DNA of 64,000 nt from assembly GCA_025352045.1 (NCBI GenBank), contig JANXUD010000058.1, positions 1 through 64,000 of the forward strand, written 5' to 3'. Below the pieces are notes generated by a model. The model saw only the letters and a list, made by a program, of their open reading frames with translations. It did not search any database and was not told where the DNA came from. Below, piece after piece: positions 1-64,000 of the stretch. Made by a program: the position numbers and the translations under genes. Source of the stretch: Gammaproteobacteria bacterium (GTDB taxonomy: Bacteria; Pseudomonadota; Gammaproteobacteria; Xanthomonadales; Xanthomonadaceae). Within the stretch, counting starts at the first letter, position 1, and every line of letters begins with the position of its first letter.

Positions 1-402
1 GCTGGCGTAGTCGATCGCCGCGGCGATGGCCCGGGCGTGGTGCACGGCCTCCTCCACCGGCAACTGCTGCTCGCGGTCGAGCTTCTCGCGCAGCGACTCG
101 CCCTCGACGTAGGGCATCACGTAATACAGCATGCCGTCGGCGTTGCCCGAGTCGAACAACGGCAGGATGTGCGGGTGGTTGAGCTTGGCGGCGAGCTTGA
201 TTTCCTGCAGGAAGCGGTCCGGACCCAAGCTGGCGGCCAGTTCCGGATGCAGCACCTTGATGGCGACGGCGCGGTCGTGCTTGCAGTCCTGCGCGAGGAA
301 AACCGCCGACATGCCGCCGCGGCCCAGCTCGCGGTCGATCACGTAGGACTGCGCGAGGGCTTCGCGCAGGCGTTCGATCGGCAAACCCGGGACTTGCGGC
401 AT
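1..402 (-). CDS. Serine/threonine protein kinase, N-terminal part (runs off left edge)
   Basis: Reverse-strand reading from ATG at 402: MPQVPGLPIERLREALAQSYVIDRELGRGGMSAVFLAQDCKHDRAVAIKVLHPELA...; Gly-rich loop GRGGMSAVF and VAIKVL lysine motif. Open to window edge, not in supplied ORF list. Confidence 0.85.
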   Translation of the reverse strand, partial: MPQVPGLPIERLREALAQSYVIDRELGRGGMSAVFLAQDCKHDRAVAIKVLHPELAASLGPDRFLQEIKLAAKLNHPHILPLFDSGNADGMLYYVMPYVEGESLREKLDREQQLPVEEAVHHARAIAAAIDYAS

Positions 403-534
403 GCGCCACCCCCTGACCAGCTGAATGCCAATGCTATCAGCATCCCGACGAGCCGACGGCCGGCCATGGCGTACGTCCGTGGGCCGGTACGCTGATGCGC
501 GGAACTGACTAGTACGCTTGCGCTATGCGGTTTT

Positions 535-2298
535 TCACACCGTTGCCCGGTCCGGCTTGAGCAGGACAGCGAGGGTCGCCGTGCGCGGCAGGATCCGCGC
601 GAAATAGTCGGCGGCATCGCGCAGGTGCGGGTTGTCCGCCTTCGCGCCTGCCGCGGTCGCGGTGGCCGCGGCCCGGGCGTGCCAGTAAGCCAGGGCCACG
701 TAGCCGGAGTAGAACAGGAAGTCCACGGCGCACTCGCCCACCACGTCCGGATTGCCGGCCGCACGGCGGGCGATGTCCATGGTCAGCTCGCCCCAGCGCT
801 TGGTCGCTTCGGCCAAGGGCAGCACGTAGCCGTGCATGTCCACGTTCACCGCCTGTTCCTCGCAGAACTTCTGCACCAGGCCCAGGAACTGGCGCATGCC
901 CACCCCCTGCAACTGCAGGATCTTGCGGCCGAGCAGGTCCATCGCCTGGACCTGTGTGGTGCCCTCGTAGATGGTGGTGATGCGGGCATCGCGTGCCAGC
1001 TGCTCCATGCCGGTTTCGCGGATGTAGCCGGCGCCGCCGAATACCTGCAGCGCGTCGTAGGTCACTTCCACCGACCACTCGGTCAGGCAGGCCTTGACGA
1101 TCGGCGTCAGGAAGCCCAACAGGGACTCGGCATTGGCGCGCTCGGCGTCGTCCTTGCTGCGCTCGATGATGTCCACCTGCAAGGCCGCGTGCAGGACCAG
1201 CATGCGGCTGCCGGCAGTCAACGTGCGGCAGGTGGACAGCAACTGGCGCACCGGACCGTGCACGATGATCGGATCGGCAGGCTTGTCGGGAAATTTTGCA
1301 CCCGACAGCGAACGCCCCTGCAGGCGCTCGTTCGCGTAGCGTTCGGCATTCTGCGTCGCGCGGTCCATCAGGCCGAGGCCCTGCAGGCCGACGGCGAGCC
1401 GCGCGGTATTCATCATGGTGAACATCGCATTGAGGCCCTTGTTCGGTTGGCCGATCAGCCAGCCCTGGGCGCCCTCGAAATTCATCACGCAGGTGGACGA
1501 GCCGTGGATGCCCATCTTGTGTTCGATCGAGGCGCAGCGCAGGCCATTGCGCTCGCCCATCACGCCGTCCTTGCCGACCTTGAACTTGGGCACGATGAAC
1601 AGGGAGATGCCCTTGGTGCCGGCCGGGGCATCCGGAAGCCGCGCGAGCACGAGGTGCACGATGTTGGGCGTGAGGTCGTGCTCGCCGCCGGTGATGAAGA
1701 TCTTGGTCCCGGAGATGGCGTACGAGCCATCGCCCGACGCGGATGGTTCGGCGCGCGTGCGCAACAGGCCGAGGTCCGTGCCGGCCTGCGGTTCGGTCAG
1801 GCACATGGTGCCCATCCACTTGCCTTCGATGATCGGCGCCAGAAAGGCCGTCTTCTGCCAGTCCTCGCCATGGTGCTTGAGCGCCTCGATGGCGCCGTGC
1901 GAGAGCAGGGTGTAGTTCGCCCAGCCCAGGTTGGCGGCGTCGAGCATTTCCTTGACCGCCGCGCCCAGGCTTTCGGGCATGTCCTGCCCGCCGAGCGCTT
2001 CAGGCGCGGTCAGGCCGCTCCAGCCGCCGTCCACGAAGGTGTCATGGGCCGCGCGGAAGCCGGGCGGGGTGGTGACCTCGCCGGTGGATTTGTCCAGCGA
2101 GCAACCGATCTGGTCGCCGACGTCGCTGATCGGCACCAGCACGGTTTCGGTGAAGCGCGCTGCCTCGTCGAGCACCGCGTCCATCACGTCGCGGGTGGCG
2201 TTGGCGAAGCCGAGGCGCGCGTACACCGGTTCGGCCCCGATCACGTCGAACAGGGCAAAGCGGATCGCGTCCAGCGGTGGCTTGTAGCTCGTGGCCAT
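535..2298 (-). CDS. Acyl-CoA dehydrogenase family protein
   Basis: 587 aa; WMGTMCLTEPQAGTDLGLLRTRAEP and QVFGGAGYIRETGMEQLARDARITTIYEGTTQVQAMDLLGRK are acyl-CoA dehydrogenase signatures. Confidence 0.93.
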   Translation of the reverse strand: MATSYKPPLDAIRFALFDVIGAEPVYARLGFANATRDVMDAVLDEAARFTETVLVPISDVGDQIGCSLDKSTGEVTTPPGFRAAHDTFVDGGWSGLTAPEALGGQDMPESLGAAVKEMLDAANLGWANYTLLSHGAIEALKHHGEDWQKTAFLAPIIEGKWMGTMCLTEPQAGTDLGLLRTRAEPSASGDGSYAISGTKIFITGGEHDLTPNIVHLVLARLPDAPAGTKGISLFIVPKFKVGKDGVMGERNGLRCASIEHKMGIHGSSTCVMNFEGAQGWLIGQPNKGLNAMFTMMNTARLAVGLQGLGLMDRATQNAERYANERLQGRSLSGAKFPDKPADPIIVHGPVRQLLSTCRTLTAGSRMLVLHAALQVDIIERSKDDAERANAESLLGFLTPIVKACLTEWSVEVTYDALQVFGGAGYIRETGMEQLARDARITTIYEGTTQVQAMDLLGRKILQLQGVGMRQFLGLVQKFCEEQAVNVDMHGYVLPLAEATKRWGELTMDIARRAAGNPDVVGECAVDFLFYSGYVALAYWHARAAATATAAGAKADNPHLRDAADYFARILPRTATLAVLLKPDRATV

Positions 2299-2308
2299 CC
2301 GCGCGACC

Positions 2309-2770
2309 CTATCGCATCACGCCGGGCAGGCCCGGCGCGGGGTTGAGCGAGCTCTCGAACTCGAAGGGATAGCTGCCCTTGGGCTGGGTCGTCACGATGG
2401 TTCCCTTGAGCGAATAGCGCTGCGACTGGCCCGCGGCAAGCGCCGAGGCGACTGCCAGCTTGCCGCCGAGGGCGGGCTTGAGCGTCGCCGCGACAATGTC
2501 GGCCGACTCCGGGCCGATCGTGATGCCCGGTGCGACGTCGATCGCGCCGGCGTCCTGGCCGCCGATGGTCAGTTCGGCGTGCACGGTGGCGAAGGCCGTG
2601 GGCACGTTGCTGAAGTTCTGCAGCCGCACGTCCAGCTGCCATGAACCGTCGCCCCGCGCCTGCAGTTGCTGGATGCTCGCCCGGGGCGGATTGACTACCT
2701 TGCGTGGTGCATGCGAACAGGCTGAAAGGGCGCCAAGAACCGCGATGGTGAACACAGTTTTCAAGCGCAT
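2309..2770 (-). CDS. LEA type 2 / WHy-domain-like lipoprotein
   Basis: Internal start MRLKTVFTIAVLGALSACSH gives a lipobox (LSAC); LQNFSNVPTAFATVHAELTIGGQDAG resembles the WHy/LEA14 fold. Confidence 0.7.
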   Translation of the reverse strand: MRLKTVFTIAVLGALSACSHAPRKVVNPPRASIQQLQARGDGSWQLDVRLQNFSNVPTAFATVHAELTIGGQDAGAIDVAPGITIGPESADIVAATLKPALGGKLAVASALAAGQSQRYSLKGTIVTTQPKGSYPFEFESSLNPAPGLPGVMR

Positions 2771-2873
2771 GGCTGGCCCCGGCTGGCGAATGCGTTCGAG
2801 CATAGCAGCGGACTCCGAAACCGTGCCACGCCGCTCCGACAACCGACGGGAACCGCGTTAAGCTAATCAAGCC

Positions 2874-5366
2874 GTGACCCCCCAGAACGCCCCCCTTTCT
2901 GCCTCCGACATGGAGCGCACCCGCATCCAGGCTTTCAAGGAGCTTCGGACCCTGCTGTCCGAGGTCCTGGCATCGGCGGTGGCCGACGAGGAAGTGCCGG
3001 AAGCGTTCAAGAGCGTGGGCAACTGGGAAAAACTGATCGCGCAGACCGAACAGCGGCTGGCCGAGGGCTGGCGCGACCGCTTCGAGGCCGATCCGCGCAA
3101 CAAGAAAAAACCCCAGGGTGGCAAGACGCTCGACCTGCTGCCCGAGGATGAGCAACTCCAGCAGGTGCTGAGCGAGCGCTTCGTCAACGAAGTCTCGCAC
3201 AACGTGCGCGACCCGCTGGACCAGCTCGATCGCCAACTCGCGGCGATCTCCGGCGACGGTTACGACGATCGCAGCGCCAATCCGCTGGCGCCCACCGCCT
3301 GGGCCGAAGGCCTGCGCGGCGGCATGCGCCTGATCAACTGCACGCCGGCCGAACGCGACTGGCTGATGGAGCGGCTGGTGGCCCTGCTGACCTCGCGCAT
3401 GGGCGTGTTCTATTCCGGCCTGACCGCGCGCCTGCAGGCGTCCGGCGTGGTGGCACCGATGCGCTACGGCGGCGGCCGCAGCTACTCGAGCGGTGGTGGC
3501 AGTGGCGGGGGCGCTGGCGCGTCCGGAACGCAGGGCGGCGGGCCTGGCGCCCAGTCCTACCAGGGCGACCTGGTCGAGTCGGTGGTGCAACCACTCCCCG
3601 GCAGCGACGGCATGGCGCCGCCCCTGGACGAAGGCAGCGCAGCGCTCGATCGACTGTTCGGCTTGCTCAGCGCGCGCCGCGGTCCCGATCCCTACGCCGC
3701 CGGCTGGCAGGGCAATGCTTATCCGGGTGCGCCCGCGGGCATGCCGGGGGGCGGAATTCCGTCGGGCTTCATGCCCGCAGGCTATATCCCGGTCCCCGAT
3801 GGCGGGTATGGCCCCCCACCCGGGTACATGCCGGTTCCCCCCGGCGGGGCGCCTGCCTATCCGCCGGGCTTCGTTCCGATGCCGGGCATGGGCATGCCAG
3901 GCGGCTTCATGCCGGGCGGGGCGATGCCGTCTGGCGCCTATCCCATGGGCATGCCCATGCAAGGCGGTGTCCCGCAGGACGGCGCGCACGGGGACGGCAT
4001 GGTTGCGGGCAGCGGGACGCCGATGGCGCAGGTCACCCCCTGGAGCCAGGCGGATATTTTCTCGATCCTGTCGCTGATGCAGGCCAACCAGAGCGCCGGC
4101 GGCGGTGCCGCCGTGGCACTGGCACGCTTGCAGGAAGCAATGAGCACGACCGCTTCGCAACTGGGCCTGTCACCCGCTGTCCAGCAGGCCATGCCCGGCC
4201 CCGCGCAGGATCTGCTCGAACTGGTCAGCATGTTGTTCGAGGCCCTGCTCGATGGGCGGCGGCTCGACAAGAAGGCGCGCAGCCAGCTGTCCAGCCTGGT
4301 CGTGCCCTATGTGCGCGTCGCGATGCTCGACCGCCGCATGTTCATGCAGAGCACCCATCCGGCGCGGCGCGTGTTGAACCAGCTGGTCGAAGCGTTCGAA
4401 ACAGCGGGTCCGGACGTGCCGCACTACACGTCGCTGCGCGAACTCGGCTTCCGCACCATCGAGCGGATCCTCCAGGAGTTCACCGACGACCTGAAACTGT
4501 TCGATGACCTGGAGCGCGACCTCGCCGGCGAGATCGAGGTCTGCCACAAGCGTGCCGAGTTGGCGGAGCGTCGCTCGGCCAAGGCCGAGGACGGCCGCGA
4601 GCGCCGCCAGATTGCCCGCGAGTCGGTGGCCGACTGGCTCAAGCTGACCATCGGCCAGCGGCGCCTGCCGCCAGCCCTGGTCGATTTCCTTTGCGGTCGC
4701 TGGCAGCACCACCAGAACATGCTGCTGCTGCGCGAGGGTGAGGCCGGCGACGGCGTGCAGGCCAATCGGAGCCTGCTGCGCGACCTGCTCAGGTGCCACG
4801 ACAAGAACGACATGGGCGATACCGCAAACCTGCGCCCGCGCCTGGAGCAGGTCATGGTCAGTTCCGGGCAGCCGCCGGCCGCGGTCGACGACCTGCTGGC
4901 GGAGCTGGCCCTGGCCTTTGCCATGCAGGGGGACGAGGAGCGCAACGCCGCCCTGCGTGTCGAGTCGGAATCCGCCCAGGCCGCGGCCTTGGGCGCGCTG
5001 GCCGCCGCGCCGCCCTCCGAGATCGTGGCCACGGACGAGGCGCCGCTCCTCCCCAACACCACGCCGCATTCACTGCCGCTGGACATGGTCGAGCGCTACG
5101 CCGCCGCGCCCATCGGCACCTGGCTGGACTTCGTCGGCGACGACGGCCGCATCAGCTCCGCCCGCATCAGCTGGACCAGCCCGATCAGCGGAAAGCGTAT
5201 CCTCAGCAACCGGCGGGGCCAACGCATCCTGGTGGCCTCGCCTCAGGAGCTGGCGGCCATGGAAACCGAGGGGCGCCTGCGCCCCCGCCAGGCCGAGGCG
5301 GCTTTCGACATCGCACTGCACGCCATCGCCGACAAGCTGGAAGCTGCCGCCGGTCCGACCGGCTAG
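2874..5366 (+). CDS. DUF1631 domain-containing protein
   Basis: 830 aa from GTG; RTLLSEVLASAVADEEVPEAFKSVGNWEKLIAQTEQRL resembles DUF1631; Gly/Pro/Met-rich central insert. Confidence 0.8.
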   Translation: MTPQNAPLSASDMERTRIQAFKELRTLLSEVLASAVADEEVPEAFKSVGNWEKLIAQTEQRLAEGWRDRFEADPRNKKKPQGGKTLDLLPEDEQLQQVLSERFVNEVSHNVRDPLDQLDRQLAAISGDGYDDRSANPLAPTAWAEGLRGGMRLINCTPAERDWLMERLVALLTSRMGVFYSGLTARLQASGVVAPMRYGGGRSYSSGGGSGGGAGASGTQGGGPGAQSYQGDLVESVVQPLPGSDGMAPPLDEGSAALDRLFGLLSARRGPDPYAAGWQGNAYPGAPAGMPGGGIPSGFMPAGYIPVPDGGYGPPPGYMPVPPGGAPAYPPGFVPMPGMGMPGGFMPGGAMPSGAYPMGMPMQGGVPQDGAHGDGMVAGSGTPMAQVTPWSQADIFSILSLMQANQSAGGGAAVALARLQEAMSTTASQLGLSPAVQQAMPGPAQDLLELVSMLFEALLDGRRLDKKARSQLSSLVVPYVRVAMLDRRMFMQSTHPARRVLNQLVEAFETAGPDVPHYTSLRELGFRTIERILQEFTDDLKLFDDLERDLAGEIEVCHKRAELAERRSAKAEDGRERRQIARESVADWLKLTIGQRRLPPALVDFLCGRWQHHQNMLLLREGEAGDGVQANRSLLRDLLRCHDKNDMGDTANLRPRLEQVMVSSGQPPAAVDDLLAELALAFAMQGDEERNAALRVESESAQAAALGALAAAPPSEIVATDEAPLLPNTTPHSLPLDMVERYAAAPIGTWLDFVGDDGRISSARISWTSPISGKRILSNRRGQRILVASPQELAAMETEGRLRPRQAEAAFDIALHAIADKLEAAAGPTG

Positions 5367-5375
5367 GACAGGGAC

Positions 5376-5654
5376 ATGAGATACGAGGTCTACACCCGCG
5401 AGGACGGCGACTACATCCTGATTCCGGAAGGCAGCGGCGCGCTTGCGGATGCCCAATCCCTGCACGGCGCCCTCGATTTCTGCGAAGCCATCGAGCCGGC
5501 CGACTATCCGTTCCCGGCGATCTGGGACACCGTGCGCGCCGAACTCGAGCGGCACTCGCACGCCGTGCTGCCGCGAGGCATCGGTCGCAAACTGATGGGG
5601 CTGGACTGCGAAGACGACCACGCCGACGAAGGTCGGCGCGCGGCGTCGGCCTGA
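5376..5654 (+). CDS. Conserved hypothetical protein (92 aa)
   Basis: Complete ORF 10 bp after the DUF1631 gene, same strand. Confidence 0.65.
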   Translation: MRYEVYTREDGDYILIPEGSGALADAQSLHGALDFCEAIEPADYPFPAIWDTVRAELERHSHAVLPRGIGRKLMGLDCEDDHADEGRRAASA

Positions 5655-5680
5655 CGTTTCTCGCCGCGCCGCACTGGCCC

Positions 5681-6451
5681 TCAGCCGGGCATCGTTCCCA
5701 CCAGCAAGGATTGCAGTCGCACCGCGTCTTTGGTGGCGTGCCCGTGCGCGGTGTTGTCGAACAGCACCCAGTATTCCCCGCGCCGCATCCGGCCTTCCCT
5801 GGGCTGTCGCAGTTGCGCCGCCAGCGCCGCGAGCGCGCCGTCCCCGTAGTCGCTGTAGTACATCCGTGGCGCCCCATGCAGGCGCCAATAGCGCCATCGC
5901 CCCGATCCCGCGGGCCGCTCCGCGCCGGCGACCGGCGGAGGATCCGCGCCGACGCGCGTGATGTCATGCCGCTCCCACAAGGCATCCGCCGCCGGCTGGA
6001 ACCAGCTGGCGTGGCGTGGCTCGCAGGCGATTCCCTGCGTCGGAAACCGGCGGCGCAGCATGGCGAAGAACCGCGCGGCCGACCCGGGCTCGAGCGCCAG
6101 GCTGGGGGGAAGCTGCACCAGGACGCCGCCGAGCTTCTTCCCGAGTCCGACGACCTGCGAGCAAAACGCATCCAGCGGCTTGGCCACGCCAAGCAAGCGC
6201 AACTCATGCGTGACCAGCTTGGGCAGCTTCACCGAAAAGCGAAAGTCGGCGGGCACCGATTCCTCCCAGCGCTCGTAGGTCTTGCGCTGGTGCGGCCGAT
6301 GGAACGAGGAATTGATCTCGACGCAGTCGAAGCGGCTCGCATACCTTGCCAGCATGCTGTCGCCGACCCCGAACAACGCCTTGTGCCCGGACGGGATCGA
6401 CCAGCCGGCGCATCCCACGCGTACGCGCTGCTGCGGAGGTGGCTGTGACAT
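5681..6451 (-). CDS. DUF72 domain-containing protein
   Basis: VRVGCAGWSIPSGHK...ASRFDCVEINSSFHRPHQRKTYERW...FRFSVKLPKLVTHE is the DUF72 N-terminal pattern. Confidence 0.92.
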   Translation of the reverse strand: MSQPPPQQRVRVGCAGWSIPSGHKALFGVGDSMLARYASRFDCVEINSSFHRPHQRKTYERWEESVPADFRFSVKLPKLVTHELRLLGVAKPLDAFCSQVVGLGKKLGGVLVQLPPSLALEPGSAARFFAMLRRRFPTQGIACEPRHASWFQPAADALWERHDITRVGADPPPVAGAERPAGSGRWRYWRLHGAPRMYYSDYGDGALAALAAQLRQPREGRMRRGEYWVLFDNTAHGHATKDAVRLQSLLVGTMPG

Positions 6452-6542
6452 GCGGGATTTCCGGGCCGGGCTGGTCCGGAAAATGCTAGCGCTTCCAAGC
6501 TGAACGTTTCCGGCGGGCGACGCGCGCCGCCGGGTCAGGCGA

Positions 6543-7157
6543 TCAGCCCCTGCGCCCGCTGCGCTCGTACTTGGTGCGGAACACCAGGTCCCACAGCGGG
6601 GTGGTCACGCCGAAGTTGTGACCTTCATGGTGGTGGTGCACATGGTGGTGCGCCGACCAGCGCCGCACCCAGGGGTTGCGGAAACGCGTCCGGTGGATGG
6701 CGCCATGGCATTCGCCGTAGGCCAGGTAGCCGCTGCCGATCGCGCCGGTGAGCAGCAGCGCGTAGGCGAACGGCATCATCTCGTTGAACAGCCCTGCCAA
6801 CAGGAACAGGCTGATCGGCGGGATGAAGAAGGGCAGGGTGTCCGTGCCGGTGGGAAAGTCGTGGTGGCGCGCATGCCCGCGTTGCATCGCCTGGTCAGGC
6901 CCGTGGAACAGCCAGCGGTGGAAGGCGTATTCGATCAGGCTGAAGAGCAGCAGGCCCGCGCCGAACATCATCAGGGCGGGCACGAGCCGCAGCTCGCGCA
7001 GCGCCAGTGCACCCACGATCGGGAGCACCGCCATGGCGAGGTCGCAGGCAAAGGCAGCCCGGCGGTTGAACTCGGTGGCAGCCAGCCGCTCGAGCCAGGC
7101 GAGTGCGCCATCGGCCCAATGCATCTCGATTTCCAGGTGCTTTCGCCAGTTGGACAT
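6543..7157 (-). CDS. Sterol desaturase / fatty acid hydroxylase family protein
   Basis: Histidine boxes EYAFHRWLFH, RGHARHHDF, WSAHHHVHHHHEGHNFG. Confidence 0.88.
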   Translation of the reverse strand: MSNWRKHLEIEMHWADGALAWLERLAATEFNRRAAFACDLAMAVLPIVGALALRELRLVPALMMFGAGLLLFSLIEYAFHRWLFHGPDQAMQRGHARHHDFPTGTDTLPFFIPPISLFLLAGLFNEMMPFAYALLLTGAIGSGYLAYGECHGAIHRTRFRNPWVRRWSAHHHVHHHHEGHNFGVTTPLWDLVFRTKYERSGRRG

Positions 7158-7400
7158 GTAGGGTTTCGATGCGTTGCAGATGAAAAGACACTAACAGAAG
7201 GCTTTCGTTCCCACCGTCAGGAATCCGTCGGGCCCGGGCGCTGGCCCTTCGGCAGGCCGGAGCAGGTGACTGTTTCCGTGCGCTTTCCCGCGTTTTTCCT
7301 GCCATTTTGTCCGAATAGTGAGCAATTGTGCTGGCATCGAGGCCCGCGCCGTGGCTAGAATGGGGTTGCGCCCCCCCCCAGCCGCCCCCGAGGCTAGATC

Positions 7401-7628
7401 GTGCTCAAGACCCTGTTCGCCCCCCGCAAGCCCGTGGATCAAGTCCGGCTCAACGACCATGCGGTGCCGGTCGGAGGCTTCGTGGACATCTACCTTCGCG
7501 CCCGGAACTACTCGATCAATCCCGACAACCGCAAGATGGTGTCGGAGAAGATCGCCAAGTACCGCGGCGAGCCCTGCGTGGATCGCGATTCGCTGGAGGC
7601 TTTCCTGGACAAGGGCTGGAATACCTAG
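7401..7628 (+). CDS. Small hypothetical protein (75 aa)
   Basis: MLKTLFAPRKPVDQVRLNDHAVPVGGFVDIYLRARNYSINPDNRKMVSEKIAKYRGEPCVDRDSLEAFLDKGWNT; followed by a hairpin terminator. Confidence 0.6.
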   Translation: MLKTLFAPRKPVDQVRLNDHAVPVGGFVDIYLRARNYSINPDNRKMVSEKIAKYRGEPCVDRDSLEAFLDKGWNT

Positions 7629-7655
7629 GGTCCCGTCGCGGGTCCAATGCCTGAA

Positions 7656-7681
7656 AACAGCCCGCATTTCTGCGGGCTTTG
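7656..7681. terminator. Hairpin terminator, plausibly bidirectional
   Basis: agcccgca tttc tgcgggct, 8-bp stem, T-run on + side and A-run on the other; lies between convergent genes. Confidence 0.75.
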
Positions 7682-7702
7682 GATCGACGACGGCAGGCTG
7701 GT

Positions 7703-8164
7703 CTAGATATGCCGCTTGGCGTACTTGGCGCGCTTCTTTTGCGCCAATTTGTGCTTGTGGGGTGCGCCTCCACCATCCGGCGGATCGGGCGGCTGCGGCG
7801 CTCCGCCGCCATCCGGCGGGTCCGGCTTGGGCGGAAGCGGGTCAAGCGGCTTGGGCGGCTTGGGTTCCGGCTTGGGAGGCAGCGGCTTGTCCCAGGGTTC
7901 GTCTTTCCGTCCCCCTCGCTTGGCTGCTGCTTTCTTCGGCGCCTTTTTCGGCGCCGGCCTCTTTGCCGTGGCCTTCTTTGCCACGGATTTCTTTGCCACG
8001 GCTTTTTTGGCCACGGTCTTCTTCGCTGCGGCTTTTTTTGCGACCGCTTTCTTCGCCACGACTTTCTTCGCCACGACCTTCTTCGCCGCGACTTTCTTCG
8101 CCGCGACTTTCTTCGGCGTCGCGGATTTCCTCGCTGCTGCCTTCTTTACCATGGGTTTCTTCAT
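7703..8164 (-). CDS. Histone H1-like Lys/Ala-repeat DNA-binding protein with Pro/Asp/Gly C-terminal region
   Basis: 153 aa from MKKPMVKKAAARKSATPKKVAAKKVAAKKVVAKKVVAKKAVAKKAAAKKTVAKKAVAKKSVAKKATAKRPAPKK; then PPDGGGAPQPPDPPDGGGAPHKHK. Confidence 0.8.
   Translation of the reverse strand: MKKPMVKKAAARKSATPKKVAAKKVAAKKVVAKKVVAKKAVAKKAAAKKTVAKKAVAKKSVAKKATAKRPAPKKAPKKAAAKRGGRKDEPWDKPLPPKPEPKPPKPLDPLPPKPDPPDGGGAPQPPDPPDGGGAPHKHKLAQKKRAKYAKRHI
7966..8115. repeat. Imperfect 15-bp tandem repeats encoding (A/V)AKKx pentapeptides
   Basis: Reiterated 'gccacgactttcttc'-type units visible in sequence. Confidence 0.8.
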
Positions 8165-8404
8165 CGATGAAACCTCCAACGAATGGACTGATGTTCCTTG
8201 CGCGCTGCGCGAGCCAACGCCAGCCCTCCATGGCGTCGTGGAAAAACGCTCCGTGTCCCCTGACTCAACGCACGTTGCGCGAATAAAAGGACATGTTCGC
8301 CAGGTCGAACCGTGCCTGCTTGGGAGTGGTTGGCTGGCCCGGCGGGGCCGGCGCATACTGCCGGCCAAGGCGCGCCCTGCGCCCGCACCGGAGAGGAAGC
8401 CGCA

Positions 8405-8908
8405 ATGACGATCCGACCTGCTTCGCACGCCCTCTCGCCCTGGACTGTCTGCCTTGGGCTGGCCTTGTTCGCCACCGTTGCCACGACAAGCGCGCAGACG
8501 GTCCTGCGTTCCGTGCGGCCCGTTTTCGTGCAGCACGCCTCCGAGGGGCCCCCACCGCCGCCGCCGGCCAGCAACACGGCCGACGCCAGCGGCTGCGCAC
8601 CGAGCGGCAAGTCATCGGGCGTCTGCTTCGGCAGCGAGACGTTTACCACTTATGTGGGCGCCGCCGCGCACTGCGCCAGTGGCGGCGGGCGCCTGCCGAC
8701 GCTGGGTGAACTGATCGGCTATCGCGCGGGATCGGGCAGCAACGAGACCGGCATCGAATGCTCCAGCGATTTCGATACCGGCTCCGGCACGCTGTGGTGC
8801 GTGGGCGACCATGGCAGCATCAGCGGCCTGGCGCTGGAAAACCAGGTTGCAACGCTGTCGACGAAGTCGGCGGAGTTTCGTTGCGTGACCTACCTGAAAC
8901 AACCGTAG
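8405..8908 (+). CDS. Small exported hypothetical protein
   Basis: MTIRPASHALSPWTVCLGLALFATVATTSAQ signal peptide, poly-Pro stretch, Cys-containing C-terminal domain CFGSETFTTYVGAAAHCASGGGRLPTLGELIGYR...LWCVGD...FRCVTYL. Confidence 0.65.
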   Translation: MTIRPASHALSPWTVCLGLALFATVATTSAQTVLRSVRPVFVQHASEGPPPPPPASNTADASGCAPSGKSSGVCFGSETFTTYVGAAAHCASGGGRLPTLGELIGYRAGSGSNETGIECSSDFDTGSGTLWCVGDHGSISGLALENQVATLSTKSAEFRCVTYLKQP

Positions 8909-8925
8909 CCAGCCCACTGAAGCCG

Positions 8926-9453
8926 TCACGTGCGCGCGCTGGGCGGCGGCCTTTCTTTCGGAAAATAGCCGACTGTCTTGTCCTTCATCACGAAACTGAT
9001 CTTGCCGTTGCTTTCCAGGGTTGCGTATTCGATGTCCTCGGGCTTGCCGTTTTCCGCCTGGCGCAGGGACTCATCGAAATCCTCGCGACTGAGGTTTTCG
9101 CGCCGGAGCACGTCGTCGAACACCTTGCCCTGGCGCGCCAGCAGCACGGGCACGCCTTCGACCAACTCGTGCAGCTTGCGGTTCCGCGACGACAGGTAAG
9201 CCATTGCGTAGTTCAGGACGACCAGCACCGTGCATAGCACAAGCGCCGCCGGCAGCGAATTGTCGCCGCCGGTCATGCCGTTTTGCACTGCATTGCCGAT
9301 CAGGATCAGCAGCACCATGTCGAACGGCGTGAACTGCCCGACCGCGCGCTTGCCGGACACCCGCAGCATCAGCATGACCACGAAATAGACGATGACCGCG
9401 CGCAGGATCAGCTCCCACCACGGCACTCCCATGTGCCAAAAGCTCTCGGACAT
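8926..9453 (-). CDS. DUF421 (YetF-like) membrane protein
   Basis: WWELILRAVIVYFVVMLMLRVSGKRAVGQFTPFDMVLLILIGNAVQNGM...GVPVLLARQGKVFDDVLRRENLSREDFDESLRQ. Confidence 0.88.
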   Translation of the reverse strand: MSESFWHMGVPWWELILRAVIVYFVVMLMLRVSGKRAVGQFTPFDMVLLILIGNAVQNGMTGGDNSLPAALVLCTVLVVLNYAMAYLSSRNRKLHELVEGVPVLLARQGKVFDDVLRRENLSREDFDESLRQAENGKPEDIEYATLESNGKISFVMKDKTVGYFPKERPPPSART

Positions 9454-9959
9454 CAGCCATGCGCTCCAATGGACGGACCCCGCGTTATCGTATCCAGACC
9501 CGACGGGATGACGTGCAGGTACCTTCAACCTGCGTTCAGCCGCGGAAGACGTTCCGTCCCATTCCAAAGGGCTCGTGACCCGCACCGTAGTTGCGGGCAA
9601 AATTTGCAAGGAGCTTGGTGCACCTCCCGCATCGACGATCCCGGCGGTTCGCTGGAAAAAACTGGTTCCAGGCTAACTGACTGATTTCCAGGGCGGCAGC
9701 GGGCCGAATCGATCCGCAGGAAGGGGGCTCCCAACGGTCCCGGCGCCCAGTGGCAGCCAGCTATCTGCGGCGCCCGTCCGGCATGCTTTGCGGCATCGCA
9801 TCCACATCTGGTAGATCGTCGGGGACTATCCAGTCATTGAAATCGTGGTGCCGGAATGGCGCTACATCCAAGGCTATCGCCGTGGAATTGGTGCGACACT
9901 TGGCCTGTCCGCGCAGCCCCCGATGCCCAGGCCCAGATTCAATTGCCAGGGGTAAAGCG

Positions 9960-10454
9960 ATGCGCGGAAAACGAGGGTTCACGCTGATCGAGTTGATGAT
10001 CGTCGTCGCGATCGTCGCCATCCTGGCAGCCATCGCGATCAGCCAGTACCAGGACTATGTGATCCGGTCCCAGATTGCAGAGGGCGCATCGCTGGCCGCT
10101 GGCGCGAAGGCATCGGTCATGGACTTCTACGCCAGGACCGGCCATTTCCCGGCCGGCGCATGCGCCGACGGCAACGAGTCCGTGGGCCTGGCAAGCCCGG
10201 CCTCGATCTCCGGTGCGTATGTTTCCAGGGTTTTCGTCGCCGGCGAGGGCTGCCCTGCCTCGCTGAACGCCGGGAGCATCCTGACGATCTTCAGCAGCGA
10301 TGCGCCCCAAAGGGCGAACAAGGCGATCGACACGGCCGGACTGATCTTCGAGCCCACCACGAATGGGGGCTCGGTGTCGTGGCAGTGCAAGAGGTTCCTG
10401 GTTGGCGGCAGCGTGGTGCTGAAAGCGAATTGGGTGCCGAGTAGTTGCCGCTGA
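9960..10454 (+). CDS. Type IV pilin (PilA-like major/minor pilin)
   Basis: MRGKRGFTLIELMIVVAIVAILAAIAISQYQDYVIRSQ: prepilin cleavage motif G/FTLIE and hydrophobic helix; C-terminal Cys pair. Confidence 0.93.
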   Translation: MRGKRGFTLIELMIVVAIVAILAAIAISQYQDYVIRSQIAEGASLAAGAKASVMDFYARTGHFPAGACADGNESVGLASPASISGAYVSRVFVAGEGCPASLNAGSILTIFSSDAPQRANKAIDTAGLIFEPTTNGGSVSWQCKRFLVGGSVVLKANWVPSSCR

Positions 10455-10508
10455 TGCGACTTCCCGGCCCCGCGTCATGAGTTTCATCATGGCGCGAGGC
10501 ACTTGAAA

Positions 10509-10622
10509 ATGTAAATCACTGCGAAGCTGGTAGGGATCGGATTGGCGGCAGCGCTGGCGTACACGGCCGCGTTGCCGGTCGGCGCAGCTACCGCGATAGC
10601 GTCGACCAAGTCGAATAGCTGA
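10509..10622 (+). pseudogene. Possible remnant of a secreted peptide/protein with a stop at codon 2
   Basis: Frame reads M-*-ITAKLVGIGLAAALAYTAALPVGAATAIASTKSNS-stop; GAGG 10 nt upstream of the ATG. Confidence 0.35.
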
Positions 10623-10853
10623 AGGGCTGTGTGGAGCAACGTTGGTTCTTGATCGCTCGAATCACGGGTTTGAATCGAGTCACGGGCTGTGCCCGGGAAC
10701 TGCCTTCCTGCAGCTCAAAATGGTCGTGTGCGAATACGCGGAAGGTGTAGATTGGCCACGGCTGCGGAGTTCCCCGCCTTACATGCATGAAAGATTTGTG
10801 AGCCGCAGGCCGCTCCGTCCCGCCTCCATGGTTCCCACGCAAGGAGAGTTCGT

Positions 10854-11666
10854 ATGAGACTGCTACTGTCCTCACTGATCATGACGGCGACCCTGGTTTG
10901 CGCAGGGGCCGCCCACGCAGCACAGACCGCCAAGTGCGCGGACGGGACCACCTCAAGTGCCAAGACCGAGAAGGGGGCATGCTCCCGGCACGGTGGCGTC
11001 AAGGAGTGGTATGGCGCCAGCGCAGCACCTGCTCCGGCTTCCGCGCCCGCTCCGATGGCCAAGGCCGAATCCCGCTCCACCTCGGCGGGCACGGCGTCCG
11101 GTGCTTCGGCTCAGTGCGCCGACGGTTCGTATTCGCGCGCCGCGACCCAGGAAAGGGCTTGCACCCGCCACGGGGGAGTCAAGACATGGATGGGCAAGAC
11201 GACGCCCGCAGCATCGCCGTCGAATCCACCTCCCATGCCATCTGCGAACCCGGGCGCCCCGCGGCACACAGTCGCAGGCGCAACCGCGTTGTGCGCCGAC
11301 GGCTCCAGTTCACGCGCCAGCACCATCGCAGGTGCGTGCTCCAAACACGGTGGCGTCAAAACGTGGATGGGTGCGACGGCGTCCCCCGCCCAACCGCCTT
11401 CCGTCACGCCGTATTCCCGACCCCCTGTCCCGGCGGCCGTACCGGCGCCCACGACAAGCTCGACTCCTGCCACGCGTCCAGCCACGTACCCGGCCACGCC
11501 CAGAGGCAATCCTGGCAACGGAACCGTTTGGGTAAACCTCAAGTCCAAGGTCTATCACTGCTCGACGGACTCGTGGTACGGCAAGACCAAGATGGGGGCT
11601 TACATGTCCGAGCCCGAGGCGACCGCCAAAGGTTACCGTCCCGAGAAGGGCAAACCCTGCAACTGA
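10854..11666 (+). CDS. Secreted protein with three DUF3761-like cysteine repeats and a distinct C-terminal module
   Basis: Signal peptide MRLLLSSLIMTATLVCAGAAHA; repeats KCADGTTSSAKTEKGACSRHGGVKEWYGA / QCADGSYSRAATQERACTRHGGVKTWMGK / LCADGSSSRASTIAGACSKHGGVKTWMGA; C-term VWVNLKSKVYHCSTDSWYGKTKMGAYMSEPEATAKGYRPEKGKPC. Confidence 0.82.
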   Translation: MRLLLSSLIMTATLVCAGAAHAAQTAKCADGTTSSAKTEKGACSRHGGVKEWYGASAAPAPASAPAPMAKAESRSTSAGTASGASAQCADGSYSRAATQERACTRHGGVKTWMGKTTPAASPSNPPPMPSANPGAPRHTVAGATALCADGSSSRASTIAGACSKHGGVKTWMGATASPAQPPSVTPYSRPPVPAAVPAPTTSSTPATRPATYPATPRGNPGNGTVWVNLKSKVYHCSTDSWYGKTKMGAYMSEPEATAKGYRPEKGKPCN

Positions 11667-11852
11667 GAATGAGCGACGGCGAACCTCCGCAATCGCCGAT
11701 CTCGTCCTGCACGAGCCATGGCACCAAGGCACGCGCTTCGGCGGACGATTCCATGCAAACGCCCGAGGCTGGTCTCGGGCGACAGCCACGCGCGATACCG
11801 AGCCTGCGTTCGCGCCGCGGCCAGTCGGATCAATGGCACGTTTTCGGCACAC

Positions 11853-11878
11853 AACAAAAAGCCGCAAATCGTGCGGCT
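11853..11878 (-). terminator. Rho-independent terminator downstream of tRNA-Phe
   Basis: Minus strand: AGCCGCA CGATT TGCGGCT TTTTG. Confidence 0.8.
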
Positions 11879-11899
11879 GGCGTAAGTCACTGAAATATA

Positions 11900-11975
11900 T
11901 GGTGGCCGAGGACGGAATCGAACCGCCGACACGGGGATTTTCAATCCCCTGCTCTACCAACTGAGCTACTCGGCC
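11900..11975 (-). tRNA. tRNA-Phe (anticodon GAA), CCA encoded
   Basis: Minus strand GGCCGAGTAGCTCAGTTGGTAGAGCAGGGGATTGAAAATCCCCGTGTCGGCGGTTCGATTCCGTCCTCGGCCACCA; 76 nt, canonical arms, GAA anticodon. Confidence 0.98.
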
Positions 11976-12072
11976 AAGGATCTGGCGCGCCCTGGACGAC
12001 CGGGGCGAGCTGGAAATGATAGCCGGGCGGGTGGGGGCGGGGCAAGGCGATGGGTCGCGAGGGCGGCCAATC

Positions 12073-12094
12073 GCGGCTGAAGCCGCTCCCACCA
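12073..12094 (-). repeat. REP-like element (single)
   Basis: Minus strand GTGGGAGCGGCTTCAGCCGCGA; matches the arms at 20409-20462. Confidence 0.75.
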
Positions 12095-12096
12095 GC

Positions 12097-12372
12097 TCAA
12101 TCCTCGGCGGGGGGCACGTAACCGGCAGGAGCGGCGGCGCCTTCGCCGAACAGGAATTTCTCCATTTCCCCCTCCAGGAAGGCCCGGTGCTTGGGATCCA
12201 GGGGCGACAGGCGGTTCTCGTTGATCAGCATCGTCTGGTGCGCCAGCCACTCAGCCCAGGCGGCGCGGCCGATGTTCTCGTAGACGCGCTGGCCCAAGGG
12301 GCCGGGCCAGGGCACGTAGGCCAGGCCCTCGGCCTCGGCCTGCTGTTTGACGCAGAACACGATGCGCGCCAT
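12097..12372 (-). CDS. yggX: Oxidative damage protection protein (Fe-S trafficking)
   Basis: [76 protein letters not shown]. Confidence 0.95.
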
Positions 12373-12382
12373 GCGGGGTCCT

Positions 12383-13435
12383 TCAAAGTTCGGTGAGCAG
12401 CTTGCGCACGGGGGCGGGCAGGCCGACGTCGGGCAGCGCGTCGAATGCAAGCCAGCGCAGCTCGGCATTGTCGCCGATGCGCGCGGCCGAGGGCGACACG
12501 CCCGCCCACAGCAGTGGGGCGATGTGCAGCTTGTAGTGGCTGAAACCATGCTCGATCAGGGCCAGCGGCGTGTTCGCCTCGAAGTCGGCGCCGGTGTGCC
12601 GGGCGACGAACTCGCGCGCGCCGTCGTGGTCGGCGACTTCGGGCAGGGACCACATGCCCGACCACACGCCGGTGGCGGGGCGACGCGTGAGCAGCACGCG
12701 GCCTTCGCCGTCGCGCAAGACCAGCATGATCGTCCGCCGCTCCGGCAGCGGCTTGCCGGGCTTTGACTGCGGCAGCTCGGTGATGCGGCCCTCGCGCAGG
12801 GCAACGCAGCGATCCTGCATCGGGCACAGCACGCAGGACGGATCGCTGCGCGTGCACAAGGTTGCGCCGAAATCCATGATCGCCTGGGTATAGTCGGCCA
12901 GCCGCTCGTGCGGCAGGTGCGCTTGCGCGAGCTCCCACAGTTGCTTCTCGACCGGGCCGCTGCCGGGCCAGCCGTCCACGCCGTGATAGCGCGCCAGCGT
13001 GCGCTTGACGTTGCCGTCGAGGATCGCGAAGCGCAGGCCGTGCGCCTGGGCGAGGATGGCGCTGGCGGTGCTGCGGCCGATGCCGGGCAGGGCGGCGAGG
13101 GCGTCGAAGTCCGCGGGCAATTCGCCGCCATGTTCGGCGACGCAGCGTTGCGCGGCCGCGTGCAGGTTGCGTGCCCGCGCGTAATAGCCCAGTCCGGACC
13201 ACAGTGCGATGACGCGATCGGCGTCGGCTGCCGCCAGCGCGCCGATGTCGGGCAATTCGCGCACGAAGCGCTCGAAATAGGGAATGACCACCTGGACCTG
13301 GGTCTGCTGCAGCATGATCTCCGACAGCCACACGCGGTACGGCGAGCGCGGATGCTGCCAGGGCAGGTCGTGGCGGCCGTCGTGGTCGAACCAGCGCAGC
13401 AGGCGCGCGGCGAATTCGTCGGGTGCGTCGCTCAT
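12383..13435 (-). CDS. mutY: A/G-specific adenine glycosylase
   Basis: 350 aa; [46 protein letters not shown], Fe-S cysteines [11 protein letters not shown]-terminal NUDIX-like region. Confidence 0.96.
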
Positions 13436-14571
13436 CGCGCCGTGGCCGCGGCCGCGTCGGGACTGATCGTCGCCTCGACGCCTTCCAGCTTCACGCCATC
13501 GAACTGCAGCACCGGCGTGTGCAAGGTTCCCGCCATCGGTGGCAAGGGCGAGGCGGGCGTGGCCGCCACCCAGTCGCGCAATGCCGCCACCTGGAGCGAG
13601 GCATCCAGCGTGGTCTGGCCCTTGGCGACCTGCAGGCGCATCGCGTCGGACACGTCCTTGCGGCCAAGGTAGGCCAGGTGCACGGGAAGGTCCTTGGTCT
13701 GCGAGGCGAGCGGCTCGGGCAGGTTGGGCCAGACGGCGGGCCATTCGCGCAGCAGCCCGTCGAAGCCGAAGTCCAGGCGCGCATCCGAGCGCAAAGTCGC
13801 CTTGCCGGCGATGTGCGGCAGCGGCGAATCGCCCTGTACGTCGAGGCGATCGGCGTCGAGCGTGAGCAGGTTGTCGATGGAGGCATAGCGGCCGGCCAGG
13901 CCGAGCTTGAAGGCGAGCGGTTTTGGCGCCTGCTGCAGGCTCCCCGTGCTCTCGAGCGTGTACGCGGACGCGAGGCCCGCAGTGGCGAGCGCCAGGTGCA
14001 GCTTCGCGTCCAGGTGGGTGGTGCCCTGCTCGTAGCGCCCCGACGCGGAGATGTCGGCTGGCTCGCCCTGCTTGAGCCGGGGGAGGCCGAGCAAGAGGCC
14101 GCGCACTGCAAAGCCGGCGCCCAGGATCGTGCCGCCGCGCAGGTCCAGGCCGTGGGTCAGGGTGGGCAGCTTGAAGGGTTGCTTCGGGCGCGAGGCGAGC
14201 CAGCGTTGCAATCCGTCGATGCGCAGCACCGGCGAGTCGAGCTGCAGGCGCGTGATCACCGGTTCGCCGCCAGTGATGGTGGCCCAGGGCAGGGAGATTT
14301 CCGCGTGTTTGGCGGTGAGGAAGGGCGCACCGTCGAGCTCCGCCACGGTGAGGCCGGGAAGCAGGAGTCGCGGTTCCGGACGCAGCGCGTATTCGGGCGT
14401 GCCGCTGAAGCCGAAGCGCAGTTGCAGCGCCGTGCCGGCGCGCTCGAGCACGGTGGCGGCCAGGCGGTTGGGTTCGAGTTGACGGTTGATCCACCAGGCT
14501 GCAACAAAACCCAGCAACGCCAGCACACCCAGCACCACCAGCCAGCGGCGGGCGCGCCGGGACAGGGCCAT
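13432..14571 (-). CDS. AsmA family protein
   Basis: 379 aa; N-terminal TM then LEPNRLAATVLERAGTALQLRFGFSGTPEYALRPEPRLLLPGLTVAELDG; ATGA overlap with mutY. Confidence 0.72.
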   Translation of the reverse strand: MALSRRARRWLVVLGVLALLGFVAAWWINRQLEPNRLAATVLERAGTALQLRFGFSGTPEYALRPEPRLLLPGLTVAELDGAPFLTAKHAEISLPWATITGGEPVITRLQLDSPVLRIDGLQRWLASRPKQPFKLPTLTHGLDLRGGTILGAGFAVRGLLLGLPRLKQGEPADISASGRYEQGTTHLDAKLHLALATAGLASAYTLESTGSLQQAPKPLAFKLGLAGRYASIDNLLTLDADRLDVQGDSPLPHIAGKATLRSDARLDFGFDGLLREWPAVWPNLPEPLASQTKDLPVHLAYLGRKDVSDAMRLQVAKGQTTLDASLQVAALRDWVAATPASPLPPMAGTLHTPVLQFDGVKLEGVEATISPDAAAATAR

Positions 14572-15695
14572 CAGGCGCCCAGTCGCTCCGGCAACAGCGC
14601 ATCCACGAATGCCTCGGGGTCGAACACGCGAAGGTCCTCGAGCTTTTCGCCCAGGCCGATGAAGCGGATCGGGATGTTGAACTCGCGCGCGAGCGCAAAC
14701 AGCACGCCACCCTTGGCGCTGCCGTCCAGCTTGGTCACCACCAGGCCGGTGACGCCCACGGCCGCGTGGAAGGCACGCAACTGGCTGAGCGCGTTCTGCC
14801 CGGTGGTTCCGTCGATCACCATCAGCACTTCGTGCGGCGCGCCGGGATCGAGCTTGGCCAGCACGCGGCGGATCTTGCCCAGCTCGGCCATCAGGCCGGC
14901 CTGCGTATGCAGGCGGCCGGCGGTGTCGGCGATCAGCACGTCGAAACCACGTGACCTGGCGGCCTGCAATGCGTCGAAGGCGACCGACGCGGCATCGGCG
15001 TTCTGGCCCTGCGAAATCACCACGACGTTGTTGCGCTCCCCCCAGATCTTGAGCTGCTCGACTGCGGCTGCGCGGAAGGTATCGCCCGCGGCGAGCATCA
15101 GGCTGTGCCCGTCTTCCTGGAAGCGGCGCGCCAGCTTGCCAATGGTGGTGGTCTTGCCGACGCCGTTCACGCCGACGGTCAGGATGACGAAGGGTGCGCG
15201 CGAGGCATCGATCTCGAGCGGCACGGCGATCGGCTTGAGGATGGCGAGCAGGTCGTCGCGCAAGGCCTGCTGCAGGGCGGCGGCGTCGGCAAACTCGCGC
15301 GCCTTCATGCGCTTGCGCAGGTTCGCCACGACATCGGCGGAGGCGCCGACGCCCACATCGGCGCTGATCAGCGCGGTTTCGATCTCCTCGAGCAAATCCT
15401 CGCTCAGCTTGGGATTGCCCGAGAACAGCCCGCCCAGGCTGCGCGCCAGCAGGCTGGCGCCCAGGGTCTGCTTGACTGCGACGCGGGCGGCGGCTTTTTC
15501 GGCCTCGAGCCGCGCGGCCTTTTCGGCCTGCACGTCGGAATAGGCGCGGACTAGGTCGTCGGGACTGAAGCCCCTCGCCACCGGCGGCGCATGCGCGCCT
15601 GGCGCGGCGCCTTCCGGCGCGGAGCCGGCAGGCGTGGTGGGAGCGGGCTTGTCGGAAGTCGGTGCGACCGGCTTTTTCTTCAGGAATTCGAACAT
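14571..15695 (-). CDS. ftsY: Signal recognition particle receptor FtsY
   Basis: 374 aa from MFEFLKKKPVAP; GVNGVGKTTTIGKLARRF, LAAGDTFRAAAVEQLKIW, DTAGRLHTQAGLMAEL, TKLDGSAKGG. Confidence 0.97.
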   Translation of the reverse strand: MFEFLKKKPVAPTSDKPAPTTPAGSAPEGAAPGAHAPPVARGFSPDDLVRAYSDVQAEKAARLEAEKAAARVAVKQTLGASLLARSLGGLFSGNPKLSEDLLEEIETALISADVGVGASADVVANLRKRMKAREFADAAALQQALRDDLLAILKPIAVPLEIDASRAPFVILTVGVNGVGKTTTIGKLARRFQEDGHSLMLAAGDTFRAAAVEQLKIWGERNNVVVISQGQNADAASVAFDALQAARSRGFDVLIADTAGRLHTQAGLMAELGKIRRVLAKLDPGAPHEVLMVIDGTTGQNALSQLRAFHAAVGVTGLVVTKLDGSAKGGVLFALAREFNIPIRFIGLGEKLEDLRVFDPEAFVDALLPERLGA

Positions 15696-15765
15696 CACCA
15701 AGCGACCACGCCCGTAAAACCGGGGACAATGCGCGAATGTTATCACCCGGTCCCCGAGCCCCCCG

Positions 15766-16895
<1,130 letters not shown>

Positions 16896-16907
16896 ACGAG
16901 GTTCGCC

Positions 16908-17435
16908 ATGTCCCGTTCCCTGCTTGCCCTCCTGCTGTCCCTGTCCGCCCTCTTCCTCGGCGCCTGTACTTCGTCCGAAGAAGACACAGGCGAGGCGCCG
17001 AAGAAGGTCGCCGCGCCGCTCGTCGAATTGCACGCCCCGGCCACTGCCGACGACCTGCAGTGGAAGCAGTACCTGCAGCAGGTGGTTTCGCGCAACATGA
17101 ACGGCGTGACCGATCGCGTGTTCCCGTACTACCTGCCGGCCAACAGCACCGTGCCGACGCCGGGCGATTCGGAAAACCGCAGCCAGTTCGACCGGCAGCT
17201 CGAGAACGTCACCACGGTGGTCACCCGCACCGTGCTGCCGGGCAACATGCTGGCGTTCGGTTCGCCCGACAGCGCGAAGATGGCGGACTTGATTGCCGGC
17301 GCCTTCAGCGGCGCCAAGCCCGACGCGCTCAAGGGCTCGCAGGTGCTGTTCATCGGCAAGCCGGCCGAGCAGGCGCGCGTCCAGGCCCTGGTCGAGGCTG
17401 CAGGCGCGAAGTTCATCTTCGTCGAAGCCAAATAG
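16908..17435 (+). CDS. Conserved hypothetical lipoprotein (175 aa)
   Basis: Lipobox LSALFLGAC; complete ORF between coaD and the ferredoxin gene. Confidence 0.7.
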   Translation: MSRSLLALLLSLSALFLGACTSSEEDTGEAPKKVAAPLVELHAPATADDLQWKQYLQQVVSRNMNGVTDRVFPYYLPANSTVPTPGDSENRSQFDRQLENVTTVVTRTVLPGNMLAFGSPDSAKMADLIAGAFSGAKPDALKGSQVLFIGKPAEQARVQALVEAAGAKFIFVEAK

Positions 17436-17731
<296 letters not shown>

Positions 17732-17732
<1 letters not shown>

Positions 17733-19546
17733 TGTCCATTGACCGCAAGGATGCGGGCCCCCGCCAGCTGCCCTGGGTGGTTGCCAGCCTGCTGCTCGGA
17801 TTGTTGTTGGCGGCGATGCCGCCGGCGGCGTTCGCGAAGCAGCCCCCGGCCGCCAAGGCAGCCAACGGACTGGCCGTCCACCCGAACGGCGCGGCGATCG
17901 CATCGGCCAATCGCCTGGCGACCGATGCCGGGCACGAGATCCTGGCCAAGGGCGGCAATGCCTTCGATGCCGCGGTCGCGGTGTCCGCGGCGCTGTCGGT
18001 CGTCGAACCGGTGAGCTCGGGCATCGGTGGCGGCGGCTTCTTCCTGCTGCACGATGCGAAGTCGGGCAAGGACGTGTTCGTGGATGCGCGCGAGACGGCG
18101 CCGGCGTCGGCCAAGCCGTCCAACTACCTCGCCGCCGACGGCAAGCTGGACAAGGACAAGGCCGAAAGCGGCCCACTGTCCGCCGGCATCCCCGGCCTGC
18201 CCGCGGGACTGGTGCACGTGGCACGCAAGTACGGCCGCCTGCCGCTGTCGGTGTCGCTGGCACCGGCGATCCGCCTGGCCCGCGGGGGCTTCGAGCTGTA
18301 TCCGCGGATGGTGGATTCCTACGCGGCGCGCCAGGAGGTGATGGAGCGCTACACAGGCACGAAGAAACTGTTCCTGGCTGACGGTGACCCGCCGAAGCTC
18401 GGCGAGGTGCTGCGCCAGCCTGAGCTCGCCCGTACGCTGGAACTCATCGCCGCCAAGGGGCGCGACGGCTTCTATCGCGGCGAACTGGCCGCGCGGATCG
18501 TGGCCGACGTGAACAAGTACGGCGGCGCGTGGACCGCTGCGGATCTCGCGGGCTATGTGGTGAAGGAGCGCGATCCGATCCGGATCCGCTATCGCGACTG
18601 GGACATCGTCACCGCGCCACCGCCGTCCTCGGGTGGCGTCGTGCTCGCGGAGATCCTGCAGGTGCTGGAAGGCTGGGACCTGGCGAAGCTGGGCGAGGCC
18701 GAGCGCATCCACCTGATCGTCGAGGCCGAGCGCCGCGCCTATCGCGACCGCGGCGCTTACCTGGGTGATCCGGATTTCGTGAAGATGCCGATCGCACGCC
18801 TGACCAGCGATGACTATGCAGCCGGCCTGCGCGCCTCGATCCTGCCCGACAAGGCCACGCCCAGCGCGATGCTGCCGAGCCAGGACGCGGTGCCCAGCGG
18901 CGGCGACAACACGACGCACTTCTCCATCATCGACCGCGAGGGCAACTACGCCGCGGTGACGCAAACCGTCAACCTGGCCTATGGCTCCGGCCTGGTGGTG
19001 GACGGCGGCGGGTTCTTCCTCAACGACGAGATGGATGATTTCGCGCTGCAGGCCGGCACGCCGAATGCCTTCGGCGTGATCGGCTTCGACGCCAACGCAG
19101 TGGCGCCCGGACGGCGCATGCTCAGCTCGATGTCGCCCAGTTTCATGATGGGCCCCGACAAGGTGGTGGTGATCGGCGCCAAGGGCGGCAGCCGGATCAT
19201 CACGGCGGTCCTGCTGGGCATGCTGGGCACCGCGCAGGGCCTGTCGCCGCAACAGGTTGCCGACATGCCGCGCTACCACCACCAGTACCTGCCGGACGAG
19301 ATCAGCGCGGAGCCCGGTGCGTTCTCGCCCGACGTGGCGGCGGCCCTGCAGGGCATGGGTTACAAGATCGCGCAGGGCGACAAGCCCTGGGGCTTCGTCT
19401 TCCTGCATGCAGTGGACTGGGATCGGCGCACCAACACCCTGCGCGGAGGCGCCGATCCGCGCAACCCGCCGGGCGCGGCGCGCGTGGTGCTGGACAAGAC
19501 CGCCGGGAAAACACCCGGCACCCTATCTTCGGGAGACAAGCCATGA
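17732..19546 (+). CDS. ggt: Gamma-glutamyltransferase
   Basis: 604 aa; [79 protein letters not shown]. Confidence 0.95.
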
Positions 19547-20412
19547 AGCTCTGGTCGATCCTGGGAAACTCGCAGATGCTCGACGGCGGGGCGATGTTCG
19601 GCAACGTGCCGCGGCCCATGTGGGAACAGTGGATCCCGGCCGATGCGGGCAATCGCATCCCGCTGGCGTGCCGCGCGCTGTTGGCCGACGGCATTGCAGG
19701 AAAGCGCGTGCTGTTCGAGACCGGCATCGGCGCTTTTTTCGAACCGAAGATGCGCCAGCGCTTCGGCGTGGTCGAGGATCGCCATGTGCTGCTCGACAAC
19801 CTGCGCGCCGCCGGCTTCTCGCATACCGACATCGACGTGGTGGTGCTGTCGCACCTGCACTTCGACCATGCCGGCGGCCTGCTGTCGGAATGGGCCGAGC
19901 ACGGCAAGCCGGCGCTGCTGTTCCCCAACGCGACCTATGTGGTCAGCGCCGCCTGCTGGGAGCGCGCCCTGGACCCGCATCCGCGCGACCGCGCCAGTTT
20001 CATCCCGGAGTTGCAGCCGTTGCTGGAAGCCAGCGGGCGCCTGGAACTGGTGGACGGCGAATACAGCAAGGCGCTGGGCCACGCCGTGCGCTTCCATTAC
20101 AGCGATGGCCACACGCCGGGCCTGATGCTGGCGGAAATCGTCGGCGAACACGGCCACGGCGGCGTGGTGTTCTGCGCCGACCTGATCCCGGGACGGCCCT
20201 GGGTGCATTTGCCGGTGACCATGGGCTACGACCGTTACCCGGAGCTGCTGATCGACGAGAAGCGCCACTTCCTGGGCGACATGATGGCGCGCGGCGTGCG
20301 CCTGTTCTTCACCCACGACACGGCCTGCGCGATGGCGTCGGTGCAGCGCGACGCCAAGGGTCGCTATTCCACGGACTGCGAGAAGCCCCAGCTGGTGGCC
20401 GAAACGTTGTAG
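19543..20412 (+). CDS. MBL-fold metallohydrolase
   Basis: [36 protein letters not shown]. Confidence 0.92.
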
Positions 20413-20462
20413 GAGCGGCTTCAGCCGCGATTGTTTCCGATCGCGACTGAAGCCGCTCTCAC
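20409..20462. repeat. Paired inverted REP-like element (BIME-like)
   Basis: gtaggagcggcttcagccgcga / 10-nt spacer / tcgcgactgaagccgctctcac; overlaps stop codon of the MBL gene. Confidence 0.85.
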
Positions 20463-20471
20463 AAGATGCCG

Positions 20472-20867
20472 CTACTCGGTGGCGTAACCGCCCAGGAAGC
20501 CGAAGATGGCGAAGGCCGCCATCGCCAGCAGCAGCAGGAAAGTGAACAGCGTGCCGAGGAAGCGGCCACGCGAGGTGCCGCTGCTGTGGCTGACGCCCCA
20601 GGCATGGGCGATGCGCGAGGCCAGCAGGGTGGCGCCGAAGCCGTGGATGATCCGGTCGTCGTAGCCATTGAGCTCCATGCCGCCGAGCAGGATCAGGGCC
20701 AGCGGCATGTATTCGACCGCGTTGGCGTGCGCGCGCACGCGCATCAGCAGCTGGCGGTCGCCGCCATCGCCCATGCCGATCTTGTGGCGGAAGCGCCATT
20801 GGACGACGCGCGTGGCCAGGAACACCACGAGGATGGTGCACAGGCCTGCGTAGAAGAGCGTGATCAT
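20472..20867 (-). CDS. MAPEG family protein
   Basis: 131 aa; FRHKIGMGDGGDRQLLMRVRAHANAVEYMPLALILLGGMELNG. Confidence 0.88.
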   Translation of the reverse strand: MITLFYAGLCTILVVFLATRVVQWRFRHKIGMGDGGDRQLLMRVRAHANAVEYMPLALILLGGMELNGYDDRIIHGFGATLLASRIAHAWGVSHSSGTSRGRFLGTLFTFLLLLAMAAFAIFGFLGGYATE

Positions 20868-20932
20868 GCGGATTCCCCTTTGTCCGCCATTTTAACGCGA
20901 AGCGACGCCCCTCGCGGCCGGGCGGGTACCGC

Positions 20933-21778
20933 TCAGTCGCCGAGGCTGACCTCGTCCGCGCCGAGCAGTCGCTCAAGCTCGCCGAGCAGGTTGCGCAGCG
21001 GCGGCGCCAGTTCCGGCGCGTACAGGCGTGCGCGCTCAAGGGTCTCGATCCGTCCGAACAGGCTCTGCCGGATCTGTTCCTCGCTGCGCGCGCGATGCAG
21101 CAGGTCGTCCACCACGTTGGCGAACTCGCTGGGCGTGGGCGCAGCCTCGAGGGCCAGGCAGACGCCGGACAGCGAGGAGAAGAAGGCCTGCGCTTCCGGC
21201 CCGAGGCCAAAGTCGGCGGGGCGGTAGTCCAGGTAGGCGCGCTGGGCGTCGGTCCAGACGCGATAGCTGCACTTGGCCAGTGAATGGTAAAGGGCCTGCT
21301 CGGAGATCAGCACCATCACCAGGTTCTTCGCATTGGCCGTGGCCGCGCCCGAGGGACTGTTCCACTCGCGCTTCATGGCGAAATGGTAGAGCCGCGCCTG
21401 GTCGGAAAAATGCGCGGCCTGCAACTGGTCGAGGATGAGCAGGGTCTGCGCGGCTTCGGAATAGGCGCAGGCCTCGGTCATCACCCGCTCGAACCCGGAG
21501 GGCGCGGACTCGGGTACGCCCAGGCTGCCGTCGTCCAGCACGATCGGTTGCGGCGCGGCGATGTCCTCCTCGGCGCTGAAGTCGTTGTAGAGGATGTGTG
21601 GGAAGTCGAGCGCGCGGCCCAGGGCCTGGGCGAAGGCGGTCTTGCGCCGGCCGGCCGTGCCATCGACGTGCAGCACGCGCAGGTGGGTCAGTTCCTGGCC
21701 GAACAGGCAGCGCAACGCGTGGTCGTAGTCGTCGTTGGATTCGAAGCCGAATTCGGCGAGTTTGGTGCGCAGGCTCAT
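20933..21778 (-). CDS. Conserved hypothetical protein, P-loop-ATPase-like
   Basis: 281 aa; VLHVDGTAGRRKTAFAQALGRAL resembles a degenerate Walker A; TLLILDQLQAAHF resembles Walker B. Confidence 0.5.
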   Translation of the reverse strand: MSLRTKLAEFGFESNDDYDHALRCLFGQELTHLRVLHVDGTAGRRKTAFAQALGRALDFPHILYNDFSAEEDIAAPQPIVLDDGSLGVPESAPSGFERVMTEACAYSEAAQTLLILDQLQAAHFSDQARLYHFAMKREWNSPSGAATANAKNLVMVLISEQALYHSLAKCSYRVWTDAQRAYLDYRPADFGLGPEAQAFFSSLSGVCLALEAAPTPSEFANVVDDLLHRARSEEQIRQSLFGRIETLERARLYAPELAPPLRNLLGELERLLGADEVSLGD

Positions 21779-21787
21779 GCGCCGATT

Positions 21788-23005
21788 CTAGCCCCGCGCC
21801 AGCGGGGCCGGGGCACGCGAACGCATCGCCAGCGCAGTGCCGCCTGTGAGCACCGCCAGGGCCGCACCGACGCTAAAAGTGAGCGCGGGCCCGGACAAGG
21901 TCCACAGGCCGCCCGCGACTGCGCTGGCGACGACCTGCATGAGCCCGCGCGCCAGGTTCACCAGGCCAAAGGCGGTGCCGCGCAGGTTCGGCGGTGCGTA
22001 GTCCGCAGTGAGGGCCGACAACAGGCCCTCGGTCAGTCCCATGTGCACACCCCACACGGCGATCCCGACGAACACCCAGGGCATGGACGGCGCGAAGGCC
22101 AGCAACAGGTCCGCGATGAGCATCACCAGGCAGCCGACGGCAAGCAGGACGTGGCGCGACATGCGATCCGACAACCTGCCGGCCGGATACGCCGTCAGCA
22201 GGTAGGTGGCGCTCATCACCACCAGGGTGAGTGGCACCCATTTGGTCGCCAGGCCCCCGGCGCTGGCGCGCAGCACCAGGAAGGCCTCGGAGAAGCGCAT
22301 CAGGGTGAACAGCAGCACCAGGGCGACCAGGGCCCAGAACTTGCGTGGATAGTCCGACGCGCGGAAGCCTGCGAGCGGATTGCCACGGCCCGGCGCCCGC
22401 GGCGCGCCCGGTGCCTCGCGCACGCCCAGCACCAGGGTCAGCACAGCCAGCAAGGCGGGGATGCAGGCAATCCAGAGCACGTGGTGCAGGTCGAAGGCGA
22501 GCAGGGCCATGAGTCCGACGGCAATCAGGGGCCCGGCGAATCCGCCGACGGTGTCGAGCGACTGGCGCAGCCCGTAGGCGGCGCCGCGATGCTGCGGCGG
22601 CACTTCGTCCGCCACCAGCGCGTCGCGCGGCGCGCCGCGTATGCCCTTGCCGATGCGGTCCAGGAAGCGCGCGGCGAACACGGTCGTCGCCGAGCCCGCC
22701 AGCGGGAACAGGGGCTTGGTCAATGCCGCCAGGCCGTAGCCGAGCACGATCAGCGGCTTGCGCCGCGACCAACGGTCGGACAGCACGCCCGAGAAAATCT
22801 TGGTGATCGAGGCCGTGCCCTCGGCGATGCCCTCGATGATGCCCAGCGAGAAGGCGCTGACGCCGAGCGTGCCGACCAGCAGCACCGGCAGCAGCGCGTG
22901 GATCATTTCGGAGGAGGTGTCCATGAACATGGACACGATCCCGAGGACCCAGACGTTCCTCGGGATGCCTGGCTTGCTTGCAGCCGCTACGCCTTTCGCA
23001 TCCAT
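21788..23005 (-). CDS. MFS transporter
   Basis: 405 aa with about 12 hydrophobic segments; GVLSDRWSRRKPLIVLGYGLAAL and RFLDRIGKGIRGAPRDALVADEV. Confidence 0.9.
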   Translation of the reverse strand: MDAKGVAAASKPGIPRNVWVLGIVSMFMDTSSEMIHALLPVLLVGTLGVSAFSLGIIEGIAEGTASITKIFSGVLSDRWSRRKPLIVLGYGLAALTKPLFPLAGSATTVFAARFLDRIGKGIRGAPRDALVADEVPPQHRGAAYGLRQSLDTVGGFAGPLIAVGLMALLAFDLHHVLWIACIPALLAVLTLVLGVREAPGAPRAPGRGNPLAGFRASDYPRKFWALVALVLLFTLMRFSEAFLVLRASAGGLATKWVPLTLVVMSATYLLTAYPAGRLSDRMSRHVLLAVGCLVMLIADLLLAFAPSMPWVFVGIAVWGVHMGLTEGLLSALTADYAPPNLRGTAFGLVNLARGLMQVVASAVAGGLWTLSGPALTFSVGAALAVLTGGTALAMRSRAPAPLARG

Positions 23006-23021
23006 GCCCGGGGCCGCCGCC

Positions 23022-24518
23022 TCAGGCTGCTTCGGCCTGCGTCTTGCGCGGGCCCTTCAGCAGCGCCTCGCGCACATGGTCGATGATCAGGTCCACTTCC
23101 GCGTCGGTGATGCCGAAATGCGGCGTGAAGCGCAGCGAGTTGGTGCCGCCGTGGATCACGCCCAGGCCGCGCTCGCGCATGTATTCCTCGGTGGAGCCGA
23201 CGCCGAAGCACTTGTAGGCCGGATCGAGCTCGCAGGAAAACAGCAGGCCGGTGCCCTGGACCCGGGTGATCCGGCCCGGCAGTTCGTCCTTGAGCTTGTT
23301 CAAGCGGTCGAGGAAGAGCTGGCCCTTCTGGCGGATGTTGGCGCGCAGGGGCGGCAGCAGCGCGGTGAGCACCGTGGCGGCGATGTCGAGTGCGCGCGGG
23401 TTGGTGGTCATGGTGTTGCCGTACACGCCCTTGCGATACAGGCCGGCGGCGCGCTCGTTCACGGCGAGCACGGACAACGGGTATTGGCCGCCGTTGATGG
23501 CCTTGGAATAGGTTTCCATGTCCGGCGCTTCGACGCCTTCGAAGCCGGGATAGTCGACGATCGACAGCACGCCATGGGCGCGCAGGCCGGCCTGGATCGA
23601 ATCGACCAGCAGCAGGCTGCCGTGCGCCTTGGTCAGCTCGCGCGCTGCGGCGTAGAACGCCGGCGGCACGGCGCGGCCGGGGTCGCCTTCGCCCATCACC
23701 GGCTCCAGGAACATCGCCTCGATGAACCAGCCATTGGCGTCCGCGTCGGCAAAGGCCTGGCGCAGCTGCTCGATCGAGTATGGCTCGATGGTGATGACGC
23801 TGGTTTCGTTGCGGTAGCTGGCCAGGTGCTGGACATAGGCCTTGCGGCTGGAATCCGAGAACAGGGCCGGCCGCTCGGTGCGGCCGTGGAAGGCGCCCTT
23901 CACCGCGAGCCGCTTGATGATGCGCCCGGCGTGCGGGCCGTTCGGATCGGTGTGGATCTTGGCGTTGACGTCGGCGATGCGGCTGGCCAGCGACACCGCC
24001 TCGGAGCCGGAGTTCAGGCAGAGGAATTTCGGGAACGGGCAGCCGCCGCGGGTATGGCCGATCTCGGCGCGCAGGGCGCGCGCCAGGCGCAACTGGGACA
24101 GGCTGGGCGACATCACGTTGGCCATCACCTGCGGCTTGGACATCGCCGCGATGATCGCGTCCGGCGTGTGTCCGAATGCGAGCATGCCGTAGCCGCCGCT
24201 GTCGTGCAGCACGGCGCCCTTGAGGGTGATGACCCAGGGGCCGCGCGCGGCGATGGCCACGTAGGGATTGACGGCGTCCTCGGCGTAGAAGTTGATGAAG
24301 CCGGACTGCGCGGCCTCGATCTGTGCCTGTTCGTCTACGTCCATCAGTTCCGGGAACTCGGCGCGCAGCAGGTCGAATTGGGCGACGGCTGCCTCGACGG
24401 CCGCGTGCAGCTCGGGATACTGGCCGGCCAGTCGATCCACCGTCGCATCGTCCAGTCCGCGGGTACGGATGGCGCCGGCGCGTTGGCGCAGCGGGGCGAG
24501 CAGGTCGGTGGTCTTCAT
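23022..24518 (-). CDS. Class III (PLP-dependent) aminotransferase
   Basis: From MKTTDLLAPLRQ, ggag upstream; LCLNSGSEAVSLASRIAD, KGAFHGRTERPALFSDS, LLLVDSIQAGLRAHG, TYSKAINGGQYPLS. Confidence 0.9.
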   Translation of the reverse strand: MKTTDLLAPLRQRAGAIRTRGLDDATVDRLAGQYPELHAAVEAAVAQFDLLRAEFPELMDVDEQAQIEAAQSGFINFYAEDAVNPYVAIAARGPWVITLKGAVLHDSGGYGMLAFGHTPDAIIAAMSKPQVMANVMSPSLSQLRLARALRAEIGHTRGGCPFPKFLCLNSGSEAVSLASRIADVNAKIHTDPNGPHAGRIIKRLAVKGAFHGRTERPALFSDSSRKAYVQHLASYRNETSVITIEPYSIEQLRQAFADADANGWFIEAMFLEPVMGEGDPGRAVPPAFYAAARELTKAHGSLLLVDSIQAGLRAHGVLSIVDYPGFEGVEAPDMETYSKAINGGQYPLSVLAVNERAAGLYRKGVYGNTMTTNPRALDIAATVLTALLPPLRANIRQKGQLFLDRLNKLKDELPGRITRVQGTGLLFSCELDPAYKCFGVGSTEEYMRERGLGVIHGGTNSLRFTPHFGITDAEVDLIIDHVREALLKGPRKTQAEAA

Positions 24519-24551
24519 GCGGGTTCTCCAGTTCGAAACCGATTTTACCAT

Positions 24552-24595
24552 GCGGTTTTTGCGGTTATAACCCCCAAAAACCCGGCAAAAACCGC
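24552..24595. promoter_or_regulatory. Inverted repeat enclosing a second palindrome in a divergent intergenic region
   Basis: GCGGTTTTTGC (24552-24562) / GCAAAAACCGC (24585-24595), 11-bp perfect arms; contains GGTTATAACC (24563-24572). Confidence 0.6.
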
Positions 24596-24658
24596 GATCC
24601 GCCCGAAAACGGCCGCGGATTGGCGGCGTTACAATGGCCGCCCCGACGCCGGTCCGCC

Positions 24659-25690
24659 ATGAAGAAATCCGACTTCCACTTCGACCTGCCCCCGGAACTG
24701 GTGGCCCAGGCTCCGCTGGCCGAGCGCTCGGCCCGCCTCATGCTGGTGCTGCCGCCGGCACCGCAGGGCATGTCCGATCGCCAGGTGCGCGACTTGCCGG
24801 AGTTCCTGCGCGCGGGCGACCTGCTGGTGTTCAACGACACCCGGGTGATCCCGGCGCGCCTGCATGGCAACAAGGACAGCGGTGGCCGGGTCGAGATCCT
24901 GCTCGAGCGCGTTGGCGAGGGACGGGAGGTGCGCGCGCAGGTCGGCGCGAGCAAGTCGCCCAAGCCAGCGTCGGGGATCGTGCTCGAGGACGGCACGCGC
25001 CTGACCGTGCTCGGCCGCGATGGCGAGTTCTACCGCTTGCGCTTCGAAGGCGAGGAGCCGATCGCCGCGATCCTGCAACGCGCCGGCCGCATGCCGCTGC
25101 CGCCCTACATCCAGCGCGAGGCCGCGCAGTCCGATGCCGAACGCTACCAGACCGTGTTCGCGCGCGAACCCGGCGCGGTCGCCGCGCCCACCGCCGGCCT
25201 GCATTTCGACGACGCGCTGCTGGATGCGCTGCGCGCGCGCGGCGTCGAGTTCGGGCACGTCACCCTGCACGTCGGCGCCGGCACCTTCCAGCCGATGCGC
25301 TCCGAATCGGTGCAGGACCACGTCATGCATAGCGAATGGCTCAACGTCGGCGCGCAGTTGTGCATGCAGGTGGCCCGCACCCGTGCCGCCGGCGGGCGGG
25401 TGATCGCGGTGGGCACGACGGTGGTGCGTTCGCTGGAGACGGCGATGCGCGACGATGAACTGCTTCCTTACGCAGGCGAGACGCGCATCTTCATCTTCCC
25501 CGGCTACCGGATCCGTTCAGTGGACCTGCTGCTGACGAACTTCCACCTGCCGGAGAGCACCCTGTTGATGCTGGTGTCCGCGTTCGCGGGCCGTGCGCGG
25601 ATCCTGTCCGCCTACCGGCACGCCGTTGCGCAGGGCTACCGCTTCTTTTCCTATGGCGATGCCATGCTGCTCTATCCGGAGGCCGCATGA
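24659..25690 (+). CDS. queA: S-adenosylmethionine:tRNA ribosyltransferase-isomerase
   Basis: [88 protein letters not shown] -10 at 24630. Confidence 0.97.
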
Positions 25691-26808
25691 GCCGCATGCA
25701 GTTCCAATTGCTGGCCAGCGATGGCGCCGCGCGACGCGGCAGGCTGACCTTCCCGCGCGGCACCGTGGAAACGCCGGCGTTCATGCCCGTGGGCACCTAT
25801 GGCTCGGTCAAGGCGATGAAGCCCGTGGATATCGCCGAGACCGGGGCGGAGATCATCCTCGGCAATACCTTCCACCTCTTCCTCAGGCCAGGATTGGAGG
25901 TCATCGCTGCCCATGAAGGGTTACACCGCTTCACGGGTTGGAGCGGTCCGATACTGACCGACTCTGGAGGATTCCAGGTCTGGTCCCTGGCCAAGCGCCG
26001 CAAGATCACCGAAGCCGGCGTCACCTTCGCCTCGCCCGTGGACGGCGCCAAGGTGTTCCTCGGCCCGGAAGAGAGCATGCAGATCCAGCGCGTGCTCGAT
26101 TCGGACATCGTGATGATCTTCGACGAGTGCACGCCGTATCCGGCCACGGAGCAGCAGGCGCGCGACTCGATGGCGCTGAGCCTGCGTTGGGCGGCGCGCT
26201 CCAGGGCGGCGCACGCAGGCAATGACGCTGCCCTGTTCGGCATCGTGCAGGGCGGCACCTTCGACCAGTTGCGCCGCGAATCCGCCGAGGGACTGCAGGC
26301 GTTCGGCTTCGATGGCTATGCGGTCGGCGGCCTGGCGGTGGGCGAGCCCGCGGCCGAGCGCGAACGCACCCTGGAGGCGATCTGTCCCCGGCTTCCGGCC
26401 GACCGGCCGCGCTACCTGATGGGCGTCGGCAAGCCCGAGGACATCGTCGAGGCGGTGGCCCGCGGCGTGGACATGTTCGACTGCGTGATGCCGACCCGCA
26501 ACGCACGCAATGGCCACTACTTCACGAAATTCGGCCAGGTGCGCATCCGCAACAAGGTCAACGAACTCGACCTGCGGCCGATCGAGCCCGGTTGCGCGTG
26601 CCACGCCTGCGCAAAGGGCTTCACCCGGGCCTACCTGCGCCATCTGGACAAGTGCAACGAGATCCTCGCCTCGATGCTGGCGACCATCCACAACCTGCAC
26701 TATTACCAACAATTAATGCAGGGCATCCGGGCCTCCATCGCGGAGGGGCGTTTCGAGGCGTTCCGCGCCGATTTCTACGCGGCCCGGGCGACCGGCGAGG
26801 CCGGCTGA
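25687..26808 (+). CDS. tgt: Queuine tRNA-ribosyltransferase
   Basis: [64 protein letters not shown]. Confidence 0.98.
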
Positions 26809-26880
26809 GCCGCGTCGCGGGGCCGGCCGCGCCGGCCCTGTGGCATACTTGCGCGCTTTGACCGACCACGGAAGACCCCC

Positions 26881-27225
26881 ATGTCCCTGCTGGACCTCCT
26901 GATTTCCCCCGCGGCCGCCCAGGTTGCCGGCGCCCCCGGTGGGCAGCCGAGCCTGCTGTCCTCGCTGGCCCTGCCGGCGCTGTTCTTCGTGGTGGTGTTC
27001 TTCCTGATGATCCGGCCGCAGATGAAGCGCGCCAAGGACCACCGCGAACTGATCGCCAAGCTGGCCAAGGGCGACGAGGTCATCACCAATGGCGGCATCG
27101 CCGGCCGGGTGACCGACATCGGCGAAAGCTTCGTCAGCCTGGAAGTGGCCGACGGCGTGCGCGTGAAGCTGCAGCGCAGCGCCATCGTCGCCGTGCTTCC
27201 GCGCGACACCTTGAAGTCGGCCTGA
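26881..27225 (+). CDS. yajC: Preprotein translocase subunit YajC
   Basis: LFFVVVFFLMIRPQMKRAKDHRELIAKLAKGDEVITNGGIAGRV. Confidence 0.97.
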   Translation: MSLLDLLISPAAAQVAGAPGGQPSLLSSLALPALFFVVVFFLMIRPQMKRAKDHRELIAKLAKGDEVITNGGIAGRVTDIGESFVSLEVADGVRVKLQRSAIVAVLPRDTLKSA

Positions 27226-27277
27226 CCAACCCTCACCAGTCCCTTACCGGCCCTCGGGCCCCGGCGGCATCCAGACC

Positions 27278-29149
27278 ATGCTCGAATTCGCCCGTTGGAA
27301 GTACATCCTCATCGGGGTGGTGCTGTTCCTGACCACCCTGTACTCGATCCCGAACCTGTACCCCAAGGATCCGGCGGTGCAGATCACCGCCAACCGCGGC
27401 TCGACCATCGATGCGGCGCTGCAGGCCCGCGTCGAGGCCGTGCTCAAGGCCGCCGGCGTGGTGCCCAAGAAGGTGGCGATCGAAGGCGTCAACCTCATGG
27501 TCCGGCTGCCGACCTCGGATGCCCAGACGCTCGCCTCCAACGCGATCGGTCCCGCCCTCGGCACCAACTACACCGTGGCCCTCAACCTGGCCTCCAACGT
27601 TCCCGGCTGGCTGCAGGCCGTGCATGCGCGACCGATGTCGCTGGGCCTGGACTTGCAGGGTGGCGTGCACTTCCTGATGGAAGTCGACCAGAAGGCCGCG
27701 ATCGACAAGCGCAACGAAGGCTTCGTCGACGAGATCCGCAGCGTGCTGCGCGACAACCAGATCGCCTTCACCACCGTCAACCGCACGGCCACCGGCATCG
27801 TGGTCGAACTGCGCCGCGCCGAGGACCTGGGTCGCGCGCAGAGTCGGATCGGCACCAGCGCGCCCGAGTTGCTCCTGACTCCGGACCCGGCCAGCGCCAA
27901 CCGCCTGCTGGCGGTGGTCCCGGCGGCCGAGATCAAGCGCATCACCGATGAAGCGGTGGAGCAGAACATGACCACGCTGCGCAACCGCATCAATGCGCTG
28001 GGCGTGGCCGAGCCGGTGGTGCAGCGCCAGGGTGGCAGCCGGATCGTGGTGGAAATGCCCGGACTGCAGGACACGACCGAAGCCAAGAAGCTGATCGGCG
28101 CGACTGCGACCCTGGAATACCGCGCCGTGGTGGATGGCAATGCCGTCGCCGCGCGCGATTCGGGCGTGTCGCCGCCCGACGCACGGCTGTACTTCATGCG
28201 CGAGCTTGGCGTGGACGGCAAGCCGCGCCCGATCCTGCTGTCCAAGCGCACCATCGTCACCGGCGACCAGCTGGTCAATGCCAGCGCGCAGATGGACAAC
28301 ACCAGCGGAACGCCTGCGGTCTCGGTCACGCTGAACCGGATTGGTGGCGACCGCATGTTCAAGTTCACCCAGGACAATGTCGGCAAGCTGATGGCCGCGG
28401 TCTACATCGAAACCATCCCCGACGTGAAGATGGTCAACGGCCAGCCGGTGCGTACCTCCAGTGTCAAGCAGGAAGTGATCAGCGCCGCTACCGTGCAGGG
28501 CGTGTTCGGCAAGGAATTCCAGACCACCGGCCTGACCAACATGGCCGAGGCACAGCAGCTGGCCCTGCTGCTGCGCGCCGGTTCGCTGGCCGCGCCGATG
28601 GTGATCGTCGAGGAGCGGATCGTTGGCCCGAGCCTGGGTGCCGACAACGTCAGGAGCGGCACCCAAGCGGTGATGTACAGCTTCCTGTTCGTGCTCGTGT
28701 TCTTCCTGTTCTATTACAGGATGTTCGGCATCGTCACCAACCTGGCGCTGCTGGTGAACCTGCTGATCGTGGTTGCGGTGATGTCGGTGCTCGGGGCCAC
28801 CATGAGCCTGCCCGGCCTGGCCGGCATCGCGTTGACCGTGGGCATGTCGGTGGACGCCAACGTGCTGATCAACGAGCGCATCCGCGAGGAATTGCGCAAC
28901 GGCAACACGCCCAAGAGTTCGATCGCCGCCGGCTACGACAAGGCCACGGGCACGATCTACGACGCCAACATCACCGCCATCCTCGGCGGCGTGGCGATGG
29001 CCGCTTTCGGTTCCGGCCCGGTGCGCGGCTTCGGCATCACTCTGATCATCGGCATCCTGAGCTCGATGTACACGGCGGTGTCCGTGTCCCGTGGCATCGC
29101 CACCCTGATCTATGGCGGCCGTCGCAAGCTGACCAAGATCTCCATCTGA
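27278..29149 (+). CDS. secD: Protein translocase subunit SecD
   Basis: 623 aa; MSLGLDLQGGVHFLMEVD; GLAGIALTVGMSVDANVLINERIREELRNG. Confidence 0.98.
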   Translation: MLEFARWKYILIGVVLFLTTLYSIPNLYPKDPAVQITANRGSTIDAALQARVEAVLKAAGVVPKKVAIEGVNLMVRLPTSDAQTLASNAIGPALGTNYTVALNLASNVPGWLQAVHARPMSLGLDLQGGVHFLMEVDQKAAIDKRNEGFVDEIRSVLRDNQIAFTTVNRTATGIVVELRRAEDLGRAQSRIGTSAPELLLTPDPASANRLLAVVPAAEIKRITDEAVEQNMTTLRNRINALGVAEPVVQRQGGSRIVVEMPGLQDTTEAKKLIGATATLEYRAVVDGNAVAARDSGVSPPDARLYFMRELGVDGKPRPILLSKRTIVTGDQLVNASAQMDNTSGTPAVSVTLNRIGGDRMFKFTQDNVGKLMAAVYIETIPDVKMVNGQPVRTSSVKQEVISAATVQGVFGKEFQTTGLTNMAEAQQLALLLRAGSLAAPMVIVEERIVGPSLGADNVRSGTQAVMYSFLFVLVFFLFYYRMFGIVTNLALLVNLLIVVAVMSVLGATMSLPGLAGIALTVGMSVDANVLINERIREELRNGNTPKSSIAAGYDKATGTIYDANITAILGGVAMAAFGSGPVRGFGITLIIGILSSMYTAVSVSRGIATLIYGGRRKLTKISI

Positions 29150-29161
29150 CCCGGGCCCGCC

Positions 29162-30100
29162 ATGGAACTGTTCCCCTCCAACAGCAATTTCAACTTCATG
29201 AAGGCCGGCCGCGTCTCGCTGTCGATCGCCTTCCTGATCATGGTCGTCGCCTTCGGCGCCATGGGCTTCAAGGGTTTCAACTACGCGCTGGACTTCACCG
29301 GTGGCACCGTGGCCGAACTGCGCTTCGACCAGCCGGTCGGCGCCGAACCGATCCGCAAGTCCCTGGTCGCGAGCGGTTTCGAAAGCCCCGTGGTGCAGAC
29401 CCTGGGCAGCAACAACGACCTGGTGGTGCGCCTGAAGCCGCGCCGTGGCGATGGTGACGCGGCGCGCAGCGGCGACGCGATCCTGCACGCGCTGCAGACC
29501 GCCGGCCATCCGGCCAAGCTGATGCGCAGCGAGGCGGTCGGCCCGCAGATCGGCAAGGAACTGGCGGTCAACGGCATCTACGCCGCGGTGTTCGTGGTGT
29601 TCGGCTTCCTGATCTACATCTGGGTGCGCTTCGAGTTCAAGTTCGCCGTCGCTTCGATCATCACCACCCTGCACGACGTGGTGCTGGTGGCGGGCTGGTT
29701 CGCGATCAGCGGGCACGAATTCGACCTGACCGTGCTGGCCGGCATCCTGTCGGTGATGGGCTACTCGATCAACGACACCATCGTGGTCTTCGACCGGGTG
29801 CGCGAGAACTTCCGCACCCTGCACAAGCTGTCGCCCGCCGAGGTGCTGAACCGCTCGATCAACCAGACCCTGTCGCGCACGATCATCACCTCGTTCGTCG
29901 CCTTCCTGACCGTGCTGGCCCTGTACATCTTCGCCGGCACCTCGCTGCGCGGCATGGCCGAGTCGCAGATCATCGGCATCGTGATCGGCACGCTGTCGTC
30001 GATCTTCGTGGCTTGCCCGCTGCTGCAGATCTTCCGGGCGACCAAGCAGGACCTGATGCCGAAGATGCGCGACGACGCGGAGCTTGCGCGCCGTCCCTGA
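29162..30100 (+). CDS. secF: Protein translocase subunit SecF
   Basis: 312 aa; NYALDFTGGTVAELRF; GYSINDTIVVFDRVRENFR; LNRSINQTLSRTIITS. Confidence 0.98.
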   Translation: MELFPSNSNFNFMKAGRVSLSIAFLIMVVAFGAMGFKGFNYALDFTGGTVAELRFDQPVGAEPIRKSLVASGFESPVVQTLGSNNDLVVRLKPRRGDGDAARSGDAILHALQTAGHPAKLMRSEAVGPQIGKELAVNGIYAAVFVVFGFLIYIWVRFEFKFAVASIITTLHDVVLVAGWFAISGHEFDLTVLAGILSVMGYSINDTIVVFDRVRENFRTLHKLSPAEVLNRSINQTLSRTIITSFVAFLTVLALYIFAGTSLRGMAESQIIGIVIGTLSSIFVACPLLQIFRATKQDLMPKMRDDAELARRP

Positions 30101-30159
30101 TTCTTGCGGCAGTCGTCAATTCCCGGCAGCCGCGTCCTCGCTGGAGCCAAGCAACCGGC

Positions 30160-30963
30160 TCAGTTGAAGGCGTTGGCGTAGCCAGACTGGACGATCGACT
30201 TCTGCAGCGCGTCCGAGAGCTTGAGGTTGCCGGCGACGATCTGCCCGCCGTCGAGGATCTTCTCGCCGCGGCCGCGGAAGTCGCAGACGCGACCGCCGGC
30301 TTCGCGCACCAGCAGCATGCCGGCGGCGATGTCCCAGGGTTTGATCCCGGCTTCGAAGTAGCCGTCGGCGCGGCCGGCCGCGACGTAGGCCAGGTCGAGC
30401 GCGGCGGAACCGGTGCGGCGGATGTCCTCGGCCTCGCCGAGCAGCGACTGGATCGCTGCCAGGTGCGGGCCGAGGCGCGGACGCTCGCGCGGCGGGAAGC
30501 CGGTGATGAGCATCGCGCCGTTGAGGTCCTTGCGGTCGGAAACGCGGATCTTGCGGTCGTTCAAGGTGGCGCCCGCGCCCTTGCTGGCCGAATAGACCTC
30601 GTTGCGCAGCGGGTCGAAGATCACGCCATCGGTGGGTTCGCCATTCTCGACCAGGGCGATCGAGATGCAGAAATGGGGGATGCCATGCAGGAAGTTGGAG
30701 GTGCCGTCGAGCGGGTCGATGACGAAAGTCTGGCGACCCTTGCCCATGGCCCCGGATTCCTCGGCCAGGATGGCGATGTCCGGGTGGGCGCGGCGCAATT
30801 CCTTGATGATCGCGGCCTCGGCCAGCGAATCCACCTCGCTGGCGTAGTCCTGGGGACCCTTCTCGAACACGTTCAGGCTCTCGAGCTTGCCCATGTGCCG
30901 GAGCAGGATGTTGCCCGCCTGGCGGGCCGCCCTGACCATGACATTGACCACCGGTTTCTGCAT
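30160..30963 (-). CDS. suhB: Inositol monophosphatase family protein
   Basis: 267 aa; [42 protein letters not shown]. Confidence 0.94.
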
Positions 30964-31058
30964 CGGGCCCGTCCGTACGCGCGTGTTGTCGAAGAACCCC
31001 GCCGGGTCATGCCCGAGGGCCTCGTATGATATCAGCTGGGTCCGGCGGGAGAGGCGGC

Positions 31059-31847
31059 ATGGCAGGCGGCTTGCGTGTGGTGCTGGTGGGTACGCAGCAC
31101 CCCGGCAACATCGGTTCGGCGGCGCGGGCGATGAAGACCATGGGCCTTCACCAACTGGTGCTGGTTGCGCCGGAGCGCTTCCCCGACCCCGATGCGTGGG
31201 CGCTGGCCGCGGGCGCGGTGGATGTGCTGGACGCCGCGCGCATCGTGCCGACGCTGGCCGACGCGGTCGCCGACTGCCAGCTGGTGCTGGCGACCACGGC
31301 ACGCCGGCGCAGCGTGCCCATGCCCGAATTCGACCCGCGGACGGCCGCGGGGCAGCTGCGCGGCGAGGTGGAAGCAGGCGCCGCGGCGGCGCTGGTGTTC
31401 GGCCGCGAACGCACGGGCCTGGAGAACGAGGAGTTGCAGCTGTGCCATGGCGCGATCCGGATTCCCGCCAACCCCGACTACAGCTCGCTCAACCTGGCGG
31501 CGGCGGTGCAGATCCTGGCCTACGAGTGGCGACTGTCCGGCCTGGCTGCCGCGTCCGGAGGCGGGCCCGGCAGCGAACCGGCGACGGCGCTGCCGGCCGA
31601 CGATCCCGGCGCCGCGCCCGACCCCGACGACCGCCCCGCCAGCCACGCCGAGTTGGAGGGTTTCTTCGGCCACCTGGCCGCGTTGCTGGAGCAGATCGAC
31701 TTCCACAAGGGCAAGGCGCCCGACATGGTGACCCAGCGCCTGCGCCGCCTGTTCCTGCGCGCCCGGCCAGACCCGCGGGAGCTGCGCATCCTGCGCGGCA
31801 TCCTCTCCGATACCCAACGCCAACTGCGCAGCCCAACCGGGCAATGA
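31059..31847 (+). CDS. trmJ: tRNA (cytidine/uridine-2'-O-)-methyltransferase TrmJ-like
   Basis: [69 protein letters not shown]. Confidence 0.92.
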
Positions 31848-31933
31848 GCCGGACCGTTGGGCGGCCCAGGCCGATGCGCGCGGCGGCGGCATCGGTTAGG
31901 CTTGCACGGCCGAAGTTGCAGGGGTAGCCAAGG

Positions 31934-34054
31934 GTGACGACGCGAGCCGGGACATTCCTGCGCAGCCTGCGCGGACAACTGGTGTGCGTCGTGGTCGCCC
32001 TGCTGCTGATCCTGTTCGGCCTGTTCGCCATTTTCTGGCAGCGCGAGTACAGCAGCCACCAGCAAGTGATCCAGCTGTCCAATGCGGCCCTGCGCGAGCT
32101 GGCCAAGGACAGCCTGATCGAGCGCGGCAAGCGCATGTCCGAGCAGCTCGCCCGCGCGGTCGGCGAGCCCATGGCCAATGGCGACAGCGCCGGCGTGTCG
32201 GACATGGCGCACGAGATGATCCGCCATGCGCAGATCCGCTACATCATCGTGTTCGACCGCAATGGAACCATCGTCGCCGCCGGCGGCGACTCACGCCAGG
32301 TCGGCAAGCCGATGGTCGACCCGCTTGCGGAACGGGCGCTCCAGGCGGTTCATCCGACCGGGCAATGGGCGAACGACATGCTCGACGTCGCCTCGCCGGT
32401 TGTCTACGCACGCCAGCGGATCGGCGGCGTCCGCGTCGGCATGGCCGTCGGCGAGCCGACCGACACCCAGTCGCAGATCCTGCAGCCGATCACCCGGCAC
32501 CTCGATTCGGCAAGCCGCTGGCACCATCGCTGGAGCATCGCGCTGCTGGCGATGGTGGCCTTGCTGGGCGCTGCCGTGGTGGTCCTGCTCGAGTGGCGCA
32601 TCCTCGGGCCGATCCGGCAGCTTGGCCGGATCATGGCCGAGGACAAGCCGGGCCAGTTGCAGCCGCTGGAAATCGACGAGGACCGGGAGGACGAGATCGG
32701 CGAGCTGATGCGCGCCTTCTCGCGCATGCGCGCCGGCGTCGCCAAGCACGACCGCGACATCCGGCGCATGGCCTATACCGACCCGCTCACAGGCCTGGCC
32801 AACCGCTTGAGTTTCCGCGAGCTGCTCGATGACCGGCTGCTCACGCTGCACGCAAGCAGCGGCGAACTGGCGCTGCTGTTCATCGACCTGGACGACTTCA
32901 AGCGGGTCAACGACACGCTCGGCCACGAAGCAGGCGACGAGGTGCTCAGCCAGCTCGCCACGCGCCTGCGCCTGATCCTGGAGCGCTTCCAGGCGCGCGG
33001 CGCCGACATCGCCCGCTTCGGCGGCGACGAGTTCATCGTGCTGTACATGGCCGACGACATCCGCGCCGCGTCGGCGCGCCTGGCCGAGGCGGTGATCGAG
33101 GAGATCGAGCGCCCGCTGGTGCTGGGTGGCAAGCAGGTCTTCCTCGGCGCATCTGTGGGCATCACGATGTTCCCGTTCGACGCCTACCACGCGGGCCAGC
33201 TGCTCAAGAACGCCGACATCGCGATGTACCAGGCCAAGGTGGCGGGCAAGAACTGCTACCGCTTCTACAGCCGCGCGATGGACCAGGCGGTGGAGCGCCG
33301 CGTGCAACTTGAACAGGACTTGAGGGGAGCCTGGGACCGTGGCGAGCTCAGCGTCGCCTACCAGCCGATCTACACCCTGGCCGACGGCCGCATCTGCGGC
33401 GCCGAGGCCCTGCTGCGCTGGCAGCATCCACACCTGGGCATGGTGCCGCCCTCGGTATTCATCGAGGTTGCCGAGCAGAGCGGCCTGATCGAAAGCCTCG
33501 GCCGCAACGTGCTCGAGCGCGCCTGCGGCGACGCGGCGCGCTGGCAGAACGGCGCCCTGCGTCCCTTCATCTCGGTCAACATCTCGCCGCGGCAGTTGCG
33601 CAGCGGCGAGCTGCCGGACGTGGTCGGCAACGCGCTGCGCAACTCCGGGCTATTGCCGCAGCAGTTGCACCTGGAGCTGACCGAGACCGCGGTGCTGGTG
33701 GACGAAGCCCAGGCCAGCGCGCTGCTGTCGCGCGTACGCGCCACCGGCGTCAAGGTCTGGCTGGATGATTTCGGCACCGGCTTCTCGGGCCTGAGCCACC
33801 TGCGTCGCGTCCCGGTGGATGGCGTGAAGATCGACCGCAGCTTCGTCGCCGACGTGCTGCGCGATCCCGATGACCTGGCCCTGACCACCGCGATCATCGC
33901 CATGGCGCATTCGCTGGGGATCACGGTGGTGGCCGAGGGGATCGAGACCGAGGGGCAGTACGACGTGTTGCGCGAGCGCGGCTGTGACCAGGGGCAGGGA
34001 TTCTGGTTCGGGCGGCCGATGTCGGCTGCGGACCTCGCTGCCAAGTTCGTCTAG
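31934..34054 (+). CDS. GGDEF-EAL cyclic-di-GMP protein with N-terminal sensor and HAMP-like region
   Basis: 706 aa; ARFGGDEFIVLY; GAEALLRWQHP; LHLELTETAVL; VWLDDFGTGFSGLSHL; two TM segments. Confidence 0.93.
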   Translation: MTTRAGTFLRSLRGQLVCVVVALLLILFGLFAIFWQREYSSHQQVIQLSNAALRELAKDSLIERGKRMSEQLARAVGEPMANGDSAGVSDMAHEMIRHAQIRYIIVFDRNGTIVAAGGDSRQVGKPMVDPLAERALQAVHPTGQWANDMLDVASPVVYARQRIGGVRVGMAVGEPTDTQSQILQPITRHLDSASRWHHRWSIALLAMVALLGAAVVVLLEWRILGPIRQLGRIMAEDKPGQLQPLEIDEDREDEIGELMRAFSRMRAGVAKHDRDIRRMAYTDPLTGLANRLSFRELLDDRLLTLHASSGELALLFIDLDDFKRVNDTLGHEAGDEVLSQLATRLRLILERFQARGADIARFGGDEFIVLYMADDIRAASARLAEAVIEEIERPLVLGGKQVFLGASVGITMFPFDAYHAGQLLKNADIAMYQAKVAGKNCYRFYSRAMDQAVERRVQLEQDLRGAWDRGELSVAYQPIYTLADGRICGAEALLRWQHPHLGMVPPSVFIEVAEQSGLIESLGRNVLERACGDAARWQNGALRPFISVNISPRQLRSGELPDVVGNALRNSGLLPQQLHLELTETAVLVDEAQASALLSRVRATGVKVWLDDFGTGFSGLSHLRRVPVDGVKIDRSFVADVLRDPDDLALTTAIIAMAHSLGITVVAEGIETEGQYDVLRERGCDQGQGFWFGRPMSAADLAAKFV

Positions 34055-34176
34055 CGATCGCGTTCGTATCGGAAAGGGCACGGCTGCCGGCAGCCTCCGC
34101 GCCCCACCATCTCCGGCGCAGCCGCCATCCGTCAGCCCGGCCAGGACACGGTCTCCGCCCCCGACGCATGGTCTGA

Positions 34177-34809
34177 TCAGTGGAAGAGCTTGGCGAAGAG
34201 GGCGAGGACGTGGCTCGAGAAGACGACAAGCACGGCGATCTCGACTAGTCCCAGGCCCCAGGCCACCAGCATCAGCGCGCCGTCGCGCTCGATCAGCGCG
34301 AACGCATACGCCAGTAGCACCAGGCCGAAGGGATAGTTGGTCAGCGGCAGCGGCAAGGCCAGCGCGATACCGAGCAGGGTCAACAGCAGGCCGGTGGTGA
34401 AATGCGCCGCGGGGTGGTCGAACATGCCCTGCATCCGCGGGCGGGTGAGCTTTTCGATCCAGCCGATCACCCGGCCCATGCGGTCGCGGAAATGGACCAG
34501 CCGGGCGCGATGGATCCCGCGCCGCGCGACGAAGGCGGGCAGCCAGGGATGCTCCAGGCGCGCGAGGAACTGCAGTCCGATCAGGCTGGCCAGCACGCCG
34601 CTGACCGCGCCCATCCCGACCGGGATCGGCAGGAAGGTCGGCAGCATCACGAACAGCAGGAACAGTCCGAAACCGCGCTCGCTGAAGCGGTGGAGCAGCT
34701 GCTCCATGCTCAGCGTTTCGTCCGGGTCGCCCTGGGCCAACTCGTCGAGCAGGGCGCGGGTGGAGATGGCGGGCGCGCGCGAACCGCGCGGCGCGCGGTG
34801 CAGGGCCAT
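34177..34809 (-). CDS. ExoD family exopolysaccharide synthesis protein
   Basis: LLHRFSERGFGLFLLFVMLPTFLPIPVGMGAVSGVLASLIGLQFLARLEHPWLPAFVARRGI. Confidence 0.85.
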   Translation of the reverse strand: MALHRAPRGSRAPAISTRALLDELAQGDPDETLSMEQLLHRFSERGFGLFLLFVMLPTFLPIPVGMGAVSGVLASLIGLQFLARLEHPWLPAFVARRGIHRARLVHFRDRMGRVIGWIEKLTRPRMQGMFDHPAAHFTTGLLLTLLGIALALPLPLTNYPFGLVLLAYAFALIERDGALMLVAWGLGLVEIAVLVVFSSHVLALFAKLFH

Positions 34810-34811
34810 GC

Positions 34812-36122
34812 TCAGCCCTCGTCGCGGGGCAGGGAGAGGAGGGCGCGCGAGACCAGCAGCTTGTCCACGCGGGCGCCGTCGAGGTCCACGACCTCGAGCC
34901 GCCAGCCGCGCCAGTCGAAGTGCTCGCCTGCATGCGGAATGCGGCCGTACCAGGCGATCACCATGCCGGCGGCGGTGGTGTAGTCGCTCTCGTCCTCGTT
35001 GGGCAGTTCCTCGAGGGAAAGCATTTCGCGCAGTTCCTCGGTGGACAGGCGGCCATCCACCAGCCAGCTGCCGTCCTCGCGTTCCACCACCAGGGGTTCG
35101 TCCTCGGGATTCTCGCTGGCCTGGGCCCGGCCCAGTACCGCGCCAACCAGGTCGTTGACCGCGACCATGCCCTGGATGTCGCCGTATTCGTCCACCACCA
35201 GGGCGATCGGCTGCTGTTCCTCGCGGAAGATTTCCAGCAGCTTGAGTGCATTGGTGGAGTCGGACACGAACAGCGCGGGGCGCAGCTCGCGGAACAGTTC
35301 GGCGACGTCGTTGTAGGACCGGCCGGCCAGCGCCTTGGCCTCCAGCACGCCGAGCACGTCGGTGTCGCTGCCGCGGTAAACCGGGTAACGCGAGAACGGC
35401 GTCTCGCGCATGGTCGCCAGGTTGTCCTCCAGGCTTGCCGCCGCGTCCAGCCAGACAATGCGGGTGCGCGGCGTCATCAGCGAGTCGGCTGCGCGTTCGC
35501 CCAGGCGCAGCACTCGGTTGAGCATGTTGCGCTCGTCCTCGTCGATCACGCCCTGTTCGTGGCCCTCGGAGACCAGGTGCCGGATCTCCTCTTCCGTTAC
35601 CTTCTCCTCCGACAGCGAGCCCAGGCCGAGCAGGCGCAGGATCAGGCGCGTGCTCCAGGCCAGCACCAGCACGCCCGGGCGGGCAAGGCGGGCGAAGAAG
35701 TGCATCGGCAGCGCGACCAGGCTGGCGACGCGCTCGGGTCGCAGGGTGCCGAGGCGCTTGGGCACGAGTTCGCCGATCACGCCGTACAGGAAGATCATCA
35801 GCACGAAGCCGAGGGTGGTGCTGATCCACTTGGCGTAGGCGGCCAGGGCTGGCAGGTGCTCGCGGATGGGCTCGACCAGCTTGCCGCCGAGGGATTCGCC
35901 GCCGAAGTAACCCGTCACCAGGGCCAGCAGGGTGATCCAGACCTGCACCGCGGACAGGAAGCCCTCGGGGTGCTCGGCCAGCTCCATTGCCTTGCGCGCG
36001 CCGCGGCTGTCCTTGGCCAGCTCCTTGAGCCTGGCCTTGCGCGATGTCATCACGGCCATTTCCGACAGTGCGAAAAAGCCGTTGAACAGCACCAGCACGA
36101 TCACGAGAAGCAGTTCTTTCAT
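34812..36122 (-). CDS. Hemolysin family protein (CNNM transmembrane plus CBS/CorC domains)
   Basis: 436 aa; LVLFNGFFALSEMAVMTSRKARL; DSLMTPRTRIVWLD; LVVDEYGDIQGMVAVNDL; DGSWLVDGRLSTEELREML. Confidence 0.93.
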   Translation of the reverse strand: MKELLLVIVLVLFNGFFALSEMAVMTSRKARLKELAKDSRGARKAMELAEHPEGFLSAVQVWITLLALVTGYFGGESLGGKLVEPIREHLPALAAYAKWISTTLGFVLMIFLYGVIGELVPKRLGTLRPERVASLVALPMHFFARLARPGVLVLAWSTRLILRLLGLGSLSEEKVTEEEIRHLVSEGHEQGVIDEDERNMLNRVLRLGERAADSLMTPRTRIVWLDAAASLEDNLATMRETPFSRYPVYRGSDTDVLGVLEAKALAGRSYNDVAELFRELRPALFVSDSTNALKLLEIFREEQQPIALVVDEYGDIQGMVAVNDLVGAVLGRAQASENPEDEPLVVEREDGSWLVDGRLSTEELREMLSLEELPNEDESDYTTAAGMVIAWYGRIPHAGEHFDWRGWRLEVVDLDGARVDKLLVSRALLSLPRDEG

Positions 36123-36153
36123 GACCTCAGGGTAGCAGGGGTAGGTGGCCGGT

Positions 36154-37524
36154 TCAGGCGCTCATGGCCCGCTGCAGGGCGATGCTGGCCGCGTAGCCGA
36201 GGCCGATCGCCCAGCTCCAGCGCAGGTGGCCGAAGAATGTGTATTGTCCCCGGGAAACGCCCATCAGCGCCACGCCTGCGGCTGAACCGACCGACAGCAG
36301 GCTGCCGCCGACGCCGCAGGCCAAGGTGATCAGCAGCCACTGGCCGTGGTCCATGGCCGGGTTCATCCTGAGCACGGCGTACATGATCGGGATGTTGTCC
36401 ACGATCGCCGAGAGCAGGCCCATGGCCACGTTGGCACCCGTGTTCCCCCAGGCTCCGTAGAGGCCGGTCGATGCCAGTTGCATCCAGCCCAGGGTGGCCA
36501 GGCCGCCGACGCAGGCCAGCACTCCGTAGAAGAACAGCAGCGTGTCCCACTCGGCGCGGGCGATGACGCGGAAGATGTTGTACGGCTCGTCCTTGCCGTC
36601 CGCGCGCTCGTGGCGGGCGATGAACCAGCCCTGCAGCTTGAGCATCGCCAGTCCGATCAGCATCCCGAACACCGGTGGCATGTGCAGCCATTGCCGGGCG
36701 GACACCGTGATCGCAATGGTCAGCGCGAACAGCGCGCAGGCGAACCAGCCGCCGTATTTCACGTCGGCCTCGTCGGCACGCGGCGGCGGCGCGCCCTTGG
36801 GCAGCGCCATGCCCATCAGCAGGGCAGGGACCAGCCAGTTCACCAGGGAAGGCAGGAACAGCGAGAAGAACTCGAAGAACTCCACCCGCTTGGCCTGCCA
36901 GACCATCAGCGTGGTGATGTCGCCGAAGGCGCACCAGGCGCCGCCAGCGTTCGCGGCCACGACCAGGTTGATGAAGGCCAGCGTGGTGAAGCGCGCATTG
37001 CCCGCCGACACCGCCAGGATCACGCCCGACATCACCAGGGCCGTGGTCAGGTTGTCCAGCGCGGCGGACAGGAAGAAGGCGATCACGCCGGTCAGCCAGA
37101 ACAAGGCGCGATAGCCGAGCCGCCGGCTGGCCAGTTGCGCGCGCAGCGCCTCGAAGACATTGCGCTCGGCCATGGCGCCGACGAAGCTCATCGCCACGAC
37201 CAGGAAGAAGAACAGCTCGGCGAATTCGAGGAAGACGTGCTCGAACGCCTCCGGCGCCCGCATTGGATCGCCGTCGCCGAAGGCGGAATGGCCGGCGACC
37301 AGCAGCCAGATGATGGCGGCCGCCGCCATGACCGGCTTGGACTTGGCCAGGCGAAGGCGTTCTTCCGCCATCACCAGCGCATACGCGAGCACGAAGACCA
37401 GTAGGGCGAGCAGGCCGACCGGCTGCAGCGCCAACGAGGCGCGCGCGGGCGCGGCAGTGGCAGCGGCCAGCGCCGGTCCGGCCGGCAGCAGGCCCAGCAG
37501 CAGGGCCGGCAGGGTTCGACGCAC
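36154..37524 (-). CDS. nhaD: Sodium:proton antiporter NhaD-type
   Basis: Likely GTG start at 37524; MAEERLRLAKSKPVMAAAAIIWLL; ALDNLTTALVMSGVILAV; FINLVVAANAGGAWCAFGDITTLMVWQ. Confidence 0.87.
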   Translation of the reverse strand: MRRTLPALLLGLLPAGPALAAATAAPARASLALQPVGLLALLVFVLAYALVMAEERLRLAKSKPVMAAAAIIWLLVAGHSAFGDGDPMRAPEAFEHVFLEFAELFFFLVVAMSFVGAMAERNVFEALRAQLASRRLGYRALFWLTGVIAFFLSAALDNLTTALVMSGVILAVSAGNARFTTLAFINLVVAANAGGAWCAFGDITTLMVWQAKRVEFFEFFSLFLPSLVNWLVPALLMGMALPKGAPPPRADEADVKYGGWFACALFALTIAITVSARQWLHMPPVFGMLIGLAMLKLQGWFIARHERADGKDEPYNIFRVIARAEWDTLLFFYGVLACVGGLATLGWMQLASTGLYGAWGNTGANVAMGLLSAIVDNIPIMYAVLRMNPAMDHGQWLLITLACGVGGSLLSVGSAAGVALMGVSRGQYTFFGHLRWSWAIGLGYAASIALQRAMSA

Positions 37525-37619
37525 GCGTGCGCTCCGCGGGGATGGCCTGGGCCCAGCATACAGGTCGCGCGAACGGCCCGGCGGCGCGGACCCCTGCCAC
37601 TGCCGGCCGGGGCGCTGCG

Positions 37620-37625
37620 TATAAT
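37620..37625 (+). promoter_or_regulatory. TATAAT -10 box upstream of DUF47 gene
   Basis: Exact TATAAT 30 nt before the ATG; no clear -35. Confidence 0.45.
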
Positions 37626-37654
37626 GCCCGCGACCCAACGACAGGACCGCGCCC

Positions 37655-38284
37655 ATGTTTTCCCTGCAGACCATCTTCGGCAAGGGCGACAAGTTCTATG
37701 GCCTGCTCGAGGCGAGCGCCGCGGCTGCGCGGGAAAGCACCCGGGCGTTGGTTGAATTGATCGCCGCGCCGCCCGCGCAGCGCTCGCTCGACAAGTTCAA
37801 GCTGGCCCGCCAGCGCGAGAAGAACCTGGCCGCGCAGATCAGCCAGGAACTGGTCAATACCTTCGTCACCGCGCTCGAGCGCGAGGACATCGACGCGCTG
37901 TCCAGCGCGCTCTACAAGATTCCCAAGATCGTCGAGAAATTCGCCGAGCGCTATACGTTGGCCGCGCCGCGCCTGGGCGAGGTGGACTTCGCCTCGCGCG
38001 CCGCCATGCTCGAGCGCGCCTGCGAGGTGATCGAGCAGATGATCGGCCTGCTGCGCAAGGGCATGAACATCGACACTTCGAAGGAATTGAACGACAAGAT
38101 GCAGGCCATCGAAGCCGAGGCCGACCGCCTGATCCTCGAGCTCTACCGCGAGACCTACGCGCGCGAGACCGATCCGATGCGCTACCTGATCCTCAAGGAC
38201 CTGTTCGAGCTGCTCGAGAAGGCCATCGACCGCTGCCGCGACGCCGGCAACGTGGTGCACCAGGTCGTCCTGAAGAACAGCTGA
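37655..38284 (+). CDS. DUF47 (PhoU-like Pit accessory) protein
   Basis: FYGLLEASAAAARESTRALVELI...; directly upstream of pit. Confidence 0.9.
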   Translation: MFSLQTIFGKGDKFYGLLEASAAAARESTRALVELIAAPPAQRSLDKFKLARQREKNLAAQISQELVNTFVTALEREDIDALSSALYKIPKIVEKFAERYTLAAPRLGEVDFASRAAMLERACEVIEQMIGLLRKGMNIDTSKELNDKMQAIEAEADRLILELYRETYARETDPMRYLILKDLFELLEKAIDRCRDAGNVVHQVVLKNS

Positions 38285-38294
38285 GGGCCGCCCG

Positions 38295-39419
38295 GTGCTG
38301 ACCCTCCTGCTGCTGGTCGTGGTGACTGCCCTCGTCTTCGAGTTCATCAACGGCTTCCACGACACCGCCAACTCGATCGCCACCGTGGTGGCGACCAAGG
38401 TGCTGACGCCGATGCAGGCGGTGGCGCTGGCCGCGACCATGAACCTGGTCGGCGCGTTCTCCGGTACCGCGGTCGCCAAGACCATCTCGTCGGGACTGGT
38501 CAACACCGACGTGGTCAACGTCACCTCCCAGGTGCTGATCTGCGCCCTGGTGGGCGGCATCGTCTGGAACCTGTTCACCTGGTGGCGCGGCCTGCCATCC
38601 TCGTCCAGCCACGCCCTGATCGGCGGCCTGTGCGGGGCGGCGATGGCGGCCTCCGACGGCAACTGGTCTGCGCTGATCTGGTCCAAGCCCGGCGAGACGA
38701 TCGGCAAGAACGGCGGCATCCTGTGGAAGGTCGTGGTGCCGATGATCAGTTCGCCGATCGCCGGATTCGTGCTCGGCATGCTTATCATGGGCCTGCTGAT
38801 GGCCCTGATCAGCAGCATGAACAGCGCCGGCGGCACCATGGCGCGGATCTCCCGGCCACGCTGGGTCAATGCCTTCTTCGGCAAGGCGCAGATCGTCAGC
38901 GCCGGCTACATGGGCTTTGCCCACGGCACCAACGACGCGCAGAAGACGATGGGCGTGATCGCGCTGGCGATCTACGGAGCCCAGGCCCAGGGCACGCTCG
39001 ACCACCTTCCGGCCTGGCTGGCATTCATGCATCCGGACGGCGGCAAGGATGCGATCGACACCTGGATCGTGCTCAGCTGCGCCCTGGTGATGGCTGCCGG
39101 AACGGCGAGCGGCGGCTGGCGGATCATCAAGACGCTTGGCCACAAGATGGTCAAGTTGCACCCGATCAACGGCTTCGCCGCGGAGACCGCCTCTGCGACG
39201 ATCCTGGTGCTCGCGGCGAAACTGGGCATGCCGGTGTCCACCACGCACAGCATCTCCACCGCGATCATGGGCGTGGGCTTCGCGAAGAATCCCAACGCGC
39301 TCAAGTGGACCGTGATCGAGCGCATCGTCTGGGCCTGGCTGCTGACCATCCCCGCCGCCGGCGGCATCGCCTGGGTGCTGGTGACCCTGCTGAAGTCCTA
39401 CGGCCTCGCCGGCCTCTAG
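38295..39419 (+). CDS. pit: Low-affinity inorganic phosphate transporter (Pit family)
   Basis: GTG start; EFINGFHDTANSIATVVATKVLTP; PSSSSHALIGGLCGAA; GFAHGTNDAQKTMGVIAL; GMPVSTTHSISTAIMGVG. Confidence 0.96.
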   Translation: MLTLLLLVVVTALVFEFINGFHDTANSIATVVATKVLTPMQAVALAATMNLVGAFSGTAVAKTISSGLVNTDVVNVTSQVLICALVGGIVWNLFTWWRGLPSSSSHALIGGLCGAAMAASDGNWSALIWSKPGETIGKNGGILWKVVVPMISSPIAGFVLGMLIMGLLMALISSMNSAGGTMARISRPRWVNAFFGKAQIVSAGYMGFAHGTNDAQKTMGVIALAIYGAQAQGTLDHLPAWLAFMHPDGGKDAIDTWIVLSCALVMAAGTASGGWRIIKTLGHKMVKLHPINGFAAETASATILVLAAKLGMPVSTTHSISTAIMGVGFAKNPNALKWTVIERIVWAWLLTIPAAGGIAWVLVTLLKSYGLAGL

Positions 39420-39427
39420 GGTTGCCA

Positions 39428-39448
39428 GCTGTAGCCTGCCGCTACAGC
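39428..39448. terminator. Candidate bidirectional hairpin between convergent genes
   Basis: gctgtagc ctgcc gctacagc: perfect 8-bp stem, 5-nt loop; no T-run. Confidence 0.45.
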
Positions 39449-39849
39449 AAATCGCCGCCGGCGCTGAGGTTGCGCTCCAGGTGGTCGCCGGTGCCGCCGA
39501 TCTCCAGGATCAGGCGGTCCACTTCGCCGGGGGTGAGCGATTCGTACGGGCGGTTCTCGCACAACTGAAGGTAGGGCACGCCGTCGAGCTCGCCCGCGGC
39601 CATGTAGCCGACCCGGCTCTGCCAGTTGAAGGCGAGCATCTTCCTCGCATCCAGGCCGGTCATCGGCGCGACCACGGTGCTGACGCGCAGGTACTTGAGG
39701 CCGTCGTCGTCCTCGATCTCGGCCAGGAAGATGCTCTGGTGGCGCCGGCCCTGGTCGAGCGAGAGTTCCACGCAGACCATGTATGGCTCGCGCGCGGTGA
39801 TCTTGTGCTCGCTGTTGATGGCGCTGCGGATCTGTTCGAAGTTCTGCAT
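39442..39849 (-). CDS. Conserved hypothetical protein (135 aa)
   Basis: MQNFEQIRSAINSEHKITAREPYMVCVELSLDQGRRHQSIFLAEIEDDDGLKYLRVSTVVAPM... Confidence 0.65.
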   Translation of the reverse strand: MQNFEQIRSAINSEHKITAREPYMVCVELSLDQGRRHQSIFLAEIEDDDGLKYLRVSTVVAPMTGLDARKMLAFNWQSRVGYMAAGELDGVPYLQLCENRPYESLTPGEVDRLILEIGGTGDHLERNLSAGGDLL

Positions 39850-39886
39850 GGGAATCCTTCCTCTACGTGGCGTATCCTAAACCGGC

Positions 39887-40231
39887 ATGCCCGGAAAGTC
39901 TGCCGCCGACCGCATCATGGACGCCATCCGCGCGGTGCCGCCGGGGCAGGTCGCCGGGTATGGCGAGATCGCGCGCCGCGCCGGCTTGCCTGGCCGCGCC
40001 CGCCTGGTCGCCAGGCTGGTGGCGGGCAACGATGACCCGGCGCTGCCCTGGCATCGCGTGATGCGCTCGGACGGGCGCATTGCATTCCCGCCGGACCACC
40101 CGCATTACGCAGAGCAGTCGCAGCGGCTGCTTGCGGAAGGCGTGGACGTGAAGGCTGGCCGCGTGCGCGGGCAGCGCGCGGCGGCGACACTCGATGAACT
40201 GCTCTGGGCACCCAAAGGACGACGCGCTTGA
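39887..40231 (+). CDS. MGMT-family alkyltransferase-like (ATL) protein
   Basis: IRAVPPGQVAGYGEIARRAGLPGRARLVARLVAGNDDPALPWHRVMRSDGRIAFP; PWHR in place of catalytic PCHR. Confidence 0.92.
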   Translation: MPGKSAADRIMDAIRAVPPGQVAGYGEIARRAGLPGRARLVARLVAGNDDPALPWHRVMRSDGRIAFPPDHPHYAEQSQRLLAEGVDVKAGRVRGQRAAATLDELLWAPKGRRA

Positions 40232-40890
40232 ACCCGATTCCGCCGGTCACCAAATACCTGTTGTGGGCGCTCGTGATCGCCTTCGGCCTGCAATCCATGC
40301 AGGAGGAGGCGGCACTGCGCTACTTCGCGCTGTGGCCACTGGGCGACTTCCCCGATGGCGCAGGCGGATCACTCGGCTTCCAGCCCTGGCAGTTGCTGAC
40401 CTACGCCCTGTTGCATGGCAATTTCATGCACCTGTTCCTCAACGGCATCGGACTGTTCCAGTTCGGACCGCGCATCGAGTACGCGCTCGGGCAGAAGCGC
40501 TTCCTGATCTTCGTGCTGGTCTGCACGATCGGCGCGGGCCTGTGCCAGCTCGTCGTTACGACGCTGATGACCCGGTCCGGCGCCCAAGCCTATCCGACCC
40601 TGGGGGCATCGGGCTTCATCTACGGCATCCTGCTGGCCTATGGCGCGCTGTTCCCGAAGGACCGCATCATGCTGATGCTGCCGCCGGTGGAGATGTCGGC
40701 GCGCACCATGGTGATCGCCTTCGGCGCGCTCGAGTTGTTCACCGGAATCACGGGGACCATGGGCGGCGTGGCCCACTTCGCGCATCTGGGCGGCATGCTG
40801 TTTGGCTGGGTGTTGCTGCGCTACTGGCGCGGGCAGCCGCCGTTCACCAAGCGCAAGCCGCCGCCGCCGAGGCTGCGCAGCGTCAACTGA
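40228..40890 (+). CDS. Rhomboid family intramembrane serine protease
   Basis: TTG start overlapping upstream stop; TLGASGFIYGILLAYGALFP; GNFMHLFLNGIGLFQFGPRIE; AHFAHLGGMLFGWVL. Confidence 0.93.
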   Translation: MNPIPPVTKYLLWALVIAFGLQSMQEEAALRYFALWPLGDFPDGAGGSLGFQPWQLLTYALLHGNFMHLFLNGIGLFQFGPRIEYALGQKRFLIFVLVCTIGAGLCQLVVTTLMTRSGAQAYPTLGASGFIYGILLAYGALFPKDRIMLMLPPVEMSARTMVIAFGALELFTGITGTMGGVAHFAHLGGMLFGWVLLRYWRGQPPFTKRKPPPPRLRSVN

Positions 40891-40932
40891 GCGTCTGCGC
40901 AGGGAGGCGCGCCGCCCGGGTGGCGGCTGGGC

Positions 40933-43792
40933 TCAGCGACGCAGCGACAGGAAGTCGGCGCTCGTGACCAGGCGCAGCGAATCCAGCCGCGGCCGGGCCA
41001 GGGGCAGCAGCGTGCGCAGCGCCTCGCGCTCGTCGCGCAGCAGCGCGATTTCCTCGGGGCGGACCGAAGGATTCACCTGCGCCAGCGCTTCGATGCGCAG
41101 CACCTCGGCGCCGAGCAGCGCCTCCGCGGCGGCCAGGGCCTCGGCCGCCAGGCGCGCGCACTGCTCCATGCCCTCGGCATGCGCGCGCTCCAGCATCGGC
41201 GGCACCAGCGCCGCCAGCACCTTGCGCATCGGGGAGATGTCGTACTGGCGGTCGCCCGCGCGCACTGCGGCGCGTTCGTTGGGCGCAAAGCCCGGCCGCA
41301 CCTGCAACCGCGTGTCCACGGCCACCGTCACCGGCAGCGGCGGCAGGAAGCGCTCGACGTTCAGGGCTGCCGGCGCGATGCATTCGAGCACGTAGACCGC
41401 CTCCAGGATCGCGCTGCGCGGTGGCAGGCTGTCGTCCACGAGGTAGGCGGCATTGCCGGTCTCGCCCGAGGCCAGCATTTCCTGCGCCGACAACAGCATC
41501 GGATGGTCGGCGCGCAGGTAGAGCAGGTCGTCGCGGGCCAGCGCGGTGGCACGATCGAAGGTGGCGGTGCGCGGGCCGCCCTTGAGTTCCTCGAAGCCTT
41601 CCACCGTCAGGTATTCCGGATCGAGCAGCCACAGTTGCGGGCCCAGCGGCTCGCCATGGATGCCGAAGGCCTCGAGCAGGCGCAGCGGATAGTCCTCGTG
41701 CGCCTGGTCGGCGTCATCGGCGGCCAGCCCGGCCTGCAGCGCTTCGCCGCCGCCGCGGCGACTGCCCAGTTCCAGCAGGCGGTCGCGGCCGCGGGCGATG
41801 GTGTCGGCGAGTTCGTCCACCGCGGCGGCGCTGCGCGCGATCATGTCCGACAGTTGCGGCTCGCGTTCTTCGCCATCCATGGCGGCGAGCTGCAGCAATT
41901 CCGCCCCGAAGCGGCGCAGCAGCTCGCGGCCGTCCGGCACCACCTGGTCGAAGGCGCGCAGGCCCTCGTGCATCCAGCGCAGCAGCACTTCCTGCGGACT
42001 GCCGGCCACCGCCGACAGGTGCAGGTGCACGTCGCCGCGCTGGCCGATGCGGTCGAGCCGGCCGATCCGTTGCTCCAGCATGTCCGGGTGGAACGGCAGG
42101 TCCCAGAACACCAGGTGCTGGGCGAACTGGAAGTTGCGGCCCTCGGCGCCGATCTCCGAGGCGATCAGCAGGCGTGCGCCCTCCGGATCGGCGAAGTAGG
42201 CCGCATTGCGATCGCGCTGCAGCAGGTTCATGTCCTCGTGGAAACGCGCCACGGCGATGCCGCTGCGCAGGCGCAGGGCCTCTTCCAGCGCCTGCACCTT
42301 GGCGCGGCTGCGGCACAGCACGAGTGCCTTTGCTGGCGCGATGGACTCAAGTGTCGCCAGCAGCCAGTCGATGCGCGGGTCGTGCTTGTAGTCGTGCTCG
42401 GGCTCGTCGCGCAGGTCGCCCAGGTCGTGATCGAATTCGGCGCGCAGCAGGCCGTGCAGGCGCGGTTCCTCGCCGCCGGCCAGGGTCTGCAGGTGCGCGA
42501 CGCGGCGCGGGAAGCCACCGACCGCGGCGCGGCGGTTGCGGACCATGACGCGGCCGGTGCCATGGCGATCCACCAGGTCGGCGAGCAGTGCATCGCGTGC
42601 TTGGCCATCGCCGCCGGCGATCGCTGCAAGGCGCGCGGCCAGCTGGTCACCTTCCTCCGGGAATAGCGGCGCGAGTGTCTCCATGTCGCCCTGGGTCAGC
42701 GCTTCGCTCGCCAGCAGGCGCTCGGCCAGCGCCGACAGTTGCAGGTAGCGCGATTGCTCTGCGATGAAGGCCGGCAGGTCGCTGTAGCGGGAGGGATCGA
42801 GCAGGCGCAGGCGGGCGAAGTGGCCGCCCAGGCCGAGTTGCTCCGGCGTCGCCGTCAGAAGCAGCAGGGCCGGCGTCGTCGCCGCGAGCGATTCGACCAG
42901 CGTATAGCCCTCGCTCTGCGACTCGGGGCTCCAGACCAGGTGGTGCGCTTCGTCCACCAGCAGCAAGTCCCAGCCGGCGTCCAGCGCCTGCGCCGCGCGC
43001 TTTTCGTGGCTGGCCAGCCAGTCCACCGAGGCGACCACCAGTTGCTCGTCCTCGAAGGGATTGCGCGCGACCGCGGCGCCGTCGTCGTCGTTGAGCTCGA
43101 GCGACTCGCAGCGTTCCTCGTCGTAGATCGCGAACACCAGGTTGAACCGGCGCAGCAGTTCCACGAACCACTGGTTGACCAGGCTCTCCGGCACCAGGAT
43201 CAACACCCGGCGCGCGCGCCCGCTGGCGATCAGCTGCGCGGTCACCAGGCAGGCCTCGATGGTCTTGCCCAGGCCTACTTCGTCGGCCAGCAGCAGGCGC
43301 GGCACGCGGCGCTCGGCGGCGATCGCCGCCACCCGCAACTGGTGCGGGATCAGGTCGATGCGCGCACCCATGGCGCCCCAGCCCGGATGGGCGCGCGCGC
43401 GCGCGGCGTTCGAGCATTTCGCGCCGCAGTTCGAATCGATCGTTGCGATCCAGCCGGCCCGCGAGCAGGCGCGCATCGGCCTGCGAGACCGGTTGTTCGG
43501 CATCGAGTTCGCCCTCGGCGAAGACCTGGCCGCCGCCGCAGGTGTAGCGGATCAGGCCCTCGTCCACGTCCGATTGCTCGACCAGGCGCGGGACGCCATC
43601 CACCTGCACCCGGTCGCCGGGCCGGAACGCGGCGCGCAGCAGCGGCGCGCTGCCGATCGCGTAATTCCGAAGCATGCCGGACCCGGTGAAGACGATCTGC
43701 ACCTGGCGTCCGGCCAGCCGCAGTACCGTCCCCAACCCCAGCTCGGGTTCGGCGCTGCTGAACCAGCGTTGCCCTGGTCGAAATTCGAGCAT
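40933..43792 (-). pseudogene. rapA: RNA polymerase-associated RapA (SNF2-type), split by a frameshift near 43391-43405
   Basis: N-terminus MLEFRPGQRWFSSAEPELGLGTVLRL...DRNDRFELRREMLERRARAR in one frame (from 43792); continuation ARARAHPGWGAMGARIDLIPHQLRVAAIAAERRVPRLLLADEVGLGKTIEACL in another frame to 40933. Confidence 0.88.
43391..43405. repeat. (GC)7 dinucleotide tract at the rapA frameshift
   Basis: gcgcgcgcgcgcgcg, uninterrupted alternating GC. Confidence 0.95.
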
Positions 43793-43887
43793 TGATCGTC
43801 CTTGCAAGGGGACGAGGATTCTACCGCCCCGGCCCGGGTGGCGGCCGCGCGGTGGCGGTGATAACCGCAAGGTTCAGCTGGCGTTGG

Positions 43888-43917
43888 AAAAAAGAACGGC
43901 CCGCGCGAGCGGGCCGT
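43888..43917 (-). terminator. Rho-independent terminator of the M13 peptidase gene
   Basis: Minus strand ACGGCCCGC TCGC GCGGGCCGT TCTTTTTT. Confidence 0.88.
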
Positions 43918-43941
43918 CCGGGTCTTGCATGTGGCTGTCGC

Positions 43942-46077
43942 TTACCAGATGGCGACCTTCTTGTCGCCGGCGCGGACCATGGCATCGCCGGCCTTGCAGC
44001 TGAAGGCCTGGGCGAATGCGTCCATGTTCGACGGCGCACCGTTGGCGCGGAACGCTTCCGGCGCATGCGGGTTGGTGTTGAGCATCACCGCCATCGCTTC
44101 CGGGCGACGCTGGCCGCGCCAGATGGTGGCGAAGTTCAGGAAGAAGCGCTGGTCCTGGGTGAAGCCGTCGATCTCGCCGATGCGCTTGTTGGCCAGGTCC
44201 TTGTGCAGTGCGTCGAGGGCGATGTTGATGCCGCCCAGGTCGCCGATGTTCTCGCCCAGGGTCAGCTGGCCCTTCACGTGCTTGCCATTGACCGTGTAGT
44301 CGTCGAACTGCTTGACCAGCACCGCGGTGCGCGCGTTGAACTGCTTGCGGTCGACGTCGGTCCACCAGTTGGCGTTGTTGCCGAGCTTGTCGAACTGGCT
44401 GCCCTGGTCGTCGAAGCCGTGCATGATCTCGTGGCCGATTACGGCGCCGATGCCGCCGTAGTTGAGCGCCGGGTCCGCCTTCGGGTCGAAGAAGGGCGGC
44501 TGCAGGATCGCCGCCGGGAACACGACCTCGTTCTTGAGCGGGTTGTAATAGGCGTTGACCGTCTGCGGGCTCATGCCCCATTCCTGGCGATCGACCGGCT
44601 TGCCGATCTTGGCCATGCGGAAGGCATTCTCGAAGGCATTGGCGGTCATGACGTTGGCGTAGTAGCTGGCCTTGCCGTCCACGGACAGGCCGGCGAAGTC
44701 GCGCCACTTGTCCGGGTAACCGATCTTCGGGTCGAAGGTCTCGAGCTTCTCGAGCGCCTTGGCCTTGGTCTCCGGGCTCATCCAAGCCAGGTTCTGCAGG
44801 CGATCCTTGAGTGCGAGGCGCAGGTTGCCGACCAGTTGCTGCATGGCGGCCTTGGACTCCTCCGGGAACACCTGCTTGACGTAGATCTGGCCCAGGGCCT
44901 CGCCCATGGTGCCGTTGATCGTGCCGAGCACGCGCTTCCAGCGCGGACGCTGCTGCGGCTGGCCGCTGAGGGTCTTTCCGTAGAAGCCGAAGCTCTCGTC
45001 GCTGGCGGCATCGGACAGGTAGGGCGCGGCGTCATTGAGCACGTGGTAGCGCAGGTAACTCTGCCAGGCAGTGACCGGAACCTCGGTCAGCATCTTGTCG
45101 AACTCGGCGAAGAACTTGGGCTGGCTCAGCGAGAAGCCGTCCACGCCGCCGACCTTCTCGGCTGCCAGGAACTTGGTCCAGTCGAAATGCGGCGTGGCCT
45201 TGTTGGCCTCCTCGATGCTCACCCAGTGGTACTGGTTGGCCGGATCGCGGCCCTCGATCGGGGTCAGCGAGGCCGTCGCGAGGCGCGTTTCGAAGGCCAG
45301 CACGTCGGCCGCCTGGGTCTTGGCCGCGGCGGCATCCACGCCGCCGAGCACCAGCATGCGCTCGACATGGGCGAGGAAGGCGTCGCGGATCTCCTTGTAC
45401 TGCGGCTCGAGGTAATAGGCGCGCTCGGGCAGGGACAGGCCGCCTTCGTTGGCGTAGCCGGTGGACTTGCTGGCGTCCTTGAAGTCTTCGGCGGAACCGA
45501 AGCCGAACACCTGGTTGTCACCGTGCGCGAAGCTGTCGTTGAGGTAGTTGACGATGCCGGCGGTGTCGGCGATGGCCGCCACCTTGTCCAGCGTCGCCTT
45601 GACCGGCGCGATGCCGTCGGCGTTCACCTTCGCTTCGTCCATGCCGACGCGATAGAAATCGCCCAGCTTCTGTTCGTTGCTGCCGGCGGCGAAACCGCCC
45701 TTGCCGGCGGCTTCGACGATCTGCTTCTGCACTTCCAGCGAGCGGTCGCCCAGCATGTTGAAGTTGCCCCAGCTGGTCTTGTCGGCCGGGATCGGGTTGG
45801 CGGCCAGCCACTTGCCGTTGACGTGCGCGTTGAGGTCGTTGCAGATCGGCGTGTTGGCGTCGAGGTCGGTGGGGTCGAAGTGCGGCAGGGCCGTCAGCTT
45901 GGATGCATCGATGGTGATCGCGGGCGCGGCGGCGGGTGCAGGCGTCGCCACGGCGGCCGTGGCGGCGTCATCGTGCTTCTTGCAGGCGGCCAGCGCGCCG
46001 GCGATGGCGAGCGCCAGGCCGATTTGTTTCAGGCTGATTAGATTCAGGCCAGATTGCTTGAGGTGGGTCAGGTTCAC
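43942..46077 (-). CDS. M13 family metallopeptidase (neprilysin-like)
   Basis: 711 aa from GTG at 46077; signal/lipobox region LAIAGALAACKKH; VIGHEIMHGFDDQGSQFD zinc motif; LTLGENIGDLGGINIALDAL. Confidence 0.95.
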   Translation of the reverse strand: MNLTHLKQSGLNLISLKQIGLALAIAGALAACKKHDDAATAAVATPAPAAAPAITIDASKLTALPHFDPTDLDANTPICNDLNAHVNGKWLAANPIPADKTSWGNFNMLGDRSLEVQKQIVEAAGKGGFAAGSNEQKLGDFYRVGMDEAKVNADGIAPVKATLDKVAAIADTAGIVNYLNDSFAHGDNQVFGFGSAEDFKDASKSTGYANEGGLSLPERAYYLEPQYKEIRDAFLAHVERMLVLGGVDAAAAKTQAADVLAFETRLATASLTPIEGRDPANQYHWVSIEEANKATPHFDWTKFLAAEKVGGVDGFSLSQPKFFAEFDKMLTEVPVTAWQSYLRYHVLNDAAPYLSDAASDESFGFYGKTLSGQPQQRPRWKRVLGTINGTMGEALGQIYVKQVFPEESKAAMQQLVGNLRLALKDRLQNLAWMSPETKAKALEKLETFDPKIGYPDKWRDFAGLSVDGKASYYANVMTANAFENAFRMAKIGKPVDRQEWGMSPQTVNAYYNPLKNEVVFPAAILQPPFFDPKADPALNYGGIGAVIGHEIMHGFDDQGSQFDKLGNNANWWTDVDRKQFNARTAVLVKQFDDYTVNGKHVKGQLTLGENIGDLGGINIALDALHKDLANKRIGEIDGFTQDQRFFLNFATIWRGQRRPEAMAVMLNTNPHAPEAFRANGAPSNMDAFAQAFSCKAGDAMVRAGDKKVAIW

Positions 46078-46262
46078 GTGCGGCTCCGGGCCCCGCGGGG
46101 CAGATGGTCGTTCAGGGGAACTGCCCGATGAGGAAACACAGGCAGGCGCGCGAGCGTACGGCATCGGGGCGACCCGCGGGGATAGGCCGATGGTCATGGA
46201 TGGGCGCCGTGGGCCCGGGCTGGAGCTAGACTCTTGGCCGGACGACCCGCACGAGCCCCGCC

Positions 46263-46871
46263 ATGCCTAGCCTGACCCTGTCTCGACTGCCCGGAATGCT
46301 CCCGATCATCGCCCTGCTGCTGGCGGCCGCCTGCTCGCGCAGCCCCGACGCGGCAGCGGCGGTGGACCAGGCAGCGGCGCCCGGCGCCGCGACGCAAGCG
46401 ACCACCGCCGCGACGCAAGCGCCCGCCGCTTCGCCGCAGGCCGCGACCGCCCCGGAATCCCATCTCCTGGACGATCCGACCGCCCCAACTGCCCCGGCGA
46501 TGGATCCCCTCCCGGCGCCGGCCGCCGCGAGCGCGCCCACCGTCGGCTCGATCCTGGCGCCGGGCCGGCCGCGCAAACCCCTGGTCCGCCCCGCGTCGGC
46601 GCCTAATCGCCCGGCGTTCATTCCCATAGGCAGCGACATTCCCGACGGGCCGGTCGCTGCCCCCGATGCCCCGCGCCAGGCCTGCGCCCAGCCCCGGCCG
46701 ACTGCCTGCAACCTGGATTACAAACCGGTCTGCGCCGATGTCGATACCGGTGTCCGCTGCATCGCCGCGCCCTGTCCTTCGAGCGAACGCAAGACCTTCG
46801 GCAGTTCCTGCAAGGCCTGCCGCGATACAAAGGTCACGGCCTTCGTGAGCGGCACCTGTCCGAAGCAGTGA
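46263..46871 (+). CDS. Lipoprotein with Kazal-like cysteine-rich C-terminal domain (paralog 1)
   Basis: LAAACSRSPD lipobox; C-term CNLDYKPVCADVDTGVRCIAAPCPSSERKTFGSSCKACRDTKVTAFVSGTCPKQ. Confidence 0.72.
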   Translation: MPSLTLSRLPGMLPIIALLLAAACSRSPDAAAAVDQAAAPGAATQATTAATQAPAASPQAATAPESHLLDDPTAPTAPAMDPLPAPAAASAPTVGSILAPGRPRKPLVRPASAPNRPAFIPIGSDIPDGPVAAPDAPRQACAQPRPTACNLDYKPVCADVDTGVRCIAAPCPSSERKTFGSSCKACRDTKVTAFVSGTCPKQ

Positions 46872-46933
46872 GTCGGCATGCTTGCCGCGAGGCGCGCGGC
46901 TACACTGCGGCCAGACCCGCACGGAGCGCGACC

Positions 46934-47329
46934 ATGAATCGATTCCTGTCCCAGCGGCCTGGCATCGCCCGCGCGCGCGCCCTGGCACTTGCGTGCGGCC
47001 TTGCCCTGCTTTCGTCCTGCGCACGGACGCCTGTCGCGGACGCGCCGGCGCCGGTCGCCGAGGCACCCGCGCCGGTCGTCGCAGCGCCTGCGCCTGTTGC
47101 AACCCCCGCCCCGGCGCCGGCCCCGGTCGCCGATACCGCCTGCACCGGGCCGCGGACCAAGATGTGCACGAGGGACTACAACCCGGTCTGCGCGACGCGC
47201 GACACGGGCATCCGCTGCATCACCGCCCCGTGCCCGTCCAGCGAACGCAAGACCTTCAGCAGTGCCTGCTCGGCTTGCCTGGACCCGCACGTGTCCGGCT
47301 GGACCCCGGGCGCCTGCCCCGGGGGCTGA
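46934..47329 (+). CDS. Lipoprotein with Kazal-like cysteine-rich C-terminal domain (paralog 2)
   Basis: LLSSCARTPV lipobox; Ala/Pro linker; C-term CTRDYNPVCATRDTGIRCITAPCPSSERKTFSSACSACLDPHVSGWTPGACPGG. Confidence 0.74.
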   Translation: MNRFLSQRPGIARARALALACGLALLSSCARTPVADAPAPVAEAPAPVVAAPAPVATPAPAPAPVADTACTGPRTKMCTRDYNPVCATRDTGIRCITAPCPSSERKTFSSACSACLDPHVSGWTPGACPGG

Positions 47330-47460
47330 GGGCGCGGCGCCCCGTGCTACCGTTTCTCCGCAGGCCCAAGGACTTCCTCACGCATGACGCCCCGCCCCCA
47401 GGCCAACGCGACCGCTCGCACTGTTGCGTTCGTCGATCCAGCACCGCGTAGGTCCTGCTG

Positions 47461-48111
47461 ATGCGCGTGCTGCTGGCCCGTCACGGCGAAACGCCGTGGA
47501 ACGCCGAAGGCCGCTACCAGGGACAGCGCGACATCCCGCTGTCGCCGGTCGGCGAGGCGCAGGCGCGGGCACTCGGTGAGCGCCTGCGCAAGGTCGAGGT
47601 GATGCGCGCGGTGGCTTCGCCGCTGTCGCGGGCCAGGCGCACCGCCGAGCTCGCGCTCGGCGCGGACCGCGCAGCCATGCTGGCCTTCGACCCGGATTTG
47701 CAGGAAATCGCCCACGGCGATTGGGAGGGCCTGCTCGCCAGCGAAATTGCAATCGGCCACCCGGAACTGCTGCGCGCCTGGCGCGAATCGCCGGAAAGCG
47801 TGCTGATGCCGGGCGAGGGCGGCGAATCCCTGCAGCACGTGCTCGATCGCGCGTGGCCCGCGTTCGAACGGGCCTGTGCCGGGCTCGGGCCGCAGGACCT
47901 GCTGCTGGTGGTCGCGCACGACGCGGTCAACCGGGTGTTGCTGTGCCGGATCCTCGGCCTGCCTCTGGCACGCCTGTGGAGCTTCCGGCAGGCGCCGACC
48001 ACGCTCAACCTGCTCGAGGGCGATGCCCCCGGCACGCTGGAACTGGTGCGCCTGAACGACTGCCAGCACCACACCGCGCTGTTCGGCGAGGCCGTGCACC
48101 GGGCGCTGTGA
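47461..48111 (+). CDS. Histidine phosphatase family protein
   Basis: MRVLLARHGETPWNAEGRYQGQRDIPLSPVGEAQA; EIAHGDWEGLLASEI; LLVVAHDAVNR. Confidence 0.93.
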   Translation: MRVLLARHGETPWNAEGRYQGQRDIPLSPVGEAQARALGERLRKVEVMRAVASPLSRARRTAELALGADRAAMLAFDPDLQEIAHGDWEGLLASEIAIGHPELLRAWRESPESVLMPGEGGESLQHVLDRAWPAFERACAGLGPQDLLLVVAHDAVNRVLLCRILGLPLARLWSFRQAPTTLNLLEGDAPGTLELVRLNDCQHHTALFGEAVHRAL

Positions 48112-48177
48112 TCGTGGCCGGGGTTGGACCCGCGGGCGACCGCCGGGCAAACGCGCGCGCCGCGTCATAATTGGCGC

Positions 48178-49431
48178 ATGACCCGCACGCTCGATCAGTG
48201 GCTCGACTACCAACTGCGCACCCACCCGCAGCAGATCGCGATGGGCCTGGAACGCGTGCGCGAGGTCTATGAACGCCTCGCGCCCGGTCGTCCCGGCGCC
48301 CTGGTCGTCACCGTCGGCGGCACCAATGGCAAGGGGTCGACGGTCGCCTTTCTGGATGCGATCGCACGCGCCGCCGGCCTGCGCGTCGGCGCCTTCACCT
48401 CGCCGCACCTGCTGCGCTACAACGAGAGGGTGCGCATCGACGGCCGCGACGCAGACGATGCCGCGCTGGTCTCGGCCTTCGAGCGGATCGAGCTGGCGCG
48501 CGGCGAGATCCCGCTGACCTATTTCGAATTCGGCACCCTGGCCGCCCTGCTGCTGTTCGCGCAGGCGCGGCTGGACATTGCGCTGCTCGAGGTCGGCCTC
48601 GGCGGCAGGCTGGATGCCGTGAACATCGTGGACGCCGATGTCGCCGTGCTGACCACCGTGGACCTGGACCACCAGGAATACCTGGGCGGCGACCGCGAGA
48701 GCATTGGCGCCGAAAAGGCCGGCATTTTCCGTGCCGGCCGGCCCTGCGTGCTCGGCGAGCGCGATCCGCCGTCCTCGGTGCTGGCCCATGCGTACCGGAT
48801 CGGTGCATCGGCGATCCGCGCCCAGTCCGACTACCTGTTCGAGCGCCATGGGCGGAGCTGGACCTGGCGCGAGCCCGGATTCGAGATCGAGCTGCCCGTG
48901 CCGGCACTCGACGCGCCCGCGCAACTGGACAACGCGGCGGCGGCGATCGCCGCGCTGCGCGCACTGCCCCTGGAGATTCCCGACGCCGCCCTGCGCGCAG
49001 GCATGGCCGCGGCGCAGGCCGGTGGGCGCCTGCAGCGGATCGGCGAGTCGCCCCAGGTACTGGTGGATGTCGCGCACAATCCGCAGGCCGCGCGCCAGCT
49101 GGCTGCCTGGCTGGCCCAGCATGCGCGCCCGACCCACGCGGTGTACGCGGCCTTGCGTGACAAGGACGTGGCGGCGGTGGTGGACGAACTGCAATCAAGC
49201 ATCGGGCACTGGCACCTGGCTGGCATCGGCGACGCGGGTGTCCGCAACCTGGGCGGCGACGAACTGGCCGCTCGACTGGAGGCCAGCCTCCCGCCCGCGC
49301 GCCGCACCGTCCATGCCGACGTGGCCAGCGCCCTGGCCCATGCCGTGCGCGCCGTTGGGCCGGAGGGCAGGGTGCTGGTGTTCGGATCCTTCCATACCGC
49401 CGCCGACGCGCTCCGCCTGGCCAGCCGCTGA
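48178..49431 (+). CDS. folC: Bifunctional folylpolyglutamate/dihydrofolate synthase
   Basis: 417 aa; VVTVGGTNGKGSTVAFLDAI; GAFTSPHLLRYNERVRIDG; YFEFGTLAALLLFAQARLDIALLEVGLGGRLDAVN. Confidence 0.96.
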   Translation: MTRTLDQWLDYQLRTHPQQIAMGLERVREVYERLAPGRPGALVVTVGGTNGKGSTVAFLDAIARAAGLRVGAFTSPHLLRYNERVRIDGRDADDAALVSAFERIELARGEIPLTYFEFGTLAALLLFAQARLDIALLEVGLGGRLDAVNIVDADVAVLTTVDLDHQEYLGGDRESIGAEKAGIFRAGRPCVLGERDPPSSVLAHAYRIGASAIRAQSDYLFERHGRSWTWREPGFEIELPVPALDAPAQLDNAAAAIAALRALPLEIPDAALRAGMAAAQAGGRLQRIGESPQVLVDVAHNPQAARQLAAWLAQHARPTHAVYAALRDKDVAAVVDELQSSIGHWHLAGIGDAGVRNLGGDELAARLEASLPPARRTVHADVASALAHAVRAVGPEGRVLVFGSFHTAADALRLASR

Positions 49432-49455
49432 CGGTTGGGGACCGGGGCCAGCGGG

Positions 49456-49461
49456 TATAAT
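49456..49461 (+). promoter_or_regulatory. TATAAT -10 box upstream of SPOR protein gene
   Basis: Exact TATAAT; ATG at 49491. Confidence 0.45.
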
Positions 49462-49490
49462 TCGATCCGACTTCCGCGCCGGGCCGCCCC

Positions 49491-50573
49491 ATGGACCAAC
49501 CGCTGAAACAGCGCCTGATCGGCGCCGCCGTGTTGGCCGCGCTGGCCGTGATCTTCCTGCCCATGCTGCTCAAGGGTCCGGACGTGCACGCGCCCGACGC
49601 AGCCGAAGTGCCGCTGAGCATGCCGGCGACGCCCGGCCAGGATTTCGAGACCCGCGAACTTCCCCTGACGGCGCCCGAGCCGGCGCCCGCCGGTGGGGTG
49701 CTGGGCATGGAGCGCGCGCCGCCCGCATCGGCGGCCCCGGTTCCGGCTGGCGGCAACTCCGTTCCCGGGGACGCTGTCGCGCCGGTCAAAGCGCCGCCCG
49801 TTGCGGCTGCGACGCCCACGCCTGCGCCAGCCGCGGCGCCCGCCGCCGCGCCCGCTGCGGTGGCCGCGCCGGCGGCCAAGCCCGGCAGCGAGGGTGCTGC
49901 CAGTGGCGGTGGCGCCTACGTGGTGAACATCGGCAGCTTCGCCAACCGCGCCAATGCCGCGTCCCTGGCAGCGAAACTGCATGCCGCGGGCCTCCCCGTG
50001 CTATCCGAGCCGGTGAAGATCGCCACCGGTGACGCCACGCGATTGCGGGTCGGCCCTTACGCCGACCGCGCCGCCGGGGAAGCCGCGCGCCTGCGCGCGC
50101 AGTCGGCGGCCAACGTGAGCGGCACGGTGATCGCCCTGGATGCGACGCCGGCCAAACCCGTCGCCGCAACGGCGCCCCCCGCAAAGCCCGCGACCGCAAC
50201 GGTGCCGACCGCATCGCCACAGCCCGCAACAACGGCGAGCACCGCGAAATCGACGCCGACGAAGGCTTCGACACCCGCTTCCACGCCGCCTGCTGCGCCC
50301 GCCGGCGCGCCTGCCGCGGCGCCGGCCACAGCCGCAAGCGCCGGATTCGCGGTCCAGTTGTCGGCGCCCGCCGCCGAGTCCGACGCCAACGCCTTGCGCG
50401 ACCGCGCCCGCGCCGCCGGCCTGCCCTCGTTCGTGCAGCGGATCGACACCGACAGCGGCGTGCGCTATCGCGTGCGTGTCGGTCCCTATGCCGATCGCGC
50501 ATCCGCCGAGGCGGCGCTGGCCGGCGTCAACGCCAAGCTCGGCACCCACGGCATCGTCATGCGCCACCCCTGA
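49491..50573 (+). CDS. SPOR domain-containing protein (DedD-like) with two SPOR repeats
   Basis: N-terminal TM; GAYVVNIGSFANRANAASLAAKLHAAGLPVL...LRVGPYADRAAGEAARL and AGFAVQLSAPAAESDANALRDRARAAGLPSFVQ...YRVRVGPYADRASAEAAL. Confidence 0.87.
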   Translation: MDQPLKQRLIGAAVLAALAVIFLPMLLKGPDVHAPDAAEVPLSMPATPGQDFETRELPLTAPEPAPAGGVLGMERAPPASAAPVPAGGNSVPGDAVAPVKAPPVAAATPTPAPAAAPAAAPAAVAAPAAKPGSEGAASGGGAYVVNIGSFANRANAASLAAKLHAAGLPVLSEPVKIATGDATRLRVGPYADRAAGEAARLRAQSAANVSGTVIALDATPAKPVAATAPPAKPATATVPTASPQPATTASTAKSTPTKASTPASTPPAAPAGAPAAAPATAASAGFAVQLSAPAAESDANALRDRARAAGLPSFVQRIDTDSGVRYRVRVGPYADRASAEAALAGVNAKLGTHGIVMRHP

Positions 50574-50607
50574 GCCGCGCCTGCGGCTCGACCTGGAGTA
50601 AACGTCA

Positions 50608-52077
50608 ATGTGCGGCATCATCGGAATCGTCGGCCAGACTGACGTCGCCCCGGCGCTCTACGACGGCCTGACCGTCCTGCAGCATCGCGGGCAGGACGCG
50701 GCCGGCATCGCCACCGTGGACGGCATCCACGTGCAGCTGCACAAGGGCAATGGCCTGGTCGCGGACGTGTTCGAAACCAGCGACATGCTGCGCCTCGCGG
50801 GCCGGGTCGGCATCGGCCATTGCCGCTATCCCACCGCCGGTAGCGCCGGTTCGGACGAAGCCCAGCCGTTCTACGTGAACTCGCCCTACGGCATCGCCCT
50901 GTCGCACAACGGCAACCTGATCAACATGGACGCGCTGCGTCGGGAAGTCTTCGAGCAGGACCGCCGGCACATCAACACCGAGTCCGATTCCGAAGTGCTG
51001 CTGAACGTGTTCGCGCACGAGTTGCGCGAGCAGGGTGCGCTGACCCCGCAGGCGGCGCTGAACGCGGTGACCGGCGTGCACCGCCGCTGCAAGGGCGGCT
51101 ATGCGATCGTCGGGCTGGTGCTGGGCCTGGGACTATTTGCCTTCCGCGACCCGCACGGCATCCGGCCGCTGGTTCTGGGCAAGCGCACGACGCCGGCGGG
51201 CGACGAATACGCCGTCGCCTCGGAATCGGTGGCGCTGGACATCCTCGGCTTCACCCGCATGCGGGACGTCGCGCCGGGCGAGGCGATCGTCATCACGGCG
51301 CGCGGCGAGCTGTTCACCCAACAGGCCGCCGAGCCGCAACAGCACACGCCCTGCATCTTCGAGTACGTGTATTTCGCGCGGCCCGATTCGATGATGGACG
51401 ATGTCTCGGTACACAAGGCGCGCATGCGCATGGGCGTGAAGCTGGGCGAGAAGATCCTGCGCCTGCGCCCGGACCACGACATCGACACGGTCATCCCGAT
51501 CCCCGACACCTCGCGCGACGCCGCGCTGGAGATCGCCAACGTGCTGGGCGTGAAGTACCGCGAGGGCTTCATCAAGAACCGCTACATCGGCCGCACCTTC
51601 ATCATGCCCGGCCAGGGCCAGCGGATGAAGTCGGTGCGCCGCAAGCTCAACGCCATCCCGCTGGAGTTCAAGGACCGCGTGGTGCTTCTGGTCGATGATT
51701 CCATTGTTCGCGGCACCACCTCGCAGCAGATCATCCAGATGGCGCGCGATGCGGGGGCGCGGAAGGTTTACCTTGCCTCGGCTGCTCCACCAGTTCGGTT
51801 TCCGAACGTGTACGGCATCGATATGCCGGCGGCGGACGAGTTGGTCGCGCACGGGCGCAGCGAGCAGGAAATCCAGGAGCTGCTGGGCGCCGACTGGCTG
51901 ATCTACCAGGACCTCGCCGATCTCGAGGATGCCGTCTCGGGTCCGAAGCACAAGCTGACCACGTTCGATTCGTCCTGCTTCGACGGCAAGTACGTCACCG
52001 GCATCGAGCCGGGCTACTTCGAGCGCCTGCAGCAGGCCCGCAGCGACGATGCCAAGCGCAAGCGCCGCGCCGGATAG
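50608..52077 (+). CDS. purF: Amidophosphoribosyltransferase
   Basis: 489 aa; [63 protein letters not shown]. Confidence 0.98.
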
Positions 52078-52906
52078 CCCGGCGCCGGCGGTGGACGCGC
52101 TGTACGACGCGCTTGCCCACTGCCTGGCCGCAAGCACGGTCGACGGAAAACTCGCGGGCGTGGCGGCGCTCTCGCGCGACTTCGCCAACGGGATCATCGG
52201 CACTGTCCCGGCGTCGCCAGCGCCGCCGATCCGCGCACCCGGGCGGCCACCGCGCCCGCTGATGGTGGCGGCGCGCGACGTGCCGCACCGGGGCCTCGGA
52301 ACCCCCGAAGGGCGCGCGGCCTTGCTGCATGCCGTGGCGCACATCGAATTCAACGCGATCGACCTCGCGCTCGACGCGGCCTTCCGCTTCCGCGACATGC
52401 CCGATGCCTATCGCGCCGACTGGATTTCCGTGGCCGCCGACGAAGCACGGCATTTCTCGCTGCTGTCGGCGCGCATGGCCGCGCTTGGCGTCGCCTACGG
52501 CGACTTCCCCGCGCACAACGGCCTCTGGGAGATGGCGGAGAAGACCGCGCATTCCTGCATCGCACGCATGGCCCTGGTGCCGCGGGTGCTGGAGGCGCGC
52601 GGACTGGACGTCACGCCGGGCATGGTCGCGCGGCTGCGTGCCGTGGGTGACCTGGAGTCGGTGGCCGTGCTCGAGGTGATCCTGGCCGAGGAAGTGCGGC
52701 ACGTGGCGATCGGCAGCCAGTGGTTTGCCTGGTGTTGCGAGCGCGAGGGCCTGGTGCCGGACCAGACCTTCCTGGCGCTGGCCCGCGACGAGGCGCGCGG
52801 CGCCATCCGCGGGCCCTTCAATCTTCCTGCGCGCACCGCGGCCGGCTTCGCCGAGTCCGAACTGCGCGCACTCATGGACTGGTCGGACAAGGAGCGTCAG
52901 CGATGA
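52049..52906 (+). CDS. DUF455 (ferritin-like) family protein
   Basis: [59 protein letters not shown]; overlaps purF by 29 nt. Confidence 0.9.
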
Positions 52907-53625
52907 GCAGGAATGCAGGGATGGCGATGGCGATCACGACCGCGTTGCTGCTCGCAGCCTGCCAGCCGCAGGCGGCCGATCCGTCGGAGCTGTCGCCCGC
53001 GCAGCGTGCGCAGGCAAGCGGCCTGCTGCGCGACTACGAGGCGGCGCGCGCAGGCGGCAACTGGACCGTGGCCGAAGCCCTGGCCGGGCAGCTGCAAAAG
53101 CGCTTCCCGGACAGCGAGCAGGCGGGCCGCATCGCGACCAGCGTCGCTGAGGTGCATTCCAAGGCCGACGCCCAGCGCGACGCGCATCGGCTCGAGGACC
53201 TGTGGACCTACCAGTCGGTCGCCGTGGGCAAGGGCGTGCAACGCACCGCGTCGATCGACAGCCGCACGGTGGCGGTGGACGAGGGCGAACCGGCGCCCAG
53301 CGCCGACGCCCAATTGATCCTGCGCGACCATCCGGACTGGGGCCGAAGCGCCTACCTGCTGCTGGCCGAGAAGGATTTCCGCTGCGGCAAGCCCTGCCGA
53401 CTGGCGCTGCGCTTCGACGACGGTGCCGAAGCCAGTTGGGCCGGCAAGCAGGCCGACTCGGGCAAGGGGCCCGCCCTGTTCGTCGAGGACGACGCGCGCT
53501 TCCTCGAGGCCTTGTCGAAGGCCAGGCTGGTGCACTTCGGCCTGCCGGCCGGCAGCGGCCGCATCGCCTCGCTCAGCTTCGAAACCGGGGGCTTCCGCCG
53601 CGAGCGTTACGACCGCGGGAAATAG
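52903..53625 (+). CDS. Hypothetical lipoprotein (240 aa)
   Basis: [23 protein letters not shown] lipobox; 4-nt overlap with DUF455 gene. Confidence 0.7.
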   Translation: MSRNAGMAMAITTALLLAACQPQAADPSELSPAQRAQASGLLRDYEAARAGGNWTVAEALAGQLQKRFPDSEQAGRIATSVAEVHSKADAQRDAHRLEDLWTYQSVAVGKGVQRTASIDSRTVAVDEGEPAPSADAQLILRDHPDWGRSAYLLLAEKDFRCGKPCRLALRFDDGAEASWAGKQADSGKGPALFVEDDARFLEALSKARLVHFGLPAGSGRIASLSFETGGFRRERYDRGK

Positions 53626-53628
53626 GCG

Positions 53629-54360
53629 CTAGAGCGTGGACAGCGCGATGCCATCGGCATCCACGCGCAGCACCGAGCCCTGCTCGTACCAATCGCCGAG
53701 CACGATCCGCTGCGCCGGCTGGCCAGCAACATCCAGCACGTGCACGGCGGGCCGGTGGGTGTGGCCGTGGATCAGCCGGCGCACGCCGTAGCGCGCCATC
53801 GTCGCCGCGACCGTGGCCGGATTGGCGTCGGTGATCGCTTCCAGCGTGCCGCCCGCGCGCAGTCCGCCCTGGTGTTGCGCGCTGGCCAGCCGCGCGCGCT
53901 CGGCGAAGGCCCGGCGTTCGGCCAGCGGCTTGGCCAGGAAGTCGGATTGCCAGGCGGGGTCGCGCACCTGCGCGCGAAAGGCCAGGTAAGCGAGGTCGTC
54001 GGTGCACAACAGGTCACCGTGCATCAGCAGGGTCGGTTCGCCCGCCAGGCGCACGACGCAGGGATCGGGCAGCAGGCGCGCGCCGGTGTCGTCGGCGAAG
54101 CGCGTGCCGAGCAGGAAATCGCGGTTGCCGCGGGCGATCCAGCTCGGGACGCCGGCCGCGACCAGGGACGCAAGGGCGGCGCGCACTTCGACGCCGGGGG
54201 CATCGGCATCGTCGTCGCCGATCCAGGCTTCGAACAGGTCGCCGAGGATGTACAACGCCTCGGCGTCAACCGCTTCCGTGCGCAGGAAGTCCAGGAACAG
54301 GCGCGTCGTCTGCGGACGCGCCGCGTCGAGGTGGAGGTCGGAGACGAACAGCGTGGTCAC
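53629..54360 (-). CDS. lpxH: UDP-2,3-diacylglucosamine diphosphatase
   Basis: TLFVSDLHLDAARPQTTRLFLDFL; ALYILGDLFEAWIGDDD; WIARGNRDFLLG; LMHGDLLCTDD; HGHTHRPAVH. Confidence 0.96.
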   Translation of the reverse strand: MTTLFVSDLHLDAARPQTTRLFLDFLRTEAVDAEALYILGDLFEAWIGDDDADAPGVEVRAALASLVAAGVPSWIARGNRDFLLGTRFADDTGARLLPDPCVVRLAGEPTLLMHGDLLCTDDLAYLAFRAQVRDPAWQSDFLAKPLAERRAFAERARLASAQHQGGLRAGGTLEAITDANPATVAATMARYGVRRLIHGHTHRPAVHVLDVAGQPAQRIVLGDWYEQGSVLRVDADGIALSTL

Positions 54361-54370
54361 GCGCGCTGGC

Positions 54371-55015
54371 TCACTTGGCCGCGTCGACCAGGCTCGCGCG
54401 CTCGACCAGCACTGGCGTCAGCGGCACGTCGCCGCCGAATGGCCCGCGCTTGCCCGTGGCGACGGCACGGATCTTGTCCACCACGTCCATGCCCTCGACC
54501 ACGCGGCCGAACACGCAGTAGCCGGTCATGGCCGGCGGCTGTTCGCCGCGGTAGTCGAGCTGGCGGTTGTCGACGGTATTGATGAAGAACTGCGAGCGCG
54601 CCGAGTCGCGTTCGCTGCGCTTGCGCGCCGCGCTGAGGGTGCCGCGCAGGTTGGACAGGCCGTTGTTGGCCTCGTTGCGCACCGGCGCGCGCTCGGGCTT
54701 GGGCTGCAGGTCGGCCGTGTAGTCGCCGCCCTGCACGAGGAAATCGGCGAGCACGCGATGGAAGATGGTGCCGTTGTAGTGGCCGTCCCGAACGTAGGAC
54801 AGGAAGTTGGCCACGGTCGCCGGCGCCTTGTCCGGGTAAAGCTCAATCAGGATCCGGCCCTGGCTGGTGTCCAGCGCCACCCGCGGCCCGGCAGCGACCG
54901 AAGGCGGGAGCGCGGGCAGGGCCACGGCGTTGCCAGCCGGATGGACATGGGCGGGGGCGGGCGTGGCGAGGGTTGCCGCCAGGCAGAGCAGGGCGGCGCG
55001 GAAGCTTGCGTTCAT
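54371..55015 (-). CDS. Cyclophilin-type peptidylprolyl isomerase (exported)
   Basis: Signal peptide; RILIELYPDKAPATVANFLSYVRDGHYNGTIFHRVLADFLVQGGDYT; YCVFGRVVEGMDVVDKI. Confidence 0.95.
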   Translation of the reverse strand: MNASFRAALLCLAATLATPAPAHVHPAGNAVALPALPPSVAAGPRVALDTSQGRILIELYPDKAPATVANFLSYVRDGHYNGTIFHRVLADFLVQGGDYTADLQPKPERAPVRNEANNGLSNLRGTLSAARKRSERDSARSQFFINTVDNRQLDYRGEQPPAMTGYCVFGRVVEGMDVVDKIRAVATGKRGPFGGDVPLTPVLVERASLVDAAK

Positions 55016-55121
55016 GACCTGGATTTTACCTGCACACAGGTCAGGCACGGCGAAGCGTCACGATGCCGGTCAGCGGGCGTATTGTGTCTGTCCCACCCGC
55101 GATGTGTCCCAGGAGGTTGCC

Positions 55122-55562
55122 ATGTCCCGTCGCCTGTCGATTTTCATGCTGCTGCCGGCCTTGCTCGCACTCGGCCTCGCACAGGCCCAGGGGCTGCCGC
55201 GGACCCCGCGCCCGGACGATGCCCGCGTCTATTTCATCAGCCCGGCCAAGGGCCAGGTCGTGCATGGCAAGGTACTCGTGCAGTTCGGACTGAGCGGCAT
55301 GGGCGTGTCGCCGGCCGGCGTGACCGGGCCTGGCACCGAAAACACCGGCCACCACCACCTGTTCGTGGACGCGCCGCCGCCAGCGGCCGACCAGGTCTTG
55401 CCGAAGGACGAGCACCACCTGCATTTCGGCAAGGGCCAGACCGAAACCACGCTCGACCTGCCCAAGGGCAAGCACACCCTGCAACTGGTGTTCGCGGACG
55501 CCAACCACTTGCCGCACGATCCGCCACTGATGTCGGAGCGGATCCAGATCACGGTGAAGTAG
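55122..55562 (+). CDS. DUF4399 domain-containing exported protein
   Basis: Signal peptide; ARVYFISPAKGQVVHGKVLVQFGLSGMGVSPAG...TGHHHLFVDAPPP...HLHFGKGQTETTLDLPKGKHTLQLVFADANHLPHDPPLMSERIQI. Confidence 0.9.
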   Translation: MSRRLSIFMLLPALLALGLAQAQGLPRTPRPDDARVYFISPAKGQVVHGKVLVQFGLSGMGVSPAGVTGPGTENTGHHHLFVDAPPPAADQVLPKDEHHLHFGKGQTETTLDLPKGKHTLQLVFADANHLPHDPPLMSERIQITVK

Positions 55563-55609
55563 GGCCCGTCCGGCAATGCGCGGCCAACGGCCTGGCCGCG
55601 TCCCTGGGC

Positions 55610-55615
55610 TAAAAT
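55610..55615 (+). promoter_or_regulatory. TAAAAT -10 box for gltX
   Basis: TAAAAT overlaps the upstream in-frame ATG at 55614, so ATG 55644 is favoured as start. Confidence 0.45.
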
Positions 55616-55643
55616 GCGCGGCTTCCCTCCGTCGAGCGCCGCG

Positions 55644-57050
55644 ATGACCTGCCGTACCCGCTTCGCCCCGAGCCCGACCGGCTTCCTGCACATCGGCGGC
55701 GCGCGCACCGCGCTGTATTGCTACCTCGAGGCCCGCCAGCGCGGCGGCAAGTTCATCCTGCGCGTCGAAGACACCGACCGCGAGCGCTCCACCGACGAGA
55801 ACGTCAAGGCGATCCTCGACGCCATGGACTGGCTCGGCCTGGAGTACGACGAGGGCCCGATCTACCAGACGGATCGCCTCGACCGCTACCGCGAAGTGGC
55901 CGAGCAGATGCTCGCCGACGGCCTGGCGTATTACGCCTACGAGACGCGCGAGGAGCTGGAGGCGATGCGCGAGGCCGCGCTCGCCGCCAAGGAGAAGCCG
56001 CGCTACAACGGCCACTACCGCGAGCTTGGCGCGCCGTTCCGCGAGGACCCGAACCGCGTGATCCGCTTCAAGAACCCGCCGGATGGCACGGTGGTGTTCG
56101 AGGACGCGATCAAGGGCCGGATCGAGTGGAGCAATACCGAGCTCGATGACCTGGTGATCTTCCGCTCGGACGGCTATCCGACCTACAACTTCGCGGTGGT
56201 GGTGGACGACCTGGACATGGCTATCACCGACGTGATCCGCGGCGACGACCACGTCAACAACACCCCACGCCAGATCAACGTGTATCGCGCACTGGGCAAG
56301 CCGGAGCCGCGCTTCGCGCACATGCCGATGATCCTGGGCCCGGACGGCGCCAAGCTGAGCAAGCGACACGGCGCGGTCAGCGTGATGCAGTACCGCGACG
56401 ACGGCTTCCTGCCGCACGCCTTGCTCAACTATCTCGTCCGGCTGGGCTGGTCGCATGGCGACCAGGAAATCTTCAGCCGTGCGGAGATGGTGTCCCTGTT
56501 CCGGATCGAGGACGTCAACCATTCGGCCTCGCGCTTCGATGTCGAGAAGCTCAGCTGGCTAAACCAGCACTACCTGAAGACCGATGATGCGGCCGAGGTC
56601 GGCGAACACCTGCGTTGGCACCTGCGGCAGGCGGGCTACGACCTCGACGCGGGACCGGCGCCGGCCGACGTGGTGCTGGCGCTGCGCGATCGCGTGCAGA
56701 CGCTCAAGGACATGTCGGCGCGCGCGGCGGTCTGGTACCTGCCGCTCACCCACTACGATGCCGCCGCGGTGGCCAAGCACCTGGTGCCGGCGGCGGTTGC
56801 GCCCCTGCGGGCGGTGAGGCAGCAGCTGGAGGGCCTGCCAACCTGGTCGGCGCAGGCCGTGCATGAGGCCCTGGCGGCCACCAGCGCGACGCTGGGCGTT
56901 GGACTGGGCAAGATCGCCCAGCCGCTGCGCGTGGCGATCACCGGCACCCAGGTCTCGCCGTCCATCGAGCACACGGTCTTCCTGGCGGGCCGGGCGCAAG
57001 CCCTGGCCCGGATTGATGCCGCGCTGGCGAAAATCCAGGCCGCGGCTTGA
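55644..57050 (+). CDS. gltX: Glutamate--tRNA ligase
   Basis: [68 protein letters not shown]. Confidence 0.97.
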
Positions 57051-57539
57051 ATGCGGCGCGCGCCTGATCCCTGCAGCGACCCCACCCAGCATGTGCACGA
57101 CGCCGCGGGCTATGTACGCTCCGTCGAACAGGCCTGCGCGGCGCGCGGCCTGCGCCTGACGCCGCTGCGCGCGCAGGTCCTGGGGCTGGTGGCTGCGGCC
57201 GGCAAGCCGATCAAGGCCTACGACCTGCTCGACCGCTTGAAACGTGACAGCGCCAGCGCCGCGCCGCCGAGTGTCTACCGCGCGCTGGATTTCCTGCTCG
57301 CGCAGGGCTTCATCCACCGGCTGGAATCGATCAACGCCTTCATCGGATGCCACCATCCGCAGGTGCGGCATTCGGTGCCCTTCCTGATCTGCGACGGGTG
57401 CCAGGATGCAATCGAGCTCGAGGACGTGAGCATTCCCGACCTGCTGGACGCGCAGGCCCGCGCGCTTGGCTTCGTGCCGCGCGCGCAGACGCTGGAAGTG
57501 CACGGCCTCTGCGCCGCCTGCGCCGCGGCCGCCCGGTAA
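57051..57539 (+). CDS. zur: Fur-family transcriptional regulator, Zur-like
   Basis: LRLTPLRAQVLGLVAAAGKPIKAYDLLDRLKRD...PPSVYRALDFLLAQGFIHRLESINAFIGCHHP...FLICDGCQDAIEL...LEVHGLCAAC. Confidence 0.85.
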   Translation: MRRAPDPCSDPTQHVHDAAGYVRSVEQACAARGLRLTPLRAQVLGLVAAAGKPIKAYDLLDRLKRDSASAAPPSVYRALDFLLAQGFIHRLESINAFIGCHHPQVRHSVPFLICDGCQDAIELEDVSIPDLLDAQARALGFVPRAQTLEVHGLCAACAAAAR

Positions 57540-57582
57540 GGATGCTGGCGCCGCAGGGCGAGGGCTGAGCGGTCGCGCTCGG

Positions 57583-57619
57583 TTGAAGCGTCGCCATTGG
57601 AATGTTATATTGTTCCAAT
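57583..57619 (+). promoter_or_regulatory. Predicted sigma70 promoter with -10 inside a palindromic Zur-like operator, abutting the start codon
   Basis: TTGAAG (57583-57588), 17 bp, TATATT (57606-57611); ATTGGAATGTTATATTGTTCCAAT at 57596-57619 has 7-bp perfect terminal inverted arms; ATG starts at 57620. Confidence 0.65.
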
Positions 57620-58060
57620 ATGGCAAGTTCCCCCGCAGCCGCCGCGCCCCGCTGGTCCCTGCACCGTTGGATCGACTCCCTCGGCAGCGTCGGGGCGATG
57701 CTTTGCGCCGTGCATTGCGCCCTGTTGCCGGTCGCGATCGTCCTGCTGCCGGTGCTGGGGTCGGGATTCCTGGCCTCGCCGGGGTTCGAGCGCGGGTTTG
57801 TCGCCTTCGCCACCCTGCTAGCGACCGCCAGCCTCTGGCACGGCTATCGCGGCCACCGCGCCTATCACGCCTTCGCGCTGCTGGTCCCGGGCCTGATCGG
57901 CCTGTGGACGGGAATCCTGGTGCCTGCGCTGCACGATTCGCGGCTGTTGCACGCCGTGACGATGAGTATCGGCGGCAGCCTCGTCGCGGCCGCGCACCTG
58001 GTCAACCTGCGCCTGAGCCAGGGCCACTGCCACGAGCAAGCCTGCACGCACGTGCATTGA
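57620..58060 (+). CDS. MerC domain-containing membrane protein
   Basis: DSLGSVGAMLCAVHCALLPVAIVLLPVLG; HSRLL/GHCHEQACTHVH His/Cys-rich tail. Confidence 0.85.
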   Translation: MASSPAAAAPRWSLHRWIDSLGSVGAMLCAVHCALLPVAIVLLPVLGSGFLASPGFERGFVAFATLLATASLWHGYRGHRAYHAFALLVPGLIGLWTGILVPALHDSRLLHAVTMSIGGSLVAAAHLVNLRLSQGHCHEQACTHVH

Positions 58061-58125
58061 TTGCTTGGGTCCAGGGGCTGCGGATGCTAGGCTACGCGCC
58101 TTTCCGATTCTCCGAGGATGCAACG

Positions 58126-58302
58126 ATGGGCAAGGGCGACCGCAAGACGGCCAAGGGCAAGCGCAACATCTCCAGCTACGGCAATTCCCGCACGAATTCG
58201 CCAGCGAAGGTCGTCGCCAAGTCGCCGGCCGCCGCTGCCAAGCCCAAGGCCGCTGCTGCCGCCCCGGCGCGCAAGGTTGCGGTGAAGAAGGCCGCCAAGT
58301 AG
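58126..58302 (+). CDS. 30S ribosomal protein THX-like (bTHX) with Lys/Ala tail
   Basis: MGKGDRKTAKGKRNISSYGNSRTNSPAK... matches the THX family N-terminus; tail AAAAKPKAAAAAPARKVAVKKAAK. Confidence 0.85.
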   Translation: MGKGDRKTAKGKRNISSYGNSRTNSPAKVVAKSPAAAAKPKAAAAAPARKVAVKKAAK

Positions 58303-58328
58303 GCGACTGCGCCACGTCGCTGTACCGC

Positions 58329-58356
58329 GAACCCCGCCCAGGCGGGGTTCGTCGTT
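58329..58356. terminator. Hairpin terminator
   Basis: gaaccccgcc ca ggcggggttc gtcgttt: 10-bp stem. Confidence 0.7.
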
Positions 58357-58399
58357 TCCGGGCGCCGAATCGGCGACGGGCCGGGACAGCCCGGCCGGT

Positions 58400-59659
58400 T
58401 CAGGGTTGGCCCACCAGCAGGCGTCCGCCGGCGAGCAAGCGCTGCAGCGGCGCGCCACCGAGCCAATAGCACAGCTCGCTCGGATGGCCGATCCGCCACT
58501 GCGCGATATCCGCGCGAAGTCCGGGGACCAGCGTGCCACGATCGGCCAGGCCCAGGGCGCGCGCAGCATTGCAGGTTGCGCCGCGCAGTGCTTCTTCGGG
58601 GGTCAGGCGGAAATGCGTGCAGGCCAGCGCCATGGCCAGGCGCAGCGATTGCAGGGGCGAGGTGCCAGGGTTGAGATCGGTGGCCACGGCCATCGGCACG
58701 CCGTGCGCGCGCAGCAGGTCCAGCGGCGGCAGGCGCGTTTCGCGAAGCACGTGGAAGGCGCCCGGCAACAGCACCGCCACCGTGCCTGCACGCGCCATCG
58801 CCTGCACGGACGCGGCGCTGCTGAATTCGATGTGGTCGGCAGACAGGCCGCCAAACTCCGCCGCCAGCGCCGCGCCGCCGAGGTCGCTGAGCTGGTCGGC
58901 ATGCAGCTTCACTGCCAGGCCGAGCGAGCGCGCCGCCTCGAACACGCGCCGCACCTGCGCAGGACTGAAACCGATGCCCTCGCAAAACGCATCCACCGCG
59001 TCCACCAGCCCCTCGGCGTGCAGGGTGGCCAGCCAGTCGCAGGCCGCGCCGATGTAGTCGTCGGCGCGTCCGGCGAATTCCGGCGGAAGGGCGTGGGCGG
59101 CCAGGAAGGTGCAACGCACCTCCAGGCCAAGTTCGCGACCCAGGCGACGCGCGACGCGCAACATCTTGCGTTCGTTGTCCAGGTCCAGGCCGTAGCCGGA
59201 CTTGATTTCGATCGTCGCCACGCCGTCGTCGCGCAGCGCGATCGCGCGCGGCAGCGATTCGGCGTGCAGTGCCTCCTCGCTGGCGGCGCGCGTGGCGCGC
59301 ACGGTGGACACGATGCCGCCGCCTTCGCGGGCGATCTGTTCGTAGCTGGCGCCCTGCAGGCGGCGCTCGGCCTCGATCGCGCGGTTGCCGGCGAACACCA
59401 GGTGGGTATGGCAGTCCACCAGTGCGGGCGTGATCCAGTCGCCCCCGGCGCTGAGCCGCTGCCGCGCCCGCGCCGACTGCGCCGGGTCAAGGTCTGCCCG
59501 CGCGCCGATCCAGGCGATGCGGCCGTCGCGCCAGGCGACGGCGCCGTCCTCGATCACACCGTAGCCCGCGCCGCCGACGAGCGTCGCCAGCCGGGCGTCG
59601 AGGAGCAGGCCGTCCCACGGAGCGTCATCGGGGGCGGTGGAATCGGGGGCCGCTGTCAT
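58400..59659 (-). CDS. hutI: Imidazolonepropionase
   Basis: 419 aa; [78 protein letters not shown]. Confidence 0.96.
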
Positions 59660-59665
59660 GCGCCG

Positions 59666-59671
59666 ATTATG
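59666..59671 (-). promoter_or_regulatory. -10-like CATAAT of a predicted leaderless hutI transcript
   Basis: Minus strand CATAAT CGGCGC ATG; six bases between hexamer and start codon. Confidence 0.4.
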
Positions 59672-59720
59672 CGGCAAGACTCCGGCGCAACCCGCGCGCG
59701 GCGGCGACGCCACAGGCGAC

Positions 59721-59726
59721 TAGAAT
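59721..59726 (+). promoter_or_regulatory. -10-like TAGAAT of a predicted leaderless hutF transcript
   Basis: TAGAAT TGCCGC ATG at 59733. Confidence 0.4.
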
Positions 59727-59732
59727 TGCCGC

Positions 59733-60950
59733 ATGAGCGAACTGACCCTGCCCGGCCTGCCCAACATCCATTCGCATGCCTTCCAGCGCGCGATGGCTGG
59801 CCTGGCCGAACGGCAGGGGGATGCGCAGGACAGTTTCTGGACCTGGCGCGAACAGATGTACCGCTTCGCCGGTCGCATCAGTCCCGAGTCCCTGCATGAC
59901 GTGGCCGCCCAGCTGTATGTCGAGATGCTCGAGGCCGGCTACACCTCGGTCTGCGAATTCCATTACCTGCACCACCAGGCCGACGGCCGGCCGCACCCCG
60001 ATCCGGCGGCCATGTCCCAGGCCCTGGTGGCCGCGGCGCGCGAGACCGGCATCCGCCTGACCCTGCTGCCGGTGCTGTACATGCAGGGCGGCTTCGACGG
60101 CCGCCCGCTCGCGGACCGGCAGCGCCGGTTCGGCAACACGCTCGAGGCTTTTGTCGCACTGGTGGAGTCCCTGCGTGCACAACAGGATGCGCGCCTGCGC
60201 GTCGGCGTCGCGCTGCACAGCCTGCGCGCGGTCCCGCCCGATGCGATGCGCGCGCTGCTGGCGTCCCGGGTGGCGGACGGCCCGGTGCACATCCATGTCG
60301 CCGAGCAACTCGCCGAGGTGGACGAATGCATCGCACTGCGCGGCGCGCGCCCGGTGCAGTGGTTGCTCGACAACGCCGACGTGGACGCGCGCTGGACCCT
60401 GGTCCATGCCACCCACCTGGACGCGGCGGAACTGCAGGGCATCGCCGGCCGTGGCGCGGTGGTGGCGCTGTGCCCCACGACGGAAGCGAACCTGGGCGAC
60501 GGGCTGTTCCCGTTGCGCGAATTCCTGGATGCGGGCGGTCGGATCGGCATCGGCTCGGATTCCAATGTGTCCGTGTCGCCGGTGGAGGAATTGCGCTGGC
60601 TCGAGTACGGGCAGCGCCTGGCCACGCGCAAACGCAACATCGTCGCGAGCATGGACATGCCCAGTGTCGGCGAATCGCTGCTGGTCCGCGCCGTGGCGGG
60701 CGGTCGGCAATCGCTGGGCCAGGACGGCCTGGCGGGCGACACGCTCACGCTGGATCCGCAGGCCCCCGCGCTCGTGGGTGCGACGGCGGCGGACCTGCAC
60801 GACCGCTTCGTCTTCGCTGGCAATCGCGGCCTGGTGCGCGATGTCCGCGTTGGCGGCGAGCTGGTCGTCCGCGATGGCCGGCATCCGCGCGCCGAGGCCA
60901 TCGCCGAACGCTACCGCCACACCCTGCGCGGCTTGCTCGCCGCCCGCTAG
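59733..60950 (+). CDS. hutF: Formimidoylglutamate deiminase
   Basis: 405 aa; [108 protein letters not shown]. Confidence 0.95.
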
Positions 60951-60966
60951 GCCTGCGCCTGCGGCC

Positions 60967-62157
60967 TCAGCCGTGTCGCCAGGCCAGTTCGCGCGCCGCG
61001 CCGACGATGTCGCTCAGCAGGCCGGCGGCGGTGATCTCCGGCCCCGCGCCCGGCCCGCCCAGCAACAGCGGCGCGGCATCCTGCAGGTCGGTGCGGATGC
61101 GCACCAGGTTCTGCCCGGGCGGCAGGGCCGCGAAGGACGATGTCGCCGGCACGCGCTGCGCCGCGATCCGCCCGCCGCCTGCATCGACTTCGGCCAGCAC
61201 GACCCAGCGTTCGCCGGCGCGATCGGCCTCCGCCACGCGCTCGCGCCAGCGCCGGTCCTGCGCGCGCAACGCGGCGTCCAGGCCGCTGGCCTGCACTTTG
61301 GCCGCGTCCACCAGCGCCTCCACATGGATGTCGGCCGGCTCGAGCGCGAAGCCGCACTCGCGCGCCAGCACCAGCAACTTGCGCGCGAGGTCGATGGCGC
61401 GCAGGTCCTCGAGCGGATCGGGTTCGGTGAAGCCGAGCGCCTGCGCCTCGGCCACCGCGGCGGAAAACGCGCAACCGGCGTGCACGCGGTGCAGGACGTG
61501 GCTGAGCGAACCGGACAGCACGCCCTGCAGGCCGAGCACGCGTTCGCCGCGCAGCCGGAGGTCGCGCAGCGGCCCGAGCAGGGGGATGGCGGCTCCCACC
61601 GTGGTTTCGTAACGGTAGGGCGTGCCGCAGACGCTGGCGCAGTCCTGCAACTGGCGCCAGGACGCGAGGTCGCGCGAATTCGCGCGCTTGTTCGCGCCGA
61701 CCACGGCGACGCCAGCCGAGAGCAGGCGCGGATACCAGTCGGCCACGTCGTCGCTGGCAGTGCAGTCCACCAGCAGGGCAGGCTCGGCGCGGGGCCGGCA
61801 CAGGTGGTCCAGCAGTGCGTCGACGTCCCGTGGCTGGCGCGGCGCGAATGGAGTGGGCGCGGGCGGATCGAGTCCCTCGAGGGAAAACGCGAGTCCGTGC
61901 CGGTCGAACGCTGCGAGCAGCCGCAGGTCGAGCCCGGCGCCGGCAAGCAGCGCGGCCTGCTGGCGCGCGAGTTGGCGGCACAGGGCGCTGCCGACCTGTC
62001 CGCGCGGGCCGGCGATCACCAGGTCGATGCGGCGGGTGCGGGTGCTGCGGGAGATGGCGGCCGCGGCCTGCAACCGCGCCGGGGTGGCGCGGGCGAATGG
62101 GAGCGCCGCGGCGGAGAGTGCGGCGGAGGCTGTCACGGCGGAGGTCATCACATTCAT
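60967..62157 (-). CDS. Homoserine dehydrogenase (stand-alone)
   Basis: [111 protein letters not shown]. Confidence 0.9.
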
Positions 62158-62204
62158 CTCGATATAGAGATAAAGCAACCCGAGGCCGAAGTCAAGCGCC
62201 CGTC

Positions 62205-62210
62205 TATAAT
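62205..62210 (+). promoter_or_regulatory. TATAAT -10 box upstream of hutU
   Basis: Exact TATAAT 25 nt before ATG at 62236; -35 not clear. Confidence 0.45.
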
Positions 62211-62235
62211 CCGCCGCCTGCCACCGGAGCCGCCC

Positions 62236-63951
62236 ATGTCGTCCCCTGACGCGCCGTCCAGCCATCCGCCGTCCAGCCACGCGGCGCCGAGCCGCAAGGA
62301 TCCGTCCCGGCATATCCGGGCCCCGCGCGGCAGCACGCTCAGCTGCCGCAACTGGCAAAGCGAGGCGGCCTACCGGATGCTGCAGCACAACCTCGACGCC
62401 GAAGTCGCGGAGAATCCGCAGGAACTGGTGGTGTACGGCGGCATCGGCCGCGCGGCACGGGACTGGGCCTGCTACGACCGCATCCTCGAGGTTCTGCGCG
62501 ACCTGCGCGAGGACCAGACCCTGCTGGTGCAGTCGGGCAAGCCGGTCGGCGTCTTCCCGACCCATGCCGATGCGCCGCGCGTGCTGATCGCCAATTCCAA
62601 CCTGGTGCCGCACTGGGCCACCTGGGAGCACTTCAACGAACTCGATCGCAAGGGCCTGATGATGTACGGCCAGATGACCGCGGGCTCGTGGATCTACATT
62701 GGCTCGCAGGGCATCGTCCAGGGAACCTACGAAACCTTCGTCGAAATGGGCCGCCAGCATTACGGCGGCGATCTTGCCGGCAAGTGGATCCTGACCGCGG
62801 GGCTTGGCGGCATGGGCGGGGCGCAACCCCTGGCCGCGTCGCTGGCTGGCGCCTGCTCGCTCAACATCGAGTGCCGCCAGGACCGGATCGACATGCGCCT
62901 GCGCACGCGCTACGTGGACGAGCAGGCCGGCGACCTCGACGACGCGCTGGCGCGCATCGCTGCGCATTGCGCGGCCGGCCGCGCCGTGTCGGTCGCGCTG
63001 CTGGGCAATGCCGCCGAGGTGCTGCCGGAGTTGCGGCGTCGTGGCGTGCGGCCCGATGCGGTCACCGACCAGACCTCCGCGCACGACCCGCTGCACGGCT
63101 ACCTGCCCGCAGGCTGGACGGTGGAGCAGTGGCTGGCGATGCAGCAATCCGATCCCGCCGCCGTGGTCGCCGCGGCCAAGCACAGCATGCGCTCGCACGT
63201 AGAGGCGATGCTGGCCTTCGCCGACCAGGGCGTGCCGACCTTCGACTACGGCAACAACATCCGCCAGATGGCCGCCGACGACGGTTGCGCGCGGGCCTTC
63301 GATTTCCCCGGCTTCGTCCCGGCCTACGTGCGTCCGCTATTCTGCCGCGGCATCGGCCCGTTCCGCTGGGTGGCGCTGAGCGGCGATCCCGAGGACATCT
63401 ACAGGACCGACGCGAAGGTGAAGGAGCTGCTGCCGGACAACAAGCCGCTGCATCGCTGGCTGGACATGGCGCGCGAGAGGATCAGCTTCCAGGGCTTGCC
63501 GGCGCGCATCTGCTGGGTCGGCCTGGGCGACCGGCATCGGTTGGCGCTGGCCTTCAACGACATGGTCGCCAGCGGCGAGCTGTCGGCGCCCATCGTCATT
63601 GGCCGGGACCACCTGGATTCCGGTTCCGTCGCCTCGCCCAATCGCGAGACCGAAGCGATGCGCGACGGGAGCGACGCGGTGTCGGACTGGCCCCTGCTGA
63701 ACGCGATGCTGAACGTCGCGGGCGGCGCCACCTGGGTCTCCCTGCACCACGGCGGTGGCGTGGGGATGGGCTACAGCCAGCACAGCGGCGTGGTCATCGT
63801 CGCCGACGGCACGCCCGCAGCCGCGACGCGCCTGGCCCGGGTGTTGTGGAACGACCCGGGCACGGGCGTCATGCGCCACGCCGATGCAGGCTACGACCTC
63901 GCCATCGACTGCGCACGGGAGCAGGGCCTGGACCTGCCGATGTTGCGCTGA
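62236..63951 (+). CDS. hutU: Urocanate hydratase
   Basis: 571 aa; [103 protein letters not shown]. Confidence 0.97.
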
Positions 63952-64000
63952 CCAGCCACCGCGGCACCCGTTCAGAATCGAGCCGGAGGGGGGCGGCCGC

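Follow-up and report, generated by a model that had tools for sequence, protein, structure and literature searches.

The rapA gene in the DNA analysed here, a stretch of 64,000 nucleotides (the window), is divided between two reading frames that meet inside a short alternating run of G and C. The break is probably an indel error in the draft consensus rather than a regulated feature. A scan of the genus also uncovered six small genomes with a RapA that lacks the ATPase motor, and we consider this motor-less RapA to matter more than the break in rapA. The window corresponds to contig 28 of an assembly of 141 contigs and 3.0 Mb (98.9% complete), and the nearest named relatives of the assembly are Arenimonas, followed by other Xanthomonadales genera.

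The rapA gene and its GC tract

The open reading frames and their translations place the RapA N-terminal domain (NTD) in one minus-strand frame and the ATPase and C-terminal part in another. The 5' part of rapA (42647..43792, minus strand) starts at the ATG at 43792 and matches positions 2-140 of the RapA model NF003426. The NTD takes up its first ∼133 codons, after which an out-of-frame continuation runs to a stop at 42647, giving 381 amino acids in total. The 3' part (40933..43503, minus strand) is open from an ATG at 43503, within the NTD coding region, to 40933; its 856 amino acids correspond to NF003426 positions 141-955. Taken together, the two parts cover 2-955 of the 959 model positions, and nothing is missing except the frame. 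Profile searches found the Tudor-like domains of the NTD (Tudor_1_RapA and Tudor_RapA; PF18339, E = 1.8e-17, and PF18337, E = 1.9e-6), as well as the SNF2 ATPase core, Helicase_C and RapA_C in the downstream part (PF00176, E = 3.9e-16; PF00271, E = 9.1e-17; PF12137, E = 2.4e-81; NF003426, 816 bits against a cut-off of 576). Upstream of rapA lies a putative M13-type peptidase gene (43942..46197, minus strand), a neighbour common to other species of the genus, and downstream a putative gene for a rhomboid-like membrane protein (40228..40890, plus strand), which is likewise a neighbour common to other species; both were named by sequence similarity.

The one continuous reading frame of a RapA is interrupted at 43391-43405 on the minus strand, a (GC)7 tract that forms a 15-nt alternating G/C run, and the two frames meet inside it. 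The first-pass annotation had already placed the NTD and the ATPase part in different minus-strand frames and the switch in this tract; the NF003426 matches and the reading frames bear out both claims. It had also proposed that contraction by a single GC unit explains the break. This is supported by the two nearest relatives: in the alignment our gene has a net shortfall of two bases exactly at the tract, and the joined reading RRARARAHPGWG agrees with the residues of both relatives.

When the window was shuffled 100 times, a 14-nt GC run arose in 15 of the shuffles. Yet only 0.013% of the 903 kb of sequence examined consists of GC runs of 14 nt or more, so the break and the tract belong together; a causal link between them, through slippage in the cell or during sequencing, is very probable. 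The genome contains eight GC tracts of at least 14 nt, all of them coding and one longer than that of rapA (17 nt), and only the tract in rapA is at a broken gene. The other seven are in apparently intact frames, which argues against a general fault of the data at tracts of this kind. A second candidate for a GC-tract break, on contig 43, was dropped; its tract just precedes an apparent 4-nt stop/start gene overlap.

Conservation of and selection on rapA

NTD and ATPase are encoded in one frame in 79 of 80 named rapA loci, and the frame transition is thus not conserved among orthologues. The sole exception, from Arenimonas sp. UBA12134 (L051), has an NN contig join at the corresponding place. 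This join and a short repeated stretch interrupt the gene near position 945 of that locus, an assembly artefact. A scan of the genus with NF003426 found an uninterrupted RapA ATPase in 17 of the 21 genomes that have one. The four interrupted cases are our own genome, broken at the tract; G011, whose rapA in two pieces is the NN-joined UBA12134 locus (L015/L051); G026, in which the gene is split between two contigs; and G017. The last of these, a same-genus draft, has one in-frame TAA inside rapA (C30, 3475-6306). Outside the family, the single-contig genome G619 has a RapA NTD match (C1, 1091375-1091788) with an open frame of only 161 amino acids; a RapA frame of 937 amino acids is present in G479, of the same genus as G619, and G619 may represent an independent rapA break.

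The GC tract is private to this genome. The longest alternation at the site in the relatives shown is 11 nt, they encode the corresponding residues in frame without the repeat, and the tract is not kept at the site in related genomes, as it would be in a phase-variable gene. A one-frame rapA in nearly all relatives, combined with a private tract, indicates that this is not a conserved switch and, at the level of sequence comparison, is evidence against rapA harbouring a conserved site of recoding or a contingency locus.

Apart from the break, each part of rapA is intact and under normal constraint. A relative-rate test of the C-terminal part, with the nearest relative L065 and L037 as outgroup, gave 54 unique residues in our sequence versus 51 in L065, and omega was 0.22 between our sequence and L065 versus 0.24 between L065 and L037. 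Neither measure showed relaxed selection on the downstream part, and no second lesion was found in the 2.9 kb of the gene. Given this lack of decay, the break must be very recent or not in the organism at all.

Other frame breaks and the origin of the break in rapA

At least four further frame breaks of 1-2 bases were found in conserved genes of the same assembly, unrelated to rapA, within ∼204 kb of homologue-covered coding sequence. A break was called where a single gene in a relative aligned with the two halves of a gene of ours in different frames, and three relatives were compared. The affected genes encode a DEAD/DeaD helicase, broken in the second helicase domain (L162 near 628), a class IV aminotransferase (Aminotran_4; L169 near 11911), a HlyD/CusB-type efflux adaptor (L129 near 5740) and an alginate-export-like porin (Alginate_exp; L185 near 11540), each with a net loss of 1-2 bases. 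The first three of these breaks are not on a long repeat. The reverse comparison, covering ∼305 kb of the three relatives by the same method, revealed no convincing frame break. Assuming that events are evenly spread, the probability that all five breaks (rapA included) would fall in our genome by chance is ∼0.01. These figures, small as the counts are, point to an excess of small deletions in the sequence of this assembly. In a separate comparison, a possible but doubtful frame break was seen in a glnD-like gene of the relative G025 (L226 near 526).

The survey combined a home-made Markov/Viterbi gene model with homology and was checked by hand; it yielded small event counts. An intrinsic frameshift scan with the model at its first settings found nothing; once the settings were relaxed, it picked up numerous gene overlaps and antisense artefacts, at a higher density per kb in the control than in our own sequence. 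The model was therefore used only together with homology. In the GC-rich DNA, long antisense ORFs gave rise to spurious events in the unfiltered homology scan, and these events were removed by hand. Suspected breaks were rejected at window position 31077 (antisense) and in L168, L182 and L158 (gene boundaries), and a gene-model suspect at 46755 of the window turned out to lie inside an intact 202-aa ORF. The break in L129 had been set aside as an antisense artefact, a verdict overturned by a check of the sense frame, and is counted as a break. The gene model also suggests that the frame changes at window position 13586, close to where an AsmA-like ORF ends and upstream of a mutY-like one.

Where a gene seems to be frameshifted at a tempting repeat, the break has to be weighed against the rate of frame breaks in its own assembly. 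Because this assembly has further unrelated breaks, we favour an error: one GC unit of the alternating tract would have dropped out of the draft consensus, and RapA in the organism itself would be ordinary and intact, recycling RNA polymerase. We infer that the loss occurred in the data and not in the cell. In a large survey, too, frameshifted singleton genes that have homologues are expected to be the product of sequencing errors (PMC3711429). Against this stands that the site is a plausible hotspot for slippage in vivo, where a real and recent mutation would look the same. A private event of this kind, in which the sequenced strain lost one GC unit and was left with a loss-of-function or NTD-less rapA allele too young to have decayed, is possible, if rather unlikely. 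It would fit with a break exactly on the tract, the longest alternation seen at the site, and with a genome that has a single RapA_C gene; a null allele could also survive, given that deletion of rapA in E. coli does not significantly affect the growth rate except at high salt (PMC8501970). However, it leaves aside that other conserved genes of the assembly are also broken, some at non-repeat positions, and that the two parts of rapA are constrained as in a working gene. A real deletion would leave the cell with a 381-aa product, the NTD followed by a nonsense tail, and possibly with an NTD-less RapA translated from an internal start. The latter product need not be dead, since E. coli RapA without residues 1-107 still binds RNA polymerase and is activated by it (PMC8501970).

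The first-pass annotation had offered four options, of which sequencing or assembly error is the one favoured by the other breaks, and phase variation, programmed frameshifting and an old fixed pseudogene are all disfavoured. Dinucleotide repeats are a known device of phase variation, and one unit gained or lost in the tract would change the frame and might switch full-length RapA on and off in a population. We nevertheless regard slippage-based phase variation as highly improbable: the tract is absent from every other orthologue shown, seven unit repeats are short, RapA is a housekeeping RNA polymerase factor and not a surface or modification gene, and of the eight tracts of this length only one coincides with a break. 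We know of no phase-variable RapA, and a literature search found no report of a phase-variable rapA, in agreement with the first-pass annotation, which knew of none; a real and reversible break would be the first known to us. Slighter still is the likelihood that the tract slips in the population in such a way that cells alternate between full RapA and an NTD uncoupled from its motor. By analogy, the forms in related species that consist of the NTD and a partial C-terminal domain suggest that motor-free RapA may be useful, for example as an ATP-independent guard of RNA polymerase. Programmed ribosomal frameshifting or transcriptional slippage at the tract would yield full RapA plus an NTD-only product. 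Alternating GCG/CGC codons would in principle permit two-base re-pairing, and the original frame stays open for ∼248 codons past the tract without an early stop, but the frame transition is not conserved, the junction lacks a stop codon that could provoke a shift, and relatives encode the same residues in frame without the repeat, all of which makes recoding extremely improbable. We give equally little credence to an old fixed pseudogene, which would account for the broken frame but not for the missing second lesion or for the undiminished selection on the gene.

Motor-less RapA and likeness to known systems

Six genomes of 1.5-2.2 Mb in the same genus (G001, G006, G007, G014, G015 and G024) had a RapA-NTD match in the genus scan and no RapA ATPase anywhere. 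Their loci, L267 to L272, encode a motor-less RapA of 318-326 amino acids (L267, 572-1552, minus strand; L269 and L270, each 1486-2454, plus strand; L272, 1483-2463, plus strand; and L268 and L271). In these proteins the NTD (full-length residues ∼1-133) is joined directly to residues ∼702-881 and the last residues; they lack any equivalent of 631 residues, among them the entire Swi2/Snf2 core. The gene occupies the same locus as full-length rapA in the four cases examined, either between the peptidase and rhomboid-like genes or beside the latter. The NTD is clear (PF18339, E down to 6e-17; PDB RapA NTD, E = 3e-21). For the C-terminal part the Pfam signal is weak, with a best score of 26.1 bits versus a cut-off of 26.8 and no match in one of four, and by BLAST this part is 29-32% identical to full RapA (E from 1e-17 to 1e-24). 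The six proteins group together in a single, fully supported clade that sits on a long branch. Omega is 0.13-0.19 among close pairs (L269-L271) and low in both halves, which indicates that motor-less RapA is kept by purifying selection. A search of the family (397 genomes) and the class (369 genomes) gave few other short RapA frames, several of which may be contig ends. We found no description of a motor-less RapA in an incomplete search of the literature.

The non-specific binding of RNA polymerase to DNA is lowered by E. coli RapA even when ATP is absent; the NTD of RapA contacts the zinc-binding domain and is associated with closure of the clamp (PMC8666675). We hypothesize, by analogy, that motor-less RapA may keep an ATP-independent function in guarding RNA polymerase. 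A lineage without the motor would make it possible to test whether the ATP-independent effect (PMC8666675) is worth keeping alone.

With regard to known systems, the rapA of the window is of the E. coli type, a RapA (HepA) Swi2/Snf2 ATPase (NF003426; PDB 6BOG, 4S20) with the same Tudor-like NTD, SNF2 core and RapA_C, but it is split over two frames between the NTD and the ATPase core (model positions 140/141). It resembles phase-variable genes that are switched by slippage of simple sequence repeats (SSRs) in having a dinucleotide tract whose number of units sets the frame; in contrast to these, the tract is not conserved and the class of gene is atypical, and the likeness is known from one sequence. 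Singleton frameshifted genes and the gene-fragmenting indel errors of draft genomes (PMC3711429) share with our case an isolated break, intact orthologues and several unrelated genes hit within one assembly; the difference is that the break in rapA falls on a GC dinucleotide run, whereas most of the other breaks found here do not.
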